Positions 1 to 62,086 of a DNA stretch of 62,086 nt are shown one piece after another. The stretch is from NCBI GenBank assembly GCA_015061615.1, contig SUWE01000010.1, positions 1-62,086 of the forward strand, in the 5' to 3' direction. The notes beneath the pieces were generated by a model. The model searched no databases. It worked only from the letters and a program-made list of their open reading frames with translations, and had not been told where the DNA came from. The translations under genes and the position numbers were made by a program. The stretch comes from Lentisphaerota bacterium (GTDB lineage Bacteria; Verrucomicrobiota; Lentisphaeria; Victivallales; Victivallaceae). How positions within the stretch are numbered: the stretch's first letter is position 1; each line of letters begins with the position of its first letter.

Positions 1-201
1 CTCCTGTCGCCAGAAAAGGCGGCAGAGGGTGAAACTTTGCGACACATGAGTCGAACCACCACCACACACGCATACCACTTGCCAGTACAAAATCCCGCAC
101 GCGCGGGCGCCAGGGGTGCAGGGGGCGGCGTTAGCACCCCTGCAAAAAAACACAGGTTTTGCGCTCAGCCCCTTTTGCAATTACCTAAAAAAAATAATGA
201 T
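1..201. other. Intergenic stretch with GC-rich hairpin
   Basis: No gene is supported here. A perfect 9-bp inverted repeat (111-119 with 134-142) flanks a G-rich loop and is followed by seven A on the plus strand. For the minus-strand gene that ends at 202 the T-run would come before the hairpin, so this is not a standard terminator for it. It may be the edge of a larger repeat or of a gene outside the window. Confidence 0.4.
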
Positions 202-2505
202 TCAATAGCCTCTTGATTTCAGCTCTTTGACAACTTTCGGCAAAGTATTATCCATAAAGTCCATGATTTCGGCCGCATCCAACAAGAGATTAACTCCCTC
301 TTGAAACCTTACGGCGTCCCGGAACTTTCTTGCTTCTTCTTCCTGCCGATATTGCTGCCGTCTGTATTCTCTTTCGGCTTCTGCCAATGCTCTGTTTTTA
401 CGATCTTCTTCTTCCTTTCTTTTCTTTTCAAAATAATCTTTATAAAGATAATTTCTGAAATAATAAAGTTTTATCTCGGCTTTTTTATGCCCTTTGGATG
501 CGGCGATTTCCAAATATTTACATCTCTCTTCAACAGTCAATTTTGACTCATACATTTGTACCAGTTCAAAAGCGGCATTTCCGTTTGCATCATCTTCTGC
601 GCTATAAGAAGAAGCTTTTTCCTTCAGCCATTTGAAACGGGCATTTTCTTTTTGTTCTCTTGCCGAGCGTATTTGTCTGTAACGCGCATAAGTTTTCTCA
701 TACTCCTCAACCGCCCCTCTTGCTTTGAAACAATAAGCTAAATTGTATAAAATCGACTCCATATTTTCGGGATATGCTTTTTTCAATAAGGCACTGTAAT
801 ATTTTTCTGCGGATAAATAATTTTTCTCAAACCCGTTTTCTCCGCGATAATAGTTTGTGCCAAGTTCTTCCATTGCCGCTTTGCTCCCCTGATCGGCAGA
901 ATCGACGAGATATTTCATATACTCCTGATTATTTTTATTCCGTTGATGATATTTCCCGATTTGATAAAGTGCATCTGCACTCAATTTATCGGCTTTCTGA
1001 TAGTAAGCTAAAGCTGTTTCAAAATTTTTCGCAGTCCCGATGCCTTTTTCATAACAGTATCCAAGTTTCTCATAAGCCTTTTTGCAGCCGTTTTCAACTG
1101 CCATTTGCAGATACTTGAAAGCATCGGCGGCAGAATCATGTCTGTAACTGTATGAATAATTTTTTAATTTGCTGATTCCCAAACGGTACATTGCTTCCAC
1201 ATGACCTTTATCGGCGGCCTGTTTGAAATATTTATCTGCCGCAGTCTGACTGTACTCCTTGACGCCCCAGCAATTTTCATAACATAAGCCAACTTGGAAT
1301 AACGCCTTGATATTGCCCGATTTTGCTGATTCCATGTAGATATCAAAAGCCTTTTTCATATTTTGCGGAGTTCCAACTCCTTTTTGATAACACTCCGCAA
1401 GAACCAATTTCGCTTCGGGATACTTATCGGCAACTGATGCAATATAACTGAAGCCTTTTTGGGGATCCGCTTTAACTCCGAGTCCCCCTAAATAGCAGGT
1501 CGCCAGAATCAATTTGGCTTGATATTGACCTTTTTTATCAAGAATCGAAGCATATTTGAAAACTTCTGCATAATTTACAGGCATGTTTATTCCGTTAAGA
1601 TTGTAATTCACAAGCATCCAGAGGGCATTTATGCTGTTCTTGTCTGCGGCTTTTTTCAAATATTGAACTCCTTTGGCAAACTCCTGCTGATTTTTGACAT
1701 CGCGGCAAAAATATACTCCGAACTCAAGCATGAGTTTTGCATAATCCGCATCTTTTTGAAATTTGCGTTTTTTCTCTAAGGGGAGCAGATATTTTTCCGC
1801 TTCGATATAATTTTTATCAAAAAGTGTACCGTCAGTATAAAGTTGAACTAATTTATATTGAGCTTTGGTATAATTTTTATCAGCTGATTTTTTCAAATAT
1901 TCAAGGACTTTATTTTTGTATTTTTCGCCGCCATTTTCCAAATAGAAGATTGCCGATTTATATTGAGATGCGGCATTGTTTTCGGAAAATCCCTTATATA
2001 ATTGCTTGAATTTACTGATTCCCGATTTCATATCCCAGAAATCACGGAAAAACAAAAGGATTTTTGCATCTTCACTCCCTGATTCCGCGGCTTTTTTCAA
2101 ATACTTTTCAGCGAGGGAAAAATCCTGTTTTCCCATAGCTCCGGAACGGTAACTTTCGCCCAGTTGAAATTGAGCTTCGAGGCAATTATTATCAGCGGCA
2201 AGTTTTATCAATTTCCATGCCTTGACGTGATCTTTCCGTCCCCCGTCTCCCCGCAAATAACAGTTTCCTAAAAAGTATTGTGCCTGCGGATGATTTTTTT
2301 CAACAGCTTTTTCCAAATGGTAAACAGCCTTCTGCCAATCTTTTTCTATGCCATAGCCGTAGTAACAGCAGATCGCAAATTTGTATTGAGAATCAGCATC
2401 ATCAAGTTTTTTCAAAAAATGTTTTGCATCCAACCGGGCAGTTGAAAAAACCGGGAAAGAGTAAATTAATGAAAAGATGACAAGAACTGTTCGATATTTT
2501 TTCAT
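202..2505 (-). CDS. Secreted Sel1-like repeat protein (767 aa)
   Basis: The protein begins with a Sec-type signal peptide (hydrophobic stretch about residues 5-20, ending near FSTARLDA) followed by roughly eighteen 36-residue Sel1/TPR-like helical repeats. These are recognisable by recurring A..Y..G..Y..G and AL.YY.KAA patterns. The C-terminus (about 690-740) is a highly charged coiled coil rich in E, K, R and Q. Sel1 proteins are scaffolds for protein-protein contacts; this one is probably periplasmic or surface exposed. Its partner cannot be read from the sequence. It stands alone, 77 bp downstream of ribF on the same strand. A Sel1 solenoid is certain; the biological role is unknown. Confidence 0.85.
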   Translation of the reverse strand: MKKYRTVLVIFSLIYSFPVFSTARLDAKHFLKKLDDADSQYKFAICCYYGYGIEKDWQKAVYHLEKAVEKNHPQAQYFLGNCYLRGDGGRKDHVKAWKLIKLAADNNCLEAQFQLGESYRSGAMGKQDFSLAEKYLKKAAESGSEDAKILLFFRDFWDMKSGISKFKQLYKGFSENNAASQYKSAIFYLENGGEKYKNKVLEYLKKSADKNYTKAQYKLVQLYTDGTLFDKNYIEAEKYLLPLEKKRKFQKDADYAKLMLEFGVYFCRDVKNQQEFAKGVQYLKKAADKNSINALWMLVNYNLNGINMPVNYAEVFKYASILDKKGQYQAKLILATCYLGGLGVKADPQKGFSYIASVADKYPEAKLVLAECYQKGVGTPQNMKKAFDIYMESAKSGNIKALFQVGLCYENCWGVKEYSQTAADKYFKQAADKGHVEAMYRLGISKLKNYSYSYRHDSAADAFKYLQMAVENGCKKAYEKLGYCYEKGIGTAKNFETALAYYQKADKLSADALYQIGKYHQRNKNNQEYMKYLVDSADQGSKAAMEELGTNYYRGENGFEKNYLSAEKYYSALLKKAYPENMESILYNLAYCFKARGAVEEYEKTYARYRQIRSAREQKENARFKWLKEKASSYSAEDDANGNAAFELVQMYESKLTVEERCKYLEIAASKGHKKAEIKLYYFRNYLYKDYFEKKRKEEEDRKNRALAEAEREYRRQQYRQEEEARKFRDAVRFQEGVNLLLDAAEIMDFMDNTLPKVVKELKSRGY

Positions 2506-2582
2506 GATTGCCTGTCTTACTCAAAAATTGTTATTGCACCAACTTTTGTGATATTATCAAATTTCAGCATTGTGAAAAACTT

Positions 2583-3512
2583 TCAGCCGTTCTGCCGTAC
2601 TTCGGCAATATCTTTGAAAATCTGCTCTTTCAGTGCGTCAGGGGAGTCGAATTTGCGTTCACTCCGGATGAAGCGGCGCACTTTCACGGTGATATTTCTG
2701 CCGTAGAGAGAACCTTCAAAATCCAGCAGATGTATCTCCACGCGCCGCAAACCGTTGCCGAAGGTCGGCGCCACACCGATATTCAAAATGGCGGTATAAG
2801 TTTTCCCGTCAAGGGGAACTTTGCCGCTGTAAACTCCGAAAGGCAGAGGCAGAAGAGAACCGCTTTTCAAATTGGCTGTAGGTGCGGCAAGTTTGCTTCC
2901 GGCGATTTGAAAACCGTGTTCGACCACGCCGGACATTTCCACTTCACGCCCCCAGAGACGCGCCGCATAAGCGATATCTCCCGCCGCCAGCGCCTGACGG
3001 ATGGCGGTGGAACTGATGGTGACTCCGTCAAGTTCAAGCTCTTTTACCGCATCGAAACTCCAGTTGTTTTCCCGGCAGAATCTGTCCAGCACACCTTTAT
3101 TGCCGCTGCCCTTTGCTCCGAAACGCCACTTTTCACCGACGCAGATGCCGGAAACTTCAAAAACTCCGTTGTCACGCAATCCGGCAAGGAACTCATCCGG
3201 AGTCAATGCGGCAGTTTCTGCGGAAAAGTCAATAAATCCGCAGCTGTCCGCTCCGGCATCAAGCAGCATCTTCACCCGTTCATCCACACTTACCAGCAGT
3301 TCGGGTGAGGATTCTTTTGCCAGCAGTTGACGCGGGTGCGGAACAAACGTCAGCGCCATTACGAGCGCCCCGGAAAGTGCGGCACGGCGGCGCGCGGCGG
3401 AAATTATCGCCTGATGTCCCGGATGGACTCCGTCAAAAACTCCGGCGGCGATGATCCACTTTTCCCCTGCCGGCAGGGGGATATTTTCAAAAATTTTAAT
3501 AAAATTGCTCAT
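2583..3512 (-). CDS. ribF: Bifunctional riboflavin kinase/FAD synthetase
   Basis: RibF converts riboflavin to FMN and then FAD in the cytoplasm. The N-terminal nucleotidyltransferase half shows GVFDGVHPGHQAII (about residues 23-36), the class-defining adenylyltransferase motif, and a second conserved stretch at FISSTAIRQAL-like (ISSTAIRQAL). The C-terminal flavokinase half starts near residue 180 with the GxxLAAPTANL-type motif and continues through PFGVYSG. At 309 aa the length is normal. It is divergent from coaD and shares the 103-bp region between them, which gives two nucleotidyltransferases of cofactor biosynthesis back to back. Confidence 0.95.
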   Translation of the reverse strand: MSNFIKIFENIPLPAGEKWIIAAGVFDGVHPGHQAIISAARRRAALSGALVMALTFVPHPRQLLAKESSPELLVSVDERVKMLLDAGADSCGFIDFSAETAALTPDEFLAGLRDNGVFEVSGICVGEKWRFGAKGSGNKGVLDRFCRENNWSFDAVKELELDGVTISSTAIRQALAAGDIAYAARLWGREVEMSGVVEHGFQIAGSKLAAPTANLKSGSLLPLPFGVYSGKVPLDGKTYTAILNIGVAPTFGNGLRRVEIHLLDFEGSLYGRNITVKVRRFIRSERKFDSPDALKEQIFKDIAEVRQNG

Positions 3513-3550
3513 ATTCTCAGCTTATTCAGTCAAAAAAGACTCTCCGGTAA

Positions 3551-3578
3551 TTGCAAAAACGTTTAACAATGATATATT
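3551..3578 (+). promoter_or_regulatory. Candidate coaD promoter
   Basis: TTGCAA at 3551-3556 and TATATT at 3573-3578 are separated by 16 bp. This suits a sigma-70 promoter reading into coaD, whose start is 38 bp past the -10 box. An overlapping TATTAT gives an 18-bp spacer instead. The match is by eye only. Confidence 0.4.
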
Positions 3579-3615
3579 ATACACCGGAAGTTCCGAAAAG
3601 TCAAAAAGGATTGTT

Positions 3616-4101
3616 ATGAAAACCGTATTATACCCCGGATCGTTTGATCCATTTACCAATGGACACCTGGATTTGGTGGAAAGAGCCGGTCACCTCTTTG
3701 ACCGGGTGATCGTGGCAGTCGCGGTCAACGCGGCGAAGTCCCCGATCTTCACAATGGAAGAACGCTGCGCCCTCATCAGGGAAAGCTGTTCACAACTTCA
3801 GCATGTCGAAGTCGTATCCATCGACGGTCTTCTGGTGGACTCCCTTGAATATTACGGTGCCGATGCGATTTTGCGCGGTCTGCGCGCCTTTTCCGACTTT
3901 GAATATGAACTTCAGATGGCACTGCTCAACCGCAATCTCAAACGGCAGTGCGAAACGATCTTCATGATGCCGACACTGAAAAACTCTTTTGTATCTTCCA
4001 CTTTAGTCAAAGAGGTCGCCAGACTGGGGGGAAATTTTGAAGAATACGTTCCGGAACCGGTAGCAAATGCGCTCAAAATCAAACTGGGCATTGAAAGATG
4101 A
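3616..4101 (+). CDS. coaD: Phosphopantetheine adenylyltransferase
   Basis: CoaD transfers AMP from ATP to 4'-phosphopantetheine, the penultimate step of CoA synthesis. The start at 3616 was chosen because an AAAGGA ribosome site lies 5 bases upstream and the protein then begins MKTVLYPGSFDPFTNGH, exactly where the family begins. An upstream in-frame ATG would add 55 residues with no family counterpart. TNGH is the TxGH nucleotide-binding motif, and SSTLVKEVA with a GG.. VP tail matches the ISSTxVR region. At 161 aa it is the usual length. It overlaps the next gene by 4 bp (ATGA), implying translational coupling. Confidence 0.96.
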   Translation: MKTVLYPGSFDPFTNGHLDLVERAGHLFDRVIVAVAVNAAKSPIFTMEERCALIRESCSQLQHVEVVSIDGLLVDSLEYYGADAILRGLRAFSDFEYELQMALLNRNLKRQCETIFMMPTLKNSFVSSTLVKEVARLGGNFEEYVPEPVANALKIKLGIER

Positions 4102-4814
4102 AAAGTTCACTCATGTTCAAAGCCGCTTCGATACTTGAAGCGATCTGTGCCTCAAAGCACCCGGTGGCAATCAAGGAGCTGACCGGCATTCTGGATCTGC
4201 CGCTGCCCACTGTCAGCCGGCTCTGCGCCGATCTGATCGAGATCGGACTGCTGGAAAAGACCGATTACCACCACCTTGTCCCCGGAATATCGCTGATGCG
4301 TCTGGGGTATCAGGCGAAGTTCCTTTCGCCGCTGTTGGAAATACTCAAAGCAACAGTTGACGATCACAGCCGCTTATCCGGATTGAATGCGGCAGTGTTC
4401 GGTTATCAGCACGGAGCATTCTTTGAAATTTACAACTTTCATCAGAATAATCCGCTGCAGGATCCCCTGCGCCTGACCGGAGCATATCTGGTTCTGCTTG
4501 CAGCATCCGGCACCAAAGCCGAAACTGCGCAGGAGATCGTCCGCAAAAAATATCCGGATATGCCGGTGACCGAACAGATAATCTGCGACCGGGAGTTCAG
4601 CGTTCTGCAAACGCAAAAGACCCTTACACGGGTCGCGCCGCACCGCAAATGGGCGATCACCATGCCCTTTATTTACGACGGTATCGTCTGCACGCTCTCT
4701 TTTTATGGAACCGGAAAAGAGGAACGGAATGTGGAAGCGGAAGTTTTTGAAGTTTCCAAAGTTCTTTCACGCATCCGTACCGCCGTCGACCGCGCCGGGA
4801 AAGGAGAGGAGTAA
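4098..4814 (+). CDS. IclR-like transcriptional regulator
   Basis: The first 65 residues form a winged helix-turn-helix (ASILEAICASKHPVAIKELTGILDLPLPTVSRLCADLIEIGLLEK) typical of IclR and related regulators. The remaining ~170 residues fit an effector-binding domain, but the usual IclR sensing motifs are weak, so the family call is tentative. It overlaps coaD by 4 bp and lies 6 bp before the membrane glycosyltransferase gene, so the three genes are probably co-transcribed. The ligand is unknown. Confidence 0.7.
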   Translation: MKSSLMFKAASILEAICASKHPVAIKELTGILDLPLPTVSRLCADLIEIGLLEKTDYHHLVPGISLMRLGYQAKFLSPLLEILKATVDDHSRLSGLNAAVFGYQHGAFFEIYNFHQNNPLQDPLRLTGAYLVLLAASGTKAETAQEIVRKKYPDMPVTEQIICDREFSVLQTQKTLTRVAPHRKWAITMPFIYDGIVCTLSFYGTGKEERNVEAEVFEVSKVLSRIRTAVDRAGKGEE

Positions 4815-4820
4815 GCTGAA

Positions 4821-6623
4821 ATGGAAGAGTTCGCCGCCTTTATCAGAAAACACCTTGATGCAACCGCCGCAATACTGATTTTTCTGGTGACTCTCTGTTT
4901 TTTTCTGCCGTCGCTGAACTTTGCCCCGGTACCGATGGATAACACGCCTTACTCCGGAATGGCGTATTTGCTGACCTTCACCTGGCAGAATTTCATATAC
5001 CATCTGAAAACCCCGGTACTTGACCTCTATTCACCGCTGGTGATGCACTCGCTGATGCTGGATAATCTGATTTGGGGCAATGAGCTGCTGCAAGCCGGCG
5101 GCAGACTGCACAATATTATTCTGCACAGTTCAAGCACGGTGATATTCTATTTTCTGCTGCGCGAACTGAAACTTGTCCGTTTGAATAAGGAGCATCCCTT
5201 TACGTTGTCGATTCCTTCGGCGGTTTTCGGAGCGCTCTGTTTCGCCCTGCACCCACAGCGTATCGAATCGGTGATCTGGCTTGCTGAACGCAAAGATGTT
5301 CAGGCGGTATTCCTCGGATTTCTCAGCACGCTTTTGTTTATCCGGAGTTTCAGAAAAAACCGTCTGCCCATACTCGGCGCGCTCTGCTATTTTCTCTCTT
5401 TCGGAGCAAAACCGACGATCATCACCCTGCCCGGAGTCCTGCTGCTGGGCATATGGGTCTGCACCGCGAAGTTCGATTGGAAAAAAGCCCTGAAAATGCT
5501 CTCGCCCTATATCGCTGCCGCCGTGGTCTATATACTGCTGAATATGGTACAGCTTGCCGCTTTTGCGGGGGGCGCGGCAAGCGGCGCATTCACTGCCGAC
5601 CGTCTGGAAATCGTGGTATTGAATTACACAAATTACTTTTTCAAAACGCTCTTTCCGCTGAATATCCAGCCTCTCTATCCGCTGTTCCGCCTGGATGCGG
5701 CAATGCTGGCGGAACTCCTCATCTTCTGGGGCGGAGCGCTTATCCTTGCAATAACAGCACTGGTCAGGATAAAAAAACATAACTGTTTTTCCGACTTCAT
5801 CTTTCCGCTTTTTCTGGCATTTGCCGGAACCCTTCTGCCGATGGCAGGATTCAAGGTGATCGGCAATGCGGAGTTTGCCGACCGTTACAGCTACTATCCG
5901 TCGATTTTCATCTGGATCGGTCTGGCGGCGGCAGTGGAGTATTACTCCTGCCGGCAGTTCATTCTGAAATTCACCTTCTGGGCATACGCTTCGCTCATTG
6001 CAGTTCTTGGACTCTGTTATCTTTACACCTGGCAGAGTGAAGACTCTTTCATCAACGCCGCGCTCGGCGACGGTGTAAACGCCAATCCGGCAGTCTTGCG
6101 GATGGCATCATGGTCAAGTTTTGAAAAACAGGAGTATGCCGCCGCGCTGAACTTCGCTTATCAGGCGGCGAACAACAGTATCCATAAAGATGTCGACCCG
6201 CTCTTCATCCGCGCACTGGAAGGGATGATCGAACTTGCTCAGGGCAACGGAGCAGGTCTGGAAAAAATCGACTCCGCCATCACCGATCCGAAGTGGGGAT
6301 ATATGCGGCGGATAGACCGGAACTTTTCTGAAAATGCCCTGCTTGTTTCAGCCAATACCCATCTGGCAAGAAAAACGCCCGCAGATGAAAAATTTGCCAT
6401 CGGCATCTTCCACGTTCTCGGCTGTATCACCGAAGGCAGTGACCCGGCAAAAGAGCTGAATTACCGGGCAATCGCCGCATATCTGGCAAAAGATTACGCT
6501 CTGGCGGAAGATTTGATGCTTCAGGCGCTGCGTTACGCGCCGGGGGACAAAAATATGCGTGCCAATCTGGAAAATTTCCGCGCTCTTAAAAACCGGGCTG
6601 CAAAAGCAGCATCGACTGAATAA
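4821..6623 (+). CDS. TMTC-like multi-pass membrane glycosyltransferase with C-terminal TPR
   Basis: About 10-12 membrane helices span residues 15-420, followed by a soluble TPR-like region (about 430-590; A.A...QAA, A.YLAKDYALAEDLMLQALRYAP). The loop HPQRIESVIWLAERKDV near residue 137-153 is the hallmark of the TMTC/DUF1736 family of GT-C dolichyl- or polyprenyl-phosphate mannosyltransferases. This suggests transfer of a lipid-linked sugar onto a protein or glycan on the outer face of the membrane. A GAGGAG ribosome site precedes the ATG. Its last 38 bp overlap the convergent lipoprotein gene. The sugar and acceptor cannot be told from sequence. Confidence 0.75.
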   Translation: MEEFAAFIRKHLDATAAILIFLVTLCFFLPSLNFAPVPMDNTPYSGMAYLLTFTWQNFIYHLKTPVLDLYSPLVMHSLMLDNLIWGNELLQAGGRLHNIILHSSSTVIFYFLLRELKLVRLNKEHPFTLSIPSAVFGALCFALHPQRIESVIWLAERKDVQAVFLGFLSTLLFIRSFRKNRLPILGALCYFLSFGAKPTIITLPGVLLLGIWVCTAKFDWKKALKMLSPYIAAAVVYILLNMVQLAAFAGGAASGAFTADRLEIVVLNYTNYFFKTLFPLNIQPLYPLFRLDAAMLAELLIFWGGALILAITALVRIKKHNCFSDFIFPLFLAFAGTLLPMAGFKVIGNAEFADRYSYYPSIFIWIGLAAAVEYYSCRQFILKFTFWAYASLIAVLGLCYLYTWQSEDSFINAALGDGVNANPAVLRMASWSSFEKQEYAAALNFAYQAANNSIHKDVDPLFIRALEGMIELAQGNGAGLEKIDSAITDPKWGYMRRIDRNFSENALLVSANTHLARKTPADEKFAIGIFHVLGCITEGSDPAKELNYRAIAAYLAKDYALAEDLMLQALRYAPGDKNMRANLENFRALKNRAAKAASTE

Positions 6624-7464
6624 ACTCTCTGTCCTTTTCCCTGCCGCGCGTCTGCGGCAGGCGGGAAATATCAAGCTGATAACGGTAATACCATTGGCGG
6701 AAGTTCCACAAATTTTCCGGAGTCGGTGCCTTTATATACGCTTTCTGCGCCGCTTCAAGCTGATTCTGCACCAGATAAAGCACATACGTTGCCGCCGCAC
6801 TCTGCATTTCAAGCAGAATCCCGTCAAGCGGCATATCCGGCGTGGACAACTGCTGACGGCGTATTTCCTCCGGCATAAGATAGAAAACTCCAGCCGCCTG
6901 CAACGCTTCAGCCGGATCCTGACTGACCGGCAGAGCCAGCGGCAGCGGCGTCCGTTCCCACACTTGCGGCGACACAAGAGGAACAGAAGCAAGAACTTCA
7001 TCGTCTGCACTTCCGGCAAGCTGTAATATTTCGATGTACAACTCCTTTTCGCGGGATTGCTGTTCTGCGGTTTTCCAGATGACACTCTGCAAAAACTCCC
7101 GTTCCGACAAGAGCAGCATCAGCCGGCAGCGCAATTCTCCGGCGTTCCATTTACGGATAAACGTCTCCGGTTCAGGAATAAACTGCACGGTACAGAACAC
7201 CACACTTTCCCAGAGAATTTCACGGGAAATGATATCTTTTCTGCTGCCGGTGTCACTGCGGACAAATGCCGCCATATCCGGCAGTTTGCTCCACCGTGTC
7301 GCCTGACGGCTGCGGCGGGCAAAATGTTGCAGAGCGGAGGCGGTTTCACCTTCAAGATGACGGTCAAGAACGCTTTTCAGCAAACACTCCTGAGTGACAG
7401 CCGCAGGTTTTTCCCGCAAAAAACAGCCGCAGAGAAAGATGAGCAGAAGCGGCAGAACTCTCAT
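6586..7464 (-). CDS. Hypothetical lipoprotein (292 aa)
   Basis: The N-terminus MRVLPLLLIFLCGCFLREK carries a lipobox (LCGC, Cys14), so the mature protein should be lipid anchored. The rest is mostly alpha-helical and charged, with no motif I recognise. The start overlaps the panB stop by 4 bp, so it is translated from the panB message, and the 3' end overlaps the convergent TMTC-like gene by 38 bp. Function unknown. Confidence 0.65.
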   Translation of the reverse strand: MRVLPLLLIFLCGCFLREKPAAVTQECLLKSVLDRHLEGETASALQHFARRSRQATRWSKLPDMAAFVRSDTGSRKDIISREILWESVVFCTVQFIPEPETFIRKWNAGELRCRLMLLLSEREFLQSVIWKTAEQQSREKELYIEILQLAGSADDEVLASVPLVSPQVWERTPLPLALPVSQDPAEALQAAGVFYLMPEEIRRQQLSTPDMPLDGILLEMQSAAATYVLYLVQNQLEAAQKAYIKAPTPENLWNFRQWYYRYQLDISRLPQTRGREKDREFIQSMLLLQPGF

Positions 7465-8258
7465 TTGAATGAATGTTCTTCTGTCGGGAAAGTGCCGTTT
7501 CTAACCTCATCAGCATAGGATTTGAGCGCGGCGGAAATAATTTCAGCACCCTCAAGATAACGTTTGGCATGTTTGGGTTTGAACTCCTGCAATCCCAGCA
7601 GGTCGGCGATCACCTGAACCTGACCGGAGCAGTATTTACCCGAACCGATACCGATGGTGGGAATATTCAGTTTGTTGGTAACTGCGGCGGCGACATCTTC
7701 GGTGACACACTCAAGGACAACGGCAAATGCCCCTGCCTCCTGAAGTGCCAGCGCATCGCGCATCACCTGTTCCGCGCCCGCATCATCTCTGCCGACGATT
7801 TTGTATCCGCCGGAAACCTGAACCCGCTGGGGCATCAATCCGACATGGCCCATCACCGGGATACCGGCACCGGTAAGTTTGCGGACAAGCTCCGCGTATT
7901 CGGCGCCGCCTTCGAGTTTCACGGCATCGGCACCGGTGGTTTTCATCGCAACTCCGGCATTGTGCATCGCCTGGGAGAGACTTTCCTGATAACTCATAAA
8001 CGGCATATCGAAAACGACAAACGCTTCCGGAGCGCCCCGGCGGACAGCTGCGGTGTGACTGAGCATATCCTCCATCGTCACCGGCAGGGTGTTTGCATAG
8101 CCGAGATGGGTCATGCCGACAGAATCGCCGACAAGAATAAAGTCGATGCCGCCGGCGGCGCAGAGGCGCGATTCGATCGCATCGTATGCGGTGGACATGA
8201 CCAGCTTTTCCTGTGCGGAGTAACGCTTCATCAAGGTTGACACGGTAACTTTTTTCAT
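7461..8258 (-). CDS. panB: 3-methyl-2-oxobutanoate hydroxymethyltransferase
   Basis: PanB adds a hydroxymethyl group from methylene-tetrahydrofolate to ketoisovalerate, the first committed step of pantothenate synthesis. The family blocks are all visible: MSTAYDAIESRLCAAGGIDFILVGDS (residues ~21-46; metal-binding Asp in VGDS), PFMSYQ, KLEGG, GHVGLMPQ and the catalytic Glu region VLECV. At 265 aa it is full length. An AAGGAT ribosome site precedes the ATG. Together with coaD nearby it supplies CoA, though they are not in one operon. Confidence 0.96.
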   Translation of the reverse strand: MKKVTVSTLMKRYSAQEKLVMSTAYDAIESRLCAAGGIDFILVGDSVGMTHLGYANTLPVTMEDMLSHTAAVRRGAPEAFVVFDMPFMSYQESLSQAMHNAGVAMKTTGADAVKLEGGAEYAELVRKLTGAGIPVMGHVGLMPQRVQVSGGYKIVGRDDAGAEQVMRDALALQEAGAFAVVLECVTEDVAAAVTNKLNIPTIGIGSGKYCSGQVQVIADLLGLQEFKPKHAKRYLEGAEIISAALKSYADEVRNGTFPTEEHSFK

Positions 8259-8300
8259 TTTATCCTTCTCCGGTGCAATAACGTAATGTGTTCATCATAT

Positions 8301-8329
8301 AAAATAACGCATAAGAAAGATTTTTTCAA
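8301..8329 (-). promoter_or_regulatory. Candidate panB promoter
   Basis: On the minus strand TTGAAA (8324-8329) and TATTTT (8301-8306) are spaced 17 bp apart, placing the transcription start about 30 bp upstream of the panB ATG. Confidence 0.45.
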
Positions 8330-8353
8330 TGTATTTTATCATTACGGACTTGA

Positions 8354-8390
8354 TTTTTCAGCTGGAACAGAGTATTTTTAACTGGAACAG
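8354..8390 (+). promoter_or_regulatory. Tandem operator-like repeats upstream of pfk
   Basis: Two near-identical blocks, TTTTTCAGCTGGAACAG (8354-8370) and TTTTTAACTGGAACAG (8375-8390), sit one after another about 20 bp apart, two helical turns, just before the pfk ribosome site. Same-face spacing suggests a regulator or activator site. The strong GGAGG at 8401-8405 lies 9 bp before the ATG. Confidence 0.4.
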
Positions 8391-8414
8391 CATTTTACAT
8401 GGAGGAAAAAATAT

Positions 8415-9707
8415 ATGCTGCACAAAAACGATTTCAACATTTCAACTCTTGGTGAATGTACCATTCCTTCACCGATCACCGATATGACCTTCATCAGCGA
8501 TGATGAAAGCGTAAGCTACTACAACGACACCAACGATATCCTCAGCTTTGTCAACCGCGGTGAAGAGATCCCCGCTTTTGAAAAAGCCGGCCCCCGTGCA
8601 AAAATCTTCCACACCCCCGCATGGAGCCGCGCCGCCATCCTCACCGCAGGCGGTCTCTGCCCCGGTCTGAACGACGTCATCAAGTTCCTGACGCTTTCAC
8701 TGACGCGTGATTACGGTATCCACGATATTTTCGGTATCCGCTACGGCTATCGCGGATTGAATCCGGCATACAACCTCACTCCGGTGCGGCTTACTCCGGA
8801 TATGGTCGATGATATCCACGACAAAGGCGGCTCCATTCTCGGTTCCAGCCGCGGCAGTGAAGATGTGCCGATGATGGTAGACTCCCTCAAACAGCTTGGT
8901 ATCAACCTTCTTTTCTGCATCGGCGGCGACGGCACCAGCCGTTGTGCGCACGATATTGCAATGGAAGCCAAAAAACGTCAGCTGCCTATCAGTGTCGTTG
9001 CCATTCCCAAAACCATCGACAACGATATCAGCTTCATCGACCGCACCTTCGGTTTCAGTACCGCGGTGCGTACCGCAGGGGAGTTCGTCAGCGGCGCCCA
9101 CAATGAAGCGCAGGGGGCATACAACGGTCTTGCCCTTATCAAAGTCATGGGACGCGACAGCGGATTCATCGCCGCATATACCACGCTTGCCAATCCGTAT
9201 ATCAACTACTGCCTTATTCCGGAAGAACCGTTTTCACTCGACGGCAGCGACGGAACAAAGGCGCTGCTGCCCAATTTGATGGAACGTATGAACAAAAAAC
9301 ACCACGCGGTGATGATCGTCGCCGAAGGTGCCGGACAGAATCTTTTTGAATCACAGGAGCGGCAGAAGGATGCTTCCGGAAATATTTTGCATAAAGATAT
9401 CGGTATCCTGCTCAAAGATGAGATCAAACGCTACTTCAAGGAAAACAACGTCGAACTCAATCTGAAATACTTTGATCTCGGCTACACCATCCGCAGTGTC
9501 CGCGCCGAAGGCGAAGATGCCGTATTCTGCGCCACCCTCGCCCAAAGCGCCGCCCACGCCGCAATGGCGGGAAAAACCGACGTCATGGTCGGTCACTGGG
9601 CAGGAGCATTCACCCATGTTCCGATCGCACTGGCAACCTGCGAACGGAAAAAACTCGACCTGCATACGCCGCTTTGGAACTGTGTGGAATCCCTCACCTG
9701 TTTCTGA
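8415..9707 (+). CDS. ATP-dependent 6-phosphofructokinase (group III type)
   Basis: It phosphorylates fructose 6-phosphate in glycolysis. The nucleotide-binding GGDGT motif is at residues 170-174; a glycine rather than aspartate in the fourth position favours ATP over pyrophosphate. PKTIDND at 198-204 contains the catalytic Asp and the Lys seen in the long, plant/spirochaete-like PFK clade. GSILGSSRG (about 139-147) and FDLGYTIRS complete the active site. The 430-aa length also fits that clade rather than the 320-aa E. coli PfkA type. It is monocistronic, ending at a strong bidirectional terminator. Confidence 0.9.
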   Translation: MLHKNDFNISTLGECTIPSPITDMTFISDDESVSYYNDTNDILSFVNRGEEIPAFEKAGPRAKIFHTPAWSRAAILTAGGLCPGLNDVIKFLTLSLTRDYGIHDIFGIRYGYRGLNPAYNLTPVRLTPDMVDDIHDKGGSILGSSRGSEDVPMMVDSLKQLGINLLFCIGGDGTSRCAHDIAMEAKKRQLPISVVAIPKTIDNDISFIDRTFGFSTAVRTAGEFVSGAHNEAQGAYNGLALIKVMGRDSGFIAAYTTLANPYINYCLIPEEPFSLDGSDGTKALLPNLMERMNKKHHAVMIVAEGAGQNLFESQERQKDASGNILHKDIGILLKDEIKRYFKENNVELNLKYFDLGYTIRSVRAEGEDAVFCATLAQSAAHAAMAGKTDVMVGHWAGAFTHVPIALATCERKKLDLHTPLWNCVESLTCF

Positions 9708-9729
9708 CAAAACACTGAAAAAAAACGGA

Positions 9730-9768
9730 GGGGTTGTTGCAAAACTTGTGTGTTTTTGCAACAACCCC
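9730..9768. terminator. Bidirectional terminator between pfk and the oxidoreductase gene
   Basis: A perfect 15-bp stem (9730-9744 with 9754-9768) and a 9-base loop lie between two convergent genes. The plus-strand side is followed by CATTTTTG, and the minus-strand side by an eight-base T-run (A-run at 9718-9725), so it can stop transcription in both directions. Confidence 0.9.
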
Positions 9769-9794
9769 AGCTCATTTTTGTATTATCAGAGGGT

Positions 9795-11042
9795 TCAGCC
9801 TTCGTAAACTTCATCCAGACTCCACGGCCCGGGACAGCAATCGGATTCTTCGATCCACTTGCCGTCGGTAAAGTCGGGGAATGCCACCGGAGCGCTGCCC
9901 ATGGCGATAGATTCTTCGCTGAGACAGGTGATCGCCATCCATGCGGCGCAATCGTAAACGTCGATGGGTGTTGGAACATGGCGGCGCACGCAGTCGGTGA
10001 ACGCTTTAAGCACAAGGGTGTCGATACCGCCGTGACCGCCGGTGACGTTTTCGCGAAAACCTTTCCAGACGGGGTGATCGTACTCTTCATAAAGATCGGC
10101 AAGCGGAGTCCAATCGTGAACGACATAGGGATTTCCGGCGACGTCGATCTCCTCACGGGTCGGACTGATGCCTTCGATATGGGCGGCTTTGGTATCTTCC
10201 ATAAGGATACCTTTGGTTCCCTGCACTTTGAAGTCGCGGGAATAGGGGCGCGGCAGAGAAATGCAGTGGGTCATCGTGATCGTTTCACCGTTGGCACAGC
10301 GGATAACAGTGGTAACGACGTCGCCCTGATTATAGACGATCCTGCCGCATCCGCTGCGTTCAGCTTCGCGGGCGAAACCGCGTGATTTGCTGGCGGTCGA
10401 AGTCAGAGTAAGAAAACGGTTTCCGCGATTGATACGCAGGATTTTCGCCACAGGACCGATACCGTGGGTGGGATAAAGTTCACCGTTGCGGCGGCGGTTG
10501 TGCATTTCGCGGATGCCGTGATTCTTTTCCGGACGGCACATTTCAGAAATATCATGCTCATATCCGCAGGAACAGTGGATCAATTCACCGAAGAGACCTT
10601 TGCGGGCAAGGTTGAGCGCAAGCAGTTCGTTTCTGCCGTAACAGCAGTTTTCCAGCATCATACAGGATACACCGGTGGATTCCGCCGCGCGGACAAGTCG
10701 CCACAACTCATCCAGAGAAGATGCGCCGCCGACTTCGATACCGGCATATTTTCCGTGGCTCATCGCTTCTTCCGCGATCTTCAGATGGCTGTTCCATGAA
10801 GTCGGGATAAGCACCGCATCGACCTCATCATGGGCGACAAGTTCCCGGTAATCGTGAAACACCATCGGTTTGGGATAGTTGTGTTCTTCCATGATCTTGA
10901 GGATACGGTCGATCTTTTCCTGATTGATATCGCAGATCGCTGTTACCAGCACCTCCTCACGTGGGAACTCATAAAGGGTTGCAAGCAACGTTTCGCCGCG
11001 GGGACCGAGGCCGATCATGCCGAGTTTGACAAGTTTTTTCAT
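9795..11042 (-). CDS. Gfo/Idh/MocA family oxidoreductase
   Basis: The start at 11042 is preferred because GGAG (11051-11054) sits 8 bases upstream and the protein then begins MKKLVKLGMIGLGPRGE with the Rossmann fold at its N-terminus; the longer reading frame adds 33 unconserved residues. The NAD(P)-binding half includes GLGPRG and VTAICDIN, followed by a central EVGGASSLDELW stretch, equivalent to the EKP region of the family. Members act on sugars, inositols or related polyols; the substrate here is not evident. At 415 aa it is normal length. It sits 13 bp downstream of trmO. Confidence 0.85.
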   Translation of the reverse strand: MKKLVKLGMIGLGPRGETLLATLYEFPREEVLVTAICDINQEKIDRILKIMEEHNYPKPMVFHDYRELVAHDEVDAVLIPTSWNSHLKIAEEAMSHGKYAGIEVGGASSLDELWRLVRAAESTGVSCMMLENCCYGRNELLALNLARKGLFGELIHCSCGYEHDISEMCRPEKNHGIREMHNRRRNGELYPTHGIGPVAKILRINRGNRFLTLTSTASKSRGFAREAERSGCGRIVYNQGDVVTTVIRCANGETITMTHCISLPRPYSRDFKVQGTKGILMEDTKAAHIEGISPTREEIDVAGNPYVVHDWTPLADLYEEYDHPVWKGFRENVTGGHGGIDTLVLKAFTDCVRRHVPTPIDVYDCAAWMAITCLSEESIAMGSAPVAFPDFTDGKWIEESDCCPGPWSLDEVYEG

Positions 11043-11055
11043 AGTTATTTCTCCA

Positions 11056-11856
11056 TTAAAAAGTTTTCCGGATAAACTTCCGGTGAACATCCTTATCTGC
11101 ATACCGGTCTTCCGCACCCTCTGCCAGTTCATCAGCGGCATAATTGGAACGGATCTCCAGAACTTTCACCTTTTTTGCCGCACGGTCAGCGGTAAAAATT
11201 ATCTGCCATGTCCGGCAGCCCAGCGCCCAAAATCCGTCATCAAGCTGCCGCACCCGCTTGCGTTTGGCATCCAGCGGCTCATTGCCGAGCTGGACTTTCA
11301 CCAGATTGACAAGATCAAGCGAGTTGAGCGAAAAAATAAATTCCGCCTGCTTTTCAAATAATTCAGAAAATTCAATATTCCACATCAGCTCATCCGCCGC
11401 CGGAACAACCGACCGCCAGCCGACCGCTGAACCGGGAAAAGAATCCGCTTCAGGAATGTACGGTTTTATATCCAGAACCGGGGTACCGTCAAGCATGTCG
11501 ATATGGCGCACAAGCAGCCGTCTGCCGGAAATTCCGGCAAGTTCAACACAGCTCATACCTATCGGATTGACCCGGTGCGGTGAGCGGGTCGCAAAAACGC
11601 TCCGGCACTGCCCGTTTGCGGGATACGGAGGGCGGACTTTCGCTTTCCACTCTTTTTTGCAGTTCAAATGAAAACAGAATATCACCCATATCCGTTCAAA
11701 TCCTGCCAAATCTGCGATCGCATCGCCGGCATAAGGAGCAAAAATCTCGATTTCGCCGCTGCCGGAAGAAAATATTCCCTGCCGCGGCGCCTCAAACCGG
11801 TACTGGTGCGTGCAATGCACAACACCGATGGGACGGAATTCAAAACTGCTTTGCAT
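11056..11856 (-). CDS. trmO: tRNA (N6-threonylcarbamoyladenosine(37)-N6)-methyltransferase TrmO
   Basis: The protein has the YaeB/TsaA beta-barrel signature: FRPIGVVHCTHQYRFEAPRQG at the start, FERIWVIFCFH, and the diagnostic RSPHRVNPIGMSCVEL near residue 90-105, a SAM-dependent methylation module acting on t6A37 of tRNA. The start at 11856 (MQSSFEF) places the conserved IGVV motif at the expected distance. The C-terminal ~110 residues match the extended TrmO form. It follows the secretin gene after a hairpin. Confidence 0.88.
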   Translation of the reverse strand: MQSSFEFRPIGVVHCTHQYRFEAPRQGIFSSGSGEIEIFAPYAGDAIADLAGFERIWVIFCFHLNCKKEWKAKVRPPYPANGQCRSVFATRSPHRVNPIGMSCVELAGISGRRLLVRHIDMLDGTPVLDIKPYIPEADSFPGSAVGWRSVVPAADELMWNIEFSELFEKQAEFIFSLNSLDLVNLVKVQLGNEPLDAKRKRVRQLDDGFWALGCRTWQIIFTADRAAKKVKVLEIRSNYAADELAEGAEDRYADKDVHRKFIRKTF

Positions 11857-11865
11857 ATAACAGAA

Positions 11866-11887
11866 CCCCGGCAATCGCCTGCCGGGG
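11866..11887 (-). terminator. Hairpin between secretin 2 and trmO
   Basis: An 8-bp perfect stem (11866-11873 with 11880-11887) with a 6-base loop follows the secretin stop on the minus strand. It is trailed by TTCTGTTAT rather than a clean T-run, so it may be a partial terminator or an mRNA-stabilising hairpin. Confidence 0.55.
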
Positions 11888-11899
11888 AACTTTCAACTG

Positions 11900-14221
11900 T
11901 CAAATGTTGCGCGGGAACTTGGGCAAGCCGCGTTCACCTGTGGTATTTTTCGGAGCGCCGCTGGACTTTCTGCGGGCGGCGGAACCGTCAGGACCGATGA
12001 TCTTGCAGGTCATAAAGACCAGAAGATTGTTCTTTTTGCTGACCGTGTAACGGGACTGGAAGAGTCTGCCGATCAGCGGAATATCTGCCAGAATCGGAAT
12101 CCGGTCATGCAGAGACGTGGTCAAATCCTGGGAAATACTGCCGATAAGAACAGTCGCACCGTCTTTCAGCACCACGTCAGTGGTGATCGCACGGGTATTG
12201 ATGACCGCTTTTTTCTGATATTCACCGTCATCATCTTCATTTGCGAGGTTACGGCTGTCAACGATCAGCCATGAGTCGAACTGTTTGATATCGAATTTGA
12301 CCGCCGCACGGATAAGGTCACCCGGCTGGATCTCCGGCTTGATGGTGAACTTGATACCGAGGTCGCGTTCATCATCCAGTGTCGGCTGGGGATTGGTAAC
12401 GTAAACGCGGACATTTTCAGTGCTTTCACTGTCGATATCTTCATACTCACCGGGGAAGTACCGTTTTTCGGTCATATCCACACGCGCGGTGGTATTGTTC
12501 ATCGTGGTGACACGCGGTGAATAGAGGATATCGGATGAGTCCGCCCAGTCCAGAGCATAAACGCTGGCGGCAAGGGCATTTTTGCGGTCGTTCCAGACGA
12601 AACCGTAGGTTGAATCCGGGTCACCGCGGTTTTCCATTCTTTCAGCATTGAGATCGACGTTGCTGGAAACCGGCGCACCGCCGAAACGGTCATTGGCATC
12701 ATCGTTTGCATAGTGACGGAGCAGTGAGTTGCTGCCCAGATCGAATGATCCGTTGTTGCCGCGTCTGCTGTACGCCCAGCTGAAACCGAGTTCATCAAGG
12801 TCGTTCTGTGCAACTTCAAGGAACTTGAACATGATCTGAACCATTTCCTGACTGCTCTGGGTTCCGCGTGAAGCGGTCCAGTTTTCAATACGCTCCTGAT
12901 TGGTCGGAGTGTTTTTGGAAACGATCTCATTCCGCAGCGGAATAAGTTCGATATCGGCTCCGGGACCGAATTTCACCTGGGCACCGGCAATCAACGCATT
13001 TTTCAGTTTCTCCTTGGTCAGAGTCGGGTCGATGGGGAAAGAGAATGTACGGACAGTCATTTTTTCCAACGGTACGCCTTTGGCAGCGACGATGACTGCG
13101 CCGGGATCGATTTTGAAAGTCAGATCACCGCGATCCTGCAAGGTGTTGAGGATATCAAGCAGGGAAACTTTACGCGGCACACTGTAACCGGCAAATTTGG
13201 GAGCGCTCTTCGCAGAAGTATGTTTGGCATCGCGGACGACAAAGTTGACACCGACTTTTTTGGGGTCATTTTCTTTTGCCAGTGACTTGAGTTCTTCCAT
13301 CACGTCGATAAAGGTGTAATAATCTTTGGGTATCTCGTATTTCGGCAGAACGATCTCCGCCAAACGCACATACATCGGATTGGCGGGGGATTTTTTGATC
13401 GCCTTGCCGCCACTTTGTTCAGAATCTCCGGCACCTTCGACCTGAAAATCACGGGCGATGGGGATCGCACCGCTCCACTCGACTTCACCGACCAGATGGC
13501 GGGCTGTCGCATTGGCACGGAGTTTGGCATCTTTGCGCAAACGGGAATTGACACCCAGCAGGTTCTGGATCGCAGTCTCATTGTAGGGATCAAGCAGCAG
13601 AACTTCTTCAAATTTTTTGCGCGCCGCCATAACCTCGTCGCGCTTGAGCAGAACGATACCCTGCTCAATAAGCAGCTGGATATTGTACTCATTCTGATGA
13701 TATTCAGGGTGGAGCTTGCTCATGCTGTTATCGTCACGGGCAACGGCAGCTTCACGGCGTTTCTGATAAAACGCGATCTTGCGCTGAAGGTCATCTTTGA
13801 GTTCGGGGCAGTACTGTATCGCTTCCTGACAAAGTTTGATCGCATCATCAAACGCGCTGACACTGACCAGATCATCGGCACGATCCATCGCATCTTCAGC
13901 TTTTTTGTAGTAGCACTGTTCGATACGCTTGGCGCAGAACTCGATTTTTTCTTTGAAACGGCTGCCGCCGGCAAAGGGTTCAAGCTCTTTCTTCGCCTGA
14001 CGGAAAAGTTTGATCGCTTCGTCATACTTGCCGTCGGACATAAGATTGTTCGCTTTGCGCACCAACTCGGAAATATCGAAAAACTTCTTCTGACGGCCGA
14101 CATTTTCCAACGTCTCAGCTCCCGGCACACGGGGTGCCGCAGGAGCCGGATCACCGGCGGCCATCACCAACGCTCCAAGAACCACACCCGGAGCAAGCAG
14201 CATAATCTTTTTACTTATCAT
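11900..14221 (-). CDS. Secretin-like outer membrane protein 2 (773 aa)
   Basis: After a signal peptide (about 1-28) come TPR-like helices (45-240: LFRQAKKELEPF, AIKLCQEAIQY, ARKKFEEVLLLDPYNETAIQNLL). An N-domain-like part follows (about 290-440: YYTFIDVMEELKSLA, VSLLDILNTLQDRGDLTFKI). The C-terminal secretin beta-domain covers about 460-740 and ends with the typical VLIGSISQDLT, DRIPILADIPLIGRLFQSR and LLVFMTCKII. Secretins form multimeric gated pores in the outer membrane for type II secretion or type IV pili. It lies 23 bp after a longer secretin of the same build. The tail after 745 is a basic SAARRKSS stretch. Confidence 0.85.
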   Translation of the reverse strand: MISKKIMLLAPGVVLGALVMAAGDPAPAAPRVPGAETLENVGRQKKFFDISELVRKANNLMSDGKYDEAIKLFRQAKKELEPFAGGSRFKEKIEFCAKRIEQCYYKKAEDAMDRADDLVSVSAFDDAIKLCQEAIQYCPELKDDLQRKIAFYQKRREAAVARDDNSMSKLHPEYHQNEYNIQLLIEQGIVLLKRDEVMAARKKFEEVLLLDPYNETAIQNLLGVNSRLRKDAKLRANATARHLVGEVEWSGAIPIARDFQVEGAGDSEQSGGKAIKKSPANPMYVRLAEIVLPKYEIPKDYYTFIDVMEELKSLAKENDPKKVGVNFVVRDAKHTSAKSAPKFAGYSVPRKVSLLDILNTLQDRGDLTFKIDPGAVIVAAKGVPLEKMTVRTFSFPIDPTLTKEKLKNALIAGAQVKFGPGADIELIPLRNEIVSKNTPTNQERIENWTASRGTQSSQEMVQIMFKFLEVAQNDLDELGFSWAYSRRGNNGSFDLGSNSLLRHYANDDANDRFGGAPVSSNVDLNAERMENRGDPDSTYGFVWNDRKNALAASVYALDWADSSDILYSPRVTTMNNTTARVDMTEKRYFPGEYEDIDSESTENVRVYVTNPQPTLDDERDLGIKFTIKPEIQPGDLIRAAVKFDIKQFDSWLIVDSRNLANEDDDGEYQKKAVINTRAITTDVVLKDGATVLIGSISQDLTTSLHDRIPILADIPLIGRLFQSRYTVSKKNNLLVFMTCKIIGPDGSAARRKSSGAPKNTTGERGLPKFPRNI

Positions 14222-14244
14222 CGTATATATCCTCCGAACTTAAA

Positions 14245-16875
14245 TCAACGCATCAGAGCCGGGATACCGCCGTTACCGACCTTACTTGCGACCGGGAGGG
14301 ATATTCCGTTGTTATCAACCAACCGTGCCGTAACAAAAATCAGCATGTTGCGGCGGATGGAAACTTCAGACTGATTCTGGAACAGACGGCCGATGACCGG
14401 AATATCGGCAAGAATCGGAATCTTATCCAGACGTTTCTGGGACTGGCTGTCGGAAAGTCCGCCGATAACCAGTGTTTCACCGTGATTGACGTTGACCGTC
14501 ACAGATACTTCGCGGGTCGCGATGATCGGACGCCACACGATAAAGCGCATTTCGTCTTTATCCCAACTATCCCCGTTACGGGTTTCAACAACAAGCACGA
14601 CTTCGTACTCATCTTTACCGGTGTACGCGGTAACTTTCGGATTCAGCTGAAGACGTATAACCTCTTTATCAATGATCGTCGGGGTAACGGTAAACTGCGT
14701 ACCGATATGGGATTCGGTTTCAGCAAATGTCGGCGACGGATAAGTGATATCCAAACGCAGATCACCCTGATCGCCGATCTCCTCGGTTTCAACTTCAAGT
14801 TCTTCCCACTCTTCGGGGAAGAAGTACGCTTTGGTCATCTTCACCACGGCGGTGACACCGTTGCGGACCAGCACGCGCGGAGCAGAGATCTGCTCGGTAC
14901 GGTCACTGCGGTCAAGCGCATTGATCGTAAGTGAGAGGTTGAAGTTGACATCACTGCCGAAGGGCTTGAATGAACCGAACACATCGGGGAAGATATTCAG
15001 ATTGCTGACAAGGCGTGAATCAATACCGCTCAACAGACCGTTGAGCATTGAAAGTGATCCGCCGGGAGAGGTATTTTCACCTTTGCCGAACATCCACTGT
15101 TTGCTGTTGCCATTTTCACCGAAACCGCCCAGCGCCCAGTTGAAACCGAGTTCTTCCATATCTTTTTCAGAAAGCTCAATGGATTTGACCTCAACTTCGA
15201 TCAACGGGTCATTGATATTGATCCGGTCAAGCAGATCGACCATCAAACGGTGATTCGCCGCAGTATTGTTCATTGAAATGCGGTTGTTCAAATAGCTTAT
15301 TGAACTGCCTTTGGGGAACTCGATTCCGTACAGGGTAAAGAATTTCTGAAGCGCTTCCGGAGAAAGTTCATCATCGGAAACAGTATCCATTGCCGCACCG
15401 GCACCGTCATCGAAACCGGGGTCGCCTTCAACAGCTTCTTCGCCGCCGCCTTCGCCTTCGCCGCCTTCACCGCCGCCTTCGCCGCCGCCTTCGCCGCCCT
15501 CATCAACCGGGGCCTCCGCAGCAGCAGGAGCAGCAGGAGCAGGTTTTCTGCCGACGATCAAAAACTTGACCGTATCGACGATTTCATAATCTTCCGTTTT
15601 CATCTGGGCATCAGGGGCACCGAATTCGATTCCGCTCGGAGTTGTGTGCCAGGAGTAATCCGTCAAAAAGCTGATATAGTCAAGCAGCTGGCGCAGGGTG
15701 ATATTTTTAAGTGTCAAAGTCACCAGGGTTTCATCGGCTCCGGATTTGGCGGAACCGGTTCCGGTACCTTCCTCACCTTCTTCACCTTCCTCGCCTTCTT
15801 CACCTTCTTCGCCTTCTTCTTCACCTTCACTGCCTTCTTCGCTTTCGCCAGGCGCACCTTCGGGTTTTTCGCCGTCTCTGGCAGCTTTTTTCTCCTCATT
15901 CTTCTGGATCAGTGCGACTGAAACGCCGCCGTTGCGGACAGCGCGGATACCGTTAATCTGCTCGATTGCAGCTTCGACAGTCGCCCCATTAACTTCAAAG
16001 TCAGAAATGAGGATCTCATCAAGTTTCTTCTGCATTTCAGCATCGCTGTCTTCATTTGCCATAGCTTTTTCTTCGCCGCTGCCCGGATCTTCAGGAACAG
16101 GGAAAGTCGGTTCGACCCACTGCCATGCCTCATACGCAAACTGAGCCTGCACATCAGCTTTGCGGCGCTGATGACCGATTTCATAAAAGCGTTTATAAAT
16201 TTGAGTGGCAAGATACGCCGCCTCATCATTATACGGGTTGATCGCGTAAACTTCTTCTATCTTTTCCATCGCTTTGTCATACTGACCTTTGCGGAAAAGC
16301 AAACGGGCGGCGGCAAGTGCCAGACGCAGCTCTTTTTCACGATCTTCAAGTTTGGGATCAGTGTATTTGGTGGAAACCTTGTTCGCATATTCCGCCGCCA
16401 TTCTGCGGCGGTTGGCAAGGTCAACAAGACGTTTGGATTTTTTCGCCAGCAGCGGAGTGATATCTGCGGCGCGGTTGGCAAACGCTATTGCATCAGCATA
16501 TTTTCCCTCAACGATCGCCTTTTCCGCAGCATCAAGCTGTTTGCCGCCATGTGCCAGCTGAAGCTCACGCAGCTCTTTGGAGTATTCAGCAAGACGTTTA
16601 CGAGCTTTCCAGGCATCGACATCAGCCGCTTCAAGTTCCAGCATGCTGACAACATCTTCTTTCAGGATCGCGATCGCTTCGTCGTATTTGCCTTCTGCGG
16701 CAAGACGGCGGCTTTTTTCCGCGGCTTTATCCTGTCTGGCATACTCTTTTTCGCTCGCAGCGGCGTGCTTTTCCGCCACGGTCCGTGCCGCAAGCGGCTG
16801 AAGAGTACAGACTCCGAACACCGCTGCGAAACAAATCAGAAGCGGACTTGAAATGATTTTTTCACTCTTTTTCAT
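14245..16875 (-). CDS. Secretin, Amuc_1098-like (876 aa)
   Basis: A signal peptide (1-31) is followed by TPR-like helices (about 50-250). A short-repeat (GEEGEE) acidic tract lies around residues 345-375 and a Gly-Glu tract around 460-485. The secretin core follows (about 560-865): VEVKSIELSEKDMEELGFNWAL, VTAVVKMTKAYFFPEEWEELEVE, HGETLVIGGLSDSQSQKRLDKIPILADIPVIGRLFQNQ, MLIFVTARLV. Position in the cluster and layout match Akkermansia Amuc_1098, the PilQ-like outer-membrane ring. The two low-complexity tracts interrupt the N-domains and look length-variable. Confidence 0.88.
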   Translation of the reverse strand: MKKSEKIISSPLLICFAAVFGVCTLQPLAARTVAEKHAAASEKEYARQDKAAEKSRRLAAEGKYDEAIAILKEDVVSMLELEAADVDAWKARKRLAEYSKELRELQLAHGGKQLDAAEKAIVEGKYADAIAFANRAADITPLLAKKSKRLVDLANRRRMAAEYANKVSTKYTDPKLEDREKELRLALAAARLLFRKGQYDKAMEKIEEVYAINPYNDEAAYLATQIYKRFYEIGHQRRKADVQAQFAYEAWQWVEPTFPVPEDPGSGEEKAMANEDSDAEMQKKLDEILISDFEVNGATVEAAIEQINGIRAVRNGGVSVALIQKNEEKKAARDGEKPEGAPGESEEGSEGEEEGEEGEEGEEGEEGEEGTGTGSAKSGADETLVTLTLKNITLRQLLDYISFLTDYSWHTTPSGIEFGAPDAQMKTEDYEIVDTVKFLIVGRKPAPAAPAAAEAPVDEGGEGGGEGGGEGGEGEGGGEEAVEGDPGFDDGAGAAMDTVSDDELSPEALQKFFTLYGIEFPKGSSISYLNNRISMNNTAANHRLMVDLLDRININDPLIEVEVKSIELSEKDMEELGFNWALGGFGENGNSKQWMFGKGENTSPGGSLSMLNGLLSGIDSRLVSNLNIFPDVFGSFKPFGSDVNFNLSLTINALDRSDRTEQISAPRVLVRNGVTAVVKMTKAYFFPEEWEELEVETEEIGDQGDLRLDITYPSPTFAETESHIGTQFTVTPTIIDKEVIRLQLNPKVTAYTGKDEYEVVLVVETRNGDSWDKDEMRFIVWRPIIATREVSVTVNVNHGETLVIGGLSDSQSQKRLDKIPILADIPVIGRLFQNQSEVSIRRNMLIFVTARLVDNNGISLPVASKVGNGGIPALMR
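15430..15504 (-). repeat. Coding GGE repeat tract in secretin 1
   Basis: Imperfect repeats of CTTCGCCGC-type units encode alternating Gly and Glu. Such tracts tend to change length by slippage; the frame is intact here. Confidence 0.7.
15768..15850 (-). repeat. Coding GEE repeat tract in secretin 1
   Basis: Nine-base imperfect repeats (CTTCTTCGC/CTTCTTCAC) encode consecutive Gly-Glu-Glu triplets in the acidic linker of the secretin. Codon variation between units shows they are not freshly expanded. Confidence 0.75.
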
Positions 16876-16899
16876 TCGTTTCTTTTCCTTCCGAATATG

Positions 16900-18351
16900 T
16901 TAATTTTTCTTTCTTTTTCTCGGCGCTTTTCTGATCGCACGTTTTGTTTCATCCCCTTCAGGAGACTCTTCATTGGTACGTTCAACTTTTTTGATCGGAG
17001 TCAGGTTGGACGGAACTTTACGTTCGGCCATCGAGATCACGATAAGTTCTTCATCTTCTTCTTTTTCTTTGGAATCTTTTTTCTTTTTGCCGACAGATTC
17101 AAGAGTGATCGCATTCTTTTCGTCGTCAACAGATTTCAAACGGTAGGTGGCAACAGTACGGTTGCCTCTGCGCTTACTGCCGGTTTCACCGTTATTATTT
17201 TCTACGGCAAACTGATAAAGTCTGATGGTATCGCCGATTTTCAACACGGAATCGCGGCGGTTGTCGCGGATATCTCCGGAGTCATACAGCACCGGACGCT
17301 TGTCGTTGGAAAACGCCGGTTCGTTGGCAACCATGACCAGCGGTTTGGGATCGGCATTTTCACCGATTTCCTGCAAAAATACTCTGGAAGCATCCTTGAA
17401 ACCTTTTTTGGCGGTTTCAGAACTGTTCTCATCAACACGCGCATCTTTGATCGGAATCAGAATACGTTTTGCATCCGCGATTTTGTATTTTCTGCCGTCA
17501 ACAGTGACCGTATCACCAACACGGAAAAATCTTGTTTCAATACGGATATTGCCTTTTTTGTCGCGGCGGTTCAAACGGTCAGGCAGGTTGAACTGAAGCT
17601 GCCATTCGCTTTTATCATTGGGCAGACCGTTGTCGCTGAGGAGCATGAAACGCTCTTTAAGCTCGATTTTTTCAATTTTACGGATCTGAAGTCTCCACCA
17701 GTACGGCGGATGGCTCGTTGGATCATTCGGAAGGAACTCATGATCAATCTCGAATTTGTTGGAAAAACCGTCACCGTCAAGGTCATAACGGGCATCGTTC
17801 GGATCATCGGAACTCATTCCATACTGCGATTCGATCTCGTCAAGGATACCGTCATTATCTTTATCGGACTCTTTTTCCGCAACTTCTTCAAGTTCTGAAA
17901 GAGAAATTTCCGGTGCGGCTTTAAGCTCTTTTCCACACTGCGGGCATTTGCCGACGGCATTTCCGCCGCGTGCAGGGAAGGATTTTGCCGGAATAAGCAC
18001 AGTGAATCCTTCGATTTTGCCTTCCTGACAATGAGGACAGGACGCCATCTCAAACGGAGTCACAAAGTCCGCCCAGACCGCCGCATCAGGATTCACATCT
18101 TTTTCGTTATCCTGACCTTTACGCTCACCCCATACCAGACGGGTCGCTTCACGGATCTTCGCAGTGTCAAACTGCGGATCAGTCACATCTGCATTGACAT
18201 GATCAGCTGTACGTTTGGGCAGTTTCAAATCTTTTTCAGTGATCGAACGGGTCGAACTGATGATCGACTGCACCAGAAACATCAAACCAACGAAAAGCAC
18301 AAAAAGTCCAAGCAGGATGACTTTTTCGTAATGCCGTTTAATAAAATCCAC
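16900..18351 (-). CDS. Amuc_1099-like pilus system protein (483 aa)
   Basis: One N-terminal membrane helix (about 9-32) anchors the protein, with most of it outside the cytoplasm. A CPHC...CPQC zinc-ribbon-like pair (about residues 106-145) is followed by DKDNDGILDEIESQYG and DLDGDGFSNKFEID (about 162-205), which are DxDxDG calcium-binding loops of the thrombospondin type-3 kind. The rest is beta-rich with a basic tail. It lies between the Amuc_1100-like gene and secretin 1, the order known from Akkermansia, so it is assigned to the pilus-like envelope complex. Its biochemical role is unknown; the domains described are seen directly. Confidence 0.75.
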   Translation of the reverse strand: MDFIKRHYEKVILLGLFVLFVGLMFLVQSIISSTRSITEKDLKLPKRTADHVNADVTDPQFDTAKIREATRLVWGERKGQDNEKDVNPDAAVWADFVTPFEMASCPHCQEGKIEGFTVLIPAKSFPARGGNAVGKCPQCGKELKAAPEISLSELEEVAEKESDKDNDGILDEIESQYGMSSDDPNDARYDLDGDGFSNKFEIDHEFLPNDPTSHPPYWWRLQIRKIEKIELKERFMLLSDNGLPNDKSEWQLQFNLPDRLNRRDKKGNIRIETRFFRVGDTVTVDGRKYKIADAKRILIPIKDARVDENSSETAKKGFKDASRVFLQEIGENADPKPLVMVANEPAFSNDKRPVLYDSGDIRDNRRDSVLKIGDTIRLYQFAVENNNGETGSKRRGNRTVATYRLKSVDDEKNAITLESVGKKKKDSKEKEEDEELIVISMAERKVPSNLTPIKKVERTNEESPEGDETKRAIRKAPRKRKKN

Positions 18352-18371
18352 TCTTCAGCCCTCCGGGAATA

Positions 18372-20027
18372 TCATTCACTCTGTTGTTCCAAGACTACAT
18401 AATCTATATCAAGATAGACCAGACAATCATCTTTTCTTTCACCGCCGACAAGAACTTTGCCGTAACCGAAACGCTCGTGCGCCGGCAGACTCTTGGCAAA
18501 TTCAGCGAAGAACTCATCTTTTTCCTCTTTGCTGTGCGAACCGGCATCGGAGTTGGGACGCACCTGAAGATACTCGTTGAGGCGTTCATCGACTTCAGCA
18601 TGTTTATCATCGCCGGCTTCTTCAGCCGCTTTGAGCTTGCGTTTGATCAACACACGATAGTGACCTTCACGCAACGCATCTTCAGTAAGTTCAACTTTAG
18701 GCTGATCTTCCGGATTTCCGGATGCTGCTGCCGGAGCTTCTTCCGCCTGACGGCGGCGGCGGCGGCGCGGACGCTCAGTAGTCTCACGGGTCACATTGTT
18801 ATTCTGATTTTCACGGCTTTCCAGCGTTTTCTGTTTCATGATATCCGCAGCAGCGTTTTCTCCGGCGTAAAGCGCGACACCGCGCACCAGATACATGCGG
18901 TTTTCCATCCATGCAGTATCAAACGCGCGCATGACTTTGCGAACCGCCTGCATATTGCCGCGGAATACGATCGTGTAGTGATAAAGACGGTAGCTGCCAT
19001 CCTGTTCAAACGATGCTTCAAGGTTGAGACCGCCTGTCTGTGAAGAACCGCCGCCCATTCCGTCGCCGCCTTCTTCAGCGGCCTGGGTACGCAAAATCAC
19101 CTGACGCAGTGCAGTCGCACCGCCTTTGCCCAGACGGTTGATGATATCACCGAAAACATCCCAGTGGAAAAACGCCACCGGATAATCTTTGACAGCCACA
19201 CCTTTGGTTTCTGATGAACCGCCGATGAATTTGAGTGCGCCTTCTTCAAGCTCAAGTTTGCTTGCTTCCGCCATCGGAATGATCTTGCGTTCAATGATCT
19301 CATCCACCTGACGGGCAAGGTGTTCCGGGTTGGCGGCGATCCGGCGCGGCATTCCGAAACCGACCAGCAGCAGCGGCAGCGGATCAGCTTCGTTCACGGT
19401 TTCGTAAGTCAGGGGTTTGACCGCCTGCACAAAGGCATCCAAAGCGCGTTTCCAGCTTCCGGCAGGGAAAAGGTTGACGCACTCGGAGCGGAAAAGACTC
19501 AACGTCGTCAGAGAAAAACGGTCTTTATCTTCGCTGTAATTGCGATCCTGACAGAATTTTTCAAAACGCTCATTGAAAAACTTGCGGAAATCATCGTAAC
19601 TCAGCTTGCGGATGGCAAGCGGAACCGCTTTGGTTTCCTCATCACCTTCGATTCCGGTGCCGGGTTTCTTGTAATACTCTTTTTCCTCGTCAGAAAGCTC
19701 CTTGATCTCCGGCGGCGGCAGAACTTCCAGAAATTTGTCAACTGCCGGACGGAGCGGTGATTTGAATGAGTTCACCATGCTCTTACTTTTTTCTTCATAG
19801 AACGCGATATCTTTCTTGATACGCTCCTCGTTCTCTCTGCCGGGAGCAGGAGTTCTTTTGACCAATCCCTGCACTTCGTTATACGCTGTCTGAGTACGGT
19901 CGCGGAACTCGCTCCACTCAAACACCAGTATCAGCAGGTACACCACCAAACCGAGCGCTGCCAATCCTGCGGCGGAAAGCGACGCGATCATAACCAGATT
20001 TTTCTGAATCTTCTTATTCACAGTCAT
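18372..20027 (-). CDS. Amuc_1100-like pilus-associated protein (551 aa)
   Basis: A short cytoplasmic N-terminus, one membrane helix (about 11-35) and a coiled-coil stretch (about 45-80) lead into a periplasmic body with a ferredoxin-like, PilO/GspM-type pattern (SYRLYHYTIVFRGNMQAVRKVMRAFD about 345-370). A charged basic linker (PRRRRRRQAEE, about 435-445) precedes a last globular segment. The position just after the PilM-PilN fusion matches Akkermansia Amuc_1100, the well-known outer-surface immunomodulatory protein. Homology is inferred from synteny and layout, since sequence divergence in this family is high. Confidence 0.75.
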   Translation of the reverse strand: MTVNKKIQKNLVMIASLSAAGLAALGLVVYLLILVFEWSEFRDRTQTAYNEVQGLVKRTPAPGRENEERIKKDIAFYEEKSKSMVNSFKSPLRPAVDKFLEVLPPPEIKELSDEEKEYYKKPGTGIEGDEETKAVPLAIRKLSYDDFRKFFNERFEKFCQDRNYSEDKDRFSLTTLSLFRSECVNLFPAGSWKRALDAFVQAVKPLTYETVNEADPLPLLLVGFGMPRRIAANPEHLARQVDEIIERKIIPMAEASKLELEEGALKFIGGSSETKGVAVKDYPVAFFHWDVFGDIINRLGKGGATALRQVILRTQAAEEGGDGMGGGSSQTGGLNLEASFEQDGSYRLYHYTIVFRGNMQAVRKVMRAFDTAWMENRMYLVRGVALYAGENAAADIMKQKTLESRENQNNNVTRETTERPRRRRRRQAEEAPAAASGNPEDQPKVELTEDALREGHYRVLIKRKLKAAEEAGDDKHAEVDERLNEYLQVRPNSDAGSHSKEEKDEFFAEFAKSLPAHERFGYGKVLVGGERKDDCLVYLDIDYVVLEQQSE

Positions 20028-20036
20028 TGCCCCCCG

Positions 20037-21893
20037 TTACTTTTTCAGCGCTTCTTTAAGCGTCAGAATGACCTCAAAATAGGTCAGGTTATTGTTGTTA
20101 CCGTCGGTAAATTCTTCTTCGATTTTCACATCTTCAAACATTTTCTCGACTTCGGCACCTTCCTCAGCGGGTTTGGCATCCGCCTTGAGCGGGATCAAAC
20201 GCACACTTTCGGTAAATTCATGCAGCAAGTTGTGGTCACCGTCGGAATTAATACGCATGATGTAGCCTGCCAGACGGAGTTTCTTCACTTCCGGCATTTT
20301 ATTGAAATCTTCAGGTTTCATCCGGCGGTTGGGATCTTTGGCGCTCACACCATCCGGTGTCGGAGCGGCGATTTCCATACCCATTTCATCGGTGGCAACC
20401 GCTTCTTCCGCCTCTTTGACCGGCTCAAAAGCGATAAACCATGTACGCTGCGGGACATGTTCCTGCAATATATTCAGTATTTTTGCCATATTGTTACGGG
20501 CATTCCAGAATTTCGTGGAGTGCTCGTAAGTTTCTTTAAGAGAATTGAGCTGATTGTTGAGTTTCTGCACATCGTCAAACTCTTTCTTTGCCCGCTGCAC
20601 ATCTTCTTCGACCTCGACGACACGGAGCTTTTCAAAGTTCAGCTGGCTGCTGATACCGACCACAGTGATAAGCAGACAGCTGATGAGCGCGACCGCCGAA
20701 GCGTAGAAGTAAGGTTTGCGTGCATCCAGTTCATACTGCTTTTTGATCGCACGGGGAATCAGTGAGATATCCACCGGACAGCTGCCCAGACTGTGCAGAG
20801 CCATACCGATCATCGCCTGCGACATTGACGCTGCCGCCTGAAGCGCATTGCGGTCAACTGACGGATCAATGGCAATCAGGCTGAATGTGTTGAGGTATTC
20901 AACCGGCAGATGGAGTTTTTCAACGAAAAATTCGGTTGTATACTGCATCGTCGAACCGCCGCCGGCAAGCAGTACGCGCACCGGAGCGTTGCCGTTGTGC
21001 TGAGCGCGCCAGACGTTGATAGAACGGCTGATCTCACCATGCAGACGGGTCATAACGTTACGGGAGATTTTGGAGATCGTCGCGGCAAGTTCGGATTCCG
21101 GTTCATCGTATGCACCGCCCAGAGCAATGAATCCGTGGCGGCGCTTGAGGTCTTCTGCTTCACTGTCACCCACACCGAATTCGCGGGCGATCTGGGCATT
21201 GATACTGTCACCGCCGATGGGGATGTTACGCATGAAAATACGGCGGTTGTCAGCAAGCATCAAACAGGTTCCTTTGGCACCGATCTCAAGGACCATCGTG
21301 CATTCATTTTCTTTGACCTGCGATACAACAGCGGCGTTAAAGATATTCAGTGATGCCAACTCAACGGAAAGCAGTTTTTTACCTGAACGCTCGATCGCAT
21401 CAGTATAGCATGTAACTTCATCAGTTTTAAGCGCAACAAAGAGAGCTTCGTACTCCTCGTTTTTTACTTCGACCTGAGTAACGTTGCCCTCTTCATCAAT
21501 TTCTTCTACGGTATCATCCCACACATGGTGAAGGAGCTGATAGCCCCATTCGATCTCGTGCATCGCATAAGGAACCGCCTGAGCGGCCTCGAACTCGATG
21601 ATCTGGGAAACACTCTTGGAACTGCCCAGCGTTGGCGGCAGCTTGCTCAAACGCTGGAACGACGTTGCAGACGGCAGAGCCAGACGGACACTTTCAGCGG
21701 TAAATCCGCCTTCGACAAGCATATCGTTATAATTGTAATCAAACCACTCTCTGATGGTCTCTTCTTCACCAAGCTCGATCCGCCGGCTGAGGAATTTCGT
21801 CAAAGAAATTCCGCCTTCCTGAAAGAGGAATTCAGCCATTCTCAGACTGCGGCTGCCGATGTCAATCGTCAGAACACTGTTTTCTTTTCCCAT
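20037..21893 (-). CDS. PilM-PilN fusion protein, Amuc_1101-like (618 aa)
   Basis: Residues 1-370 form a PilM actin-like ATPase: LTIDIGSRSLRMAEF at the N-terminus (phosphate 1 loop), VLEIGAKGTCLML (phosphate 2) and VLLAGGGSTMQ (adenosine loop). A short PRAIKKQYELDARKPYFYASA segment resembles the PilN N-terminus (IPxxI/K) that docks in PilM. A membrane helix (about 398-418), a coiled coil (425-470) and a PilN-like periplasmic domain follow. In classical type IV pilus systems PilM and PilN are separate; here they are one chain. It lies 9 bp before the Amuc_1100-like gene. Confidence 0.85.
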   Translation of the reverse strand: MGKENSVLTIDIGSRSLRMAEFLFQEGGISLTKFLSRRIELGEEETIREWFDYNYNDMLVEGGFTAESVRLALPSATSFQRLSKLPPTLGSSKSVSQIIEFEAAQAVPYAMHEIEWGYQLLHHVWDDTVEEIDEEGNVTQVEVKNEEYEALFVALKTDEVTCYTDAIERSGKKLLSVELASLNIFNAAVVSQVKENECTMVLEIGAKGTCLMLADNRRIFMRNIPIGGDSINAQIAREFGVGDSEAEDLKRRHGFIALGGAYDEPESELAATISKISRNVMTRLHGEISRSINVWRAQHNGNAPVRVLLAGGGSTMQYTTEFFVEKLHLPVEYLNTFSLIAIDPSVDRNALQAAASMSQAMIGMALHSLGSCPVDISLIPRAIKKQYELDARKPYFYASAVALISCLLITVVGISSQLNFEKLRVVEVEEDVQRAKKEFDDVQKLNNQLNSLKETYEHSTKFWNARNNMAKILNILQEHVPQRTWFIAFEPVKEAEEAVATDEMGMEIAAPTPDGVSAKDPNRRMKPEDFNKMPEVKKLRLAGYIMRINSDGDHNLLHEFTESVRLIPLKADAKPAEEGAEVEKMFEDVKIEEEFTDGNNNNLTYFEVILTLKEALKK

Positions 21894-21933
21894 CTCTCTA
21901 CCAATTTTTCACGTTTACTGCCGCATCTCCGGA

Positions 21934-22683
21934 TCAATCCGGCTGCGCCTCTGCCGGAACTGTGTTTTCCACAATTCCATCCATCCGGGGGAGCGGCTCT
22001 TTTTCCAAATCAAAGCCGTCAAAATCCGCCCACGCCCACGGGGTGCGTGAACGGGGGAACACCCCGCCGACAATTTTCAAATTTTCAGGGACTTCACGAA
22101 GCATCTCTTCAAAGTCCCGTATTCCCTTTACATTCCGGTAACCGCGTGCGATCACCGTTCCGGAGCGGCTCATCACCGCTTCCACCGCGAAATCGTTCTT
22201 CGACAATCTTTTCACGTTTCCGTCACTGCTCACCGCGTAACGGTCGATCAGTTTCGCCGGTATAAACATTACCGCAAGATGCTTTTTACCATCGCACCGT
22301 ATCGAATAAAACTCCGTACTGCCGGTGAAAAGCACGCGGACTGTCCGCTGATTCCGTTTAACCGGAGTATCCATCAAAACCCGGATACTCAGAACGATGT
22401 CATCAACACTGCCGCCGAAAAAAACTCTTCCGCGTTTTCCTGCCTCCATAACAGGGACGGAAAAACCTTTTTTTGTCTCAAATTCCACCCGGATGACAAG
22501 CCACTTGTTATCCGGCTCGTTCCGCGGTGTAAAAGAGACACTTTTTTTGTAATCAACCTGCGGAGCATCACTTTCCTGAAGCTCCACATCAAGACGGTCA
22601 TTTATAAATCTGACCTCTTTTGCCATAACAGCAGAAATCATCAGCATCACACTGACTGCCGCTGTCATGACACGGAAAAACAT
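21934..22683 (-). CDS. Amuc_1102-like periplasmic protein (249 aa)
   Basis: The first 21 residues (MFFRVMTAAVSVMLMISAVMA) are a Sec signal peptide. The body is beta-rich (KWLVIRVEFETKKGF, TVRVLFTGSTEFYSIRC) and ends with PWAWADFDGFDLEKE, fitting an immunoglobulin-like fold as seen in Akkermansia Amuc_1102. The first gene of the pilus-like block, it follows secG by 14 bp. Function within the complex is unknown; the assignment rests mainly on collinearity. Confidence 0.65.
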   Translation of the reverse strand: MFFRVMTAAVSVMLMISAVMAKEVRFINDRLDVELQESDAPQVDYKKSVSFTPRNEPDNKWLVIRVEFETKKGFSVPVMEAGKRGRVFFGGSVDDIVLSIRVLMDTPVKRNQRTVRVLFTGSTEFYSIRCDGKKHLAVMFIPAKLIDRYAVSSDGNVKRLSKNDFAVEAVMSRSGTVIARGYRNVKGIRDFEEMLREVPENLKIVGGVFPRSRTPWAWADFDGFDLEKEPLPRMDGIVENTVPAEAQPD

Positions 22684-22697
22684 ACCATCGACCTGTA

Positions 22698-23006
22698 TTA
22701 TTTTACAGGTTTTTCTGCAACAGCCGCCGCTTCAGCCTTTTCCGCCTTTTCAAGCACGCTTGAAGCACTGCCGCCGCGATGACCGATAACTGCCGCAAGC
22801 GCCAGCGCGATCACGAAAAATACAGTCGTCAGGATCACGGTGCTTTTGGTCAGGTGACTGCCGGCTTTTCCGCCGAAAACAGATTCACCGATCCCGCCGA
22901 AAGCGGCGCCCATGCCGCCGGATTTTGAAGGCTGGATCATGATCAGCGCGATCAAAAGCAGCGCAACGATGAAAATCATCACATAAAGAAATACGGTCAG
23001 GATCAT
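22698..23006 (-). CDS. secG: Preprotein translocase subunit SecG
   Basis: Two membrane helices flank a glycine-rich loop: IALIMIQPSKSGGMGAAFGG..ESVFGG (about 21-47), the diagnostic SecG motif. SecG assists SecYE/SecA in protein export. The 102-aa length includes a short Ala/Lys-rich tail. In this operon it lies between tpiA and the pilus-like genes, an arrangement that couples a housekeeping export part to the envelope complex. Confidence 0.92.
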   Translation of the reverse strand: MILTVFLYVMIFIVALLLIALIMIQPSKSGGMGAAFGGIGESVFGGKAGSHLTKSTVILTTVFFVIALALAAVIGHRGGSASSVLEKAEKAEAAAVAEKPVK

Positions 23007-23040
23007 CTTCGCCTCTCAATTCATCTTGTTATTGGGTTAA

Positions 23041-23058
23041 TCCGGCATTTCTGCCGGA
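23041..23058. terminator. Hairpin between tpiA and secG
   Basis: A 7-bp perfect stem with a TTTC tetraloop lies in the 82-bp gap. No T-run follows on the minus strand, so read-through into secG is expected; it may attenuate or process the tpiA message. Confidence 0.35.
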
Positions 23059-23088
23059 ACAGAACACTTCTTATGCCAACGGGCAAAA

Positions 23089-23859
23089 TTACTTGCCCAG
23101 CGCCTCTTTGATCAGATCGAGGAAATCAGCAGCTTTCAGAGCCGCACCGCCGATCAGACCGCCGTCGATATCTTTCTGAGCAACCAGTTCGCGGGCGTTG
23201 GAAGCCTTCATGCTGCCGCCGTACTGGATGCGGACTTTTTCCGCAACTTCTTCACCGAAGAGAGCCGCGATCTCTTTACGGATATGTTTGTGAGCCGCCT
23301 GAGCGATATCCGGAGTGGCAGTTTTGCCGGTTCCGATCGCCCAGACCGGTTCGTAAGCAACGATGGTCTTTGCCATATCTTCAGCGGAAATATCAGCAAA
23401 ACCGCCTTTGATCTGACGGGTCAGGACTTCCTCAGTCTTGCCGCTTTCACGTTCATCGAGCAGTTCACCGACGCAGACGATCGGAATAAGATCATATTTC
23501 AGAGCCGCTTTCAAACGGGCATTGACGGTGGCATCGGTTTCGCCGAAATACTGGCGGCGTTCACTGTGACCGATGATAACATATTCGACACCGGCATTTT
23601 TGAGCATGTCACCGGAAATTTCACCGGTGAAGGCGCCGTTATCAGCCCAGTGGATATTCTGCGCACCGACTTTGATCGCAGTACCTTTGACCGCTTCAAC
23701 GACCGCACCGATGGTGGTGAAGGGCGGGCAGACGACGACGTCCGCTTCGCAGCAGCAGCATTTTCCGCAGGCAGCCTTGAGATCTTCGATCAGAGCTTTG
23801 CCTTCTGCGGCATTTTTGTTCATTTTCCAGTTACCGGCAATAATAACTTTACGCGCCAT
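23089..23859 (-). CDS. tpiA: Triose-phosphate isomerase
   Basis: TpiA interconverts dihydroxyacetone phosphate and glyceraldehyde 3-phosphate. Catalytic residues are visible: Lys12 in GNWKMN, the histidine in VIIGHSERR, and the glutamate in VAYEPVWAIGTG. YGGSMKASNA and GLIGGAAL form the phosphate-binding end. At 256 aa it is the usual length. It begins the long minus-strand operon, with an AAGGAA ribosome site about 6 bases upstream. Confidence 0.97.
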   Translation of the reverse strand: MARKVIIAGNWKMNKNAAEGKALIEDLKAACGKCCCCEADVVVCPPFTTIGAVVEAVKGTAIKVGAQNIHWADNGAFTGEISGDMLKNAGVEYVIIGHSERRQYFGETDATVNARLKAALKYDLIPIVCVGELLDERESGKTEEVLTRQIKGGFADISAEDMAKTIVAYEPVWAIGTGKTATPDIAQAAHKHIRKEIAALFGEEVAEKVRIQYGGSMKASNARELVAQKDIDGGLIGGAALKAADFLDLIKEALGK

Positions 23860-23943
23860 TTTTCATTTCCTTTACGTTGTTATATATATTGAAAAACACA
23901 AAAACAGACAAACTATCCGCACAAAAATATGTGCAGACAGGAA

Positions 23944-23971
23944 AATATAGCATATTAAATGCTTTTTTCAA
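23944..23971 (-). promoter_or_regulatory. Candidate promoter of the tpiA-secG-pilus operon
   Basis: On the minus strand TTGAAA (23966-23971) and TATATT (23944-23949) are 16 bp apart. The leader of about 75 bases holds a small GCACA/TGTGC hairpin. Confidence 0.45.
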
Positions 23972-23972
23972 G

Positions 23973-24410
23973 TCATTTAGTCAATTCTGTTTCAGTTTTT
24001 TTTCCATACGGCACATTTTTTACCGCAACTCCGCGTGCCTGCATGGTTCTGCGCCAGATTATCCAGAGAGTGAATGCTCCGGATGATGAGGAGCTTATTT
24101 CCACATCTTCGATACGGTCGGCGCCCCATTTATCCAGATTCAGTTCGAGCATCCGGCGCATCTGTCCGCGGGTCAGAGTGTGCTGTCCCAGAAGGTAATC
24201 GTGACGGTTGGGACGCGAAGGGTAGCCGGACCAGATCGGAATGAGGTTGAAAAGATACATCCCCCGGTTGACGGCATATACATTCCACACCACCGGATTG
24301 CCTTCGGCACTGCGCTGACCGGGAGCGGGTTTTGTCCACTCAAGTGTTGACGTATGCGCACATCCGCAGGCGATAAGCAGCAGCACTGCACCGCAAATAA
24401 AGTTCTTCAT
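23973..24410 (-). CDS. Small lipoprotein (145 aa)
   Basis: MKNFICGAVLLLIACGC is a type II signal with lipobox ACGC (Cys17). The remainder contains NVYAVNRGMYLFNLIPIWSGYP, a pattern common in small envelope lipoproteins of this group, but no family is assigned. It overlaps the end of the rsmE-lipoprotein reading frame by 4 bp, so it is the last gene of that operon. Confidence 0.7.
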   Translation of the reverse strand: MKNFICGAVLLLIACGCAHTSTLEWTKPAPGQRSAEGNPVVWNVYAVNRGMYLFNLIPIWSGYPSRPNRHDYLLGQHTLTRGQMRRMLELNLDKWGADRIEDVEISSSSSGAFTLWIIWRRTMQARGVAVKNVPYGKKTETELTK

Positions 24411-24895
24411 TTTTCACCTCCGGCGGCTTTACGTTTCAAAATGACGATCTGTTTCAACTGCCCGACCATTGTTTTTCTCATTCTCTGATTTTCTTCCTGA
24501 AGTTTGCGGAACTCCTTTTCAAGTGCAGCGTATTCCGCAGCCGGAACCATATCACCGGCAAGTTTCCGGATAGCGCGTTCCTGCAATCCGGCAAGTATCG
24601 CCCGCACTGTTTCCCGCTCCGGATGCTCCGGACCCAGCACCTTCAGATACATATTGTACGCGTGTATCGCCTCAAGCGGTTCATTGAGATCCTCATCGCA
24701 AAGCTGGGCAAGGGCAAGATACGCCGCCGGATTATCCGGATTCTGCGCCACCGCGCGCAGATAAAAATTCTTTGCTCCCTGAAGGTCGTTGCTCTGGCGC
24801 AGATTGTTTCCTTTTGCCACCAGCGGATTTCCTCCCCGGTCGCATCCGGCGGTAAAGAGCAATGCGATGAACATTACCGCAATAAGCGGCAGCAT
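24407..24895 (-). CDS. Candidate separately started TPR lipoprotein inside the rsmE frame
   Basis: Starting at ATG 24895 (or 24874) the frame gives a 162 (155)-residue lipoprotein with Cys at position 18 (11), a TPR-like repeat and a C-terminal coiled coil. In the +1 frame a TAA (24876-24874) overlaps the ATG at 24874 as TAATG, the common coupled stop/start, which suggests rsmE once ended there. No clear ribosome site is seen upstream, which suits coupling but leaves the start undecided. Confidence 0.45.
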   Translation of the reverse strand: MLPLIAVMFIALLFTAGCDRGGNPLVAKGNNLRQSNDLQGAKNFYLRAVAQNPDNPAAYLALAQLCDEDLNEPLEAIHAYNMYLKVLGPEHPERETVRAILAGLQERAIRKLAGDMVPAAEYAALEKEFRKLQEENQRMRKTMVGQLKQIVILKRKAAGGEK

Positions 24896-25561
24896 CCGCA
24901 ATGCGGTCAGGGCGCTTATCGCCGCCGTTTCAAGGCGGAGGATATAAGGTCCGAAATTCAGTGGTACAGCGTTAAATTTTTCCATCAATTTGAGCTCCTC
25001 CGGGGCAAATCCCCCCTCCGGTCCGATAAGGATGGCTTTTTCAGCCGCCCCTGCACCGCTGTTTTCTGCCGGTGCGACGGAACCATAAAAAATTCTCACA
25101 TTCTCAGCCGCAAGTTTTTCCAGAACTTCCGGCAATTTTCTTTCTTCTTCAACAACAGGCAGGAACGGATTGCCCGACTGCTTGCATGCTTCACGCAAAA
25201 GCAGATCCCAGCGTTCACGGGGACCGCCTTCAACAACCGAGCGCATACAGCGTACCGGACGGATGCTCCACGCACCCAGTTCCGCCGCCTGCTTGAGCAT
25301 CTGATCGAGTTTCTGTTTGCGCGGCAATGCACAGCAGAGGTGGAGTTTTTCTGCCGGTTCCGGAACCGCCTCTTTACTGCATATCATCACACTGCGGTCA
25401 CTGCCGACAACGCCGCGCGCTCTTGTGCCGCGGCCGTCAAGCAGCTCCACTTCATCACCCTGCCGGGCGCGGAACACCTTGAAAAGATGCTCCTTTTCGC
25501 GCGGCTCAAGCTCCGCACATCCCCCGGCTTCGGGAATATCTGTACAAAAAACCCTGTGCAT
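24407..25561 (-). CDS. rsmE: 16S rRNA (uracil-1498-N3)-methyltransferase RsmE fused in frame to a TPR lipoprotein
   Basis: Residues 1-222 are RsmE: a PUA-like N-domain and a SPOUT fold with ALPRKQKLDQMLKQAAELGAWSIRPV, ILIGPEGGFAPEEL (SAM-binding knot) and the ending GPYILRLETAAISALTAL. With no stop codon the frame continues as MLPLIAVMFIALLFTAGCDRGG (lipobox TAGC, Cys240), a TPR segment (LRQSNDLQGAKNFYLRAVAQNPDNPAAYLALAQL) and a coiled coil. A cytosolic rRNA methylase and a lipidated envelope protein are unlikely partners, so either a second start is used inside (Met223 or Met230) or a one-base loss removed the rsmE stop. Confidence 0.85.
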   Translation of the reverse strand: MHRVFCTDIPEAGGCAELEPREKEHLFKVFRARQGDEVELLDGRGTRARGVVGSDRSVMICSKEAVPEPAEKLHLCCALPRKQKLDQMLKQAAELGAWSIRPVRCMRSVVEGGPRERWDLLLREACKQSGNPFLPVVEEERKLPEVLEKLAAENVRIFYGSVAPAENSGAGAAEKAILIGPEGGFAPEELKLMEKFNAVPLNFGPYILRLETAAISALTALRMLPLIAVMFIALLFTAGCDRGGNPLVAKGNNLRQSNDLQGAKNFYLRAVAQNPDNPAAYLALAQLCDEDLNEPLEAIHAYNMYLKVLGPEHPERETVRAILAGLQERAIRKLAGDMVPAAEYAALEKEFRKLQEENQRMRKTMVGQLKQIVILKRKAAGGEK

Positions 25562-25586
25562 AACTCAATAAAAAAACCTTTTTTAT

Positions 25587-25615
25587 AAAATACATGAAAT
25601 AAAAGAGAAAATCAA
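25587..25615 (-). promoter_or_regulatory. Candidate rsmE promoter
   Basis: TTGATT (25610-25615) and TATTTT (25587-25592) on the minus strand with a 17-bp spacer lie just upstream of the rsmE ATG, which would have a short leader. Confidence 0.4.
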
Positions 25616-25636
25616 GTTTCCTGACAGCTCTGACTC

Positions 25637-27310
25637 TTAAAATTTGAATATTGCTCCGATTTTTCTGCCCATCAATATTCCTGCCGAAGCAAGTGTGACC
25701 GCCAGAAACGCCATTGCCCACACCCCGAATGCCGATGCGGAAGCAGGTCCGGAACCGAGTATCTGCGACAACTCCAGCAATGCTTTGGTGATGGGGAAGA
25801 ATATACTCTTTTGCGCCAGTATCAGCGAATCTGAAACTTCAAGCATCGAAAAACTGAAGGCGAACAATCCACCGACCAGCAAGTTGGCACCGATAAGCGG
25901 GAAGGTTATCTTCGTCAGCGTCCTCACCGGACCGGCACCGAAGTTTCTTGCGGCGAACTCCAACTCCTCCGGAGTCTGTTCCAAACCTGCCATCACCGCC
26001 CGCACAACGTAAGGGATGCGGCGCACCGCATACGCTGTCGCCAGAAGCCACAACGGATTTTCTACCGGATTGAACATCGCACGCGCCCAGGCATAATGGC
26101 TGGTCATTCCCAGAAATCCGAAGGCGATGACCAAGCCGGGGATCGCCAGCGGAAGCATCGACATAAGGTCGATAAGCCATGCGCCTTTGAGTTTCCAGCG
26201 CGCCGACATCAGCGCCGCCAGAGTTCCGCAGGCAACAGCGATCACCATCGCCAGAACTGAGTAACGCAGACTGTTCACGATCGAAGGCAGCACCAGAGGA
26301 TTGGATAATGCATTGTCAAAATGTTCCAGTGTAAAAACTTGCGGCAGCACCGAATCATACCATTTCAATGAGAATGCCGTTCCGGCCAGCGCCAGATGGG
26401 GCAGAACCGTCAACAGTGCCGCTCCGGCAAAAAGAAGTGTCGGCAAAAAGCGTTTGCCGCCGGTGAGCCGGACAGCTCTCGAACCCATGGAGCCTTTCAC
26501 CGCCGCCGTTCCTGCGGGAGTTGACAGAAGTTTGCGCATAACGATATAGATCAATGCGGATATGACCAGCATCACCACCACCAGCGCGTAAGGCAGAGGA
26601 TTATTTTCCAGTTCCGTCAAGCCGTTGAACACCTGTACCGGAGTCACGCGGTTGAATCCGAACATCAGCGGCGTACCCAGTTCCGTAAAGCTCCACACCA
26701 TGACAATGCTGCCGCCGGCGAGAAATCCGCTTTTGAGCAGCGGCAGTTTGATGCGGAAAAAGCGCTGAAGCGGAGTCGCTCCGAGATTTGCCGCCGCATC
26801 GGATAACGCCGGGTCGATATTGCCCAGAGCAGTTATAAGATTGAGATAAAATACCGGATAAAGGTGGAGCGCCTCAATGATGCACACCGACCAGAACTTG
26901 CCTTCACCGCCTAAAAAGTCGATACGGTCAAGTCCGCAATTTACCAGTATGGTATTCACAACTCCGTAGTAACCGAGTATCTGCTGAAATCCGATCGCTC
27001 CGACAAAAGGCGGCAGGATCATCGGCAGAAGCATCAGCATCGAACAATACTCCTTGCCCGCAAAATCATACCGGTCATAAACCAGTGCCAATACAAGCGA
27101 AATCACGGCGACGATGCCCGTTGTCACCAGCGAAATCGCCAGACTGTTCAGCAATCCTTCGCAATATACCTGTGAGCGGAAAATTTCCGCGATCAATCCC
27201 CACTGGCACCCCTCTTCCACAACGGTGAAAACCGGCAGTACCAGAAACAGCACCAGAAAAACTGCCAGAAGCAGCATCAGAAAATATTGAGTTATCCTGC
27301 GGAATATCAT
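25637..27310 (-). CDS. ABC transporter permease, fused double-domain (FbpB/SfuB type)
   Basis: About 12 membrane helices form two homologous permease halves (1-260 and 290-557). Each carries an EAA-like loop: DPALSDAAANLGATPLQRFFRIKLPLL and TPEELEFAARNFGAGPVRTLTKITFPLIG, which contact the ATPase. A single-chain double permease is typical of iron(III)/spermidine-like (FbpB/SfuB) importers. The start abuts the solute-binding protein stop with no gap. Substrate undetermined. Confidence 0.9.
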   Translation of the reverse strand: MIFRRITQYFLMLLLAVFLVLFLVLPVFTVVEEGCQWGLIAEIFRSQVYCEGLLNSLAISLVTTGIVAVISLVLALVYDRYDFAGKEYCSMLMLLPMILPPFVGAIGFQQILGYYGVVNTILVNCGLDRIDFLGGEGKFWSVCIIEALHLYPVFYLNLITALGNIDPALSDAAANLGATPLQRFFRIKLPLLKSGFLAGGSIVMVWSFTELGTPLMFGFNRVTPVQVFNGLTELENNPLPYALVVVMLVISALIYIVMRKLLSTPAGTAAVKGSMGSRAVRLTGGKRFLPTLLFAGAALLTVLPHLALAGTAFSLKWYDSVLPQVFTLEHFDNALSNPLVLPSIVNSLRYSVLAMVIAVACGTLAALMSARWKLKGAWLIDLMSMLPLAIPGLVIAFGFLGMTSHYAWARAMFNPVENPLWLLATAYAVRRIPYVVRAVMAGLEQTPEELEFAARNFGAGPVRTLTKITFPLIGANLLVGGLFAFSFSMLEVSDSLILAQKSIFFPITKALLELSQILGSGPASASAFGVWAMAFLAVTLASAGILMGRKIGAIFKF

Positions 27311-28876
27311 TTACTTACCCTCCTTCGCCAGTTCTTCTGCCCGCAAATAGCAGTTACGGGCATCTTCGCTCCACCGGCGCAGGACTGATGCCACCTGCGA
27401 TGCACTGTTTTCTTTGCTTATCTGCAATGATGCGGCGGCTTTGGCGGCATCAGCATAAACAAACGGTATCTTATTGAACTCTGCCATTGCCTGCGGAACT
27501 TTTTCCGGTCCTCCGGCGGCGATGATCGCGCTCCACGCTCTCTGAAGTTCCACATGCGGGTCGAGCATCAGCGCCTTGATCACCTGACGCAAAAGCGTGT
27601 AGTATCTGCCTGTCCACTGCGGACGGTAGTGAAAGTCCGCCCCGGATTCATAGGGACGGTAATCGGATTTGAAGAGATTTTTCTGATGCGGCGGCAAATA
27701 GAGTTCCTGCCGCACAGGCGCGCGGTGCAGGGTGGTCTTTTCCGGTCCTCCGGGAGTTCCGGCGCGGAAGGCGTGGAGTTTCTGACCTTCCATCGACAGC
27801 AGAAAATCGACAAACGCTTCAGCTGTTTTGCGGTTGGGCGCGCCGCGCAATATCTGCACCGGATCGGCACCTACCGCAGTTCCCCCTTTGGGCATTACAT
27901 ACGCGGAACGGGCATCACCGAAACGGTGGGCGCTCCACAGCTCCTCGGTAAATCCGTAAGTGTCGATGGCGGTTCCCGCCGCCGCATTGCCGCTGCCGAT
28001 ATCGCCGACGACTTTCGATGCCGAATCGGTAATGGTTCTGGCGTTGGCAAAAATCTTTTTGAGCATGTTCAAGCCGTCGCGCCAGCCGTCTGCGGGATTG
28101 CCCGCCTGCGCCATGCACTGCTGAACGATTATTTCATAACATTTGTTTGCCGAACCGGATTTGGTCGGGTCGGCAACGACGAGCGTATTGAAAAATCTCC
28201 CTTCGCTCAGGTCGCTCCATCTTTCCGGAGGACGCGGATCGCTCAACTCCGCCACGCGGTCTTTATTGTAAAATATTCCGAAAGTCGAAAGCACCACACC
28301 GTAATAATAACCGTTTTTGTCATATATCCGGTCGCCGCCGAACTCTGCGGGTATCGCACCTTCTGCAAAATACTCCGGATGACGTTCGGCAACTTTGCCG
28401 TCAACAGCATACCCTTTCTGCGCCATACGGCTGTGTTCAAAGGTTCCGCCGCCGGCGAAAACGTCGATACCGATACCGATGTCGGAATTGAGGAACTTCT
28501 TCCTTATCCAGTGATCTTTCTGCCGCCGGTCGCTGAAAATATCGCCGTACTCAGCTTTCCACGGAATATTTTCCTTTTCCAGAAAATAACGGAACTCCGC
28601 ATGAAAACGGTCGTCGATATACCGGGTGATATCCGAAGTTCCACCGGGAGTGCGGAAGTCGATGCGCACATCTCTGCCGTATTTTTCTTTGTACCACTTG
28701 CCGAAAGCCTGTTCGTATTCATCGCGGATGGTTTTGTTATGCGCACAGATGACGACGACGGTATCGACATCATCGGAAAAGATCTTTTCGACCACCTCTT
28801 CCTGAAAATAAAACGGCACTGCAAGGAGTGTTCCCAAAAGCACCAGACAGATAAGCAATCTCCGCCACATATTCAA
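27311..28876 (-). CDS. ABC transporter extracellular solute-binding protein
   Basis: The N-terminus (MNMWRRLLICLVLLGTLLAVPFYF) is a signal anchor or signal peptide; there is no lipobox. VVVICAHNKTIRDEYEQAFGKWYKEKYG, DVFAGGGTFEH and PNRKTAEAFVDFLLSMEGQKLHAFRAGTPGGP are patterns of the AfuA/FbpA-PotD type periplasmic binding fold. At 521 aa it is about 150 residues longer than classical ferric-binding proteins, with the extra length at the C-terminus. It lies 4 bp after the ATPase gene. Confidence 0.85.
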   Translation of the reverse strand: MNMWRRLLICLVLLGTLLAVPFYFQEEVVEKIFSDDVDTVVVICAHNKTIRDEYEQAFGKWYKEKYGRDVRIDFRTPGGTSDITRYIDDRFHAEFRYFLEKENIPWKAEYGDIFSDRRQKDHWIRKKFLNSDIGIGIDVFAGGGTFEHSRMAQKGYAVDGKVAERHPEYFAEGAIPAEFGGDRIYDKNGYYYGVVLSTFGIFYNKDRVAELSDPRPPERWSDLSEGRFFNTLVVADPTKSGSANKCYEIIVQQCMAQAGNPADGWRDGLNMLKKIFANARTITDSASKVVGDIGSGNAAAGTAIDTYGFTEELWSAHRFGDARSAYVMPKGGTAVGADPVQILRGAPNRKTAEAFVDFLLSMEGQKLHAFRAGTPGGPEKTTLHRAPVRQELYLPPHQKNLFKSDYRPYESGADFHYRPQWTGRYYTLLRQVIKALMLDPHVELQRAWSAIIAAGGPEKVPQAMAEFNKIPFVYADAAKAAASLQISKENSASQVASVLRRWSEDARNCYLRAEELAKEGK

Positions 28877-28880
28877 ATCC

Positions 28881-29906
28881 TCACTTCAGCGCCTGCAGTG
28901 AGCCGCTGTCAAAGGCAAGGAAAATTTTATCCCCCGCTTTGCGGTCGGCACTGGCAAACTCTTTGACGGACAGTTCACAATCCCCCGCACGGCAGAGCCA
29001 CTGGGCGCTTTCACCCATATATGTTCCGGATATGATCTCTGCGGGGAACGCTCCGTCACAGCCGGAGCTGACAACTTTGATACGCTCCGGACGGACTGCT
29101 CCGCAGGAGGCATTTTCCGTATTCCCCGAAAGCGGAAATTCTCCGAATGAGGTGTGCAGGGTTCCGGCGGCGATACTCCCTTCGATAAAGTTGATATCTC
29201 CGAGGAAAGTCGCGGCGAAACGGTTTGCCGGATGTTCATAAAGTTCCCGCGGAGAGCCGCACTGACTGATCGTACCGTCTTTCAGCACCGCCATGCGGTC
29301 AGCCATACTCAGCGCCTCCTGCCGGTCGTGGGTCACATAGAGCGCAGTCTGCTGACGCTCACGGCAGATACGGGCGATCTCACTGCGCATCGCATCGCGC
29401 AAACGGGCATCGAGGTTGGATAACGGTTCATCCAGAAGCAGTACCGCCGGTTTAACCGCCAGCGCACGGGCAAGCGCCACGCGCTGCTGCTGACCGCCGG
29501 AAAGCGAAGGTACGCGCCGGTCGGCGCAATCAGCAAGCTGAACCGCCTCAAGTGCGGACATGACTTCATTTTTGAGTTCTTTACCTTTGACACCAAGTAT
29601 CCGCAAACCGAAGGCGATATTTTCAAACACCGGCAGATGCGGCCACAACGCGTAATTCTGGAACATCATCGCCGCCTGCCGTTTTTCCGGCGGCAGGGAG
29701 CTGATCTCAACGCCGTCAAAGAGGATTTTTCCGGAATCCTGCTTTTCCAATCCGGCAAGGATGCGCAGCAGGGTCGATTTTCCGCATCCGGAAGGGCCCA
29801 GCAGAAAAAAGAGTTCCCCCGGTTTCACCTCCAGCGAAAAATCATTCAGCACCGGTTTGCCCGGAACAAAACTTTTACATATTTTTTCAAGAATCACAGA
29901 AGCCAT
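28881..29906 (-). CDS. ABC transporter ATP-binding protein (FbpC/PotA type)
   Basis: Walker A GPSGCGKST (about 38-46), signature LSGGQQQRVALARAL, Walker B VLLLDEPLSNLDA and switch His in YVTHDRQEA are all intact. The C-terminal TOBE-like domain (about 240-341) has GAVRPERIKVV and matches the FbpC/PotA group. It energises the permease encoded two genes downstream. It begins 3 bp after the sigma factor stop. Confidence 0.93.
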   Translation of the reverse strand: MASVILEKICKSFVPGKPVLNDFSLEVKPGELFFLLGPSGCGKSTLLRILAGLEKQDSGKILFDGVEISSLPPEKRQAAMMFQNYALWPHLPVFENIAFGLRILGVKGKELKNEVMSALEAVQLADCADRRVPSLSGGQQQRVALARALAVKPAVLLLDEPLSNLDARLRDAMRSEIARICRERQQTALYVTHDRQEALSMADRMAVLKDGTISQCGSPRELYEHPANRFAATFLGDINFIEGSIAAGTLHTSFGEFPLSGNTENASCGAVRPERIKVVSSGCDGAFPAEIISGTYMGESAQWLCRAGDCELSVKEFASADRKAGDKIFLAFDSGSLQALK

Positions 29907-29909
29907 CAG

Positions 29910-31268
29910 TTAAAATCCTCCGGGGTGGATGCATCCGTCAATATATTTGAGTTTTTCCGGCGAACGCAAAGTTGCAAGTATCTTTATTTCAAGCTGACGG
30001 ACACGCTCTCTTGTCAGGTGCAGCCGCCTGCTGATCTCATCCAAAGGCTGGACTTTGTTGCCGAAAAGACCGAAACGCATGATGATGATCTGCTGTTCGC
30101 GCTCCGGCAATGTGGCAAGCATCTCGCGGAAACGGTCGTACAAAATCCGCCGGGCAAGTTCCCTTGCCGGTTCATAAACATTTTCATCGGCAACAAGTTC
30201 TTCCAGAACAGTACCGTCTTCATCGTTGCCGACAAGGGTTTGCAGACTTATAGTCTGCATCGCCATTTTTCTCACGGCACTGATACGCGCTTCGGGCAGT
30301 TCCATAATTTTGGCAAGTTCGTGATTTTCCGGTTCCCGCCCGTGTATCTGCAAAAAGTTCTGTTCGCTTTTGCGGATATCCTGAATCAGCTTTATCATGT
30401 GCATCGGCAGACGGATAACGCGGGATTGTTCAGCAATGATACGGAAAATATTGTGACGTATCCACCAGCTTGCATAGGTGGAAAATTTGTAACCGAGCTT
30501 GAAGTCGAAACGCTCCAGCGCGCGCATCAGCCCCAGATTGCCCTCCTGAATAAGATCGTTGAAGGCGACTCCTTTGTTGCGGTATTTCTGGGCGATGCTG
30601 ACCACAAGGCGTAAGTTTGCTTCGACCATGCGGTTGCGGTATTCGGAGTGGAGCTTTGCCGCCTGACAGACAACTTTCACTTCACAGGCAAGTTCTTCCG
30701 GGCGCATAAGGAGTTTGCCGGAAACAAGCTGCAATTCATCGGGATTGAACTCTTTTTCCCGGATATCCGGCAGAGATGCCGCCCAGTCGAAATCCGGATA
30801 AAGCATACGGATATAGCCGCAGATGATATTCAAAAACTCCTCAGCCACTCCGGTCTGGATGCCGTATCTTTGCAGAAGTTCCGCAAGTTCACCGCGCAAA
30901 ACTGTACAATCGCTGCCGGCGTCGAACGCATTTTCAAGCTGAGCAAGTTTTGCGGCGATCTGCTCTTTCCACTCTGAAAAAAATCCCGGCAGGGGTACTT
31001 TGCCGTTTTCAAATGACGAAGGTAAAAACAGTTCGCTCAAATCCCCTTCACCTGCGGCGGCTTTGTCTATGTGGAAAATGATCTCGCGCGCGGAAAAACC
31101 GAAACGGCAGACCGCCTGACGCAATCCGCCGGAAACTTCCTCGTATTTGCGGCAGAGTTCCGCCTGTTCAAGCGTGGTAGGCACATCAATAGCCCCCAGC
31201 TGACGCAGATAACTGTTCAGGGCATCGGAATCGCCTTCTCTGACGGAGTAAGCACTTTTTTTACTCAT
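29910..31268 (-). CDS. Alternative sigma-70 factor (RpoD-related)
   Basis: The start at 31268 has AGGAGG immediately upstream and gives 452 aa. Region 2 is highly conserved (NLRLVVSIAQKYRNKGVAFNDLIQEGNLGLMRALERFDFKLGYKFSTYASWWIRH, about 210-265). Region 3 follows, with region 4 near the C-terminus (LPEREQQIIIMRFGL, LDEISRRLHLTRERVRQLEIKILATLR). Between region 1.2 (residues ~15-45) and region 2 lies a ~150-residue divergent helical segment. This is a group 2-type sigma; which genes it reads cannot be deduced here. It overlaps ispD by 8 bp. Confidence 0.9.
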   Translation of the reverse strand: MSKKSAYSVREGDSDALNSYLRQLGAIDVPTTLEQAELCRKYEEVSGGLRQAVCRFGFSAREIIFHIDKAAAGEGDLSELFLPSSFENGKVPLPGFFSEWKEQIAAKLAQLENAFDAGSDCTVLRGELAELLQRYGIQTGVAEEFLNIICGYIRMLYPDFDWAASLPDIREKEFNPDELQLVSGKLLMRPEELACEVKVVCQAAKLHSEYRNRMVEANLRLVVSIAQKYRNKGVAFNDLIQEGNLGLMRALERFDFKLGYKFSTYASWWIRHNIFRIIAEQSRVIRLPMHMIKLIQDIRKSEQNFLQIHGREPENHELAKIMELPEARISAVRKMAMQTISLQTLVGNDEDGTVLEELVADENVYEPARELARRILYDRFREMLATLPEREQQIIIMRFGLFGNKVQPLDEISRRLHLTRERVRQLEIKILATLRSPEKLKYIDGCIHPGGF

Positions 31269-31950
31269 TCCCCCCTCCTGCAAGCATCATGCGCAGTTTC
31301 TCAAGGTCTCCGGGTGAAGTAAGTTTCATATTCCACTGGCCGGAATCGACCAGTTCAACCGGAAATCCTGACAACCGCATTATTTCCGCATCATCAGTCG
31401 GAACAACTCCATTGAGCGCCCGGCATGCGGCACGGTACTTTTCAAGATCGAAAATCTGCGGAGTTTCCGCATGAAAGACCCTGTCACGGGAAACCGGAGC
31501 AGCTATCATGCCGTTTTCATCAGCAAGTTTCAAGCTGTCGGCAACCGGATTTGCAGCGATCGCTCCGCCGCTCATCCTCGCACGTTCAAGGACTTTTTTC
31601 AGCAGCGCGGCACTTGCCAGCGGACGCGCGGCATCATGTATGGCGACAAACCCTTTCGGCAAAGCAAGCGCATTAAGCGCATTTGTCACCGATTTGACGC
31701 GGTCACTGCCGCCGGCGACCCAGACGACGGATGCCTGCGGCAGAAATTTTTCCGCAATGCTGCGGTACATTGCCAATGCTCCGGAACGTACCGCAACGAT
31801 CAGATTCCCGGGGGCGGTCAACGGCAGAAAATTACGGATACTGTGGAGAAACACCGGCAGACCGGCAAGTTCCTCCAGCAGTTTATCCTTCTCACCGTAA
31901 CGCTGCGAACTGCCGCCCGCAGCGATGATCACCCCCAAGTCAGGAATCAT
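31261..31950 (-). CDS. ispD: 2-C-methyl-D-erythritol 4-phosphate cytidylyltransferase
   Basis: IspD makes CDP-methylerythritol in the MEP isoprenoid pathway. The nucleotide-binding loop AAGGSSQRYGEKDKLLEEL (about 10-28), AIHDAARPLAS (about 103-113) and TPQIFDLEKYRAA with TDDAEIMRLSG fit the family. The 229-aa length is normal. The region between differs from model enzymes, but the layout is clear. The start is 24 bp after the PIG-L gene. Confidence 0.9.
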   Translation of the reverse strand: MIPDLGVIIAAGGSSQRYGEKDKLLEELAGLPVFLHSIRNFLPLTAPGNLIVAVRSGALAMYRSIAEKFLPQASVVWVAGGSDRVKSVTNALNALALPKGFVAIHDAARPLASAALLKKVLERARMSGGAIAANPVADSLKLADENGMIAAPVSRDRVFHAETPQIFDLEKYRAACRALNGVVPTDDAEIMRLSGFPVELVDSGQWNMKLTSPGDLEKLRMMLAGGGNE

Positions 31951-31974
31951 AACAGATATTCAGTTTCAAACAGC

Positions 31975-32736
31975 TTACTTGACCGCAGGACGGGCAATGA
32001 CACCCAACGGATCGAAGTCATCAGGGCAGAAACCGTTCGGGTTGTGTCTGACCCAGCCTTCAGCGTATTCGCAGAATCCGCAGAGGTCACCCATTGCTTT
32101 GGCGCGGGCAGCCATATCTTCGAGATAGGCATCCATGCCCTGACTTTCATCCAGCCACTGTTTCTGGGTCTGGTGACAGTTGAGCATCTGGCGCTTGAGC
32201 GGAATGGTGGATGTGACATCGACGAAGATATCCGGAGTGACAGGACGGTTGAGCTGATCTTTCAGCGACAGCGGCAGAGAGTGATAGACTGCCACATCGG
32301 TGCTTACCGGAGCAACATCTTCCACACCGCGGAAGTTGCCCATGCCGCGGCAGAACGCGGCGGAAACCGCCAGACGTCCGGCGTTGATATGATCTTCCAT
32401 ATAGTCGAAAGGACCGTGGGTAAGCACGATTTCCGGATCGACTTCACGCACGACACGCACAACTTTGGTCAGCTGTTCGGTGTTATAGAAAACTTCGAGG
32501 TCGTGGGTGATGGATTCGTGATAGACAGCTCCCGCCATTTTGGCAGCCGCCATCGCCTCTTCGCGGCGGCGGGCGGCAAGAGCGCTGTGGTTGAGCATAT
32601 TGCCGCCGAGCGCACCGTCGGCAATATTCATGTAATGGATCTCATATCCGAGTTCTTTGAGACGGATGAGAGTTCCCGCCATCATAAATTCGATATCGTC
32701 AGGATGACTGGCGATCGCTATTGCTCTTTTAGCCAT
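31975..32736 (-). CDS. PIG-L family N-acetylglucosamine deacetylase-like protein
   Basis: The zinc site is plain: ASHPDDIEF (His and Asp-Asp, about residues 10-18) and the second metal ligand near EDHINAGRLA (about 117-126). PIG-L/LmbE enzymes remove acetyl groups from N-acetylglucosaminyl substrates. ATG at 32736 is preferred; an overlapping TTG at 32742 would add two residues. It is 2 bp downstream of the glucosamine-6-phosphate deaminase-like gene, consistent with one amino-sugar pathway. Confidence 0.9.
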   Translation of the reverse strand: MAKRAIAIASHPDDIEFMMAGTLIRLKELGYEIHYMNIADGALGGNMLNHSALAARRREEAMAAAKMAGAVYHESITHDLEVFYNTEQLTKVVRVVREVDPEIVLTHGPFDYMEDHINAGRLAVSAAFCRGMGNFRGVEDVAPVSTDVAVYHSLPLSLKDQLNRPVTPDIFVDVTSTIPLKRQMLNCHQTQKQWLDESQGMDAYLEDMAARAKAMGDLCGFCEYAEGWVRHNPNGFCPDDFDPLGVIARPAVK

Positions 32737-32738
32737 GA

Positions 32739-33668
32739 TCAATGCATCTCCACATCACAAACGCCGAAACCGGGGCGGTAGAAGTTGAACACAACATCGT
32801 CGTGGTCGCTCAAAAGTGACATCGGAACGCTGCTGTCGGCGATCTTCTGAGAGATCATGAAGGTGGTCAGGCGCATACCGAAGGGGTTGTCATGGTGTCC
32901 GGGATGCCAGATGGAAACGCGGTCGCTCTTCCAGGTCTGGACAGGACCGACGGTGAAGGCACGGCTGGGAACATTCTGAACGGTACCGCCGCCGGAAGTA
33001 CGGGCATTCTGGATCAGGGTGATCGGGTGCAGTTCGACCAGACGGGTACCGAGCTTGCGGTATTCTTCCGGAGTCGGCGGATTGTCTTTGTAAGCGCCTT
33101 CGCGGCGGACGGGATCGTTGAACGCCCAGTGTTTGGTCTCGCCCTGACCGCCCTGCATCAGCATGCAGCGGACTTCGTCATAGGATTTTTCATAGGCGGC
33201 AAGGTCGCCGTTGGGGAAGTGGAGGTTTTCTTCGGGCATACGCAGTTCCGGACGGATGCGGCTGAAGCAGAGATCCCAGTCAGCTTTGGCAAAGCCGAGG
33301 GGGAAATCCAGACCGGCGGGAACGTCGCCGTCAAGCGCCCACTCATCCATGCCCCAGAAGTGGGCATTCTTCAGGCTCAGACCGGTTTCGTTGACGATCT
33401 GGGCAACGAGGGGGAGCTGTTCGGTCGGACCGATGGGACCGCAGATACCGCAGGGGTTGTCAGCGGTGGCTTTTTTCCAGACGTTGATGTATTCCAGCGC
33501 TTCGGCGCAGTAAAACTCCTGATAGGTGTCAAAGAGGTTGATTTTGAATCCGGGACGTTCAAAACTCTTCAGGTTTTCGATCGTGATCCGTGATGCGGCA
33601 TCAAGGATTTCGCGGTCGAGTGTCGTGTAATCCCACCAATCGGCGGAGATTTTTGAATAAGCTCTCAT
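32739..33668 (-). CDS. Glucosamine-6-phosphate deaminase/isomerase-like protein
   Basis: [16 protein letters not shown] (about 107-122) resembles the NagB active-site MDEY motif, with Trp replacing Tyr. The C-terminal part ([28 protein letters not shown]) also fits the NagB/RpiA/SorC fold. At 309 aa it exceeds the ~260 aa of NagB, as in a subset found in Lentisphaerota and Planctomycetota. The start at 33668 is chosen because GGAG is 7 bases upstream; an ATG at 33674 lies too near it. The reaction is inferred: conversion of glucosamine 6-phosphate to fructose 6-phosphate. Confidence 0.75.
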
Positions 33669-33717
33669 TTTCATTCTCCTTTTTAGGTTTGTTTATGGTT
33701 TTTGAGAGTAAAATTTA

Positions 33718-33746
33718 TTCATAACTGCATGCGGTCAGATAAGCAA
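33718..33746 (-). promoter_or_regulatory. Candidate promoter of the amino-sugar/sigma/ABC operon
   Basis: On the minus strand TTGCTT (33741-33746) and TATGAA (33718-33723) are separated by 17 bp, giving a leader of about 40 bases before the deaminase-like gene. Confidence 0.4.
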
Positions 33747-33799
33747 ATCACATGCCACCAGTCAAACTATATCACCAAAGATGCTTTTTTGCAAGTTTT

Positions 33800-35125
33800 T
33801 CAGCAAAATTCTTCGTCTTTTTTTGCAGAAAAAAGTGCAATCGGGCGTTCCGGCAGGGCTGTACAGTGTCCGGAGTGGCGGACAGCGGGCAGCCACAATA
33901 CTTTCCGCATGAACTCCCGCACCACCGGAACCGCCGGATATGCCGGTATCTGCCGCTTGATGCGCAATTCTTTGACTTTCACTTCTCTGTCTCTGCCGAA
34001 GGGGAGCATTTTTTCCCCTTCTTCCGGAGCGCCGATCTCCAGAACTTCCGGAAGAGTTTCCATATCGAATGCCGCCTGAAAAAGTGTGATATTTTCCGGC
34101 AGACGGTCAACTTTTTCCACCGTAAACAGCCACTTGCCCCAGCGCACCTGCGGGGTATCGCGCCAATGCCACAGGATACTTTCAGGGGCATCTTCATAAG
34201 GGAAGATCTTTCCGCCGGAAAAACAGAGTCTGCGTTTTTCATCCAGCACGCAGATACCGCTTTTCTGTTCATTGACCATTTCTGCAAAACGGTCGACAGC
34301 CGCCATGCTCAACGGCGCATCATTGCCGTACAATTCTTTGCACAACAGTCTCAACATGCGGCAGACCAACGCCGGCTCCCGGTGCAGATACCAGAAGTCA
34401 ACGCTGAATCTTTCCGGAGCATTTTCATAGATATTCTTTGCCGTTCCGTCGATGAATGAAGCATCATCACGCAGATTGCGTATCGTGGCGGCGACCGCTT
34501 TTTTTCCGCCGGGAAAAAGTTTGTAAAACTCCGGCAATATTTTGTTGCGCAAAACATTACGGCAGAAATCCCCGTTGATGTTGCTGGAGTCGACCGCCCA
34601 CTTTGTTATGCCGTTTTCTTTCAAAAAATCTTCGATCTCACTGCGGGTGTATACCAGAAGCGGACGGAAAAATTTTACTCCTTCCACTTCGGAATACAAC
34701 TGCATTCCGGTCAATCCCGAAGCGTTGCTGCCCCTGCCGGTGCGGATGAAAAAATTTTCGATAAGGTCATCCTTGTGATGTCCGAGCAGAACGACCGGAT
34801 CGGAGTAATTTCTGCACAGCTCTTTCCACTTTTCCAAACGCGCCTGACGGGCGCGCGACTCAAGGTTGCCGCCGGGGGGGATATGGAGGTCGATTTTGAG
34901 AAATTTCGCCTTGAGTTTGCGGGCGAACTCCTCCGCATCCAGCGCCTCTTTATCCGACTCCGCGCCGCGCAGATGGTGGTTGAAATGGACGGCAAGAAGT
35001 TCACAACCGGATTTTTCCGCACCGCGTGCGGCAAGCATCAGCAAAGCGGTACTGTCGGCTCCGCCGGAGAATCCGACCAGAATTTGACCGTGAAAATCTG
35101 AAAAAATTGAATTAAACATTTGCAT
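33800..35125 (-). CDS. tilS: tRNA(Ile)-lysidine synthetase
   Basis: TilS makes lysidine at C34 of the AUA-reading tRNA-Ile. The PP-loop LVGFSGGADSTALLML (SGGxDS, about 17-32) and LLAVHFNHHLRGAESD are diagnostic, and HHKDDLIENFFIRTGRGS marks the substrate pocket. At 441 aa the C-terminal domain is present. Start is either ATG 35125 or 35119; an AGGAT site fits both, 4 and 10 bases away. It is divergent from rdgB with overlapping promoters. Confidence 0.94.
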   Translation of the reverse strand: MQMFNSIFSDFHGQILVGFSGGADSTALLMLAARGAEKSGCELLAVHFNHHLRGAESDKEALDAEEFARKLKAKFLKIDLHIPPGGNLESRARQARLEKWKELCRNYSDPVVLLGHHKDDLIENFFIRTGRGSNASGLTGMQLYSEVEGVKFFRPLLVYTRSEIEDFLKENGITKWAVDSSNINGDFCRNVLRNKILPEFYKLFPGGKKAVAATIRNLRDDASFIDGTAKNIYENAPERFSVDFWYLHREPALVCRMLRLLCKELYGNDAPLSMAAVDRFAEMVNEQKSGICVLDEKRRLCFSGGKIFPYEDAPESILWHWRDTPQVRWGKWLFTVEKVDRLPENITLFQAAFDMETLPEVLEIGAPEEGEKMLPFGRDREVKVKELRIKRQIPAYPAVPVVREFMRKVLWLPAVRHSGHCTALPERPIALFSAKKDEEFC

Positions 35126-35148
35126 TTATCCTCATTATGCTTTATAAT
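35120..35148 (+). promoter_or_regulatory. rdgB operon promoter
   Basis: TTGCAT (35120-35125) and a perfect TATAAT (35143-35148), 17 bp apart, face rdgB. The -35 box overlaps the tilS start codon, so expression of the two sides may interfere. Confidence 0.6.
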
Positions 35149-35173
35149 ATAACATTGCCGTGCCGTTATGCAA
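35144..35173 (-). promoter_or_regulatory. tilS promoter
   Basis: On the minus strand TTGCAT (35168-35173) and TATTAT (35144-35149) have an 18-bp spacer. The -10 boxes of the two divergent promoters share the same bases. Confidence 0.4.
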
Positions 35174-35227
35174 TACTCCACGGTACACAATGTGAAGAAA
35201 TTTTGAAATTTATGGAGAATCACAGTT

Positions 35228-35827
35228 ATGTCATTCATAGTCGCCGCCACCGGAAATCAGCACAAACTTGCTGAATACGCCAAACTTCTTGCCGATCAGG
35301 ATGTGGAAATAAAATCACTCAACGACTTCCCCGGTTACACCGAGCCCGAAGAAAACGGTTCGACTTTTGAGGAAAATGCCGGAATCAAAGCCGCATCCGC
35401 CAGTATCTACTGTTCCGCCCCCGCCTTTGCCGATGATTCGGGGCTGGAAGTTGAGGCGCTCGACGGCAGACCGGGCATCCACTCATCCCGCTACGCAGCG
35501 ACCGATGCTGAACGCATTGCCAGACTGCTCGGTGAACTTGAGGGCAAAGAGAACCGCCGCGCCCGCTTTGTCTGTGTCATATCCATCGCCTTCAACGGTG
35601 AAGTGCTTGCCTCGTTTGAGGGTGAAGTCAAAGGAACGATCCTCACTGAACCACGCGGCGGAAACGGCTTCGGCTACGACCCGATCTTCCAGCCCGACGG
35701 TTTTGACAAAAGTTTTGCCGAACTTTCACAGGATGAAAAAAACCGCATCAGCCACCGCGCCAGAGCTTACGCCAAAGCACTCGAATTTGTGGAAGATGAA
35801 CTTTCTGTTTTCACCGATCAGTTTTAA
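35228..35827 (+). CDS. rdgB: XTP/dITP diphosphatase (RdgB/HAM1)
   Basis: It hydrolyses non-canonical purine nucleoside triphosphates to keep them out of nucleic acid. ATGNQHKLAEYAKLL, FADDSGLEVEALDGRPGIHSSRYA and GNGFGYDPIFQPDG are the three family blocks, and the SHRARA end is present. 199 aa is typical. It is first in an operon with rluA, a small membrane protein, XPB-type helicase and Bax1-like nuclease, so the operon groups genome and RNA maintenance genes. Confidence 0.96.
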   Translation: MSFIVAATGNQHKLAEYAKLLADQDVEIKSLNDFPGYTEPEENGSTFEENAGIKAASASIYCSAPAFADDSGLEVEALDGRPGIHSSRYAATDAERIARLLGELEGKENRRARFVCVISIAFNGEVLASFEGEVKGTILTEPRGGNGFGYDPIFQPDGFDKSFAELSQDEKNRISHRARAYAKALEFVEDELSVFTDQF

Positions 35828-35835
35828 GGATTTTC

Positions 35836-36765
35836 ATGGATCTATCGCAAAGAGTCATCCGCAGTTCGATCGACTGGAGCGGCGCCGGTATCACCCTTGC
35901 CGACTACCTTGCCGGACGATTCACCTACCGTTCAAAAGATGAGTGGTGCAAACGCATCGGATCCGGTGAGATCACGCTCAATGACAAAATCGTTGCACCG
36001 GAAACAGTTCTTGCCCTGCACGATAAATTGGAGTACCGTCCGGCGGATATAACCGAACCGCCTGCCGACCTTGATTACAGCATTGTCTATGAAGATGATA
36101 CAACGCTTGTGATCGATAAACCCGGCAATCTCTGCATGCACCCTGCCGGACCGTTTTTCAAACACACATTATGGCATTTGCTCTGCACCCGTTTCGGGAG
36201 TATCCATTTTGTCAACCGCCTCGACCGGGAAACCAGCGGACTTCTGCTTGCCGCGAAAAATGCGGCGGCGGCAAAGAAACTGAGCAAAAGCATTCTGAAG
36301 AAGAAATATCTCGTTCTGGCACACGGGGAGTTCCCGCAGGAACTTGAAGCAAACGGTTTTCTGCTTTCAGCGAACTCCGTTGTCCGCAAAAAGCGACGTT
36401 TCCAGTATGAGCTGCCGGATACTCCTCCCTTTGAAAGCGCGAAGACACTGTTCCGTAAAATTTCTTATAGCAACAACTTATCCCTTATCGAAGCGGAACT
36501 TTTCACCGGCAGGATGCACCAGATAAGAGCAACTCTCTTTTCCCTCGGCTATCCGGTGGCGGGGGATAAACTTTACGGGTTGGATGAGAATTTTTATCTC
36601 AAACAGCGTGCAGATGAGCTGACGGAAAGCGACAGAAAAAAACTGCTTCTGCCCCGTCAGGCGCTCCACTCGGCTTATCTGGAGTTTACAAACGTTTCAG
36701 GGGAAAAACTCTCTTTTACTTCACAACTGCCCGATGATATGAAATTTTTCACAATGGAGAATTGA
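35836..36765 (+). CDS. RluA-family pseudouridine synthase
   Basis: An S4-like RNA-binding N-terminus (about 8-75) precedes the catalytic domain. HFVNRLDRETSGLLLAA (about 124-140) holds the catalytic Asp, and LTGRMHQIRATLFSLGYPVAGDKLYG-type text (ELFTGRMHQIRATLF) confirms the family. It changes uridine to pseudouridine in rRNA or tRNA; the exact target is unresolved. It starts 8 bp after rdgB. Confidence 0.9.
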   Translation: MDLSQRVIRSSIDWSGAGITLADYLAGRFTYRSKDEWCKRIGSGEITLNDKIVAPETVLALHDKLEYRPADITEPPADLDYSIVYEDDTTLVIDKPGNLCMHPAGPFFKHTLWHLLCTRFGSIHFVNRLDRETSGLLLAAKNAAAAKKLSKSILKKKYLVLAHGEFPQELEANGFLLSANSVVRKKRRFQYELPDTPPFESAKTLFRKISYSNNLSLIEAELFTGRMHQIRATLFSLGYPVAGDKLYGLDENFYLKQRADELTESDRKKLLLPRQALHSAYLEFTNVSGEKLSFTSQLPDDMKFFTMEN

Positions 36766-36769
36766 TACA

Positions 36770-37030
36770 ATGGAAGAAAAAAACACCAATCTCACCGAAG
36801 AATTGCAGTCCAAACTGGATGAAGTGGAAATAAACGCGGAAATCGAGGAGAAAAAACTCCCCCGTTTCGATATGCAGAAAGCGACCCTTGTCGGTGCCTG
36901 CTGTCTGGGCTTGAGCTTCACCTTCGCCATTGCCATGAGAATGCCGGTCACCACTGCCGGAGCATTCGGCGTACTCGTCGGTCTGGCAGGTTTTGTCACC
37001 GCCGGCTGCCAGCGCCCGAAAAAACGCTGA
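36770..37030 (+). CDS. Small two-helix membrane protein (86 aa)
   Basis: A charged acidic N-terminus (about 1-35) is followed by two membrane segments (LVGACCLGLSFTFAIAMRM and TAGAFGVLVGLAGFVTAGC) and a basic tail QRPKKR. No family recognised. It starts 4 bp after the pseudouridine synthase gene and its TGA overlaps the helicase ATG as ATGA-type TGATG, so translation is coupled to the XPB-type helicase. Whether it tethers that complex is speculation. Confidence 0.65.
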   Translation: MEEKNTNLTEELQSKLDEVEINAEIEEKKLPRFDMQKATLVGACCLGLSFTFAIAMRMPVTTAGAFGVLVGLAGFVTAGCQRPKKR

Positions 37031-38406
37031 TGACAACTCTTGAGTTTCAAGCCGGGACCCTGACCCTTTCAGGGATAAATCAACTGCCGCCGGGACTGGA
37101 AAAATATTTTTCCTTCGACCCCCGCTGCTCATTTTTCCGCGGACGTGCCTGCGATTACGCCCCCGCAGTGATGGCGCTTTTGCGCAACAGAATACCCTTT
37201 GAGGATAAGGCAAGGGATTATGAAAAACTTTCCACCTTTGCCGTCAGGGAAAAGATAACTCCCCGTCCGCACCAGAAAACTGCGCTTGACAAGTGGATCG
37301 CCGCCGACTGCCGGGGAGTGGTCTCTCTGCCTACGGGCGCGGGCAAGACGATTCTTGCGATGATGGCAATAGAGTATCTGCGCCGTCCGGCACTGATACT
37401 GGTTCCGACGATAGATCTGCTCACCCAGTGGTGCAGTGTCATTGAAAAATTTTTCGACACTCCCTGCGGAATGCTCGGCGGCGGCAGCCGGGAAATCCTC
37501 CCGGTAACCGTCAGCACTTACGACTCCGCACTGCTCAACATGGAGTTCATCGGCAATAAATTTGCATTTCTCATTGCCGATGAGTGCCACCATCTGCCTT
37601 CACCGGAAAACCGTCTCTGCGCCGCCATGTGCATCGCCCCCTTCCGCCTCGGTTTATCCGCAACACTTGATACCGAAGGCGAATATGTCAGTGTAATGAA
37701 TGACCTTATGGGCGAAGTCTGCTGCAATATCGCCATAACGGAGCTTGCCGGAAATATTTTGAGCAATTATCAGGTGAAACGGCTTGAGGTGGAACTATCC
37801 GGAGAAGAAGCCGCCGCCTATCATCACCACCGTGGAGTGTACACCGGTTTTGTCCGTCAGTGCGGCATAGATTTTTCCCGTCCGGACGGCTGGGCGCAGT
37901 TTCTCATCGCCTGTGCCAGAAGGCCCGGCGGCAAGGAGGCGCTGCACTCGTTCATGCTTCAGCGCCACATTGCCCGCGCCGGAAAGGCGAAACTTGACCT
38001 TATTGAAAAAATCCTGCGCCGTCATGCCGGGGAACAGACGATAATCTTCACCGCTGACAACGACGCCGCCTACACCATCGGCAGACGTTTCACGCTCCCG
38101 GTGCTGACCCACCACACGAAAGCGGCGGAACGGAAAGATTTTCTCGACCGTTTCCGCTCCGGAGATTACCCGGTGCTGGTGACGAGCAAAGTTCTCAATG
38201 AAGGAGTCGATGTCCCGCAGGCGTCAGTGGGGATAATCGTTTCCGGCAGCGGCAGTGTCCGCGAACATGTGCAGAGATTGGGCAGAATCCTGCGCAACGC
38301 CCCTGATAAGGAACAGGCGGTACTTTACGAACTTGTCAGCGCCAACACGTCGGAAGTGGCGATAAGTGAGCGCCGCCGGGAACACTCCGCCTACAAAAGA
38401 AGGTGA
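37030..38406 (+). CDS. XPB/SSL2-type DEAD/DEAH helicase
   Basis: An N-terminal ~80-residue damage-recognition-like region precedes the helicase core: RPHQKTALDKWIA, Walker A LPTGAGKT (about 98-105), DECHH (DEXH box), GLSATLD, TSKVLNEGVDVPQAS and QRLGRILRN (motif VI). The compact 458-aa form without long extensions resembles archaeal and bacterial XPB. In archaea XPB pairs with the nuclease Bax1, whose family is encoded directly downstream here, 3 bp away. Confidence 0.9.
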   Translation: MTTLEFQAGTLTLSGINQLPPGLEKYFSFDPRCSFFRGRACDYAPAVMALLRNRIPFEDKARDYEKLSTFAVREKITPRPHQKTALDKWIAADCRGVVSLPTGAGKTILAMMAIEYLRRPALILVPTIDLLTQWCSVIEKFFDTPCGMLGGGSREILPVTVSTYDSALLNMEFIGNKFAFLIADECHHLPSPENRLCAAMCIAPFRLGLSATLDTEGEYVSVMNDLMGEVCCNIAITELAGNILSNYQVKRLEVELSGEEAAAYHHHRGVYTGFVRQCGIDFSRPDGWAQFLIACARRPGGKEALHSFMLQRHIARAGKAKLDLIEKILRRHAGEQTIIFTADNDAAYTIGRRFTLPVLTHHTKAAERKDFLDRFRSGDYPVLVTSKVLNEGVDVPQASVGIIVSGSGSVREHVQRLGRILRNAPDKEQAVLYELVSANTSEVAISERRREHSAYKRR

Positions 38407-38409
38407 ATC

Positions 38410-39624
38410 ATGCTGAGAAAAGAACACCTGCTTTACCGTATCAACGGGGAAAATATCAAGCCGCGTTTCATCGACCCGCAGTCGCCGTTTCTGCTGGAAT
38501 GTGCTTCGGAACTCATCGGCATCTGCTCCGCCGCTCTGGAAAGCGGCATGTCCAGACAGGAGCTTGAAGAAATAAGTTCATCCATCATCCGCGGCAGTGC
38601 CGATGTGAAGATCGCTTCGGGCTTGAACAAACTGCTGCTTGACCGCTGTGAGTTCGCCCTCAGTGCAGAAGCGGACTATCCGCTGCTGCGCAAAAACTGT
38701 TTTCTCCAAGCGGCAAAAATGCTCAAACGCGGAACTTTCACCGGGGAGGAACTGCAAAAAATCTCCTCCGCCCGGACGGCAGATATTTACGGTGATCTGC
38801 CGGATTTTGAAAAACTTGTTTCCTTCGCCCCCGTCACCCCGACGGCGCTGCTCGACCGTTACAATCTTGCCCAGGCGCAGGGATTGCTCATCTATGCGCG
38901 CAAAGTGGTACTCAAACTCTCAGAACCGGAACAGAGCGAACTGCGCAAATTCCTGAAAGCGGTAAAATTTTTCCGTCTGCTTGCCCATATCCGCCGGGAA
39001 GGGAAAAAGGGGTTGACCATTGAACTTTCCGGACCGTATTCGATAATCGACTCAAGCACAAAATACGCCTTGCAGCTGGCAAACCTGCTCCCGGCGGCGG
39101 TCAATCTTTCCCGGTGGGAACTTGTTGCGGAACTGAAGATAAAAGAGCGTGAAGCAGTTATGAAACTTTCGCACAAAAGCAAACTTGTGTCGCATTACAA
39201 ACAGCTTTCGGGGTATATTCCGGAAGAAATACGGATATTCCACCGGACGTTCAACGATAAGCAGTCCGACTGGCAGATAACCGGGGAAACTCCGTTTATC
39301 GACGGCGGCAGTCAGGAGTTGATCTTCCCCGATCTCTCATTTGTTTCCACGTCAAGCGGAAAAGTTCTGCATCTGGAACTTTTCCACCGCTGGCACGCAG
39401 GCGGCATCGCCCGCAGGATAGAATTGTTGAAAAATAATCCGCAACTGCCGCTCACTCTGGGAATCGACCGCGCTCTGGTGAAAAGTGAGGAGGAGTTTGA
39501 AAAACTTTTTGCCGATGCTCCGCAAATAAGAAAACGCTGCTGGCTCTTCCGCGATTTTCCCGGTGTGACCACCTGTGTAAATGCGCTCAACCGTGCGGAA
39601 AAAGAGCTGACAAATTCACATTGA
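38410..39624 (+). CDS. Bax1/DUF790 family nuclease, XPB partner
   Basis: DUF790 signatures are visible: DLPDFEKLVSFAPVTPTALLDRYNLAQAQGLLIYA (about 140-173), LTIELSGPYSIIDSSTKYALQLANLLPA (about 204-231) and the presumed nuclease core FPDLSFVSTSSGKVLHLELFHRWH (PD...ExF, about 306-330). Archaeal Bax1 binds XPB and cuts DNA near damage-derived bubbles; the same pairing is inferred here. At 404 aa it is near the family length. Its last 9 bp overlap the convergent transporter gene. Confidence 0.88.
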   Translation: MLRKEHLLYRINGENIKPRFIDPQSPFLLECASELIGICSAALESGMSRQELEEISSSIIRGSADVKIASGLNKLLLDRCEFALSAEADYPLLRKNCFLQAAKMLKRGTFTGEELQKISSARTADIYGDLPDFEKLVSFAPVTPTALLDRYNLAQAQGLLIYARKVVLKLSEPEQSELRKFLKAVKFFRLLAHIRREGKKGLTIELSGPYSIIDSSTKYALQLANLLPAAVNLSRWELVAELKIKEREAVMKLSHKSKLVSHYKQLSGYIPEEIRIFHRTFNDKQSDWQITGETPFIDGGSQELIFPDLSFVSTSSGKVLHLELFHRWHAGGIARRIELLKNNPQLPLTLGIDRALVKSEEEFEKLFADAPQIRKRCWLFRDFPGVTTCVNALNRAEKELTNSH

Positions 39625-40524
39625 GCCGAAGGAGTAAAGGGCGATCGCCCCGATCATCATCAATGCGGCGATTATCCGCCTGACCCATAAACGCATGGGG
39701 ATGTTTGAGTCGAGCGCCGCCATACCCATGTAAGGCAGAAGCAGACCGGCAAGGACGGAAAATATTCCCCGTGTCGCCAGAATGACATTGCCGAAAACCG
39801 GTTTCAGATTGAGGAAACAGACAAACAGCAGAACTTGCGAAGCCAGCCACAATATTGCATACGGCGCGCCCTCAAGCATCTGTCTGCCATCAGGTTTCAA
39901 AATGAACAATGCCGGCAGAGTCAGAACTCCGAGAATGGTATAAACCATCGTCACCACGGCAAACGAGCAGAACAACGGCGTGCCGCCGCCGTAACTTGTC
40001 AGTTTGGCAACGAGATCGGTTTCCACGATATCCACAAGGGAGTAACAGACCAGCGTGGTGAATATCAGCACCCAGCCGCGCCATGATGCGGAACTGCTGC
40101 CCGCTTTATTGAAGATGAATCCTGCCGCCGCCGCAACGGCAACTGCCGCTGTCTGCATCCAGTTCAGCGTTCCTCCGGCGACGATAAAAATCACAGAAAG
40201 GACGACGATCTTCAACCCGAGGAGCGAAGATATGCGGCTGGCTTCAAAGTAACGCATCGCCGCAAAAAAGCAGAATTGTCCTGTAAGAAAGAGCGTACTG
40301 GTCAAAACGCCCTGCAACACAAATTTCCACCAGCACGGCAAAATTGCAAAGGGGAAAAATATCAGCAGAAGGGGCAGACAGATGAGCATCATCAGAAATG
40401 TCGCCACTGTCAGCAGACGCACCGGACTTTTGAAAAGCAGTAAAAATCTTGCGTTGCAGAGATATCCTGCGGAGTTTATTATCGCGGCACCGAAACCGCA
40501 AAGCATCGGCAGAAACATTTTCAC
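39616..40524 (-). CDS. DMT-superfamily (EamA-like) transporter
   Basis: About ten membrane helices are visible in two halves, typical of drug/metabolite transporters. There is no soluble domain. The call rests on helix count and composition rather than a specific motif. It overlaps the aminotransferase gene by 4 bp, so it may export an amino acid or related product of that operon. The stop overlaps the Bax1-like gene end. Confidence 0.65.
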   Translation of the reverse strand: MKMFLPMLCGFGAAIINSAGYLCNARFLLLFKSPVRLLTVATFLMMLICLPLLLIFFPFAILPCWWKFVLQGVLTSTLFLTGQFCFFAAMRYFEASRISSLLGLKIVVLSVIFIVAGGTLNWMQTAAVAVAAAAGFIFNKAGSSSASWRGWVLIFTTLVCYSLVDIVETDLVAKLTSYGGGTPLFCSFAVVTMVYTILGVLTLPALFILKPDGRQMLEGAPYAILWLASQVLLFVCFLNLKPVFGNVILATRGIFSVLAGLLLPYMGMAALDSNIPMRLWVRRIIAALMMIGAIALYSFGSM

Positions 40525-41720
40525 AAAGACCCCTGCTTATCCATAAAGCGTTTGATACGCTTCAATGCTTCGCGCAGTTCATCGGCACTTGTGGCATAGC
40601 AGCAGCGTACAAAACCTTTTCCGCCGGGACCGAATGCCTCACCCGGAACCACGGCAACATGTTCGGCACAAAGCAGTTTTTCGGCAAATTCAGCTGAATC
40701 CATACCGCTGTTTTTCACCGAGGCAAATGCGTAAAATGCGCCGTGCGGCATCAGGCACTCCAAACCGGCATCGTTGAGACCTTTGACGAAAAAATCCCGG
40801 CGGCTGCGGTAACTTTCGCGCATTTCCACCATTGCATTGCCGCCATTCTGGACAGCTTCCAGCGCCGCTTCCTGAGCAACAGTCGGCGCACACATGATCG
40901 CATACTGGTGGATACGCATCATTGCCGAAATCATCGCGGCAGGGGCGCAGACATAGCCCACGCGCCAACCGGTCATGGCAAAGGCTTTGGAAAATCCGTG
41001 AAGAAAGATCGTCCGCTCCTTCATCCCCGGCAAAGAGGCAATGGAAAGATGATTTCCATCATAATTCAATTCCGAATATATCTCATCGGTCAACACCGCA
41101 AGGTCGTATTTTTTGGCGATTTCAGCGACTGCCCGCAACTTTTCCGGCGGCATCACGGCTCCGGTGGGATTGCAGGGGAAGTTCAGCAAAATCGCTTTGG
41201 TGCGGGGAGTTACCGCCCTTTCAATATCCTCCGGTTCAACGGCAAACTCATTCTCATAACGGGTGGTAACCGGAACCGGAACTCCGTGAGCCATAGCGAT
41301 CTCTGCCGGATATGAAACATAACACGGCTCCGTGTAGATCACCTCATCCCCCGGAGAAAGCAGCATCCGGAAAGCCAGATCAAGCGCCTCACTGACTCCG
41401 ATGGTCACCAGACACTCATTGCGGTAATCGTAGGAAACGGAGTAATTTTTTTCCACATAATCACAAATCGCCCGCCGCAAACGGGGCATACCGAGATTGG
41501 ATGTGTAACCGGTATGACCGTGTTCAAGAGAGTATATGCCGCTTTCACGGATAGTCCACGGGGTGACGAAATCCGGTTCACCGACACCCAGCGAGATGAC
41601 ATCATCCATCGCATTGACCAGATCGAAAAACTTTCTTATTCCGCTGGCGGGCAGAGAGGCGATATGCGGAGCGATAAACTTTTCAGAAACAGATTTTGAG
41701 CCGCTCATATTCTTCATCAC
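40521..41720 (-). CDS. Pyridoxal-phosphate aminotransferase, class I/II
   Basis: LGVGEPDFVTP (about 43-53), NFPCNPTGAVM and the PLP lysine motif FLHGFSKAFAMTGWRVGYVCAP (about 238-259; Lys in FSKAFAMTGWR) mark fold type I. Several Met codons at the N-terminus (41720, 41717, 41708) are possible starts; all overlap the end of the Lrp gene, typical of coupled Lrp-aminotransferase pairs. The amino acid substrate is not evident. Confidence 0.9.
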   Translation of the reverse strand: MMKNMSGSKSVSEKFIAPHIASLPASGIRKFFDLVNAMDDVISLGVGEPDFVTPWTIRESGIYSLEHGHTGYTSNLGMPRLRRAICDYVEKNYSVSYDYRNECLVTIGVSEALDLAFRMLLSPGDEVIYTEPCYVSYPAEIAMAHGVPVPVTTRYENEFAVEPEDIERAVTPRTKAILLNFPCNPTGAVMPPEKLRAVAEIAKKYDLAVLTDEIYSELNYDGNHLSIASLPGMKERTIFLHGFSKAFAMTGWRVGYVCAPAAMISAMMRIHQYAIMCAPTVAQEAALEAVQNGGNAMVEMRESYRSRRDFFVKGLNDAGLECLMPHGAFYAFASVKNSGMDSAEFAEKLLCAEHVAVVPGEAFGPGGKGFVRCCYATSADELREALKRIKRFMDKQGSL

Positions 41721-42168
41721 TTTGCATTACCATACCGGATTCTTTATACTTTTTCAACTGGAACGAAGTCGCGGTCGAAATCACCCCTTCTATCGTTGCC
41801 AGCTTATCGGAAACAAAATTTGCCACCTGCTGCAATGAAGCCCCTTCAACGGTCAGCAGCAGATCGTAACTGCCGGAAAGCAAACTCAAATCGGTCACTT
41901 CCGGAAATTTGGCTATTCTGCGGGCGACACGGTCAAAACCGCCGTCGCGGCTGGGGGTGACCTTCACTTCGATCAACGCCTTGACGCGGCTTTCACTGCC
42001 CGGAGCATCATCTGTAACAATGGCGGTGTAACCGCGGATGACTCCGGCATTTTCCATTTCATTGACTGCCGAAACGACTTCGGCGGTTTCAACTGACAAT
42101 ATTTCCGCGATCTCTTGAGCCGTCAACCGGGCATTGGTGCGGAGCAGGGAAATTATTTTTTCTTTCAT
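41683..42168 (-). CDS. Lrp/AsnC family transcriptional regulator
   Basis: An HTH domain (EKIISLLRTNARLTAQEIAEILSVETAEVVSAVNEMENAGVIRGYTAIV, about 2-53) is followed by the RAM effector domain (KALIEVKVTPSRDGGFDRVARRIAKFPEVTDLSLLSGSYDLLLTVEGASLQQVANFVSDKLATIEGV). At 161 aa it is full length. It overlaps cdsA by 4 bp and the aminotransferase start, so it probably senses an amino acid and controls its own operon. Confidence 0.92.
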   Translation of the reverse strand: MKEKIISLLRTNARLTAQEIAEILSVETAEVVSAVNEMENAGVIRGYTAIVTDDAPGSESRVKALIEVKVTPSRDGGFDRVARRIAKFPEVTDLSLLSGSYDLLLTVEGASLQQVANFVSDKLATIEGVISTATSFQLKKYKESGMVMQSDEEYERLKICF

Positions 42169-43010
42169 ACCCAGATAATATCCTTCAAAAAGTAAAGCGG
42201 AAAGAAGAGCAATCCGTTGTAGATAAAGCTGTCAAGCACGTCAAAAGCTCCGCCCATGCCGGGGACGAAGGAGCCGGAATCCTTGATATCGCAGAAACGT
42301 TTTACGGCGGATTCGGTCAAGTCCCCGAAGAAACTGCCGAATGAAAGTACCACAGCGGCAAGAATATACCAATTTCTGCCCGCTTCAGGGGCAACAGTGT
42401 AAAACGTCAGACTCACGGCAACGGAAAGTATCAATCCGCCGAGCAGACCCTCATAGGATTTTTTCGGACTCACTTTCGGGGCGATCTTGTGATTGCCGCC
42501 GGGGAGTTTGGAGGTCAGCGTTCCGACAATGTATCCGCCGGTATCAGTCGCTTTGGTGACAAGGCAGAGGAAAATCAGCCACACCCCCTGCTGTCCGCAC
42601 CTTGCAGGCAGAAAATAACTGCACAAAAGCAGGATAAGCGACGGCGCAAAGAGCAGTACCGCCCCGGCGGAGTTGAATATCTTGCGCATGATATCTTCAT
42701 TCATCGAAAGAAGTGCCGCGCAGCAGGAAAGTATCACCAGCGCACCGAGCATCAGCACCGCAAGTCTTGCCGCAGGGAAAATGAATCCCATCGTGCATCC
42801 GACCGCCGCCAGCCAGACGACCAGTGCCGTCGGCGTGACAAGTGCAGGCTTGCCGGATTTGTTGAGCATGGAACAGCACTCACCGACAGCGGCACCGACC
42901 ATCGCGGGCGCGGCGGCGATAAAGAGCCACACACCGCCGGATTCCCAGAAGAATATGCCGCCTAAAAGCGCCATCAAAAGTGCAAAACCGATAATACGGA
43001 ACTTGAACAT
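42165..43010 (-). CDS. cdsA: Phosphatidate cytidylyltransferase
   Basis: CdsA makes CDP-diacylglycerol for phospholipids in the inner membrane. The start at 43010 (MFKFRIIGFALL) has GGGGAG seven bases upstream; the longer frame adds 22 unlikely residues. Eight or so membrane helices precede the family signature TDTGGYIVGTLTSKLPGG...ISPKKSYEG-like block and SAVKRFCDIKDSGSFVPGMGGAFDVLDS, where conserved Asp residues bind metal. 281 aa. 23 bp after the isomerase gene. Confidence 0.93.
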   Translation of the reverse strand: MFKFRIIGFALLMALLGGIFFWESGGVWLFIAAAPAMVGAAVGECCSMLNKSGKPALVTPTALVVWLAAVGCTMGFIFPAARLAVLMLGALVILSCCAALLSMNEDIMRKIFNSAGAVLLFAPSLILLLCSYFLPARCGQQGVWLIFLCLVTKATDTGGYIVGTLTSKLPGGNHKIAPKVSPKKSYEGLLGGLILSVAVSLTFYTVAPEAGRNWYILAAVVLSFGSFFGDLTESAVKRFCDIKDSGSFVPGMGGAFDVLDSFIYNGLLFFPLYFLKDIIWV

Positions 43011-43033
43011 GTTTTTTCTCCCCTTTTTTGAAA

Positions 43034-43675
43034 TCAATCCATCATCTTGAAAAAGTGCGCTTCGACCGCCAGACAAAGCGTGTGATAAAGCGGCAGATGA
43101 AGTTCCTGGATCTTATAAGTTTCCTTTTCCGGAACGGCGATGACCACATCGGCGAACTCACGGCAGCTGCCGTTTTTACTGCCGGTCAGCAGAATGGTGC
43201 GGATTTTCTTTGCCCGTGCGGCGATAAACATTTTGCGGATATTTTCCGCACTGCCGCCGGTGGATATGCCGATCACTGCATCGCCCGCTTTACCGAGCGC
43301 CCAGAGCTGCTGGGCAAAGGCGAGGAAAGGATCGACATCGTTGCCGAAGGCACTGGTCAATGCGGGGTGTGAAAGCAGTGAAACCGCCGGAAGCCCGTAT
43401 TGCAGATTTTTTCCGAGTTCATTTCCGGTTTCGCCGCCGACCTCCGCAAGGAGTGCTTTATCTGCGGCGGAAAGTTCTCTTTTGGACTTGAACCCTTTAA
43501 GCAGTTCACCGCAAATATGTTCGGCATCAGCGGCACTGCCGCCGTTGCCGGCAAGAAAAAGAGTCCTGCCGCTTTCAAAAAGTTCAATCAGCTCCTTTGC
43601 CAATGCCTCCGCCGCCGGAGCGGTCTCTGCCAGAAGCGGATAGCGCCGCACCATTTCATCAAAATATTTTTTCAC
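43034..43675 (-). CDS. SIS-domain phosphoheptose isomerase-like protein (GmhA/DiaA family)
   Basis: GNGGSAADAEHICGELLKGFK (about 42-62) and GDAVIGISTGGSAENIRKMF (sugar-phosphate binding) are the GmhA signatures, and a C-terminal HLPLYHTLCLAVE helix matches. GmhA turns sedoheptulose 7-phosphate into the heptose of lipopolysaccharide; DiaA-like paralogues instead bind DnaA. It starts at GTG with AAGGTGA upstream, and this start lies inside a 33-bp repeat also found at 43956. At 213 aa, slightly longer than E. coli GmhA. Confidence 0.85.
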   Translation of the reverse strand: MKKYFDEMVRRYPLLAETAPAAEALAKELIELFESGRTLFLAGNGGSAADAEHICGELLKGFKSKRELSAADKALLAEVGGETGNELGKNLQYGLPAVSLLSHPALTSAFGNDVDPFLAFAQQLWALGKAGDAVIGISTGGSAENIRKMFIAARAKKIRTILLTGSKNGSCREFADVVIAVPEKETYKIQELHLPLYHTLCLAVEAHFFKMMD

Positions 43676-43700
43676 TTTATCACCTTAACTTACATTAAAA
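43668..43700. repeat. 33-bp direct repeat, copy 1 (covers isomerase start)
   Basis: This copy contains the ribosome site and GTG start of the isomerase gene and is identical over 33 bp to 43956-43988 (starting TTTTTCACTTTATC). The segment between, about 255 bp, therefore looks like an insertion or duplication at the junction of the symporter and isomerase genes. Confidence 0.9.
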
Positions 43701-43955
43701 GAACCAATAATATCCTGAATTTTGCAAAACTCAAACGTGAAATTGCAAACAAAGATTTCTTAACACATAAAACATATCACACGAATCATGATTTGTCAAC
43801 CCGGCAAACACGCCCTTTGCTCCATCCGGTGGATGCAGTGTGCGGCAATGTCGTGTTTTGTGACGAGTACGGTGCAGGAGTGTACGACTGTACTCGACTG
43901 CACCGGCACAGGAGCAAGGCGCGAGATTGACCACAATGCGCCACCGCCGGTTGGA
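43701..43955. other. Inserted intergenic segment with promoter, long hairpin and dispersed repeat
   Basis: No gene is supported. It holds a promoter facing the isomerase (43771-43799), an imperfect hairpin with 7-bp outer arms (43870-43876 with 43899-43905) and most of dispersed repeat copy A. On the minus strand a 50-odd codon reading frame starts at the duplicate GTG, but its composition suggests a decayed shadow. Confidence 0.6.
43771..43799 (-). promoter_or_regulatory. Strong candidate promoter of the isomerase operon with palindrome
   Basis: On the minus strand a perfect TTGACA (43794-43799) and TATGTT (43771-43776) have a 17-bp spacer containing the palindrome AATCATGATT (43784-43793). 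Being inside the inserted segment, the promoter may have arrived with it. Confidence 0.6.
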
Positions 43956-43963
43956 TTTTTCAC
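43909..43963 (-). repeat. Dispersed 55-bp repeat, copy A
   Basis: Read on the minus strand from GTGAAAAATC, it is identical at 49 of 55 positions to 50553-50607 on the plus strand. It ends near GCGCCTTGCTCCTG. The GC-rich middle (GCGCATTG, CAATCTCGCGCC) is conserved. Confidence 0.85.
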
Positions 43964-43988
43964 TTTATCACCTTAACTTACATTAAAA
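43956..43988. repeat. 33-bp direct repeat, copy 2 (covers symporter stop)
   Basis: Identical to 43668-43700. It includes the stop codon of the sodium symporter gene and a duplicate of the isomerase ribosome site and GTG, which supports an earlier direct join of the two genes. Confidence 0.9.
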
Positions 43989-45350
43989 AAATTTCTCTTT
44001 GATACCTGCGAACCATATAAGCAGAATAACAACCGGAATAACAAAACGGATATAATTTTTTGTCCACTTCGGGAACTTCCACCCTTTGCCCGTATTAAGT
44101 TCAGCAAAAAGAGCATCCGTTCCCCAGCCGGATTTGTTCAGACAGAAGATGATAAGGTAGACTGCGCCGAGCGGCAGAAGATTGTAACTGACGATAAAAT
44201 CTTCCAGATCAAGGATATTGCTCCCTTTACCGAGCGGCTGGAAATTTTTCCACAGATTGAATCCGAAAATACACGGCAGAGAAAGCAGTGTCAATACAAT
44301 GAAGAATATCGAACACGATTTTTTCCGTGTCCACTTGAACTCATCCATGCCGAATGCCGCAAGATTTTCAAAGACCGCGATAAGCGTGGAAAGCGCCGCG
44401 ACAAAGAGGAAAACGAAGAACAATCCGCCCCACAAAAACGGCAGCTGCATATTCTGGAAAACTTTGGTCAGCGTCACAAAAATAAGCTGTGGCCCCGCAC
44501 CGGGACTGACATTGAACGCAGCACAGCAGGGGAAAATTATCAAGCCGGAAGATACCGCGACGACAGTATCCAGCAGGATTATCCAGAAACTTTCCTGAAA
44601 AAGTGAACGTCTTTTATCCATATAACTGCCGCAGACCGCGATACTGCCGATACCGATACTCAGGGTGAAAAACGCCTGTGACAATGCGGCATTGAGCGTG
44701 GCAAAAATATTGTTGCCGCCGAAATTCTGAAAATCGGGCATCAGGAAAAATTTCACTCCGTTGACGGCATTGGGCAGAGTCAAAGCGTAGATCACCAGTG
44801 CGGCAAGAAGCAGAAATAATCCCGCCATCATCACTTTGATGCTCTTTTCGATCATTTTCTGCACTCCGCCGGCGCAGATAAGCACGGTAACAATGACACT
44901 TGCAAGCATATAAATGATTTGAGTTCCGGGAGATGCGAGCAAAGTACCGAATAAATCCTCATCCCACACCACCGGGTCACAGGTGATGAATTTCACCATG
45001 TAAAACAGCAGCCATCCGGTGACGACCGTGTAGAACATCAGCAAAAACAGATTTCCGGAAAGCAGAACATACGCCGGAACGTGCCACTTGAAACGGCTTT
45101 GAGGATTCTGCAATTTGGCAAACGCTCCGGGGAAGGTGCTTTGTCCGGCACGCCCCAGAGCCAGCTCCAGAAGCATCGCCGGCAAGCCGAAGAAAATCAG
45201 ACAGCCGATATAGCACAATACGAAAAGTGCGCCGCCGTACTCACCGGCGACATAGGGAAATCTCCACACATTCCCCAAACCGATGGCACAACCGGCAGCC
45301 ATCAGAATAAACCCCAGACGGGTGGCAAATTGTTCGCGTTGTCCGCTCAT
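43983..45350 (-). CDS. Sodium-dependent (SNF-family) transporter
   Basis: The start at 45350 gives MSGQREQFATRLGFILMAAGCAIGLGNVWRFPYVAGEYGG, the canonical SNF N-terminus with the Na+ and substrate site in helix 1 (AGCAIGLGNVWRFP). GGAG is 8 bases upstream. About 12 helices follow, with SQAFFTLSIGIGSIAVCGSYM in helix 6 region. These importers move amino acids or related solutes with sodium. 455 aa is typical for bacterial members. Substrate unknown. Confidence 0.92.
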   Translation of the reverse strand: MSGQREQFATRLGFILMAAGCAIGLGNVWRFPYVAGEYGGALFVLCYIGCLIFFGLPAMLLELALGRAGQSTFPGAFAKLQNPQSRFKWHVPAYVLLSGNLFLLMFYTVVTGWLLFYMVKFITCDPVVWDEDLFGTLLASPGTQIIYMLASVIVTVLICAGGVQKMIEKSIKVMMAGLFLLLAALVIYALTLPNAVNGVKFFLMPDFQNFGGNNIFATLNAALSQAFFTLSIGIGSIAVCGSYMDKRRSLFQESFWIILLDTVVAVSSGLIIFPCCAAFNVSPGAGPQLIFVTLTKVFQNMQLPFLWGGLFFVFLFVAALSTLIAVFENLAAFGMDEFKWTRKKSCSIFFIVLTLLSLPCIFGFNLWKNFQPLGKGSNILDLEDFIVSYNLLPLGAVYLIIFCLNKSGWGTDALFAELNTGKGWKFPKWTKNYIRFVIPVVILLIWFAGIKEKFF

Positions 45351-45388
45351 AAAAAAATCTCCGGAAACTAAATGTGTAACACCGCTAT

Positions 45389-45417
45389 AAGATAGCACCG
45401 GTGTACGATTTTGTCAA
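45389..45417 (-). promoter_or_regulatory. SNF transporter promoter
   Basis: On the minus strand a perfect TTGACA (45412-45417) and TATCTT (45389-45394) lie 17 bp apart. An ACACCG/CGGTGT inverted repeat brackets the -10 box and could be an operator. Confidence 0.6.
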
Positions 45418-45443
45418 TACTCACTTGCATTTTTTGACAATAT

Positions 45444-45460
45444 CATGTATTTTATACATG
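45444..45460. promoter_or_regulatory. 17-bp palindrome, operator candidate
   Basis: Seven-base arms CATGTAT and ATACATG with a TTT centre lie 25 bp upstream of the nitroreductase ATG, between a TTGACA at 45434-45439 and the gene, a position suited to a repressor of the nitroreductase promoter. Confidence 0.45.
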
Positions 45461-45485
45461 ACAAAAGTTAGAAAGGATATAAATT

Positions 45486-46058
45486 ATGGATTTTTCAGAA
45501 CTGGCATCTTCACGGCGTACCATCCGCCGTTTCAAACAGATCCCTGTACCCGATACGGAACTGCGGCATATTGTCGATATGGCGCGCTATTCATCCTGCG
45601 CATCGAATAAACAACCCATACGCTATGCGGTCATCAGGGATGGAGAACTCGTCAAAGCGGTCTTTGAAACAACCCGCTGGGCAGGTCTGGTCGCTCCGCG
45701 CCGCACTCCGCAGTGGGGAGTCAATGCGCCATTGGCATTTATTGCATTGACGATACCCGCCGATGCCGGACAATTCATCCACGCCGATGCCGGTGCGGCG
45801 ATACAGAGCATGGAGTTTGCCGCATGGGAGCGCGGTTTGGGCTGCTGCTGGTTCGCCTCGTTTTCCCCTGAAAAAGTTCAGGAGTTGATAAAACTTGACG
45901 ATTCACGGAAAGTTCTCTACCTTGTCGCGGTCGGTTTTCCCGATGAAACTCCGGCAACTGAAGATGCAATCGACGGTAATGTTGCCTATTATCTGGATGA
46001 TGCCGACACGCTCCATATCCCCAAACTGCCTGCCGATGAGATAATTTCATGGCTGTAA
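45486..46058 (+). CDS. Nitroreductase family protein
   Basis: SSRRTIRRFKQIPVPDTELRHIVDMARYSSCASNKQPIRYAVIRD (about 5-52) is the FMN-binding N-terminus, and AGAAIQSMEFAAWERGLGCCWF the second helix pair. Such flavoenzymes reduce nitro compounds, quinones or other acceptors with NAD(P)H. 190 aa is usual. AAGGAT lies upstream. Its stop overlaps the start of the giant membrane protein by 10 bp. Confidence 0.9.
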   Translation: MDFSELASSRRTIRRFKQIPVPDTELRHIVDMARYSSCASNKQPIRYAVIRDGELVKAVFETTRWAGLVAPRRTPQWGVNAPLAFIALTIPADAGQFIHADAGAAIQSMEFAAWERGLGCCWFASFSPEKVQELIKLDDSRKVLYLVAVGFPDETPATEDAIDGNVAYYLDDADTLHIPKLPADEIISWL

Positions 46059-49000
46059 AGAAATTCCTCCGCTGTCTTCCGGCGCTTATGCTGCTGATCG
46101 CGCCTTTTTTTGCCATGCCGCTGGCTTTTTTGCGGCTGACCGGCAAAGCTGTACCGCTTTACGGTCTGGTGAAGCTGGCGGATTTTCCGGTGCTGGTACT
46201 GCTTGCGTTGGCGGTGATACTCTTTTTTCCGCAGAGACTGAGAGAGTTTTTCCGTCAGAAAGATCTGTATTATCTCTTTGGAGCGGCGGGATTATTTCTG
46301 CTCAATTCGGCGATTTCACTTTTTACAAAAAACTCCACGCTTGAAGAGTTCTGCACACCGCTGTTTTGGATACTCTATCCGATTGCCGTAATGACACTTG
46401 CGCCGGAAATACGGAAAATCCTCCCCTGTTTTGCCGGAGTCACCGCACTGATACTCATTTACAGCGGAACCGTTTCAGAAAATTTTACAGGCCTGGCAGG
46501 CAACTGGAACTGGCTTCAGGGATTCATCACCGCACTGCTCCCCGCTATCGCACTGTGGGGCGCAAACGAAATAACCGTTGCTCCGGGCTGTGTTCTGACC
46601 GCACCTGCCCGCTGCCGCCGCAACCGGGCGATCATTCTGCTTGCACTGTTTTTTACCGGAGTCGGAATATTTTTCCCTGAAGGTCTTTCCAGAGGAGCGC
46701 TTGCCGCCGCCGCCGGAGCCGGATTATTCCTCTATTTCCAGAGGAAAATGCCGCGGGAAAAATTTTTCAAACTCTGCTGTGCGGCGCTCGGAGTTCTGCT
46801 TGCCGGATTCATCGTTTTACTGCTTGCCGGAACCTTCAGCGACACCCGTTTTCTCATCTGGCAGGGGGCGCTCGATGCGGCACTGGATGCACCGTTTTCC
46901 GGTCAGGGATGCGGAAAATTCAGCGAAGTCATCCGGGCATTTCTCAGTGAAAGTTACTTTCTTTCCCCCTTCCCTGCGCCGCATATCGACCACGCGCACA
47001 ACGATTTTATCCATCTTTTTGTTGAAAACGGCTTTGCCGGAGTGATTTTTTACCTCACCGCACTTTTCACACTGCTGCGCCGCCGTGACAACGCATTCAT
47101 CCGGTGGATTTTTCTTGTCCTTATCATCTGCGGCTGGTTCGATCAGCACAACTTCACCGTATTGGGCGCCGGATTGCTCGCCGTTGCCGCCGGATTGCTT
47201 ATTTCTCCGCACAAAAAAGCGGAAGTTGCTGAAAATAAACTCCTTATTCCCCTGAGGATCGCCGGAGCAGTCACCATTTTTGCCGCCATCCACTTTGCCA
47301 TTGTGGATTATCAGACCACCGGCTTCATCCGTCAGGGGGATTTGCACCTTATCAGAGGTGATATAAAAACCGCGTTCAGCAGATATCTGGACTCCGTCCG
47401 GCAGAAACGCACCACCCACGCCCTTTATCAGCTTGCGGAACTTTCCCTTGTGCGGGGTATCCCGGATACGGCGCAGAAATTCCTTTTGCAGCTGGAAGAT
47501 GAACTGGGTAAAACCGGATACCGTCACACCCGCCGCCTGCGGGCTGTTGCCGCATTGCAGCTGGGGGATATGACCGGCGCCGCACAGAATATGGCACATG
47601 AAATGGATAATGCTCCTTTCAGCGTGATAAACGCCCGTTTCAACCGGATAATCATACGCAACATACACGTCCCCGGTGAGATGATCGCTCAGGCGGACAA
47701 CGAATTTCTCAAGCTCTGCAAAATGCGGAATATCACGCCGGAAGAAGCAGAAACATTTTCTGTACAGAAAGATGACTCCCCATTCCCGCAGAAAAGTACC
47801 GCCTCCGATGCTCCGCTGACAGATAAAGCGATTCTGTTCAACATGATAAAAACGGTATCGGCGGCAATCATTCTGATGCTTGCCGTTTACGGTTCCGGAA
47901 CACTTCTGCTCAATGCCTGCGGCGTATCCCCTCTGCCCGCACCTGGTGCCGGAGTCATCATCTTTGCCGCCGCCGTATTGCTCCTGCCGCTTGCCGCAGT
48001 CAAGTATGCGATGTTCATTTTTGCCCTTGCCGGAGCTTATATCTTCTGGAAAAATGAGCGCAGGGAGTGGAAAACCATACTGATTTGCGCAATAATCTTC
48101 ACTCTGATGCTTCCGGCACTGCTTCTGCCGCCTGCGGCATGGGATGAACAGGTCTATCAGATATCTCTGCTGAAAAAATATCTTGCACTGGACTCAGTCA
48201 TGCCTCAAACGGACAACCCCTATTCCGCATATCCGTCACTGGGACAGTTGTGGCTGCTGCCGGGATTTGCCGCAGGCGGCATGAATGTTCCGCTGGTGAT
48301 TTCAGGGATGTTGACCGTGATAACGGGGGCGGTCCTGTTCCGTTTTGCCCGGAAGATTTCGGGAACAGCCGGAGCGGTGACTGCCGCCGTGATGATCTTC
48401 GCATCCCCCCTGACATGGGTGCTTACGCGCTCACTTTATATGGAAATATTCATTACGCTTTTCACCCTTGCCGGAGCGTGGCTGATCCTGAAAGAGTCCG
48501 CCACGCCCAAACGGCATATTTTCATTGCCGGAGCAATGGCGGGGGCGGCATGTGCAGTCAAACTCACCGGTTCCGGAGCAGCCCTTGCACTTCTGATACT
48601 GCTGATGTTCCGCAGGGAAACAAGAAAATATCTGCTCTTTTTCCTCGCCGGAGCGGCAGTCGCGGCGCTCCCCTTCTTCCTGAGGGTGTGGACAGCTTGC
48701 GGAAATCCGTTTTATCCCTACTTTTCCACAATCTTCAGCACTTCGGAAAGTGCGGCGATGGTGGAAAATTTCCACCGCGCACTTGGCGGCAATTACGGAA
48801 TAAACCCGGTACTTGGAACGGTTTTCAACGTTATTCTTTGCGCGTATGACGGAATAAATTACGATGGACTTGTCTGCGGATTTCAATACACCCTTGCCGT
48901 AATCATCCTGATTGCAGGGGTGATCGTCTGCCGCCGAAGCAACTCCCGTTTCACCGCAATTTTCACCGCCCTTGCCGGAGCGTGGATATTCTGGAACTTC

Positions 49001-49618
49001 ACCGCCCAGCAGAGCCGTTTTCTCTATCCGCTTTTGTGGGGATGTGCGCTGTGTACGGTATACGCGCTCACGCTTCTGCCGGTACGCTGGAAAAATCTGC
49101 TTTGCGCCGCACTGATGCTCGCGGCACTCCCGATGGCGGTGTTGAACTTCCCCTCGCTGAAACACTATTTTCTGGCATGGAAAAATGCCGTTGAATCTCA
49201 GAAAAATCCTGTCCACTTCACGTCATGGCAGAATAATGAACCGGCTTACGCCGAAGTTGCGTTTCAGCTGAAAGCACTTGAAAAATACTCCGTTGCCTCA
49301 CTCTGGGAAAGGCGCACGCTCTATTTCCCCGGCAATGTCACGATCATAATGCCCCGTTTTCAGGAAAAACTCACCCCCGTTCCGGCAAACAGCGCCGAAC
49401 TGTTCGCCGTGCTGAAAGAGTTCGACTTCATCATCGTCCGCCCGCCGCAGAAAGATGTGGATAAGGGCATCGAATTTGTTCCGGAGGCGGTGAAGATAAA
49501 CGATATGCTTATGGCACTGCTCCAAAACGGCAGATTGCAGATACACAGCACGACAAGCGACGGTCAGATAAGTATTTTGCGTATCGTACCGGAAACAGCG
49601 CCGATTTCCACCCGCTGA
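46049..49618 (+). CDS. O-antigen ligase/GT-C glycosyltransferase fusion (1189 aa)
   Basis: The N-terminal half (1-400) is a Wzy/WaaL-type O-antigen ligase: multi-pass, with GPRFLIWQGALDAALDAPFSGQGCGK-like loop and HIDHAHNDFIHLFVENGFAGVIFYLTA. A soluble TPR-like stretch (about 430-560) follows. The C-terminal half (600-1050) is a GT-C glycosyltransferase (PMT/ArnT-like): PPAAWDEQVYQISLLKKYLAL (acidic catalytic loop) and a chain of helices, then a short soluble tail. Joining a ligase or polymerase to a lipid-linked-sugar transferase in one chain is unusual. The two halves are certainly in one open frame. Confidence 0.8.
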   Translation: MAVKKFLRCLPALMLLIAPFFAMPLAFLRLTGKAVPLYGLVKLADFPVLVLLALAVILFFPQRLREFFRQKDLYYLFGAAGLFLLNSAISLFTKNSTLEEFCTPLFWILYPIAVMTLAPEIRKILPCFAGVTALILIYSGTVSENFTGLAGNWNWLQGFITALLPAIALWGANEITVAPGCVLTAPARCRRNRAIILLALFFTGVGIFFPEGLSRGALAAAAGAGLFLYFQRKMPREKFFKLCCAALGVLLAGFIVLLLAGTFSDTRFLIWQGALDAALDAPFSGQGCGKFSEVIRAFLSESYFLSPFPAPHIDHAHNDFIHLFVENGFAGVIFYLTALFTLLRRRDNAFIRWIFLVLIICGWFDQHNFTVLGAGLLAVAAGLLISPHKKAEVAENKLLIPLRIAGAVTIFAAIHFAIVDYQTTGFIRQGDLHLIRGDIKTAFSRYLDSVRQKRTTHALYQLAELSLVRGIPDTAQKFLLQLEDELGKTGYRHTRRLRAVAALQLGDMTGAAQNMAHEMDNAPFSVINARFNRIIIRNIHVPGEMIAQADNEFLKLCKMRNITPEEAETFSVQKDDSPFPQKSTASDAPLTDKAILFNMIKTVSAAIILMLAVYGSGTLLLNACGVSPLPAPGAGVIIFAAAVLLLPLAAVKYAMFIFALAGAYIFWKNERREWKTILICAIIFTLMLPALLLPPAAWDEQVYQISLLKKYLALDSVMPQTDNPYSAYPSLGQLWLLPGFAAGGMNVPLVISGMLTVITGAVLFRFARKISGTAGAVTAAVMIFASPLTWVLTRSLYMEIFITLFTLAGAWLILKESATPKRHIFIAGAMAGAACAVKLTGSGAALALLILLMFRRETRKYLLFFLAGAAVAALPFFLRVWTACGNPFYPYFSTIFSTSESAAMVENFHRALGGNYGINPVLGTVFNVILCAYDGINYDGLVCGFQYTLAVIILIAGVIVCRRSNSRFTAIFTALAGAWIFWNFTAQQSRFLYPLLWGCALCTVYALTLLPVRWKNLLCAALMLAALPMAVLNFPSLKHYFLAWKNAVESQKNPVHFTSWQNNEPAYAEVAFQLKALEKYSVASLWERRTLYFPGNVTIIMPRFQEKLTPVPANSAELFAVLKEFDFIIVRPPQKDVDKGIEFVPEAVKINDMLMALLQNGRLQIHSTTSDGQISILRIVPETAPISTR

Positions 49619-50529
49619 AGCAGCTGAGCAAGTCCGATGTATGTACTGAGCATTGAGGCTTCAGCACGGAATGAGGAAGCAAATCCCCTGCCTTTAAGGT
49701 AATCGTGAACGATTTTACGCGCCTGACGCATGGCGGAATCCTCTCCGTAAAGGGCGATCATTTCCCGCACATGATACGCGACAAGCTCCTTCCACTGTTC
49801 AAGAGTCGGCGGCGCTTTGCCTTCGGCAAGTTCCCCGAACAGCCACGGATTGCCCATTATTCCCTGAGCGAGCATCACTCTTGAGCATCCGGTTTCACGG
49901 CGCATTTCGTCGTAAGAATCTCTGGAGTTGACTCCGCCGTTGGCGATCACCGGAATATCCGGAAACGCCTCGCGTACCGCACGGATAATGGAAAATTTCA
50001 CCGTTCCGGTATAAAAATGCTCCTTCGTCCTGCCGTGTACTGTCAGCGCCTTTGCTCCGCGCTCAACCAGTCCGGCACAGAGATCGAGTGTCGGCGCCGG
50101 ATCATTTTCATCAAGTATGCGCAGTTTGGCAGTCAACGTATATTTGCTGTTTTCTGCGATCGCGGCAAAGCACTTATGCGCAAGTTCAATATTTTTCCCC
50201 AATGCCGCACCGGCACCTTTTTTGACCACTTTGGGAACCGGACAGCCGAGGTTGAAGTCGAGCAGGGAAAAATCGTAAGCGTTGAGCTTGTCACAGGCAC
50301 GTTTGAGCAGTTCCGGTTCGGAACCGACGAGCTGAGTCGCCAGAAAATCCTCCTCCTCCCCGCGTTTGAGAAGAACTTCACCGTGGCCGTTGGCATAGGC
50401 AAGGCTTGCGGCATCGACCATTTCGGTAAAGGCGTAACGACAGCCGCCCCTGCGCGCGGCACGGCGGTAGGCCAGGTCGGTAAAACCGGATAAGGGCGCC
50501 ATTATCAGCGCATTCTCAGGATAGAGCAT
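49564..50529 (-). CDS. tRNA-dihydrouridine synthase (DusB-like)
   Basis: Dus reduces uridine in tRNA using FMN. APLSGFTDLAYRRAARRGGCRYAFTEMV (about 11-38), the catalytic Cys in DFNLGCPVPKVVKKGAGAAL (about 96-115), LTVHGRTKEHFYTG and VIANGGVNSRDSY are present. 321 aa fits DusB. Its last 55 bp overlap the end of the convergent fusion gene. The start region lies next to dispersed repeat copy B. Confidence 0.93.
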   Translation of the reverse strand: MLYPENALIMAPLSGFTDLAYRRAARRGGCRYAFTEMVDAASLAYANGHGEVLLKRGEEEDFLATQLVGSEPELLKRACDKLNAYDFSLLDFNLGCPVPKVVKKGAGAALGKNIELAHKCFAAIAENSKYTLTAKLRILDENDPAPTLDLCAGLVERGAKALTVHGRTKEHFYTGTVKFSIIRAVREAFPDIPVIANGGVNSRDSYDEMRRETGCSRVMLAQGIMGNPWLFGELAEGKAPPTLEQWKELVAYHVREMIALYGEDSAMRQARKIVHDYLKGRGFASSFRAEASMLSTYIGLAQLLQRVEIGAVSGTIRKILI

Positions 50530-50548
50530 TTTTCGTCATGTCTCATTT

Positions 50549-50623
50549 TTTTGTGAAAAATCTAATCTGCGGCGGCGCATTGCGGGCAATCTCGCGCCTT
50601 GCTCCTGGTTGGTTTTCACAAAA
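50549..50623. repeat. 75-bp element with 11-bp terminal inverted repeats
   Basis: TTTTGTGAAAA at 50549-50559 and TTTTCACAAAA at 50613-50623 are exact inverted repeats, enclosing dispersed repeat copy B. It resembles a tiny MITE or a terminator-like hairpin, and sits just upstream of dus. Confidence 0.7.
50553..50607 (+). repeat. Dispersed 55-bp repeat, copy B
   Basis: It starts GTGAAAAATC and ends GCTCCTG, matching 43963-43909 on the minus strand at 49 of 55 bases. Both copies lie immediately beside gene boundaries. Confidence 0.85.
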
Positions 50624-50643
50624 TTTGGAACATCATCCATTTT

Positions 50644-51177
50644 TCAGAAAAGTTCGGCACGCTGACGGCGGGCTTCGACAACAGCTTTGGCAGTCAGTTC
50701 AGCAAGCATATCATTCTGAACTTCTTTGCTCATGGCAAGAAAGTTGCCCATAAGCTCGTTTTCGATGTGCGACAGACTTTCAAACTCCGTCGGCTTCGCC
50801 GGAGCATCCAATACTGAAGCAAATTTTTTGATGATCTGCCGCTTTTCGCGGTCGGAAAAGATTGCAAACTCATCCAGCAGAACCTTCTGTTCACTGAGCA
50901 TATCCACCAGTTCCGGGTGACGGCGGTAAGCGGCACCGAGGCGCGGCGGGGGTTCTTTGATCGGCTCCGGACCTTCAAGGTAGGGGCGCAGCAGCGGATA
51001 GATCTTATCCCATGTCTCAGTACGGATATTTTTTGCCTGACGGTCAATGTAACGCCGGAGCAGTTCCAGACGGATACCGTTCAAACGGGAAATATCTTCA
51101 AAAGAGAGATTATCCGAACACTTTTCCACCGCATCAAGCAGCTCTTTATTGAAACTCTTTTCACTTTTGTATCTCAT
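50644..51177 (-). CDS. Conserved-looking protein with N-terminal HTH-like segment (177 aa)
   Basis: The start at 51177 (MRYKSEKSFNKELLDAVEK) is preferred because GGGGAAG is just upstream; the longer frame lacks such a signal. Residues 10-50 (ELLDAVEKCSDNLSFEDISRLNGIRLELLRRYI) resemble a helix-turn-helix. The rest is helical and charged. No family is recognised. It lies 1 bp after the lipoprotein gene in the asd operon; it may regulate or chaperone, but this is a guess. Confidence 0.6.
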   Translation of the reverse strand: MRYKSEKSFNKELLDAVEKCSDNLSFEDISRLNGIRLELLRRYIDRQAKNIRTETWDKIYPLLRPYLEGPEPIKEPPPRLGAAYRRHPELVDMLSEQKVLLDEFAIFSDREKRQIIKKFASVLDAPAKPTEFESLSHIENELMGNFLAMSKEVQNDMLAELTAKAVVEARRQRAELF

Positions 51178-51178
51178 T

Positions 51179-52726
51179 TCACTTCCCCTGTTTCCGGTCG
51201 AGTTCACCTGCCAGAGTGACAAGCTCACGGAAAACTTTTTCGTCAAATTTATAAACCGTATGCAAAAAACCGGCTATCCGCCGGAAACTGTCCGGCTTGA
51301 CCAGCTGATATCTGCTGACTTTTCCATCAAGACCGCAGGCACAGAAACCCTCTTTGTGCGCCGGAGCGATCAGTATCGGCAGTGACCGGGACGGAGTTTT
51401 GCTCTTAAAAAGCACCACTTCAAATCCCGCCGCCTCTACCGGAATCATTTTCCCTTCTTCAATGCGGTAAAATCCGCCTTCCAATTCCGGTTGATCTTTC
51501 ACTGCTTTCGCCGCCTGAGCCAGAAGTGCCGCACAGGAACAGCGCTGCTGCGACAGCCGGACTTTTTTCACCGTTTTCGATGGTGACAACTGATTTTTAT
51601 CCGGCAGACAATCTTTGAACAGCGGCAGAATGATATCGTTGAAAAGTTCAATATCCGTACTCAGTATACCGCCGCCGCCATTGGCAGATATGAGATATCC
51701 ATATTCTTCTGCAAGATGTGAAACGGCAACTACCGCCGTTTCTTCCATTCCGGCAACTGCGGCAAAAGAGAGCCTGCCCAGTGAGATATTTTTCAAATCA
51801 TCGTTTATTTTGCGGGGATCGGCGAAGGCAAAAAATGCCGCCTTTTCCGGCATTTGCGCCATGATTCTGTCATCAAAAGTGAGTTTATCTTTTTCCGCCG
51901 CTTTGAAAATTTCTTCCGAAGGAGCGCCGAGATAAAGCGTCAAACGCCCATCCTGCCGGATAAATGTACCGAAACCGGGCAGAGAAAGCCGCGTTCTGCC
52001 TGACGGGGCGCGCGCCGCCATGCTGAACATGTTGAATATAAGCGACTCTTTGTCCGGAACAGAAATTTTTATAACGGTATGTGTTTTATCTGCCTGAAGC
52101 AGAGTAAGCTGCCATACGCCGTCCATCGCCGAAACAAATTCAGCCACCGGGATCCCCGCGGGGATCTTCGCGGCAAGTATCTCAGAAAATCCGCCGCACT
52201 CTCCGAGCGTTTTCCAAAGCTCAGTAACCCGGATATCGGCGGCGAAAAACGCCGCTGTCTGCGCCGGAATATCCCCGTACAACGCTTTGATATCAAGAGT
52301 ATCCTGCGGGTTGAAAAAATCTTTGAGCAATCCTTTTGACTCCGGAGTCAAAAGGAGGACTCCTTTTTCATAAACTCTCTTATCATCAACAGCATAAGCA
52401 GCATGCCCCATACCGCTGACCGATTCCGGCGGGCAGAGGGCAGTGAAAAGTTTGAAAAGCGAAAGCACCGCCGCAAAATGACGGCGCTCAGCTGGATTTG
52501 AGGCACTTTCAATTTTGCGCTCAAGGGAAAGTTCCACCTGACGTGACTTCCATTTGAGCGCACTTTGTCCGGTAACGGACAATCGTTCCGCCGCCGGCTC
52601 ATCGAGCAGGGAATAAAGCTGCAAACGGTTCTGCTGTTCCGCACTTGGTGCAGAACAGCCGTTCACAAACAGCGCAAACAGAAAAAAGAGCGCTGTCAGC
52701 AGAAATATTCCCGTTTTACTCTGCAT
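51179..52726 (-). CDS. Lipoprotein with C-terminal H-X9-DG-type motif (515 aa)
   Basis: The start at 52726 gives MQSKTGIFLLTALFFLFALFVNGC, a lipobox signal (NGC, Cys24); the longer frame would put the signal in the middle. The body (about 60-400) is an unrecognised alpha/beta domain. Near the end His457, followed by exactly nine residues and then DG (467-468), reproduces the H-X9-DG signature of prepilin-associated proteins, next to a cysteine-rich RCSCAALLAQAAKAV helix. No N-terminal pilin motif is present. It lies 4 bp after asd. Confidence 0.7.
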   Translation of the reverse strand: MQSKTGIFLLTALFFLFALFVNGCSAPSAEQQNRLQLYSLLDEPAAERLSVTGQSALKWKSRQVELSLERKIESASNPAERRHFAAVLSLFKLFTALCPPESVSGMGHAAYAVDDKRVYEKGVLLLTPESKGLLKDFFNPQDTLDIKALYGDIPAQTAAFFAADIRVTELWKTLGECGGFSEILAAKIPAGIPVAEFVSAMDGVWQLTLLQADKTHTVIKISVPDKESLIFNMFSMAARAPSGRTRLSLPGFGTFIRQDGRLTLYLGAPSEEIFKAAEKDKLTFDDRIMAQMPEKAAFFAFADPRKINDDLKNISLGRLSFAAVAGMEETAVVAVSHLAEEYGYLISANGGGGILSTDIELFNDIILPLFKDCLPDKNQLSPSKTVKKVRLSQQRCSCAALLAQAAKAVKDQPELEGGFYRIEEGKMIPVEAAGFEVVLFKSKTPSRSLPILIAPAHKEGFCACGLDGKVSRYQLVKPDSFRRIAGFLHTVYKFDEKVFRELVTLAGELDRKQGK

Positions 52727-52730
52727 TATA

Positions 52731-53735
52731 TCAGAGCAGTTCGGCGATCTGTACCGCGTTGAGCGCCGCACCTTTGAGGAGCTGGTCGCCGGAAACGAAC
52801 ATTTCCAGACCGCGTTTGTCATTGCGGGAGATATCCTGACGGATACGTCCGGCAAGAACATCATATTTTTCAGTGGCGTCGATCGGCATCGGATAGAGTT
52901 TTGAATCCGGATCGTCGGCGAGGGTCACACCGGGAGCGGCGGCGAGAATGGCACGCGCTTCTTCGGGGGTGATCTCCTCTTCAAACTCAAGGTTCAGTGA
53001 TTCGGAGTGGGCGCGCAGCGCAGGGATACGCACGCAGGTGCAGCTCACCGGCAGATCGGGCAGATGGAGCATCTTGCGTGATTCGTTGAGCATTTTCAGC
53101 TCCTCTTTGGTATATCCGTTTTCAGTGAATGAATCAATGTGCGGAATGAGGTTGAAAGCGATGCGGTGTGCAAACGCTTTGGGTTCAATGGCTTCACCGT
53201 TGAGGATCTGTTTGGTCTGTTCGATCAGTTCCGCCATGCCTTTGGCACCGGCACCGGAAGCCGCCTGATAAGTCGCGGCGACCAGACGGCGCAGTTTTTT
53301 GGCGCGGTGCAGCGGCGCAACGGCGACCAGCATGATCGCGGTGGTGCAGTTCGGATTGGCGATAACGCCGTTGTGTTTTTTGATATCTTCGGGGTTGACT
53401 TCGGGAACGACCAGCGGAACGTCATCTTCCATACGGAAGGCGCTGGAGTTGTCGATCATCACCGCACCGGAATCGACCACATATTTGCGGTACTCTTTGG
53501 AAATACTGCCGCCGGCACTGAAAAGAGCGATATCGACACCTTTGAATGAATCATAGGTCATCTCCTCGATAACGATTTTTTCGCCTTTGTATTCCAGAGT
53601 TTTGCCTGCGGAACGGGCGGAGGCAAGCAGTTTCAGATTTTTGACCGGAAAATTGCGTTTTTCCAGGGTTTTGATCATCTCGACACCGACAGCCCCAGTG
53701 GCTCCGGCAACGGCGACATTAAATTCTTTAGCCAT
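52731..53735 (-). CDS. asd: Aspartate-semialdehyde dehydrogenase
   Basis: Asd reduces aspartyl phosphate to the semialdehyde for lysine, threonine, methionine and diaminopimelate synthesis. VAGATGAVGVEMIKTL (NADP-binding), the active Cys in ANPNCTTAIMLV (about 130) and the YQAASGAGAKGM loop are present. 334 aa is usual. It heads an operon with the H-X9-DG lipoprotein and the 177-aa unknown protein. Confidence 0.96.
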   Translation of the reverse strand: MAKEFNVAVAGATGAVGVEMIKTLEKRNFPVKNLKLLASARSAGKTLEYKGEKIVIEEMTYDSFKGVDIALFSAGGSISKEYRKYVVDSGAVMIDNSSAFRMEDDVPLVVPEVNPEDIKKHNGVIANPNCTTAIMLVAVAPLHRAKKLRRLVAATYQAASGAGAKGMAELIEQTKQILNGEAIEPKAFAHRIAFNLIPHIDSFTENGYTKEELKMLNESRKMLHLPDLPVSCTCVRIPALRAHSESLNLEFEEEITPEEARAILAAAPGVTLADDPDSKLYPMPIDATEKYDVLAGRIRQDISRNDKRGLEMFVSGDQLLKGAALNAVQIAELL

Positions 53736-53793
53736 AGTTTGTTTATCTTTCTTTGCTGATTCTTACAACACATTACGGTTGTTCAAATGATAT

Positions 53794-53821
53794 AATATAG
53801 CGGAAAATTTGCAAAATGCAA
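53794..53821 (-). promoter_or_regulatory. asd promoter candidate
   Basis: On the minus strand TTGCAT (53816-53821) and TATATT (53794-53799) with a 16-bp spacer overlap the ligA promoter on the other strand. Confidence 0.4.
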
Positions 53822-53837
53822 TCATGTGTATTATATT
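53809..53837 (+). promoter_or_regulatory. ligA promoter candidate
   Basis: TTGCAA (53809-53814) and TATATT (53832-53837), 17 bp apart, face ligA, whose ATG is at 53885. Confidence 0.5.
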
Positions 53838-53884
53838 TTATGAAATGTTTTTGCAATTTTGTTTTTCTGAAACCGGGTAAAAGT

Positions 53885-55774
53885 ATGGACTTTATCAATT
53901 TCGACCTTGCCGCAATGGATGCCGCCGCCGTTGCTGAACTGCTGGCATATCACGACAAATGCTACTGGGAACTCAATGAACCGCAGATTTCCGACGTGCT
54001 TTACGATCAGATCGTCGAACGGCTCCGGAAACTGGATCCGGATAATGAACTGCTCCATAAAATCCACACTCCGTCAGTCCTTTCCGACGGCAAAGTACAC
54101 CACAAAAAAGCGATGCTCTCACTCGATAAAGCATATTCGCTGGAATCCCTTCTTGAGTGGGCGGGCAAATACGCCAGAACTCCGGATGAACTCCTGCTGG
54201 TCGAACCGAAATACGACGGAATATCCGCAAATTTTGACGGCAAAATCCTTTCCACCCGCGGCGACGGGAAAACGGGGGAGGATATTTCCGCCAAACTGCC
54301 GCTTATCGAACTTGAAGCACCGGGTTACACCGGCAAAGTTGACCGTCCGGTGCGCGGTGAGATCGTCATCAGGGATGATGATTTTGTCAACATCTATTCG
54401 CGCATCCGCAAAAAAGATGGCGGCATATACAAAAACTCCCGCAATGCCGTCGCCGGAATAATGACGCTCAAGGATATCGTTCCGATGCTTACTCAGGGGG
54501 CAAAACTGACACTGGTCGACTACAACCTCATTTCAAAACCGGTGAAATTCAGTGAATTGCAGAGCAAATGGGAAGAGCTTAAATCTGCCTTCGCACGGCT
54601 TCCCTATCCGATGGACGGAATCGTTCTCAAATTTGCCGATACCGCATTCAGAGAATCTCTCGGAGCGACCGCCCACCACCCCAGAGGTGAGATCGCCTAC
54701 AAATTCACCAACTCCAGCGCCCAGACCACCTTGCTCGGTGTCCAGTGGAGCTTCGGTAAAAACTGTCTCACTCCGGTGGCGGAACTTGCCCCTGTGGAGC
54801 TTTCGGGAATCACCATCAAACGTGCCACGCTCCACAATATCCAGAATATCATCGACATGGAACTGATGATCGGTGACACGGTCACGGTCGAACGCGCCGG
54901 TGACGTTATACCCTATATCGCCGCAAGCATCCCCGGAAAAACGCGGGAAACCCCCTTTATTGAGGAGTGTCCGGCGTGCAAAAGCAAACTTATCCGCAAA
55001 GGTCCGGAAATCTGCTGCCCCAATGCAGAGTGTCCCGGCAGTCAGCTTCAGCTGCTTGCCGCCGCAGTCAAAAATCTCGGAATAGAACGGCTCGGTGAAC
55101 CGACGGTGGCAAAGATCATGAAAAAGTTCCACGTCCGCCATCTCAAAGAGCTTTTCGACCTGAACAAAGGGGATTTCCTTCTGCTTGAAGGATTTGCTTC
55201 AAAGAGTGCGGAAAATCTTTACAACGAAATACAAAAGGCGCGTGAAGTCGATGATTTCCAGCTGCTTGCCGCTTTGAATATCCCCGGTATCGGTGCCAAT
55301 ACCGCCAAACTTATTCTGGAAAAGTTCCCCATCGACTCCCTCAGAAGCGCCACAGTGGACTCTCTGGCGGAAATTCAGGGAATCGGCCCGGAGCGGGCAA
55401 CGGCGGTGGTAACGGCGCTTGCGGAACGTGCGGAGGAACTTGATGAACTGCTCAGTGCCGTGACCATCAGAAAAGCACAGAACAACTCCGCAGAATTGCC
55501 CGGAATATGTTTCACCGGAAAAATGCCCGAAAAGCGTTCATTTTACGAAAAACTTGCATCGGAACACGGGTACACCCCGATGGATTCAGTCACCGCCAAA
55601 CTTGCCGTTCTGGTGGCGGCGGATATCAACGACAACTCGTCAAAACTGAAAAATGCCCGCAAACTCGGAGTCAAAATCGTATCTCTGGATGAGTTCCTCG
55701 CTTCATTGGAAAATGAACCGGAGAAAAATGCCGGTCATGAGTTCGGTGACCTTCCGCTGTTCGGCGATCTGTAA
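53885..55774 (+). CDS. ligA: NAD-dependent DNA ligase (divergent LigA)
   Basis: The start at 53885 (MDFINFDLAAMD) is preferred over an upstream ATG because the family's Ia domain begins here; the ribosome site is weak. The nucleotidyl Lys lies in LLVEPKYDGISANF (KYDG rather than the usual KIDG, about residue 109). Motif IV PMDGIVLKF, OB-fold RATLHNIQNIIDMELMIGDTVTVERAGDVIPYI, Cys4 zinc site CPACKSKL...CCPNAECPG, HhH repeats and a BRCT end (GICFTGKMPEKRSFYEKL) follow. 629 aa is short for LigA (about 670), from several small losses. Confidence 0.92.
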   Translation: MDFINFDLAAMDAAAVAELLAYHDKCYWELNEPQISDVLYDQIVERLRKLDPDNELLHKIHTPSVLSDGKVHHKKAMLSLDKAYSLESLLEWAGKYARTPDELLLVEPKYDGISANFDGKILSTRGDGKTGEDISAKLPLIELEAPGYTGKVDRPVRGEIVIRDDDFVNIYSRIRKKDGGIYKNSRNAVAGIMTLKDIVPMLTQGAKLTLVDYNLISKPVKFSELQSKWEELKSAFARLPYPMDGIVLKFADTAFRESLGATAHHPRGEIAYKFTNSSAQTTLLGVQWSFGKNCLTPVAELAPVELSGITIKRATLHNIQNIIDMELMIGDTVTVERAGDVIPYIAASIPGKTRETPFIEECPACKSKLIRKGPEICCPNAECPGSQLQLLAAAVKNLGIERLGEPTVAKIMKKFHVRHLKELFDLNKGDFLLLEGFASKSAENLYNEIQKAREVDDFQLLAALNIPGIGANTAKLILEKFPIDSLRSATVDSLAEIQGIGPERATAVVTALAERAEELDELLSAVTIRKAQNNSAELPGICFTGKMPEKRSFYEKLASEHGYTPMDSVTAKLAVLVAADINDNSSKLKNARKLGVKIVSLDEFLASLENEPEKNAGHEFGDLPLFGDL

Positions 55775-55939
55775 GCCGTGCGGCTTGCGGGCAGGCATGG
55801 GGTCGGTATACCCGCTGTGGCGCACTGCCGTTATGGTGCGCCGCTTGTACGGATAGGTACGGATAAGTACGGATAGGTACGGATAAGTATTGGTGCGGCG
55901 CAAAAAGCAGTCTGCGCGGGTTGTTTGCAGACTGCCCCC
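55775..55939. repeat. Modular repeat unit 1 (left module L1, core A)
   Basis: Left module 55775-55844 (CGGTATACCCG type), core 55845-55889 of four 10-bp repeats (GTACGGATAG/GTACGGATAA), right module 55890-55939. The left module ends TGCGCCGC and the right holds GCGGCGCA, so the core is enclosed by an 8-bp inverted repeat; a 9-bp hairpin GCAGTCTGC/GCAGACTGC follows. Confidence 0.9.
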
Positions 55940-56094
55940 GTGCGGCTTGCGGGCTGCACCGGTTTTAGATACCACCTGCGGCGCGCGGATTATAGGGTGC
56001 GCCGCTGTCGGACTTGTCTGACTTGTCGGACTTGTCTGACAAAATTGGTGCGGCGCAAAAAGCAGTCTGAGCGGGGTGTTTGCAGACTGCCCCC
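55940..56094. repeat. Modular repeat unit 2 (left module L2, core B)
   Basis: Left module 55940-56005 (TAGATACC type), core 56006-56044 of 9-bp TTGTCTGAC/TTGTCGGAC repeats ending CAAAA, right module 56045-56094 with one G-for-C change relative to unit 1. The enclosing inverted repeat is kept. Confidence 0.9.
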
Positions 56095-56261
56095 GTGCGG
56101 CTTGCGGGCTGCACCGGTTTTAGATACCGTCTGCGGCTTGCGGATTATAGGGTGCGCCGCTGACTGTGAAAACTGAGAATACTAAGAACACTAAGAATAC
56201 TGGTTTTTTATTTGGGGCGGCGCAAAAAGTAGTCTGCGCGGGGTGTTTGCAGACTGCCCCC
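56095..56261. repeat. Modular repeat unit 3 (left module L2, core C)
   Basis: Left module 56095-56160 nearly identical to unit 2, core 56161-56211 with 9-bp repeats GAATACTAA/GAACACTAA flanked by TGTGAAAACTGA and CTGGTTTTTTA, right module 56212-56261. Confidence 0.9.
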
Positions 56262-56410
56262 GTGCGGCTTGCGGGCAGGCATGGGTTCGGTATACCCGCT
56301 GTGGCGCGCGGGCTTTATGGTGCGCCGCTGTCTGACTTGTCTGACTTGTCTGACTTGTCTGACAAAATTGGTGCGGCGCAAAAAGCAGTCTGCGCGGGTT
56401 GTTGGCAGAC
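56262..56410. repeat. Modular repeat unit 4 (left module L1, core B)
   Basis: Left module 56262-56328 of the unit 1 kind, core 56329-56367 with four pure 9-bp TTGTCTGAC-type repeats, right module 56368-56410 shortened to a 6-bp hairpin GTCTGC/GCAGAC. The array ends here, 144 bp before the regulator gene. Confidence 0.9.
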
Positions 56411-56495
56411 AAAAACACATTCAACGCTGTACCATACGGCACTTCTGTATTCTATGTGTGTATAAAAAAACACCGTTTTTTGACTGTCTGAAATC

Positions 56496-56524
56496 TTGAA
56501 AAAATCTCATAACTCATGTATCTT
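56496..56524 (+). promoter_or_regulatory. Promoter of the regulator-pseudopilin-enzyme operon
   Basis: TTGAAA (56496-56501) and TATCTT (56519-56524) with a 17-bp spacer precede the regulator gene. Confidence 0.55.
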
Positions 56525-56533
56525 TTCTCAGCT

Positions 56534-56547
56534 AACTTCGGGAAGTT
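56534..56547. promoter_or_regulatory. Palindromic operator candidate
   Basis: AACTTC-GG-GAAGTT is a perfect 14-bp palindrome just after the presumed transcription start and over the ribosome-site region, well placed for repression by the regulator encoded 7 bp downstream. Confidence 0.5.
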
Positions 56548-56553
56548 GATATT

Positions 56554-57636
56554 ATGAGTCATGCAAAGTTCACAGCCGTCGGTGCGGCAGTCGAAAAAGA
56601 TATCATAAACGGAATTTATACCGACCGTCTGCCGACAGTCAAAACTCTGGCGGAAAAATACGGTGTTGCAATACAGACGATGCACAACGCCCTCAAACCG
56701 CTGGTGGCAAGAGGAGTGATAAGAGCTACGCGCCACGGGAGTTTCGTCAACCGTTCAGTAAAACCGTTCCGCCATAAGGTCGGCGTTTTCGGCGACTTCA
56801 CCCAACTGGTTCCTACTCAGGAACCCCGGATGAAATTCCTGTCGCTTGCCGCCGCTGCCGACGGCGATGAACTGGTCTTTCTGGGTCCGCTCAGGGAGAC
56901 TCTTGCTCAAAATCCGGAGTTTTACAAAAAACCGGAACTTGACGGTTATATCTTCCTTTACAGCGATTTTGATCTGGCACTTTCAGCCGAACTCAGACGC
57001 CGCAAGATACCGGCGCTTATATGCAATCATCTGCCGGAATCTCTGGGGCTTGACTCCATAGACTACAATCATCAGCAGTGGCTCGATGAAGCAGTCGGCG
57101 CCCTTGTCGCCTGCGGCTGCCGCAGAATAGGTACACTCTTTTCACGCTCACTCAACAATTTGATCAGCTGGGAAGCGGAAATGTCCACCGCCGCCGAACT
57201 CAAGCGGGAGTATCAACTCAAACCGTACCGCCTGATCGACTCCCTTCCGGCAAAAAGTGACGAACAGCTGAAAAAAATCTTCGATCTGCTGATTTCCGAA
57301 ACTGTATTTCCCGATGCGCTGATCATGGCAGGGCATATCATGCACAAACTCGTGCTGAAACTGATAGATGCCGGAAAAGTTCCGGGCAGGGATTATTTGC
57401 TGGTGATAAGAGATGACCAGTCAACACTTCTGCCTGAAGGCAATATATTTGCCTGTGTGAAATATGATGAAGAAAAAAATGCGCGCGCCATCTGGAACCG
57501 TTTCCGTGAGCTGCGCAATGACCCCGTACAGCCGCCCAAAGCACTGCTGTCGGATATGAGCAAAAGTTTTATAAAACTCAAAAACCCATATTCAAAAAAT
57601 ATAACCCGTCTTGACAGAAAGGAAAACAAAAAATGA
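56554..57636 (+). CDS. GntR-type regulator with LacI-like effector domain (360 aa)
   Basis: A winged helix (about 8-65: [52 protein letters not shown]) is joined to a periplasmic-binding-protein-like sugar sensor (about 75-330: [30 protein letters not shown]). Such chimeras are common in Lentisphaerota next to glycan-degrading loci. It overlaps the pseudopilin gene by 4 bp (ATGA), so it is translated with it and probably controls this operon by a sugar signal. Confidence 0.85.
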
Positions 57637-58331
57637 AAAAGAACTTCACTCTTATCGAACTGCTCGTGGTAATTGCCATCATAGCCATTCTGGCGGCGAT
57701 ACTTCTGCCTGCACTCAACTCCGCCCGCGCAAGGGCAAGAGCGACCAACTGCCTGAATCTGCAAAAACAGCTCGGCGTCGATCTGCTCATGTATGCCGAC
57801 AGCAATGACGGCTGGTTCCTCGGTCACTCGCCCGACGGCAAGTTTCACTGGGGCTGGTATCTCTGCCGTTACGGCAATGCGGCATCGGCAGATTACAAAT
57901 ACACCAACAGCTGGTATCACCTCAACACACGTCTGACCTGTCCCGACCTGATCGAATTTGCTCCGGCACTGAAAGAGGGACTCATTCACTGCTCATACAT
58001 TTACGGAATGACCAGCGATGATGCCATCCAGTGGAAGAGTTTTGACCCGCAGGGGAAGGGATATCTCAACAAAGTTGCGAACAAGCTCGGCAAAGTCGCT
58101 CAGCCTTCGATCTTCAAATATCTTGCCGACAGCGTGCAGTCCGCGACCAGCAAAATCCCCTACTACACCTTTTCACAGTCGCTTACGGCAAATCAGGGAT
58201 ATATCACCATGGTACATAACAAAAAAGCCAACATCCTCTTTTTAGACGGTCACAGTGCCGTGGTCGACCGGAACAAAACCGGGGAATTTGTCGGTGAATC
58301 GACCTATCAGACTCTCGATTGGCCGCTGTAA
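57633..58331 (+). CDS. Prepilin-like protein with N-terminal methylation motif and H-X9-DG (232 aa)
   Basis: [28 protein letters not shown] is a class III signal; after cleavage the Phe5 would be methylated and Glu9 kept. The extended helix runs into [29 protein letters not shown], then a beta domain. His195 followed nine residues later by DG (205-206, ILFLDGH) is the prepilin-processing-associated H-X9-DG signature. Such pseudopilins occur in large numbers in Lentisphaerota; whether they join a type II-like secretion pseudopilus is not known. Confidence 0.92.
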
Positions 58332-58352
58332 AACTCAGAGGAGACACCTGTC

Positions 58353-61300
58353 GTGAAAAAGCATTTTTTATTACCGCTTCTGCTTGCCTTTGCAACAGTG
58401 AGCGCCGATGCGGAAAATCTCATATTCAACGGTTCTCTGGAAGATGGAGTCGTCGGAGCATCCCGGATACTGCCCGGCTGGGTACGCCGTACCGCAAACA
58501 ACAGTTACGGTTTCCACTTCATTGAAAGCGGCGATGCCGCCGACGGCAAACGGTGCGGCAGAATAACGGTCACGGAGAAAAACAGCGGATATTTTTCCAC
58601 CGCGAAAGCGTTCCGGCTTGAACCGGGGAAAAAGTACCGTCTCACTCTTGAAACGAAGTGTTCCGGCGGAAATGCAATGGTCTACATCATTCCGCGTGAC
58701 TCGAAAAACAAAACTGCCGGATTTTCCTTCTACGGCAAAATTGCCGTTCCAAAGAGCAGTGAATGGCAAAAGCTCGAATACCTCTACACCGCTCCGGCTC
58801 AGGATCCTGCCGGATATACCGGAACTTTGCAAATCGCCTTTCAGGGACCGGGAGAAGTGCGTTTTGACAATGTCAGACTCGTCTCGCTTGACAGTGCCGC
58901 AAAAGCTGAAAACCCGGTTGTTTCCGGAAAAAATCTCGTTGCCAACGGCTCTTTTGAAGAAGGCGCCGCCGGAGCATCGCAAATACTGCCGAACTGGGTG
59001 CGCCGTACCGCAAACAACAGTTACGCTTTCCACAGTGTGGACAGCGCACTTGCATCAGAGGGCAAACGGTCGGTGAAGATCATGATCCCTGCCGACGCGG
59101 CAAAAAACTCCGGCTATATCGCCTCACCGATGATAAAAGTCGAAGGCGGCAAATGTTACAAACTCACTTTCAAGGCACGCAATCCTGCCGGCAATGCCGC
59201 CGCGACGCTGATCCTTTACGATTCGCAAAAGCGCTATGCAGGTTTCGGCGGTGTCCGCAAGTGTGCGGTGAAAAACGGAGAAACGTGGCAAACTTTTGAG
59301 CTGGAATACTTCACCCCGGCAAAGGATAATGACGGTTATTATCTGAAACTTCAGCTTGAACTCAACGGTCCGGGCGAAGTCAATTTCGACGATGTAAAAA
59401 TCATGGAAACCGTTCCGGCGGAAATGAAAACGGAGTTTTATCCGAGTTCGCTCAACTATGAAAAGAAACTGGTCGGTATTTCAGGGGAAAGTGTTCCCCT
59501 GATTTTTTATTTCTTCACTTCCGGCAGACAGGATAAATTCACTCTGGAACTGGAAATGCCGGAAAGTTTCCGTATCGTTTTTTCCAAAGTCGTCTACGCC
59601 GTCAATACTCCGGATGTCCCGGCAGTACCTCAAGCCGGAGCGCGGAAGGGATATCAGAGGTACAAGCTGGAACTGCCTGCCGATGCGGTTCTGCCGATGC
59701 GGAAATTTTCTGCCGATCTCTTTTCCGGTCTGGCACTGCTTTTTGAAGGTGATTGCGGCAGCGGCGGCAAACTTTTCTGGCAGATATCCCGGGACGGAAA
59801 AAAGCTCGACAGCGGTAAATTTGATTTGGAAATTCTCCCTTCAGAAAAACTCTCCCTCCCCCGCCGTCCGGTGATTTTCAGCTGGTATGAGCCGTATCTC
59901 AACTACTTGCGCGACAAAGATATCTTACAGCGCTATCTGAAAAATATCATGCGTTCAGGCATTTCGGGAGCAAGCATATCTGAAGCCAAAGATATGGATA
60001 TCTTCAATGCGGCAAATTTCACCAATCAGCGCGGTTTCTGGCAGCAGCCGGCAAACAACTGCCTGACCGGATTGATCGCCGATGAAAAGGTATGGAAACG
60101 TATCGGCCGTATGGCACAAAATCTTTCTGCATACAAAAATGCGATCCTCTGTTGGAACTTTGAGCCGCTTCTGCACGATTACTATCACTATTGTCCGGCG
60201 TGTCACAGGGAGTTCTGCCGCTTTGCCGCCATTGCAGAATCGACAGAGATCCCCGACGCCCGCACTGCGGAAGAGCTTTATCCGGAAAAATATATGGCAT
60301 TCCGCTGTTCCCAGCACAACCGTATCAACGGAACATTCCACGATATCTGTAAAAAATACGGGATCCGCTCCGGAATAAACGGTTACCGCTTCGATAAAAA
60401 AAGCGACATGCTCCACCTCAAACGCATCACCGGCGGAGTCGATGAGATAATCAAACGGGTCGATATCTATCAGGCACAGATATACGCCCTGCCGGAACTG
60501 CTCTGGCAATGGCAGAAAGAGATGCTCGAATATCACCCGGAAACCGTGATAACCTACACCACCGATGAACGGAGCAAAGGGGGAACATTCCCCTATTCAC
60601 TTATTACTCCGGAACTTATTGAATGCGAAACCATTATTGCCGGAATACAGCGGGTGGAAAATCTCGTCCTTTTCGTCGGATACCACACCCTTGACGGCAG
60701 ACAGATATCGGCACTGCGCCGCGCACTTGACCGTATCGCCGCAAGGGAGTACATGCTTGACGGCAAGGCAGAGTATATTTCTTCAACAGGGCACAGTTCC
60801 GTCCGCTGGCGCAGATTCACCCGCGACGGAAAAACCATGTTTGCCGCAGTCAACACCTCCGGCAACAGAGAAAATTGGAGCGCCGTCGCACTTGATGATA
60901 AACATGCGGCACTTGACCTTGAGCAGAAAACTGCCATTCTGCCGGATAAGGGAAACCGTCTTGCCATCCGTCTCAAACCTTATGAAGTACGATTTTTTGA
61001 ACTTATCAGCAAAAGTGAGGCGGGAAAATACCCTGCCGTTCCTGCGGCGGAACCGGATAAGCTCCCCGCTGCCCGCACCATTCTCAACAGCGGCAAATGG
61101 GTACTTTTTGAAGATGCTCAGGGGGGCATTGCGGTCAAGGCAAACGGCAGCACCCTCTGGAAAATACTCCGCAGTGACGGAGCGGTACTGACAGGGAAAA
61201 AGTACAACGGAACAAGTGACCTTTATTTCCGCGACCTGTTCCATACTCCGCGCGAAGCGGCATGGGCGGCGGATTGCCGCCAGAGTTACGATTTTGTTTC

Positions 61301-61766
61301 GGCACAGGTGGAAAACGGCGGAGTCCGGGTAACATTCAAACAGGATTTGACCCACCGGATGCTGAAAGGTATCCGCATCAATAAAAGTTATTATTTCACT
61401 GCTGACGGCAGGGTAAAAGTTGATATTGAAGTAATCAACAACGGCACAAGTGCGAAAAAAATCGCTTTCTGGCAGCATCACCGTCCGGATTTCACCGCCG
61501 GCAAAGCGGTAACGTTCACCTCGGCAGGCAAAACTCTTAATGTTGACAGCAGGAGTCCGGCAAACAACTATCTTTCCGGCGGAGGAAAGGTGCTTGAGTG
61601 CGGAAACTTTTTAACCTTGCGTTGGAACACGACTCCGGAAAAATATTACTTCTGGAACTCCCCCGCCCAGCCGGTATCATGTGAAATGTTCTTTCCGGCA
61701 GTTGAAATCGCCGCCGGAAAGGCGTGGCGGCTGACAACCGGATTTGAAAAGCGCAAAGCGCGTTAA
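58353..61766 (+). CDS. Secreted carbohydrate-active protein with tandem CBM-like domains (1137 aa)
   Basis: It starts at GTG with GAGGAG 9 bases upstream. A signal peptide (1-21) precedes two clearly duplicated jelly-roll domains of the CBM4/9 kind (about 23-175 and 190-350; N.I.NGS.E.G..GAS.ILP.WVRRTANNSY). The middle (about 490-880) has a TIM-barrel-like glycosidase pattern, including ILCWNFEPLLHDYYHYCPACHREFCRF and TYTTDERSKGGTFPYSL, then a beta-rich C-terminus (900-1137). Catalytic residues are not assigned. It is the last gene of the regulator operon; the substrate glycan is unknown. Confidence 0.75.
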   Translation: MKKHFLLPLLLAFATVSADAENLIFNGSLEDGVVGASRILPGWVRRTANNSYGFHFIESGDAADGKRCGRITVTEKNSGYFSTAKAFRLEPGKKYRLTLETKCSGGNAMVYIIPRDSKNKTAGFSFYGKIAVPKSSEWQKLEYLYTAPAQDPAGYTGTLQIAFQGPGEVRFDNVRLVSLDSAAKAENPVVSGKNLVANGSFEEGAAGASQILPNWVRRTANNSYAFHSVDSALASEGKRSVKIMIPADAAKNSGYIASPMIKVEGGKCYKLTFKARNPAGNAAATLILYDSQKRYAGFGGVRKCAVKNGETWQTFELEYFTPAKDNDGYYLKLQLELNGPGEVNFDDVKIMETVPAEMKTEFYPSSLNYEKKLVGISGESVPLIFYFFTSGRQDKFTLELEMPESFRIVFSKVVYAVNTPDVPAVPQAGARKGYQRYKLELPADAVLPMRKFSADLFSGLALLFEGDCGSGGKLFWQISRDGKKLDSGKFDLEILPSEKLSLPRRPVIFSWYEPYLNYLRDKDILQRYLKNIMRSGISGASISEAKDMDIFNAANFTNQRGFWQQPANNCLTGLIADEKVWKRIGRMAQNLSAYKNAILCWNFEPLLHDYYHYCPACHREFCRFAAIAESTEIPDARTAEELYPEKYMAFRCSQHNRINGTFHDICKKYGIRSGINGYRFDKKSDMLHLKRITGGVDEIIKRVDIYQAQIYALPELLWQWQKEMLEYHPETVITYTTDERSKGGTFPYSLITPELIECETIIAGIQRVENLVLFVGYHTLDGRQISALRRALDRIAAREYMLDGKAEYISSTGHSSVRWRRFTRDGKTMFAAVNTSGNRENWSAVALDDKHAALDLEQKTAILPDKGNRLAIRLKPYEVRFFELISKSEAGKYPAVPAAEPDKLPAARTILNSGKWVLFEDAQGGIAVKANGSTLWKILRSDGAVLTGKKYNGTSDLYFRDLFHTPREAAWAADCRQSYDFVSAQVENGGVRVTFKQDLTHRMLKGIRINKSYYFTADGRVKVDIEVINNGTSAKKIAFWQHHRPDFTAGKAVTFTSAGKTLNVDSRSPANNYLSGGGKVLECGNFLTLRWNTTPEKYYFWNSPAQPVSCEMFFPAVEIAAGKAWRLTTGFEKRKAR

Positions 61767-61780
61767 AAAAACACCCGCCA

Positions 61781-61936
61781 CTGCTTGCGGGCAGGCATGG
61801 GTTCGGGATACCCGCTGTGGCGCACTGTCGTTAGGATGCGCCGCTACTGTGATTACTGAGAATACTAAGAACACTAAGAATACTGGTTTTTAAGGGGGCG
61901 GCGCTGTTTGCAGTCTGCGCGGGTTGTTTGCAAACA
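61781..61936. repeat. Modular repeat unit 5 (left module L1, core C, altered hairpin)
   Basis: Left module 61781-61844 (unit 1/4 type), core about 61845-61891 sharing GAATACTAAGAACACTAA with unit 3, then a right part whose second hairpin uses new arms (TGTTTGCA with TGCAAACA) instead of GCAGTCTGC/GCAGACTGC. It lies 14 bp after the enzyme stop and before the IS. Confidence 0.85.
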
Positions 61937-61964
61937 CTCACAAGCCCCCCCCCAGTATTTGATA

Positions 61965-62086
61965 TGCACCCCAAAAGTTGGACACAACTAAAGGAGTGCA
62001 TATTTTATGAAAAAAGAAAAAGCAAAACCTCAAGAGTACAGTGCAAATTTTAAATTACGTGTTATATTAGATGTGTTGAATAACGA
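61965..62086 (+). mobile_element. Left end of an IS3-family insertion sequence (partial)
   Basis: TGCACCCCAAAAGTTGGACA near 61965 is a typical IS3/IS150-group terminal inverted repeat. An orfA with an AAGGAG ribosome site starts 42 bp inside. The element continues past the window. Confidence 0.75.
62007..62086 (+). CDS. IS3-family transposase orfA, N-terminal fragment
   Basis: The visible 26 residues begin MKKEKAKPQEYSANFKLRVI, matching the start of the orfA helix-turn-helix (YSxxFKLxVIxxVL) that binds the IS ends. AAGGAG is at 61991-61996. The gene runs off the end of the window, so whether it is intact cannot be judged. Confidence 0.75.
   Translation, partial: MKKEKAKPQEYSANFKLRVILDVLNN

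Follow-up and report, generated by a model that had tools for sequence, protein, structure and literature searches.

Among described systems, the REP/RAYT partnership comes closest to the repeats examined here. As described in PMC2817692 and PMC3733652, the gene is flanked by short repeats, further copies are dispersed and form modular mosaics, the repeat type follows the gene, and the presence of the gene is correlated with the number of repeats. Like REP/RAYT, BIMEs and REPINs, the repeats reported below adjoin a gene, in this case one for a TIGR04258 protein, are of types that follow that gene, and are dispersed as modular mosaics. However, unlike a RAYT, the TIGR04258 protein is a four-helix bundle with no match to the Y1 transposase and, unlike REPs, the repeats are seen by inspection to be 9–10 bp tandem cores in 8 bp stems, not GTAG- or CGTC-tagged palindromes of 20–40 bp. 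The explanation that the units are classical REP/BIME elements moved by a Y1 (RAYT) transposase, with which dispersed intergenic palindromes, modular mosaics and several types per genome would agree, was already disfavoured. The source assembly (85 % complete) has no match to Y1_Tnp (PF01797), though 5 of 14 control genomes do, and on this ground REP/RAYT proper was rejected; as the cores are also tandem arrays and not tagged palindromes, we regard this explanation as scarcely credible.

Neisserial intergenic mosaic elements (NIMEs) also stand between genes as arrays whose units are exchangeable and share an inverted repeat on their flanks, but they are not known to have tandem-repeat cores or a protein family linked to them. 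The array studied here, which lies after ligA, differs from NIMEs in having both. On the protein side, TIGR04258 proteins resemble those of 23S rRNA intervening sequences (PF05635/TIGR02436) in matching TIGR02436 (23.9–29.9 bits in four proteins, cut-off 24); in a separate scan of four proteins, matches to PF05635 fall below the gathering score. The TIGR04258 partner protein is presumably also akin to Avd of the diversity-generating retroelements. It differs from both in the TIGR04258 suffix and, in two of the four proteins of the latter scan, in a Top1-type zinc ribbon. A diversity-generating retroelement was rejected as the identity of the locus, the source assembly having no match to reverse transcriptase PF00078, which was found in 3 of 14 control genomes.

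The window, by which we mean the whole 62,086 nt stretch of DNA that was analysed, comes from an uncultured bacterium whose group is placed in Verrucomicrobiota in GTDB. Its nearest ligA relatives are in records named Lentisphaerae or Lentisphaeria bacterium, several of them from sheep colon. The original prediction, made from the sequence alone, was that four units with a shared frame and three different cores, of which A has a 10 bp period and both B and C a 9 bp period, follow directly after ligA. This was borne out over 55776-56410, with the cores recovered by TRF, as were the order of the left modules (L1, L2, L2, L1) and the make-up of a distant fifth unit (Table 1). Unit starts in the array are 155–167 bp apart, and each unit runs from a left module starting CCGTGCGGCTTGCGGGC through the stem TGCGCCGC, the core and the stem GCGGCGCA to a GCAGTCTG...CAGACTGC type hairpin, the end of which is missing from unit 4. 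The cores lie in the loop of this 8 bp GC-rich stem. Core B has one free base within its motif and free linkers between motifs. When the units were folded as single-stranded DNA and compared with shuffles, the two B units (z -4.3 and -4.4) and the C unit (z -2.9) proved the more stable, and the A unit did not (z 0.25). A known structured RNA was rejected because nothing in 55600-56600 reached an Rfam gathering score, the only hit being SorX (15.9 bits; gathering score 46.6). At 61960-62086, a sequence identified by eye as an IS3-like element starts within what is left of a C-type array and continues past the end of the window.

Table 1. Positions in the window of ligA, the repeat units and their parts
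Feature	Position	Strand	Description
ligA (NAD-dependent DNA ligase)	53816..55774	+	directly 5' of array; NCBIfam dnlj E 1e-117, 394 bits, below model cut-off of 444
Unit 1	55776..55937	+	L1 (55776-55845) + core A, then right stem and GCAGTCTGC...GCAGACTGC hairpin
Unit 2	55938..56092	+	L2 + core B
Unit 3	56093..56259	+	L2 + core C
Unit 4	56260..56410	+	L1 + core B
Unit 5	about 61781..61959	+	L1 + core C (TRF 61845-61885); IS3-like end next, at about 61960
Core A, (GTACGGATAR)n	55847..55889	+	10 bp, 4.3 copies, TRF
Core B of unit 2, GTCNGAC plus 2 bp	56006..56040	+	9 bp, 3.9 copies, TRF
Core C, (GAATACTAA)n	56168..56201	+	9 bp, 3.8 copies, TRF
Core B of unit 4, (GTCTGACTT)n	56329..56363	+	9 bp, 3.9 copies, TRF
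8-bp stem around core A	55837-55844 TGCGCCGC / 55895-55902 GCGGCGCA	.	same build in units 2-4

The repeats of the array occur far beyond chance in the source genome, where a search of the 2.71 Mb assembly with a 156 bp piece of the array gave 60 matches, several of them at contig ends. Outside the array, the best match has E 5e-33. Besides L1 and L2, this genome contains a third left module, L3. Pairings were tabulated for 30 classified units from fetched own-genome loci, a partial sample of the genome selected on the basis of matches, and cores with no recognized left module were excluded. L1 was paired with core A in two units, B in four and C in eight, L2 with A in none, B in three and C in six, and L3 with A in one, B in six and C in none (chi-square p = 0.05, with small cells). 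The independent assortment of left modules and cores that had been proposed therefore stands for L1 and L2, which both combine with B and with C, and does not extend to L3, which is found mostly with B. In the six L3+B units the stem pair is GCGGCAC/GTGCCGC, replacing GCGCCGC/GCGGCGC, so that both sides are changed. In the source genome, a stem of at least 7 bp surrounds the array in 5 of 8 cases for core A, 10 of 15 for core B and 10 of 21 for core C, compared to 2–5 % when the letters of the flanks were shuffled and 25–43 % when flanks were re-paired between units. Outside this genome, arrays have weak stems or none (in the genus, stems surround 2 of 23 arrays of core A, 5 of 23 of core C and 11 of 28 of core B), and around B arrays they were found in 9 of 44 cases in the phylum and 6 of 80 in viral contigs, the latter being the chance level. 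The mosaics in L009, L014, L023 and other loci are edged by short hairpins with GAA or GCA triloops (GCGCGAAGCGC, GCTTGCGAAGCAAGC, AAGTGCGCAGCACTT), which make up a further class of repeat.

The cores are independent of the hairpin frame. A 274 bp query from the array found a match in 18 of 60 genomes, its own included, and the match takes in core B in 16 of the other 17, with G003 having core B plus frame bases and G028 frame bases alone. Three copies of GTCNGAC at 9 bp spacing are present in 71 of 387 genomes of the phylum, with up to 828 per genome, and the reversed pattern at the same spacing is in four genomes. The highest counts are in family f10 (828 pattern matches in G252, 337 in G373, 281 in G211 and 128 in G236). 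Core A was found in 11 of the 60 genomes, the source genome counted, where it lies on six contigs, that of the window among them, besides the contig that carries the TIGR04258 gene. Exact core C arrays are in 5 of 60 (G000, G007, G016, G024 and G032, again with the source genome counted). Inverted pairs, 28–198 bp apart, are frequent among the A and C arrays, and the inner part of such pairs is common to loci of one species, as seen for the C pairs in G016 and the A pairs in G031. At one locus (L325, 1576-3075; G008:C47), two opposed core-A arrays of approximately seven units each lie 1.35 kb apart around frames that by eye look like phage replication genes, and no TIGR04258 gene was found there. 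Though recombination or cassette exchange had been suggested from the array alone and mosaic exchange is supported, cassette exchange as the key to these units is not supported: each core is a 9–10 bp tandem-repeat type that is also found outside this frame and is linked to TIGR04258 genes.

That link emerged from the open reading frames that cross B arrays, which repeatedly encode one protein, NCBIfam TIGR04258, in which a suffix at the C-terminus follows a four-helix bundle. The source assembly has a single copy of the gene (C4:33861, locus L225), and its product, which includes the N-terminal four-helix bundle, scores 48.1 bits against a curated cut-off of 40 (and 29.9 bits for TIGR02436). 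Pfam and NCBIfam scans of sampled TIGR04258 proteins named no nuclease or transposase domain, and a profile of 14 of them matched no PDB sequence at E <= 0.01. A known defence system was rejected for three of the proteins, which had no PADLOC match at E <= 0.01. The family is present in 206 of the 387 phylum genomes, and in 60 of the 71 with B arrays compared to 146 of the 316 without them (p 2e-9, with arrays inside the gene itself counted and the relatedness of the genomes uncorrected); the remaining 11 B-array genomes have no TIGR04258. Copies that appear to be truncated or split over two frames (L203, L220, L239, L241, L242, L252, L261, L263, L273 and L284) suggest frequent decay. In L202 (G269:C289) a frame that by eye is Cas1-like shares the locus with a TIGR04258 gene. 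Searches of the open-licence literature returned no paper on TIGR04258, alone or combined with intervening sequences, on 'four helix bundle suffix' or on 16–18 base pieces of the array. A looser combination led, among other work, to a paper on diversity-generating retroelements, and the papers retrieved for GTCNGAC concern E. coli and Pseudomonas. The initial view that no element of such a build has been described agrees with these searches.

Arrays of each core type adjoin TIGR04258 genes. In the source genome, an GTACGGATGA array, approximately six copies of core A, stops about 20 bp before the conserved part of the gene, and an inverted TCCGTACACA array, also of the core A type, lies 89 bp after it. 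In the sister species G016, G024, G032 and G029, C-type arrays are found on one or both sides of the gene, at a distance of 210–240 bp in G016 and less in the other three. B arrays occupy the linker that joins the bundle to the suffix, or lie a short way upstream of the gene or at its 3' end. Among ten genomes with A arrays that were scanned for TIGR04258, three (G000, G011 and G031) have the gene together with A-like arrays, three (G008, G015 and G032) have a gene of the 10-bp branch with other 10-bp units, two (G024 and G029) have full copies of the C branch only, and in two (G005 and G013) no TIGR04258 gene was found. The B and C arrays of the source genome have no cognate TIGR04258 gene in its 85 % complete assembly. 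In viral contigs, none of 69 stretches with a B array is near a TIGR04258 gene, many of these arrays being open Ser-Asp frames, and the sole TIGR04258 gene found there has three GTCNGAC copies approximately 60 bp upstream, which were seen by eye, are unevenly spaced and are not a TRF hit.

At first look, B arrays alone were present in 3 of the 30 best-scoring TIGR04258 loci and in none of 195 pieces of ligA loci. Array units vary from one TIGR04258 gene to another. The test for any 9- or 10-bp array was set up after the source genome's own locus had been seen. For the census, 60 further TIGR04258 loci were fetched and the gene was located in 89 distinct loci using a purpose-built profile; the loci are the top of a score-ordered list plus the genus of the window and not a random draw. 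An array of period 9, 10, 18 or 20 (TRF score >=30) was found in the gene or within 250 bp of it in 66 of the 89 loci, upstream in 38, downstream in 38 and on both sides in 25. Over the 100 bp that precede the conserved part there are 3.0 arrays per kb, and over the 100 bp that follow it 3.8; each bin beyond 400 bp has 0–0.6 per kb. The density around ligA is 0.20 per kb in 692 kb, so chance alone would yield some of the 66. Within 150 bp of the gene, 9- or 10-bp arrays were found at 44, 36, 30 and 11 of 86 TIGR04258 genes at TRF scores of at least 30, 36, 40 and 50, respectively, compared to 3, 1, 0 and 0 of 63 ligA controls (63 of 80 ligA loci served as flank controls) and 6, 2, 0 and 0 of 75 sites lying 600–760 bp off in the TIGR04258 loci themselves. 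Hence, 9–10 bp arrays beside or inside TIGR04258 genes are far above the controls, and the flanking of a partner gene known from REP/RAYT is matched by analogy. Of 57 TRF rows near these genes (period 6–16, score >=36), 52 have period 9 and three period 10. The two arrays around the source genome's own gene are inverted, but among the 25 two-sided genes the orientation is inverted in nine, direct in ten, tied in one and unrelated in five. Inverted flanks, a mark of REP/RAYT, thus have no support here as a general rule, and neither do simple terminal inverted repeats.

Tandem arrays grow by slippage, and an entirely passive origin, with slippage making 9-bp arrays in Ser-Asp linkers and intergenic hairpin loops, homologous recombination shuffling them and the TIGR04258 link incidental, has to be weighed against these counts. 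Many B arrays may indeed be coding, to judge from their reading frames, as 17 of 36 fetched from the phylum and 40 of 84 from viral contigs fall within Ser-Asp frames that stay open for at least 200 aa, and 9 is the commonest period in ligA loci too (40 of 118 TRF rows). However, only 4 of 17 B arrays in the source genome are in such frames and the other 13 lie outside them, 10-bp units cannot hold one coding frame, and arrays of score >=40 are present at 30 of 86 TIGR04258 flanks but at none of the 63 ligA controls or the 75 sites farther off. A passive origin appears quite improbable.

A tree of the 89 different full-length TIGR04258 proteins from 113 loci was built by a quick method, and columns filled in fewer than 60 % of rows were dropped, so that repeats in the linker should not drive it. 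Of its 86 inner branches, 25 are well supported and 32 are open. Five repeat classes label 45 of the genes, a further 23 have some other unit and 21 have no repeat. On the tree the 45 labelled genes require five changes of class, where the minimum possible is four; 2000 shuffles averaged 24.7 changes, and the lowest count among them was 18. Since the classes were drawn after the units had been seen, a class-free Mantel test of unit similarity against tree distance was added, and for 57 genes it gave a rho of -0.22, below all 1000 shuffles. Hence, the repeat type tracks the TIGR04258 protein tree, though joint inheritance of the gene and its flank could explain part of this signal.

The same tracking would be consistent with regulation, in which each TIGR04258 protein binds the arrays and thereby controls its own gene and a regulon, and the dispersed arrays are operators or transcription-end elements with nothing mobile about them. 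Arrays do lie at gene starts and ends, and the near-palindromic GTCNGAC resembles an array of operator half-sites. Arrays within coding frames, inverted pairs around inner segments that are common to several loci, and the multi-module mosaics of the source genome are harder to reconcile with operators, and we consider this explanation rather unlikely.

Alternatively, the arrays may have come first, as preferred landing or recombination sites at which TIGR04258 genes, like some insertion sequences, collect. An insertion sequence ends within C-type arrays at 11 of 12 of its own-genome ends and directly after one at the twelfth, and PMC1525189 deals with insertion sequences in REPs. Two observations weigh on the other side: the B-branch array sits within the linker of the gene, and different TIGR04258 branches sit in different repeat types (the five changes on the tree), so that each branch would need its own taste in targets. 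We rate the probability of this order of events as low, on a par with regulation. The insertion sequence itself was seen only as two ends near contig ends (in L013, L015, L021, L026, L031 and L032 and in L014, L016, L019, L023, L028 and L035), in 34 own-genome sources that had all been fetched for their repeats. It runs into core-C type units at six of six ends on one side and at five of six on the other, the remaining end running into sequence after a C array. It looks like an element that targets core-C type repeats.

We favour a reading in which A, B and C belong to families of tandem repeats that are linked to proteins and lie in hairpin frames specific to the lineage, standing to TIGR04258 proteins as REPs do to RAYTs but with an unrelated protein, and assign it a probability of roughly 0.55; recognition and mobilization are the inferred parts of it. 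The array after ligA would be a local pile-up of dispersed intergenic mosaic repeats, and its three cores would represent three 9–10 bp repeat families, each tied to different TIGR04258 branches, core A to the branch of the source genome's own gene, core C to a branch found in the sister species, and core B to branches that often have the repeat inside the gene. A TIGR04258 protein would recognize its cognate repeat and, through that recognition, arrays would be spread or maintained in trans, as has been proposed for RAYTs and REPs. The hairpin frames would be lineage-specific carriers, with recombination between copies exchanging their cores. Movement of the repeats was not observed, the neighbours of the source genome's TIGR04258 gene and of the array not being syntenic in relatives. 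None of the three genes downstream of ligA was found there in 80 ligA loci, the ten of these loci examined hold no A, B or C array, and in the 29 other pyrD loci folC was not found after pyrD within the flank that was fetched. L096 has additional sequence between asd and ligA, which was judged by eye not to be one of the repeats of the array.

The findings suggest a partnership, not previously described, between a protein and its own repeats. More tentatively, and with less confidence than in protein-linked repeats as such, these may be selfish systems found throughout the phylum. Each TIGR04258 protein would recognize its own 9–10 bp repeat and spread or expand it across the genome, its own gene and coding linkers included; new specificities would arise as a protein branch and its repeat change together, and the remains of several such systems would persist in genomes like the source as hairpin mosaics with combinable parts.

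Slippage is the usual explanation for short tandem repeats in bacteria. In many genomes of this phylum, however, each branch of a protein family of unknown function is linked to a short repeat of its own. If this link is functional, it would provide a function for a four-helix-bundle family and a second, unrelated counterpart of the REP-RAYT partnership, together with natural protein-repeat pairs for direct tests of recognition.
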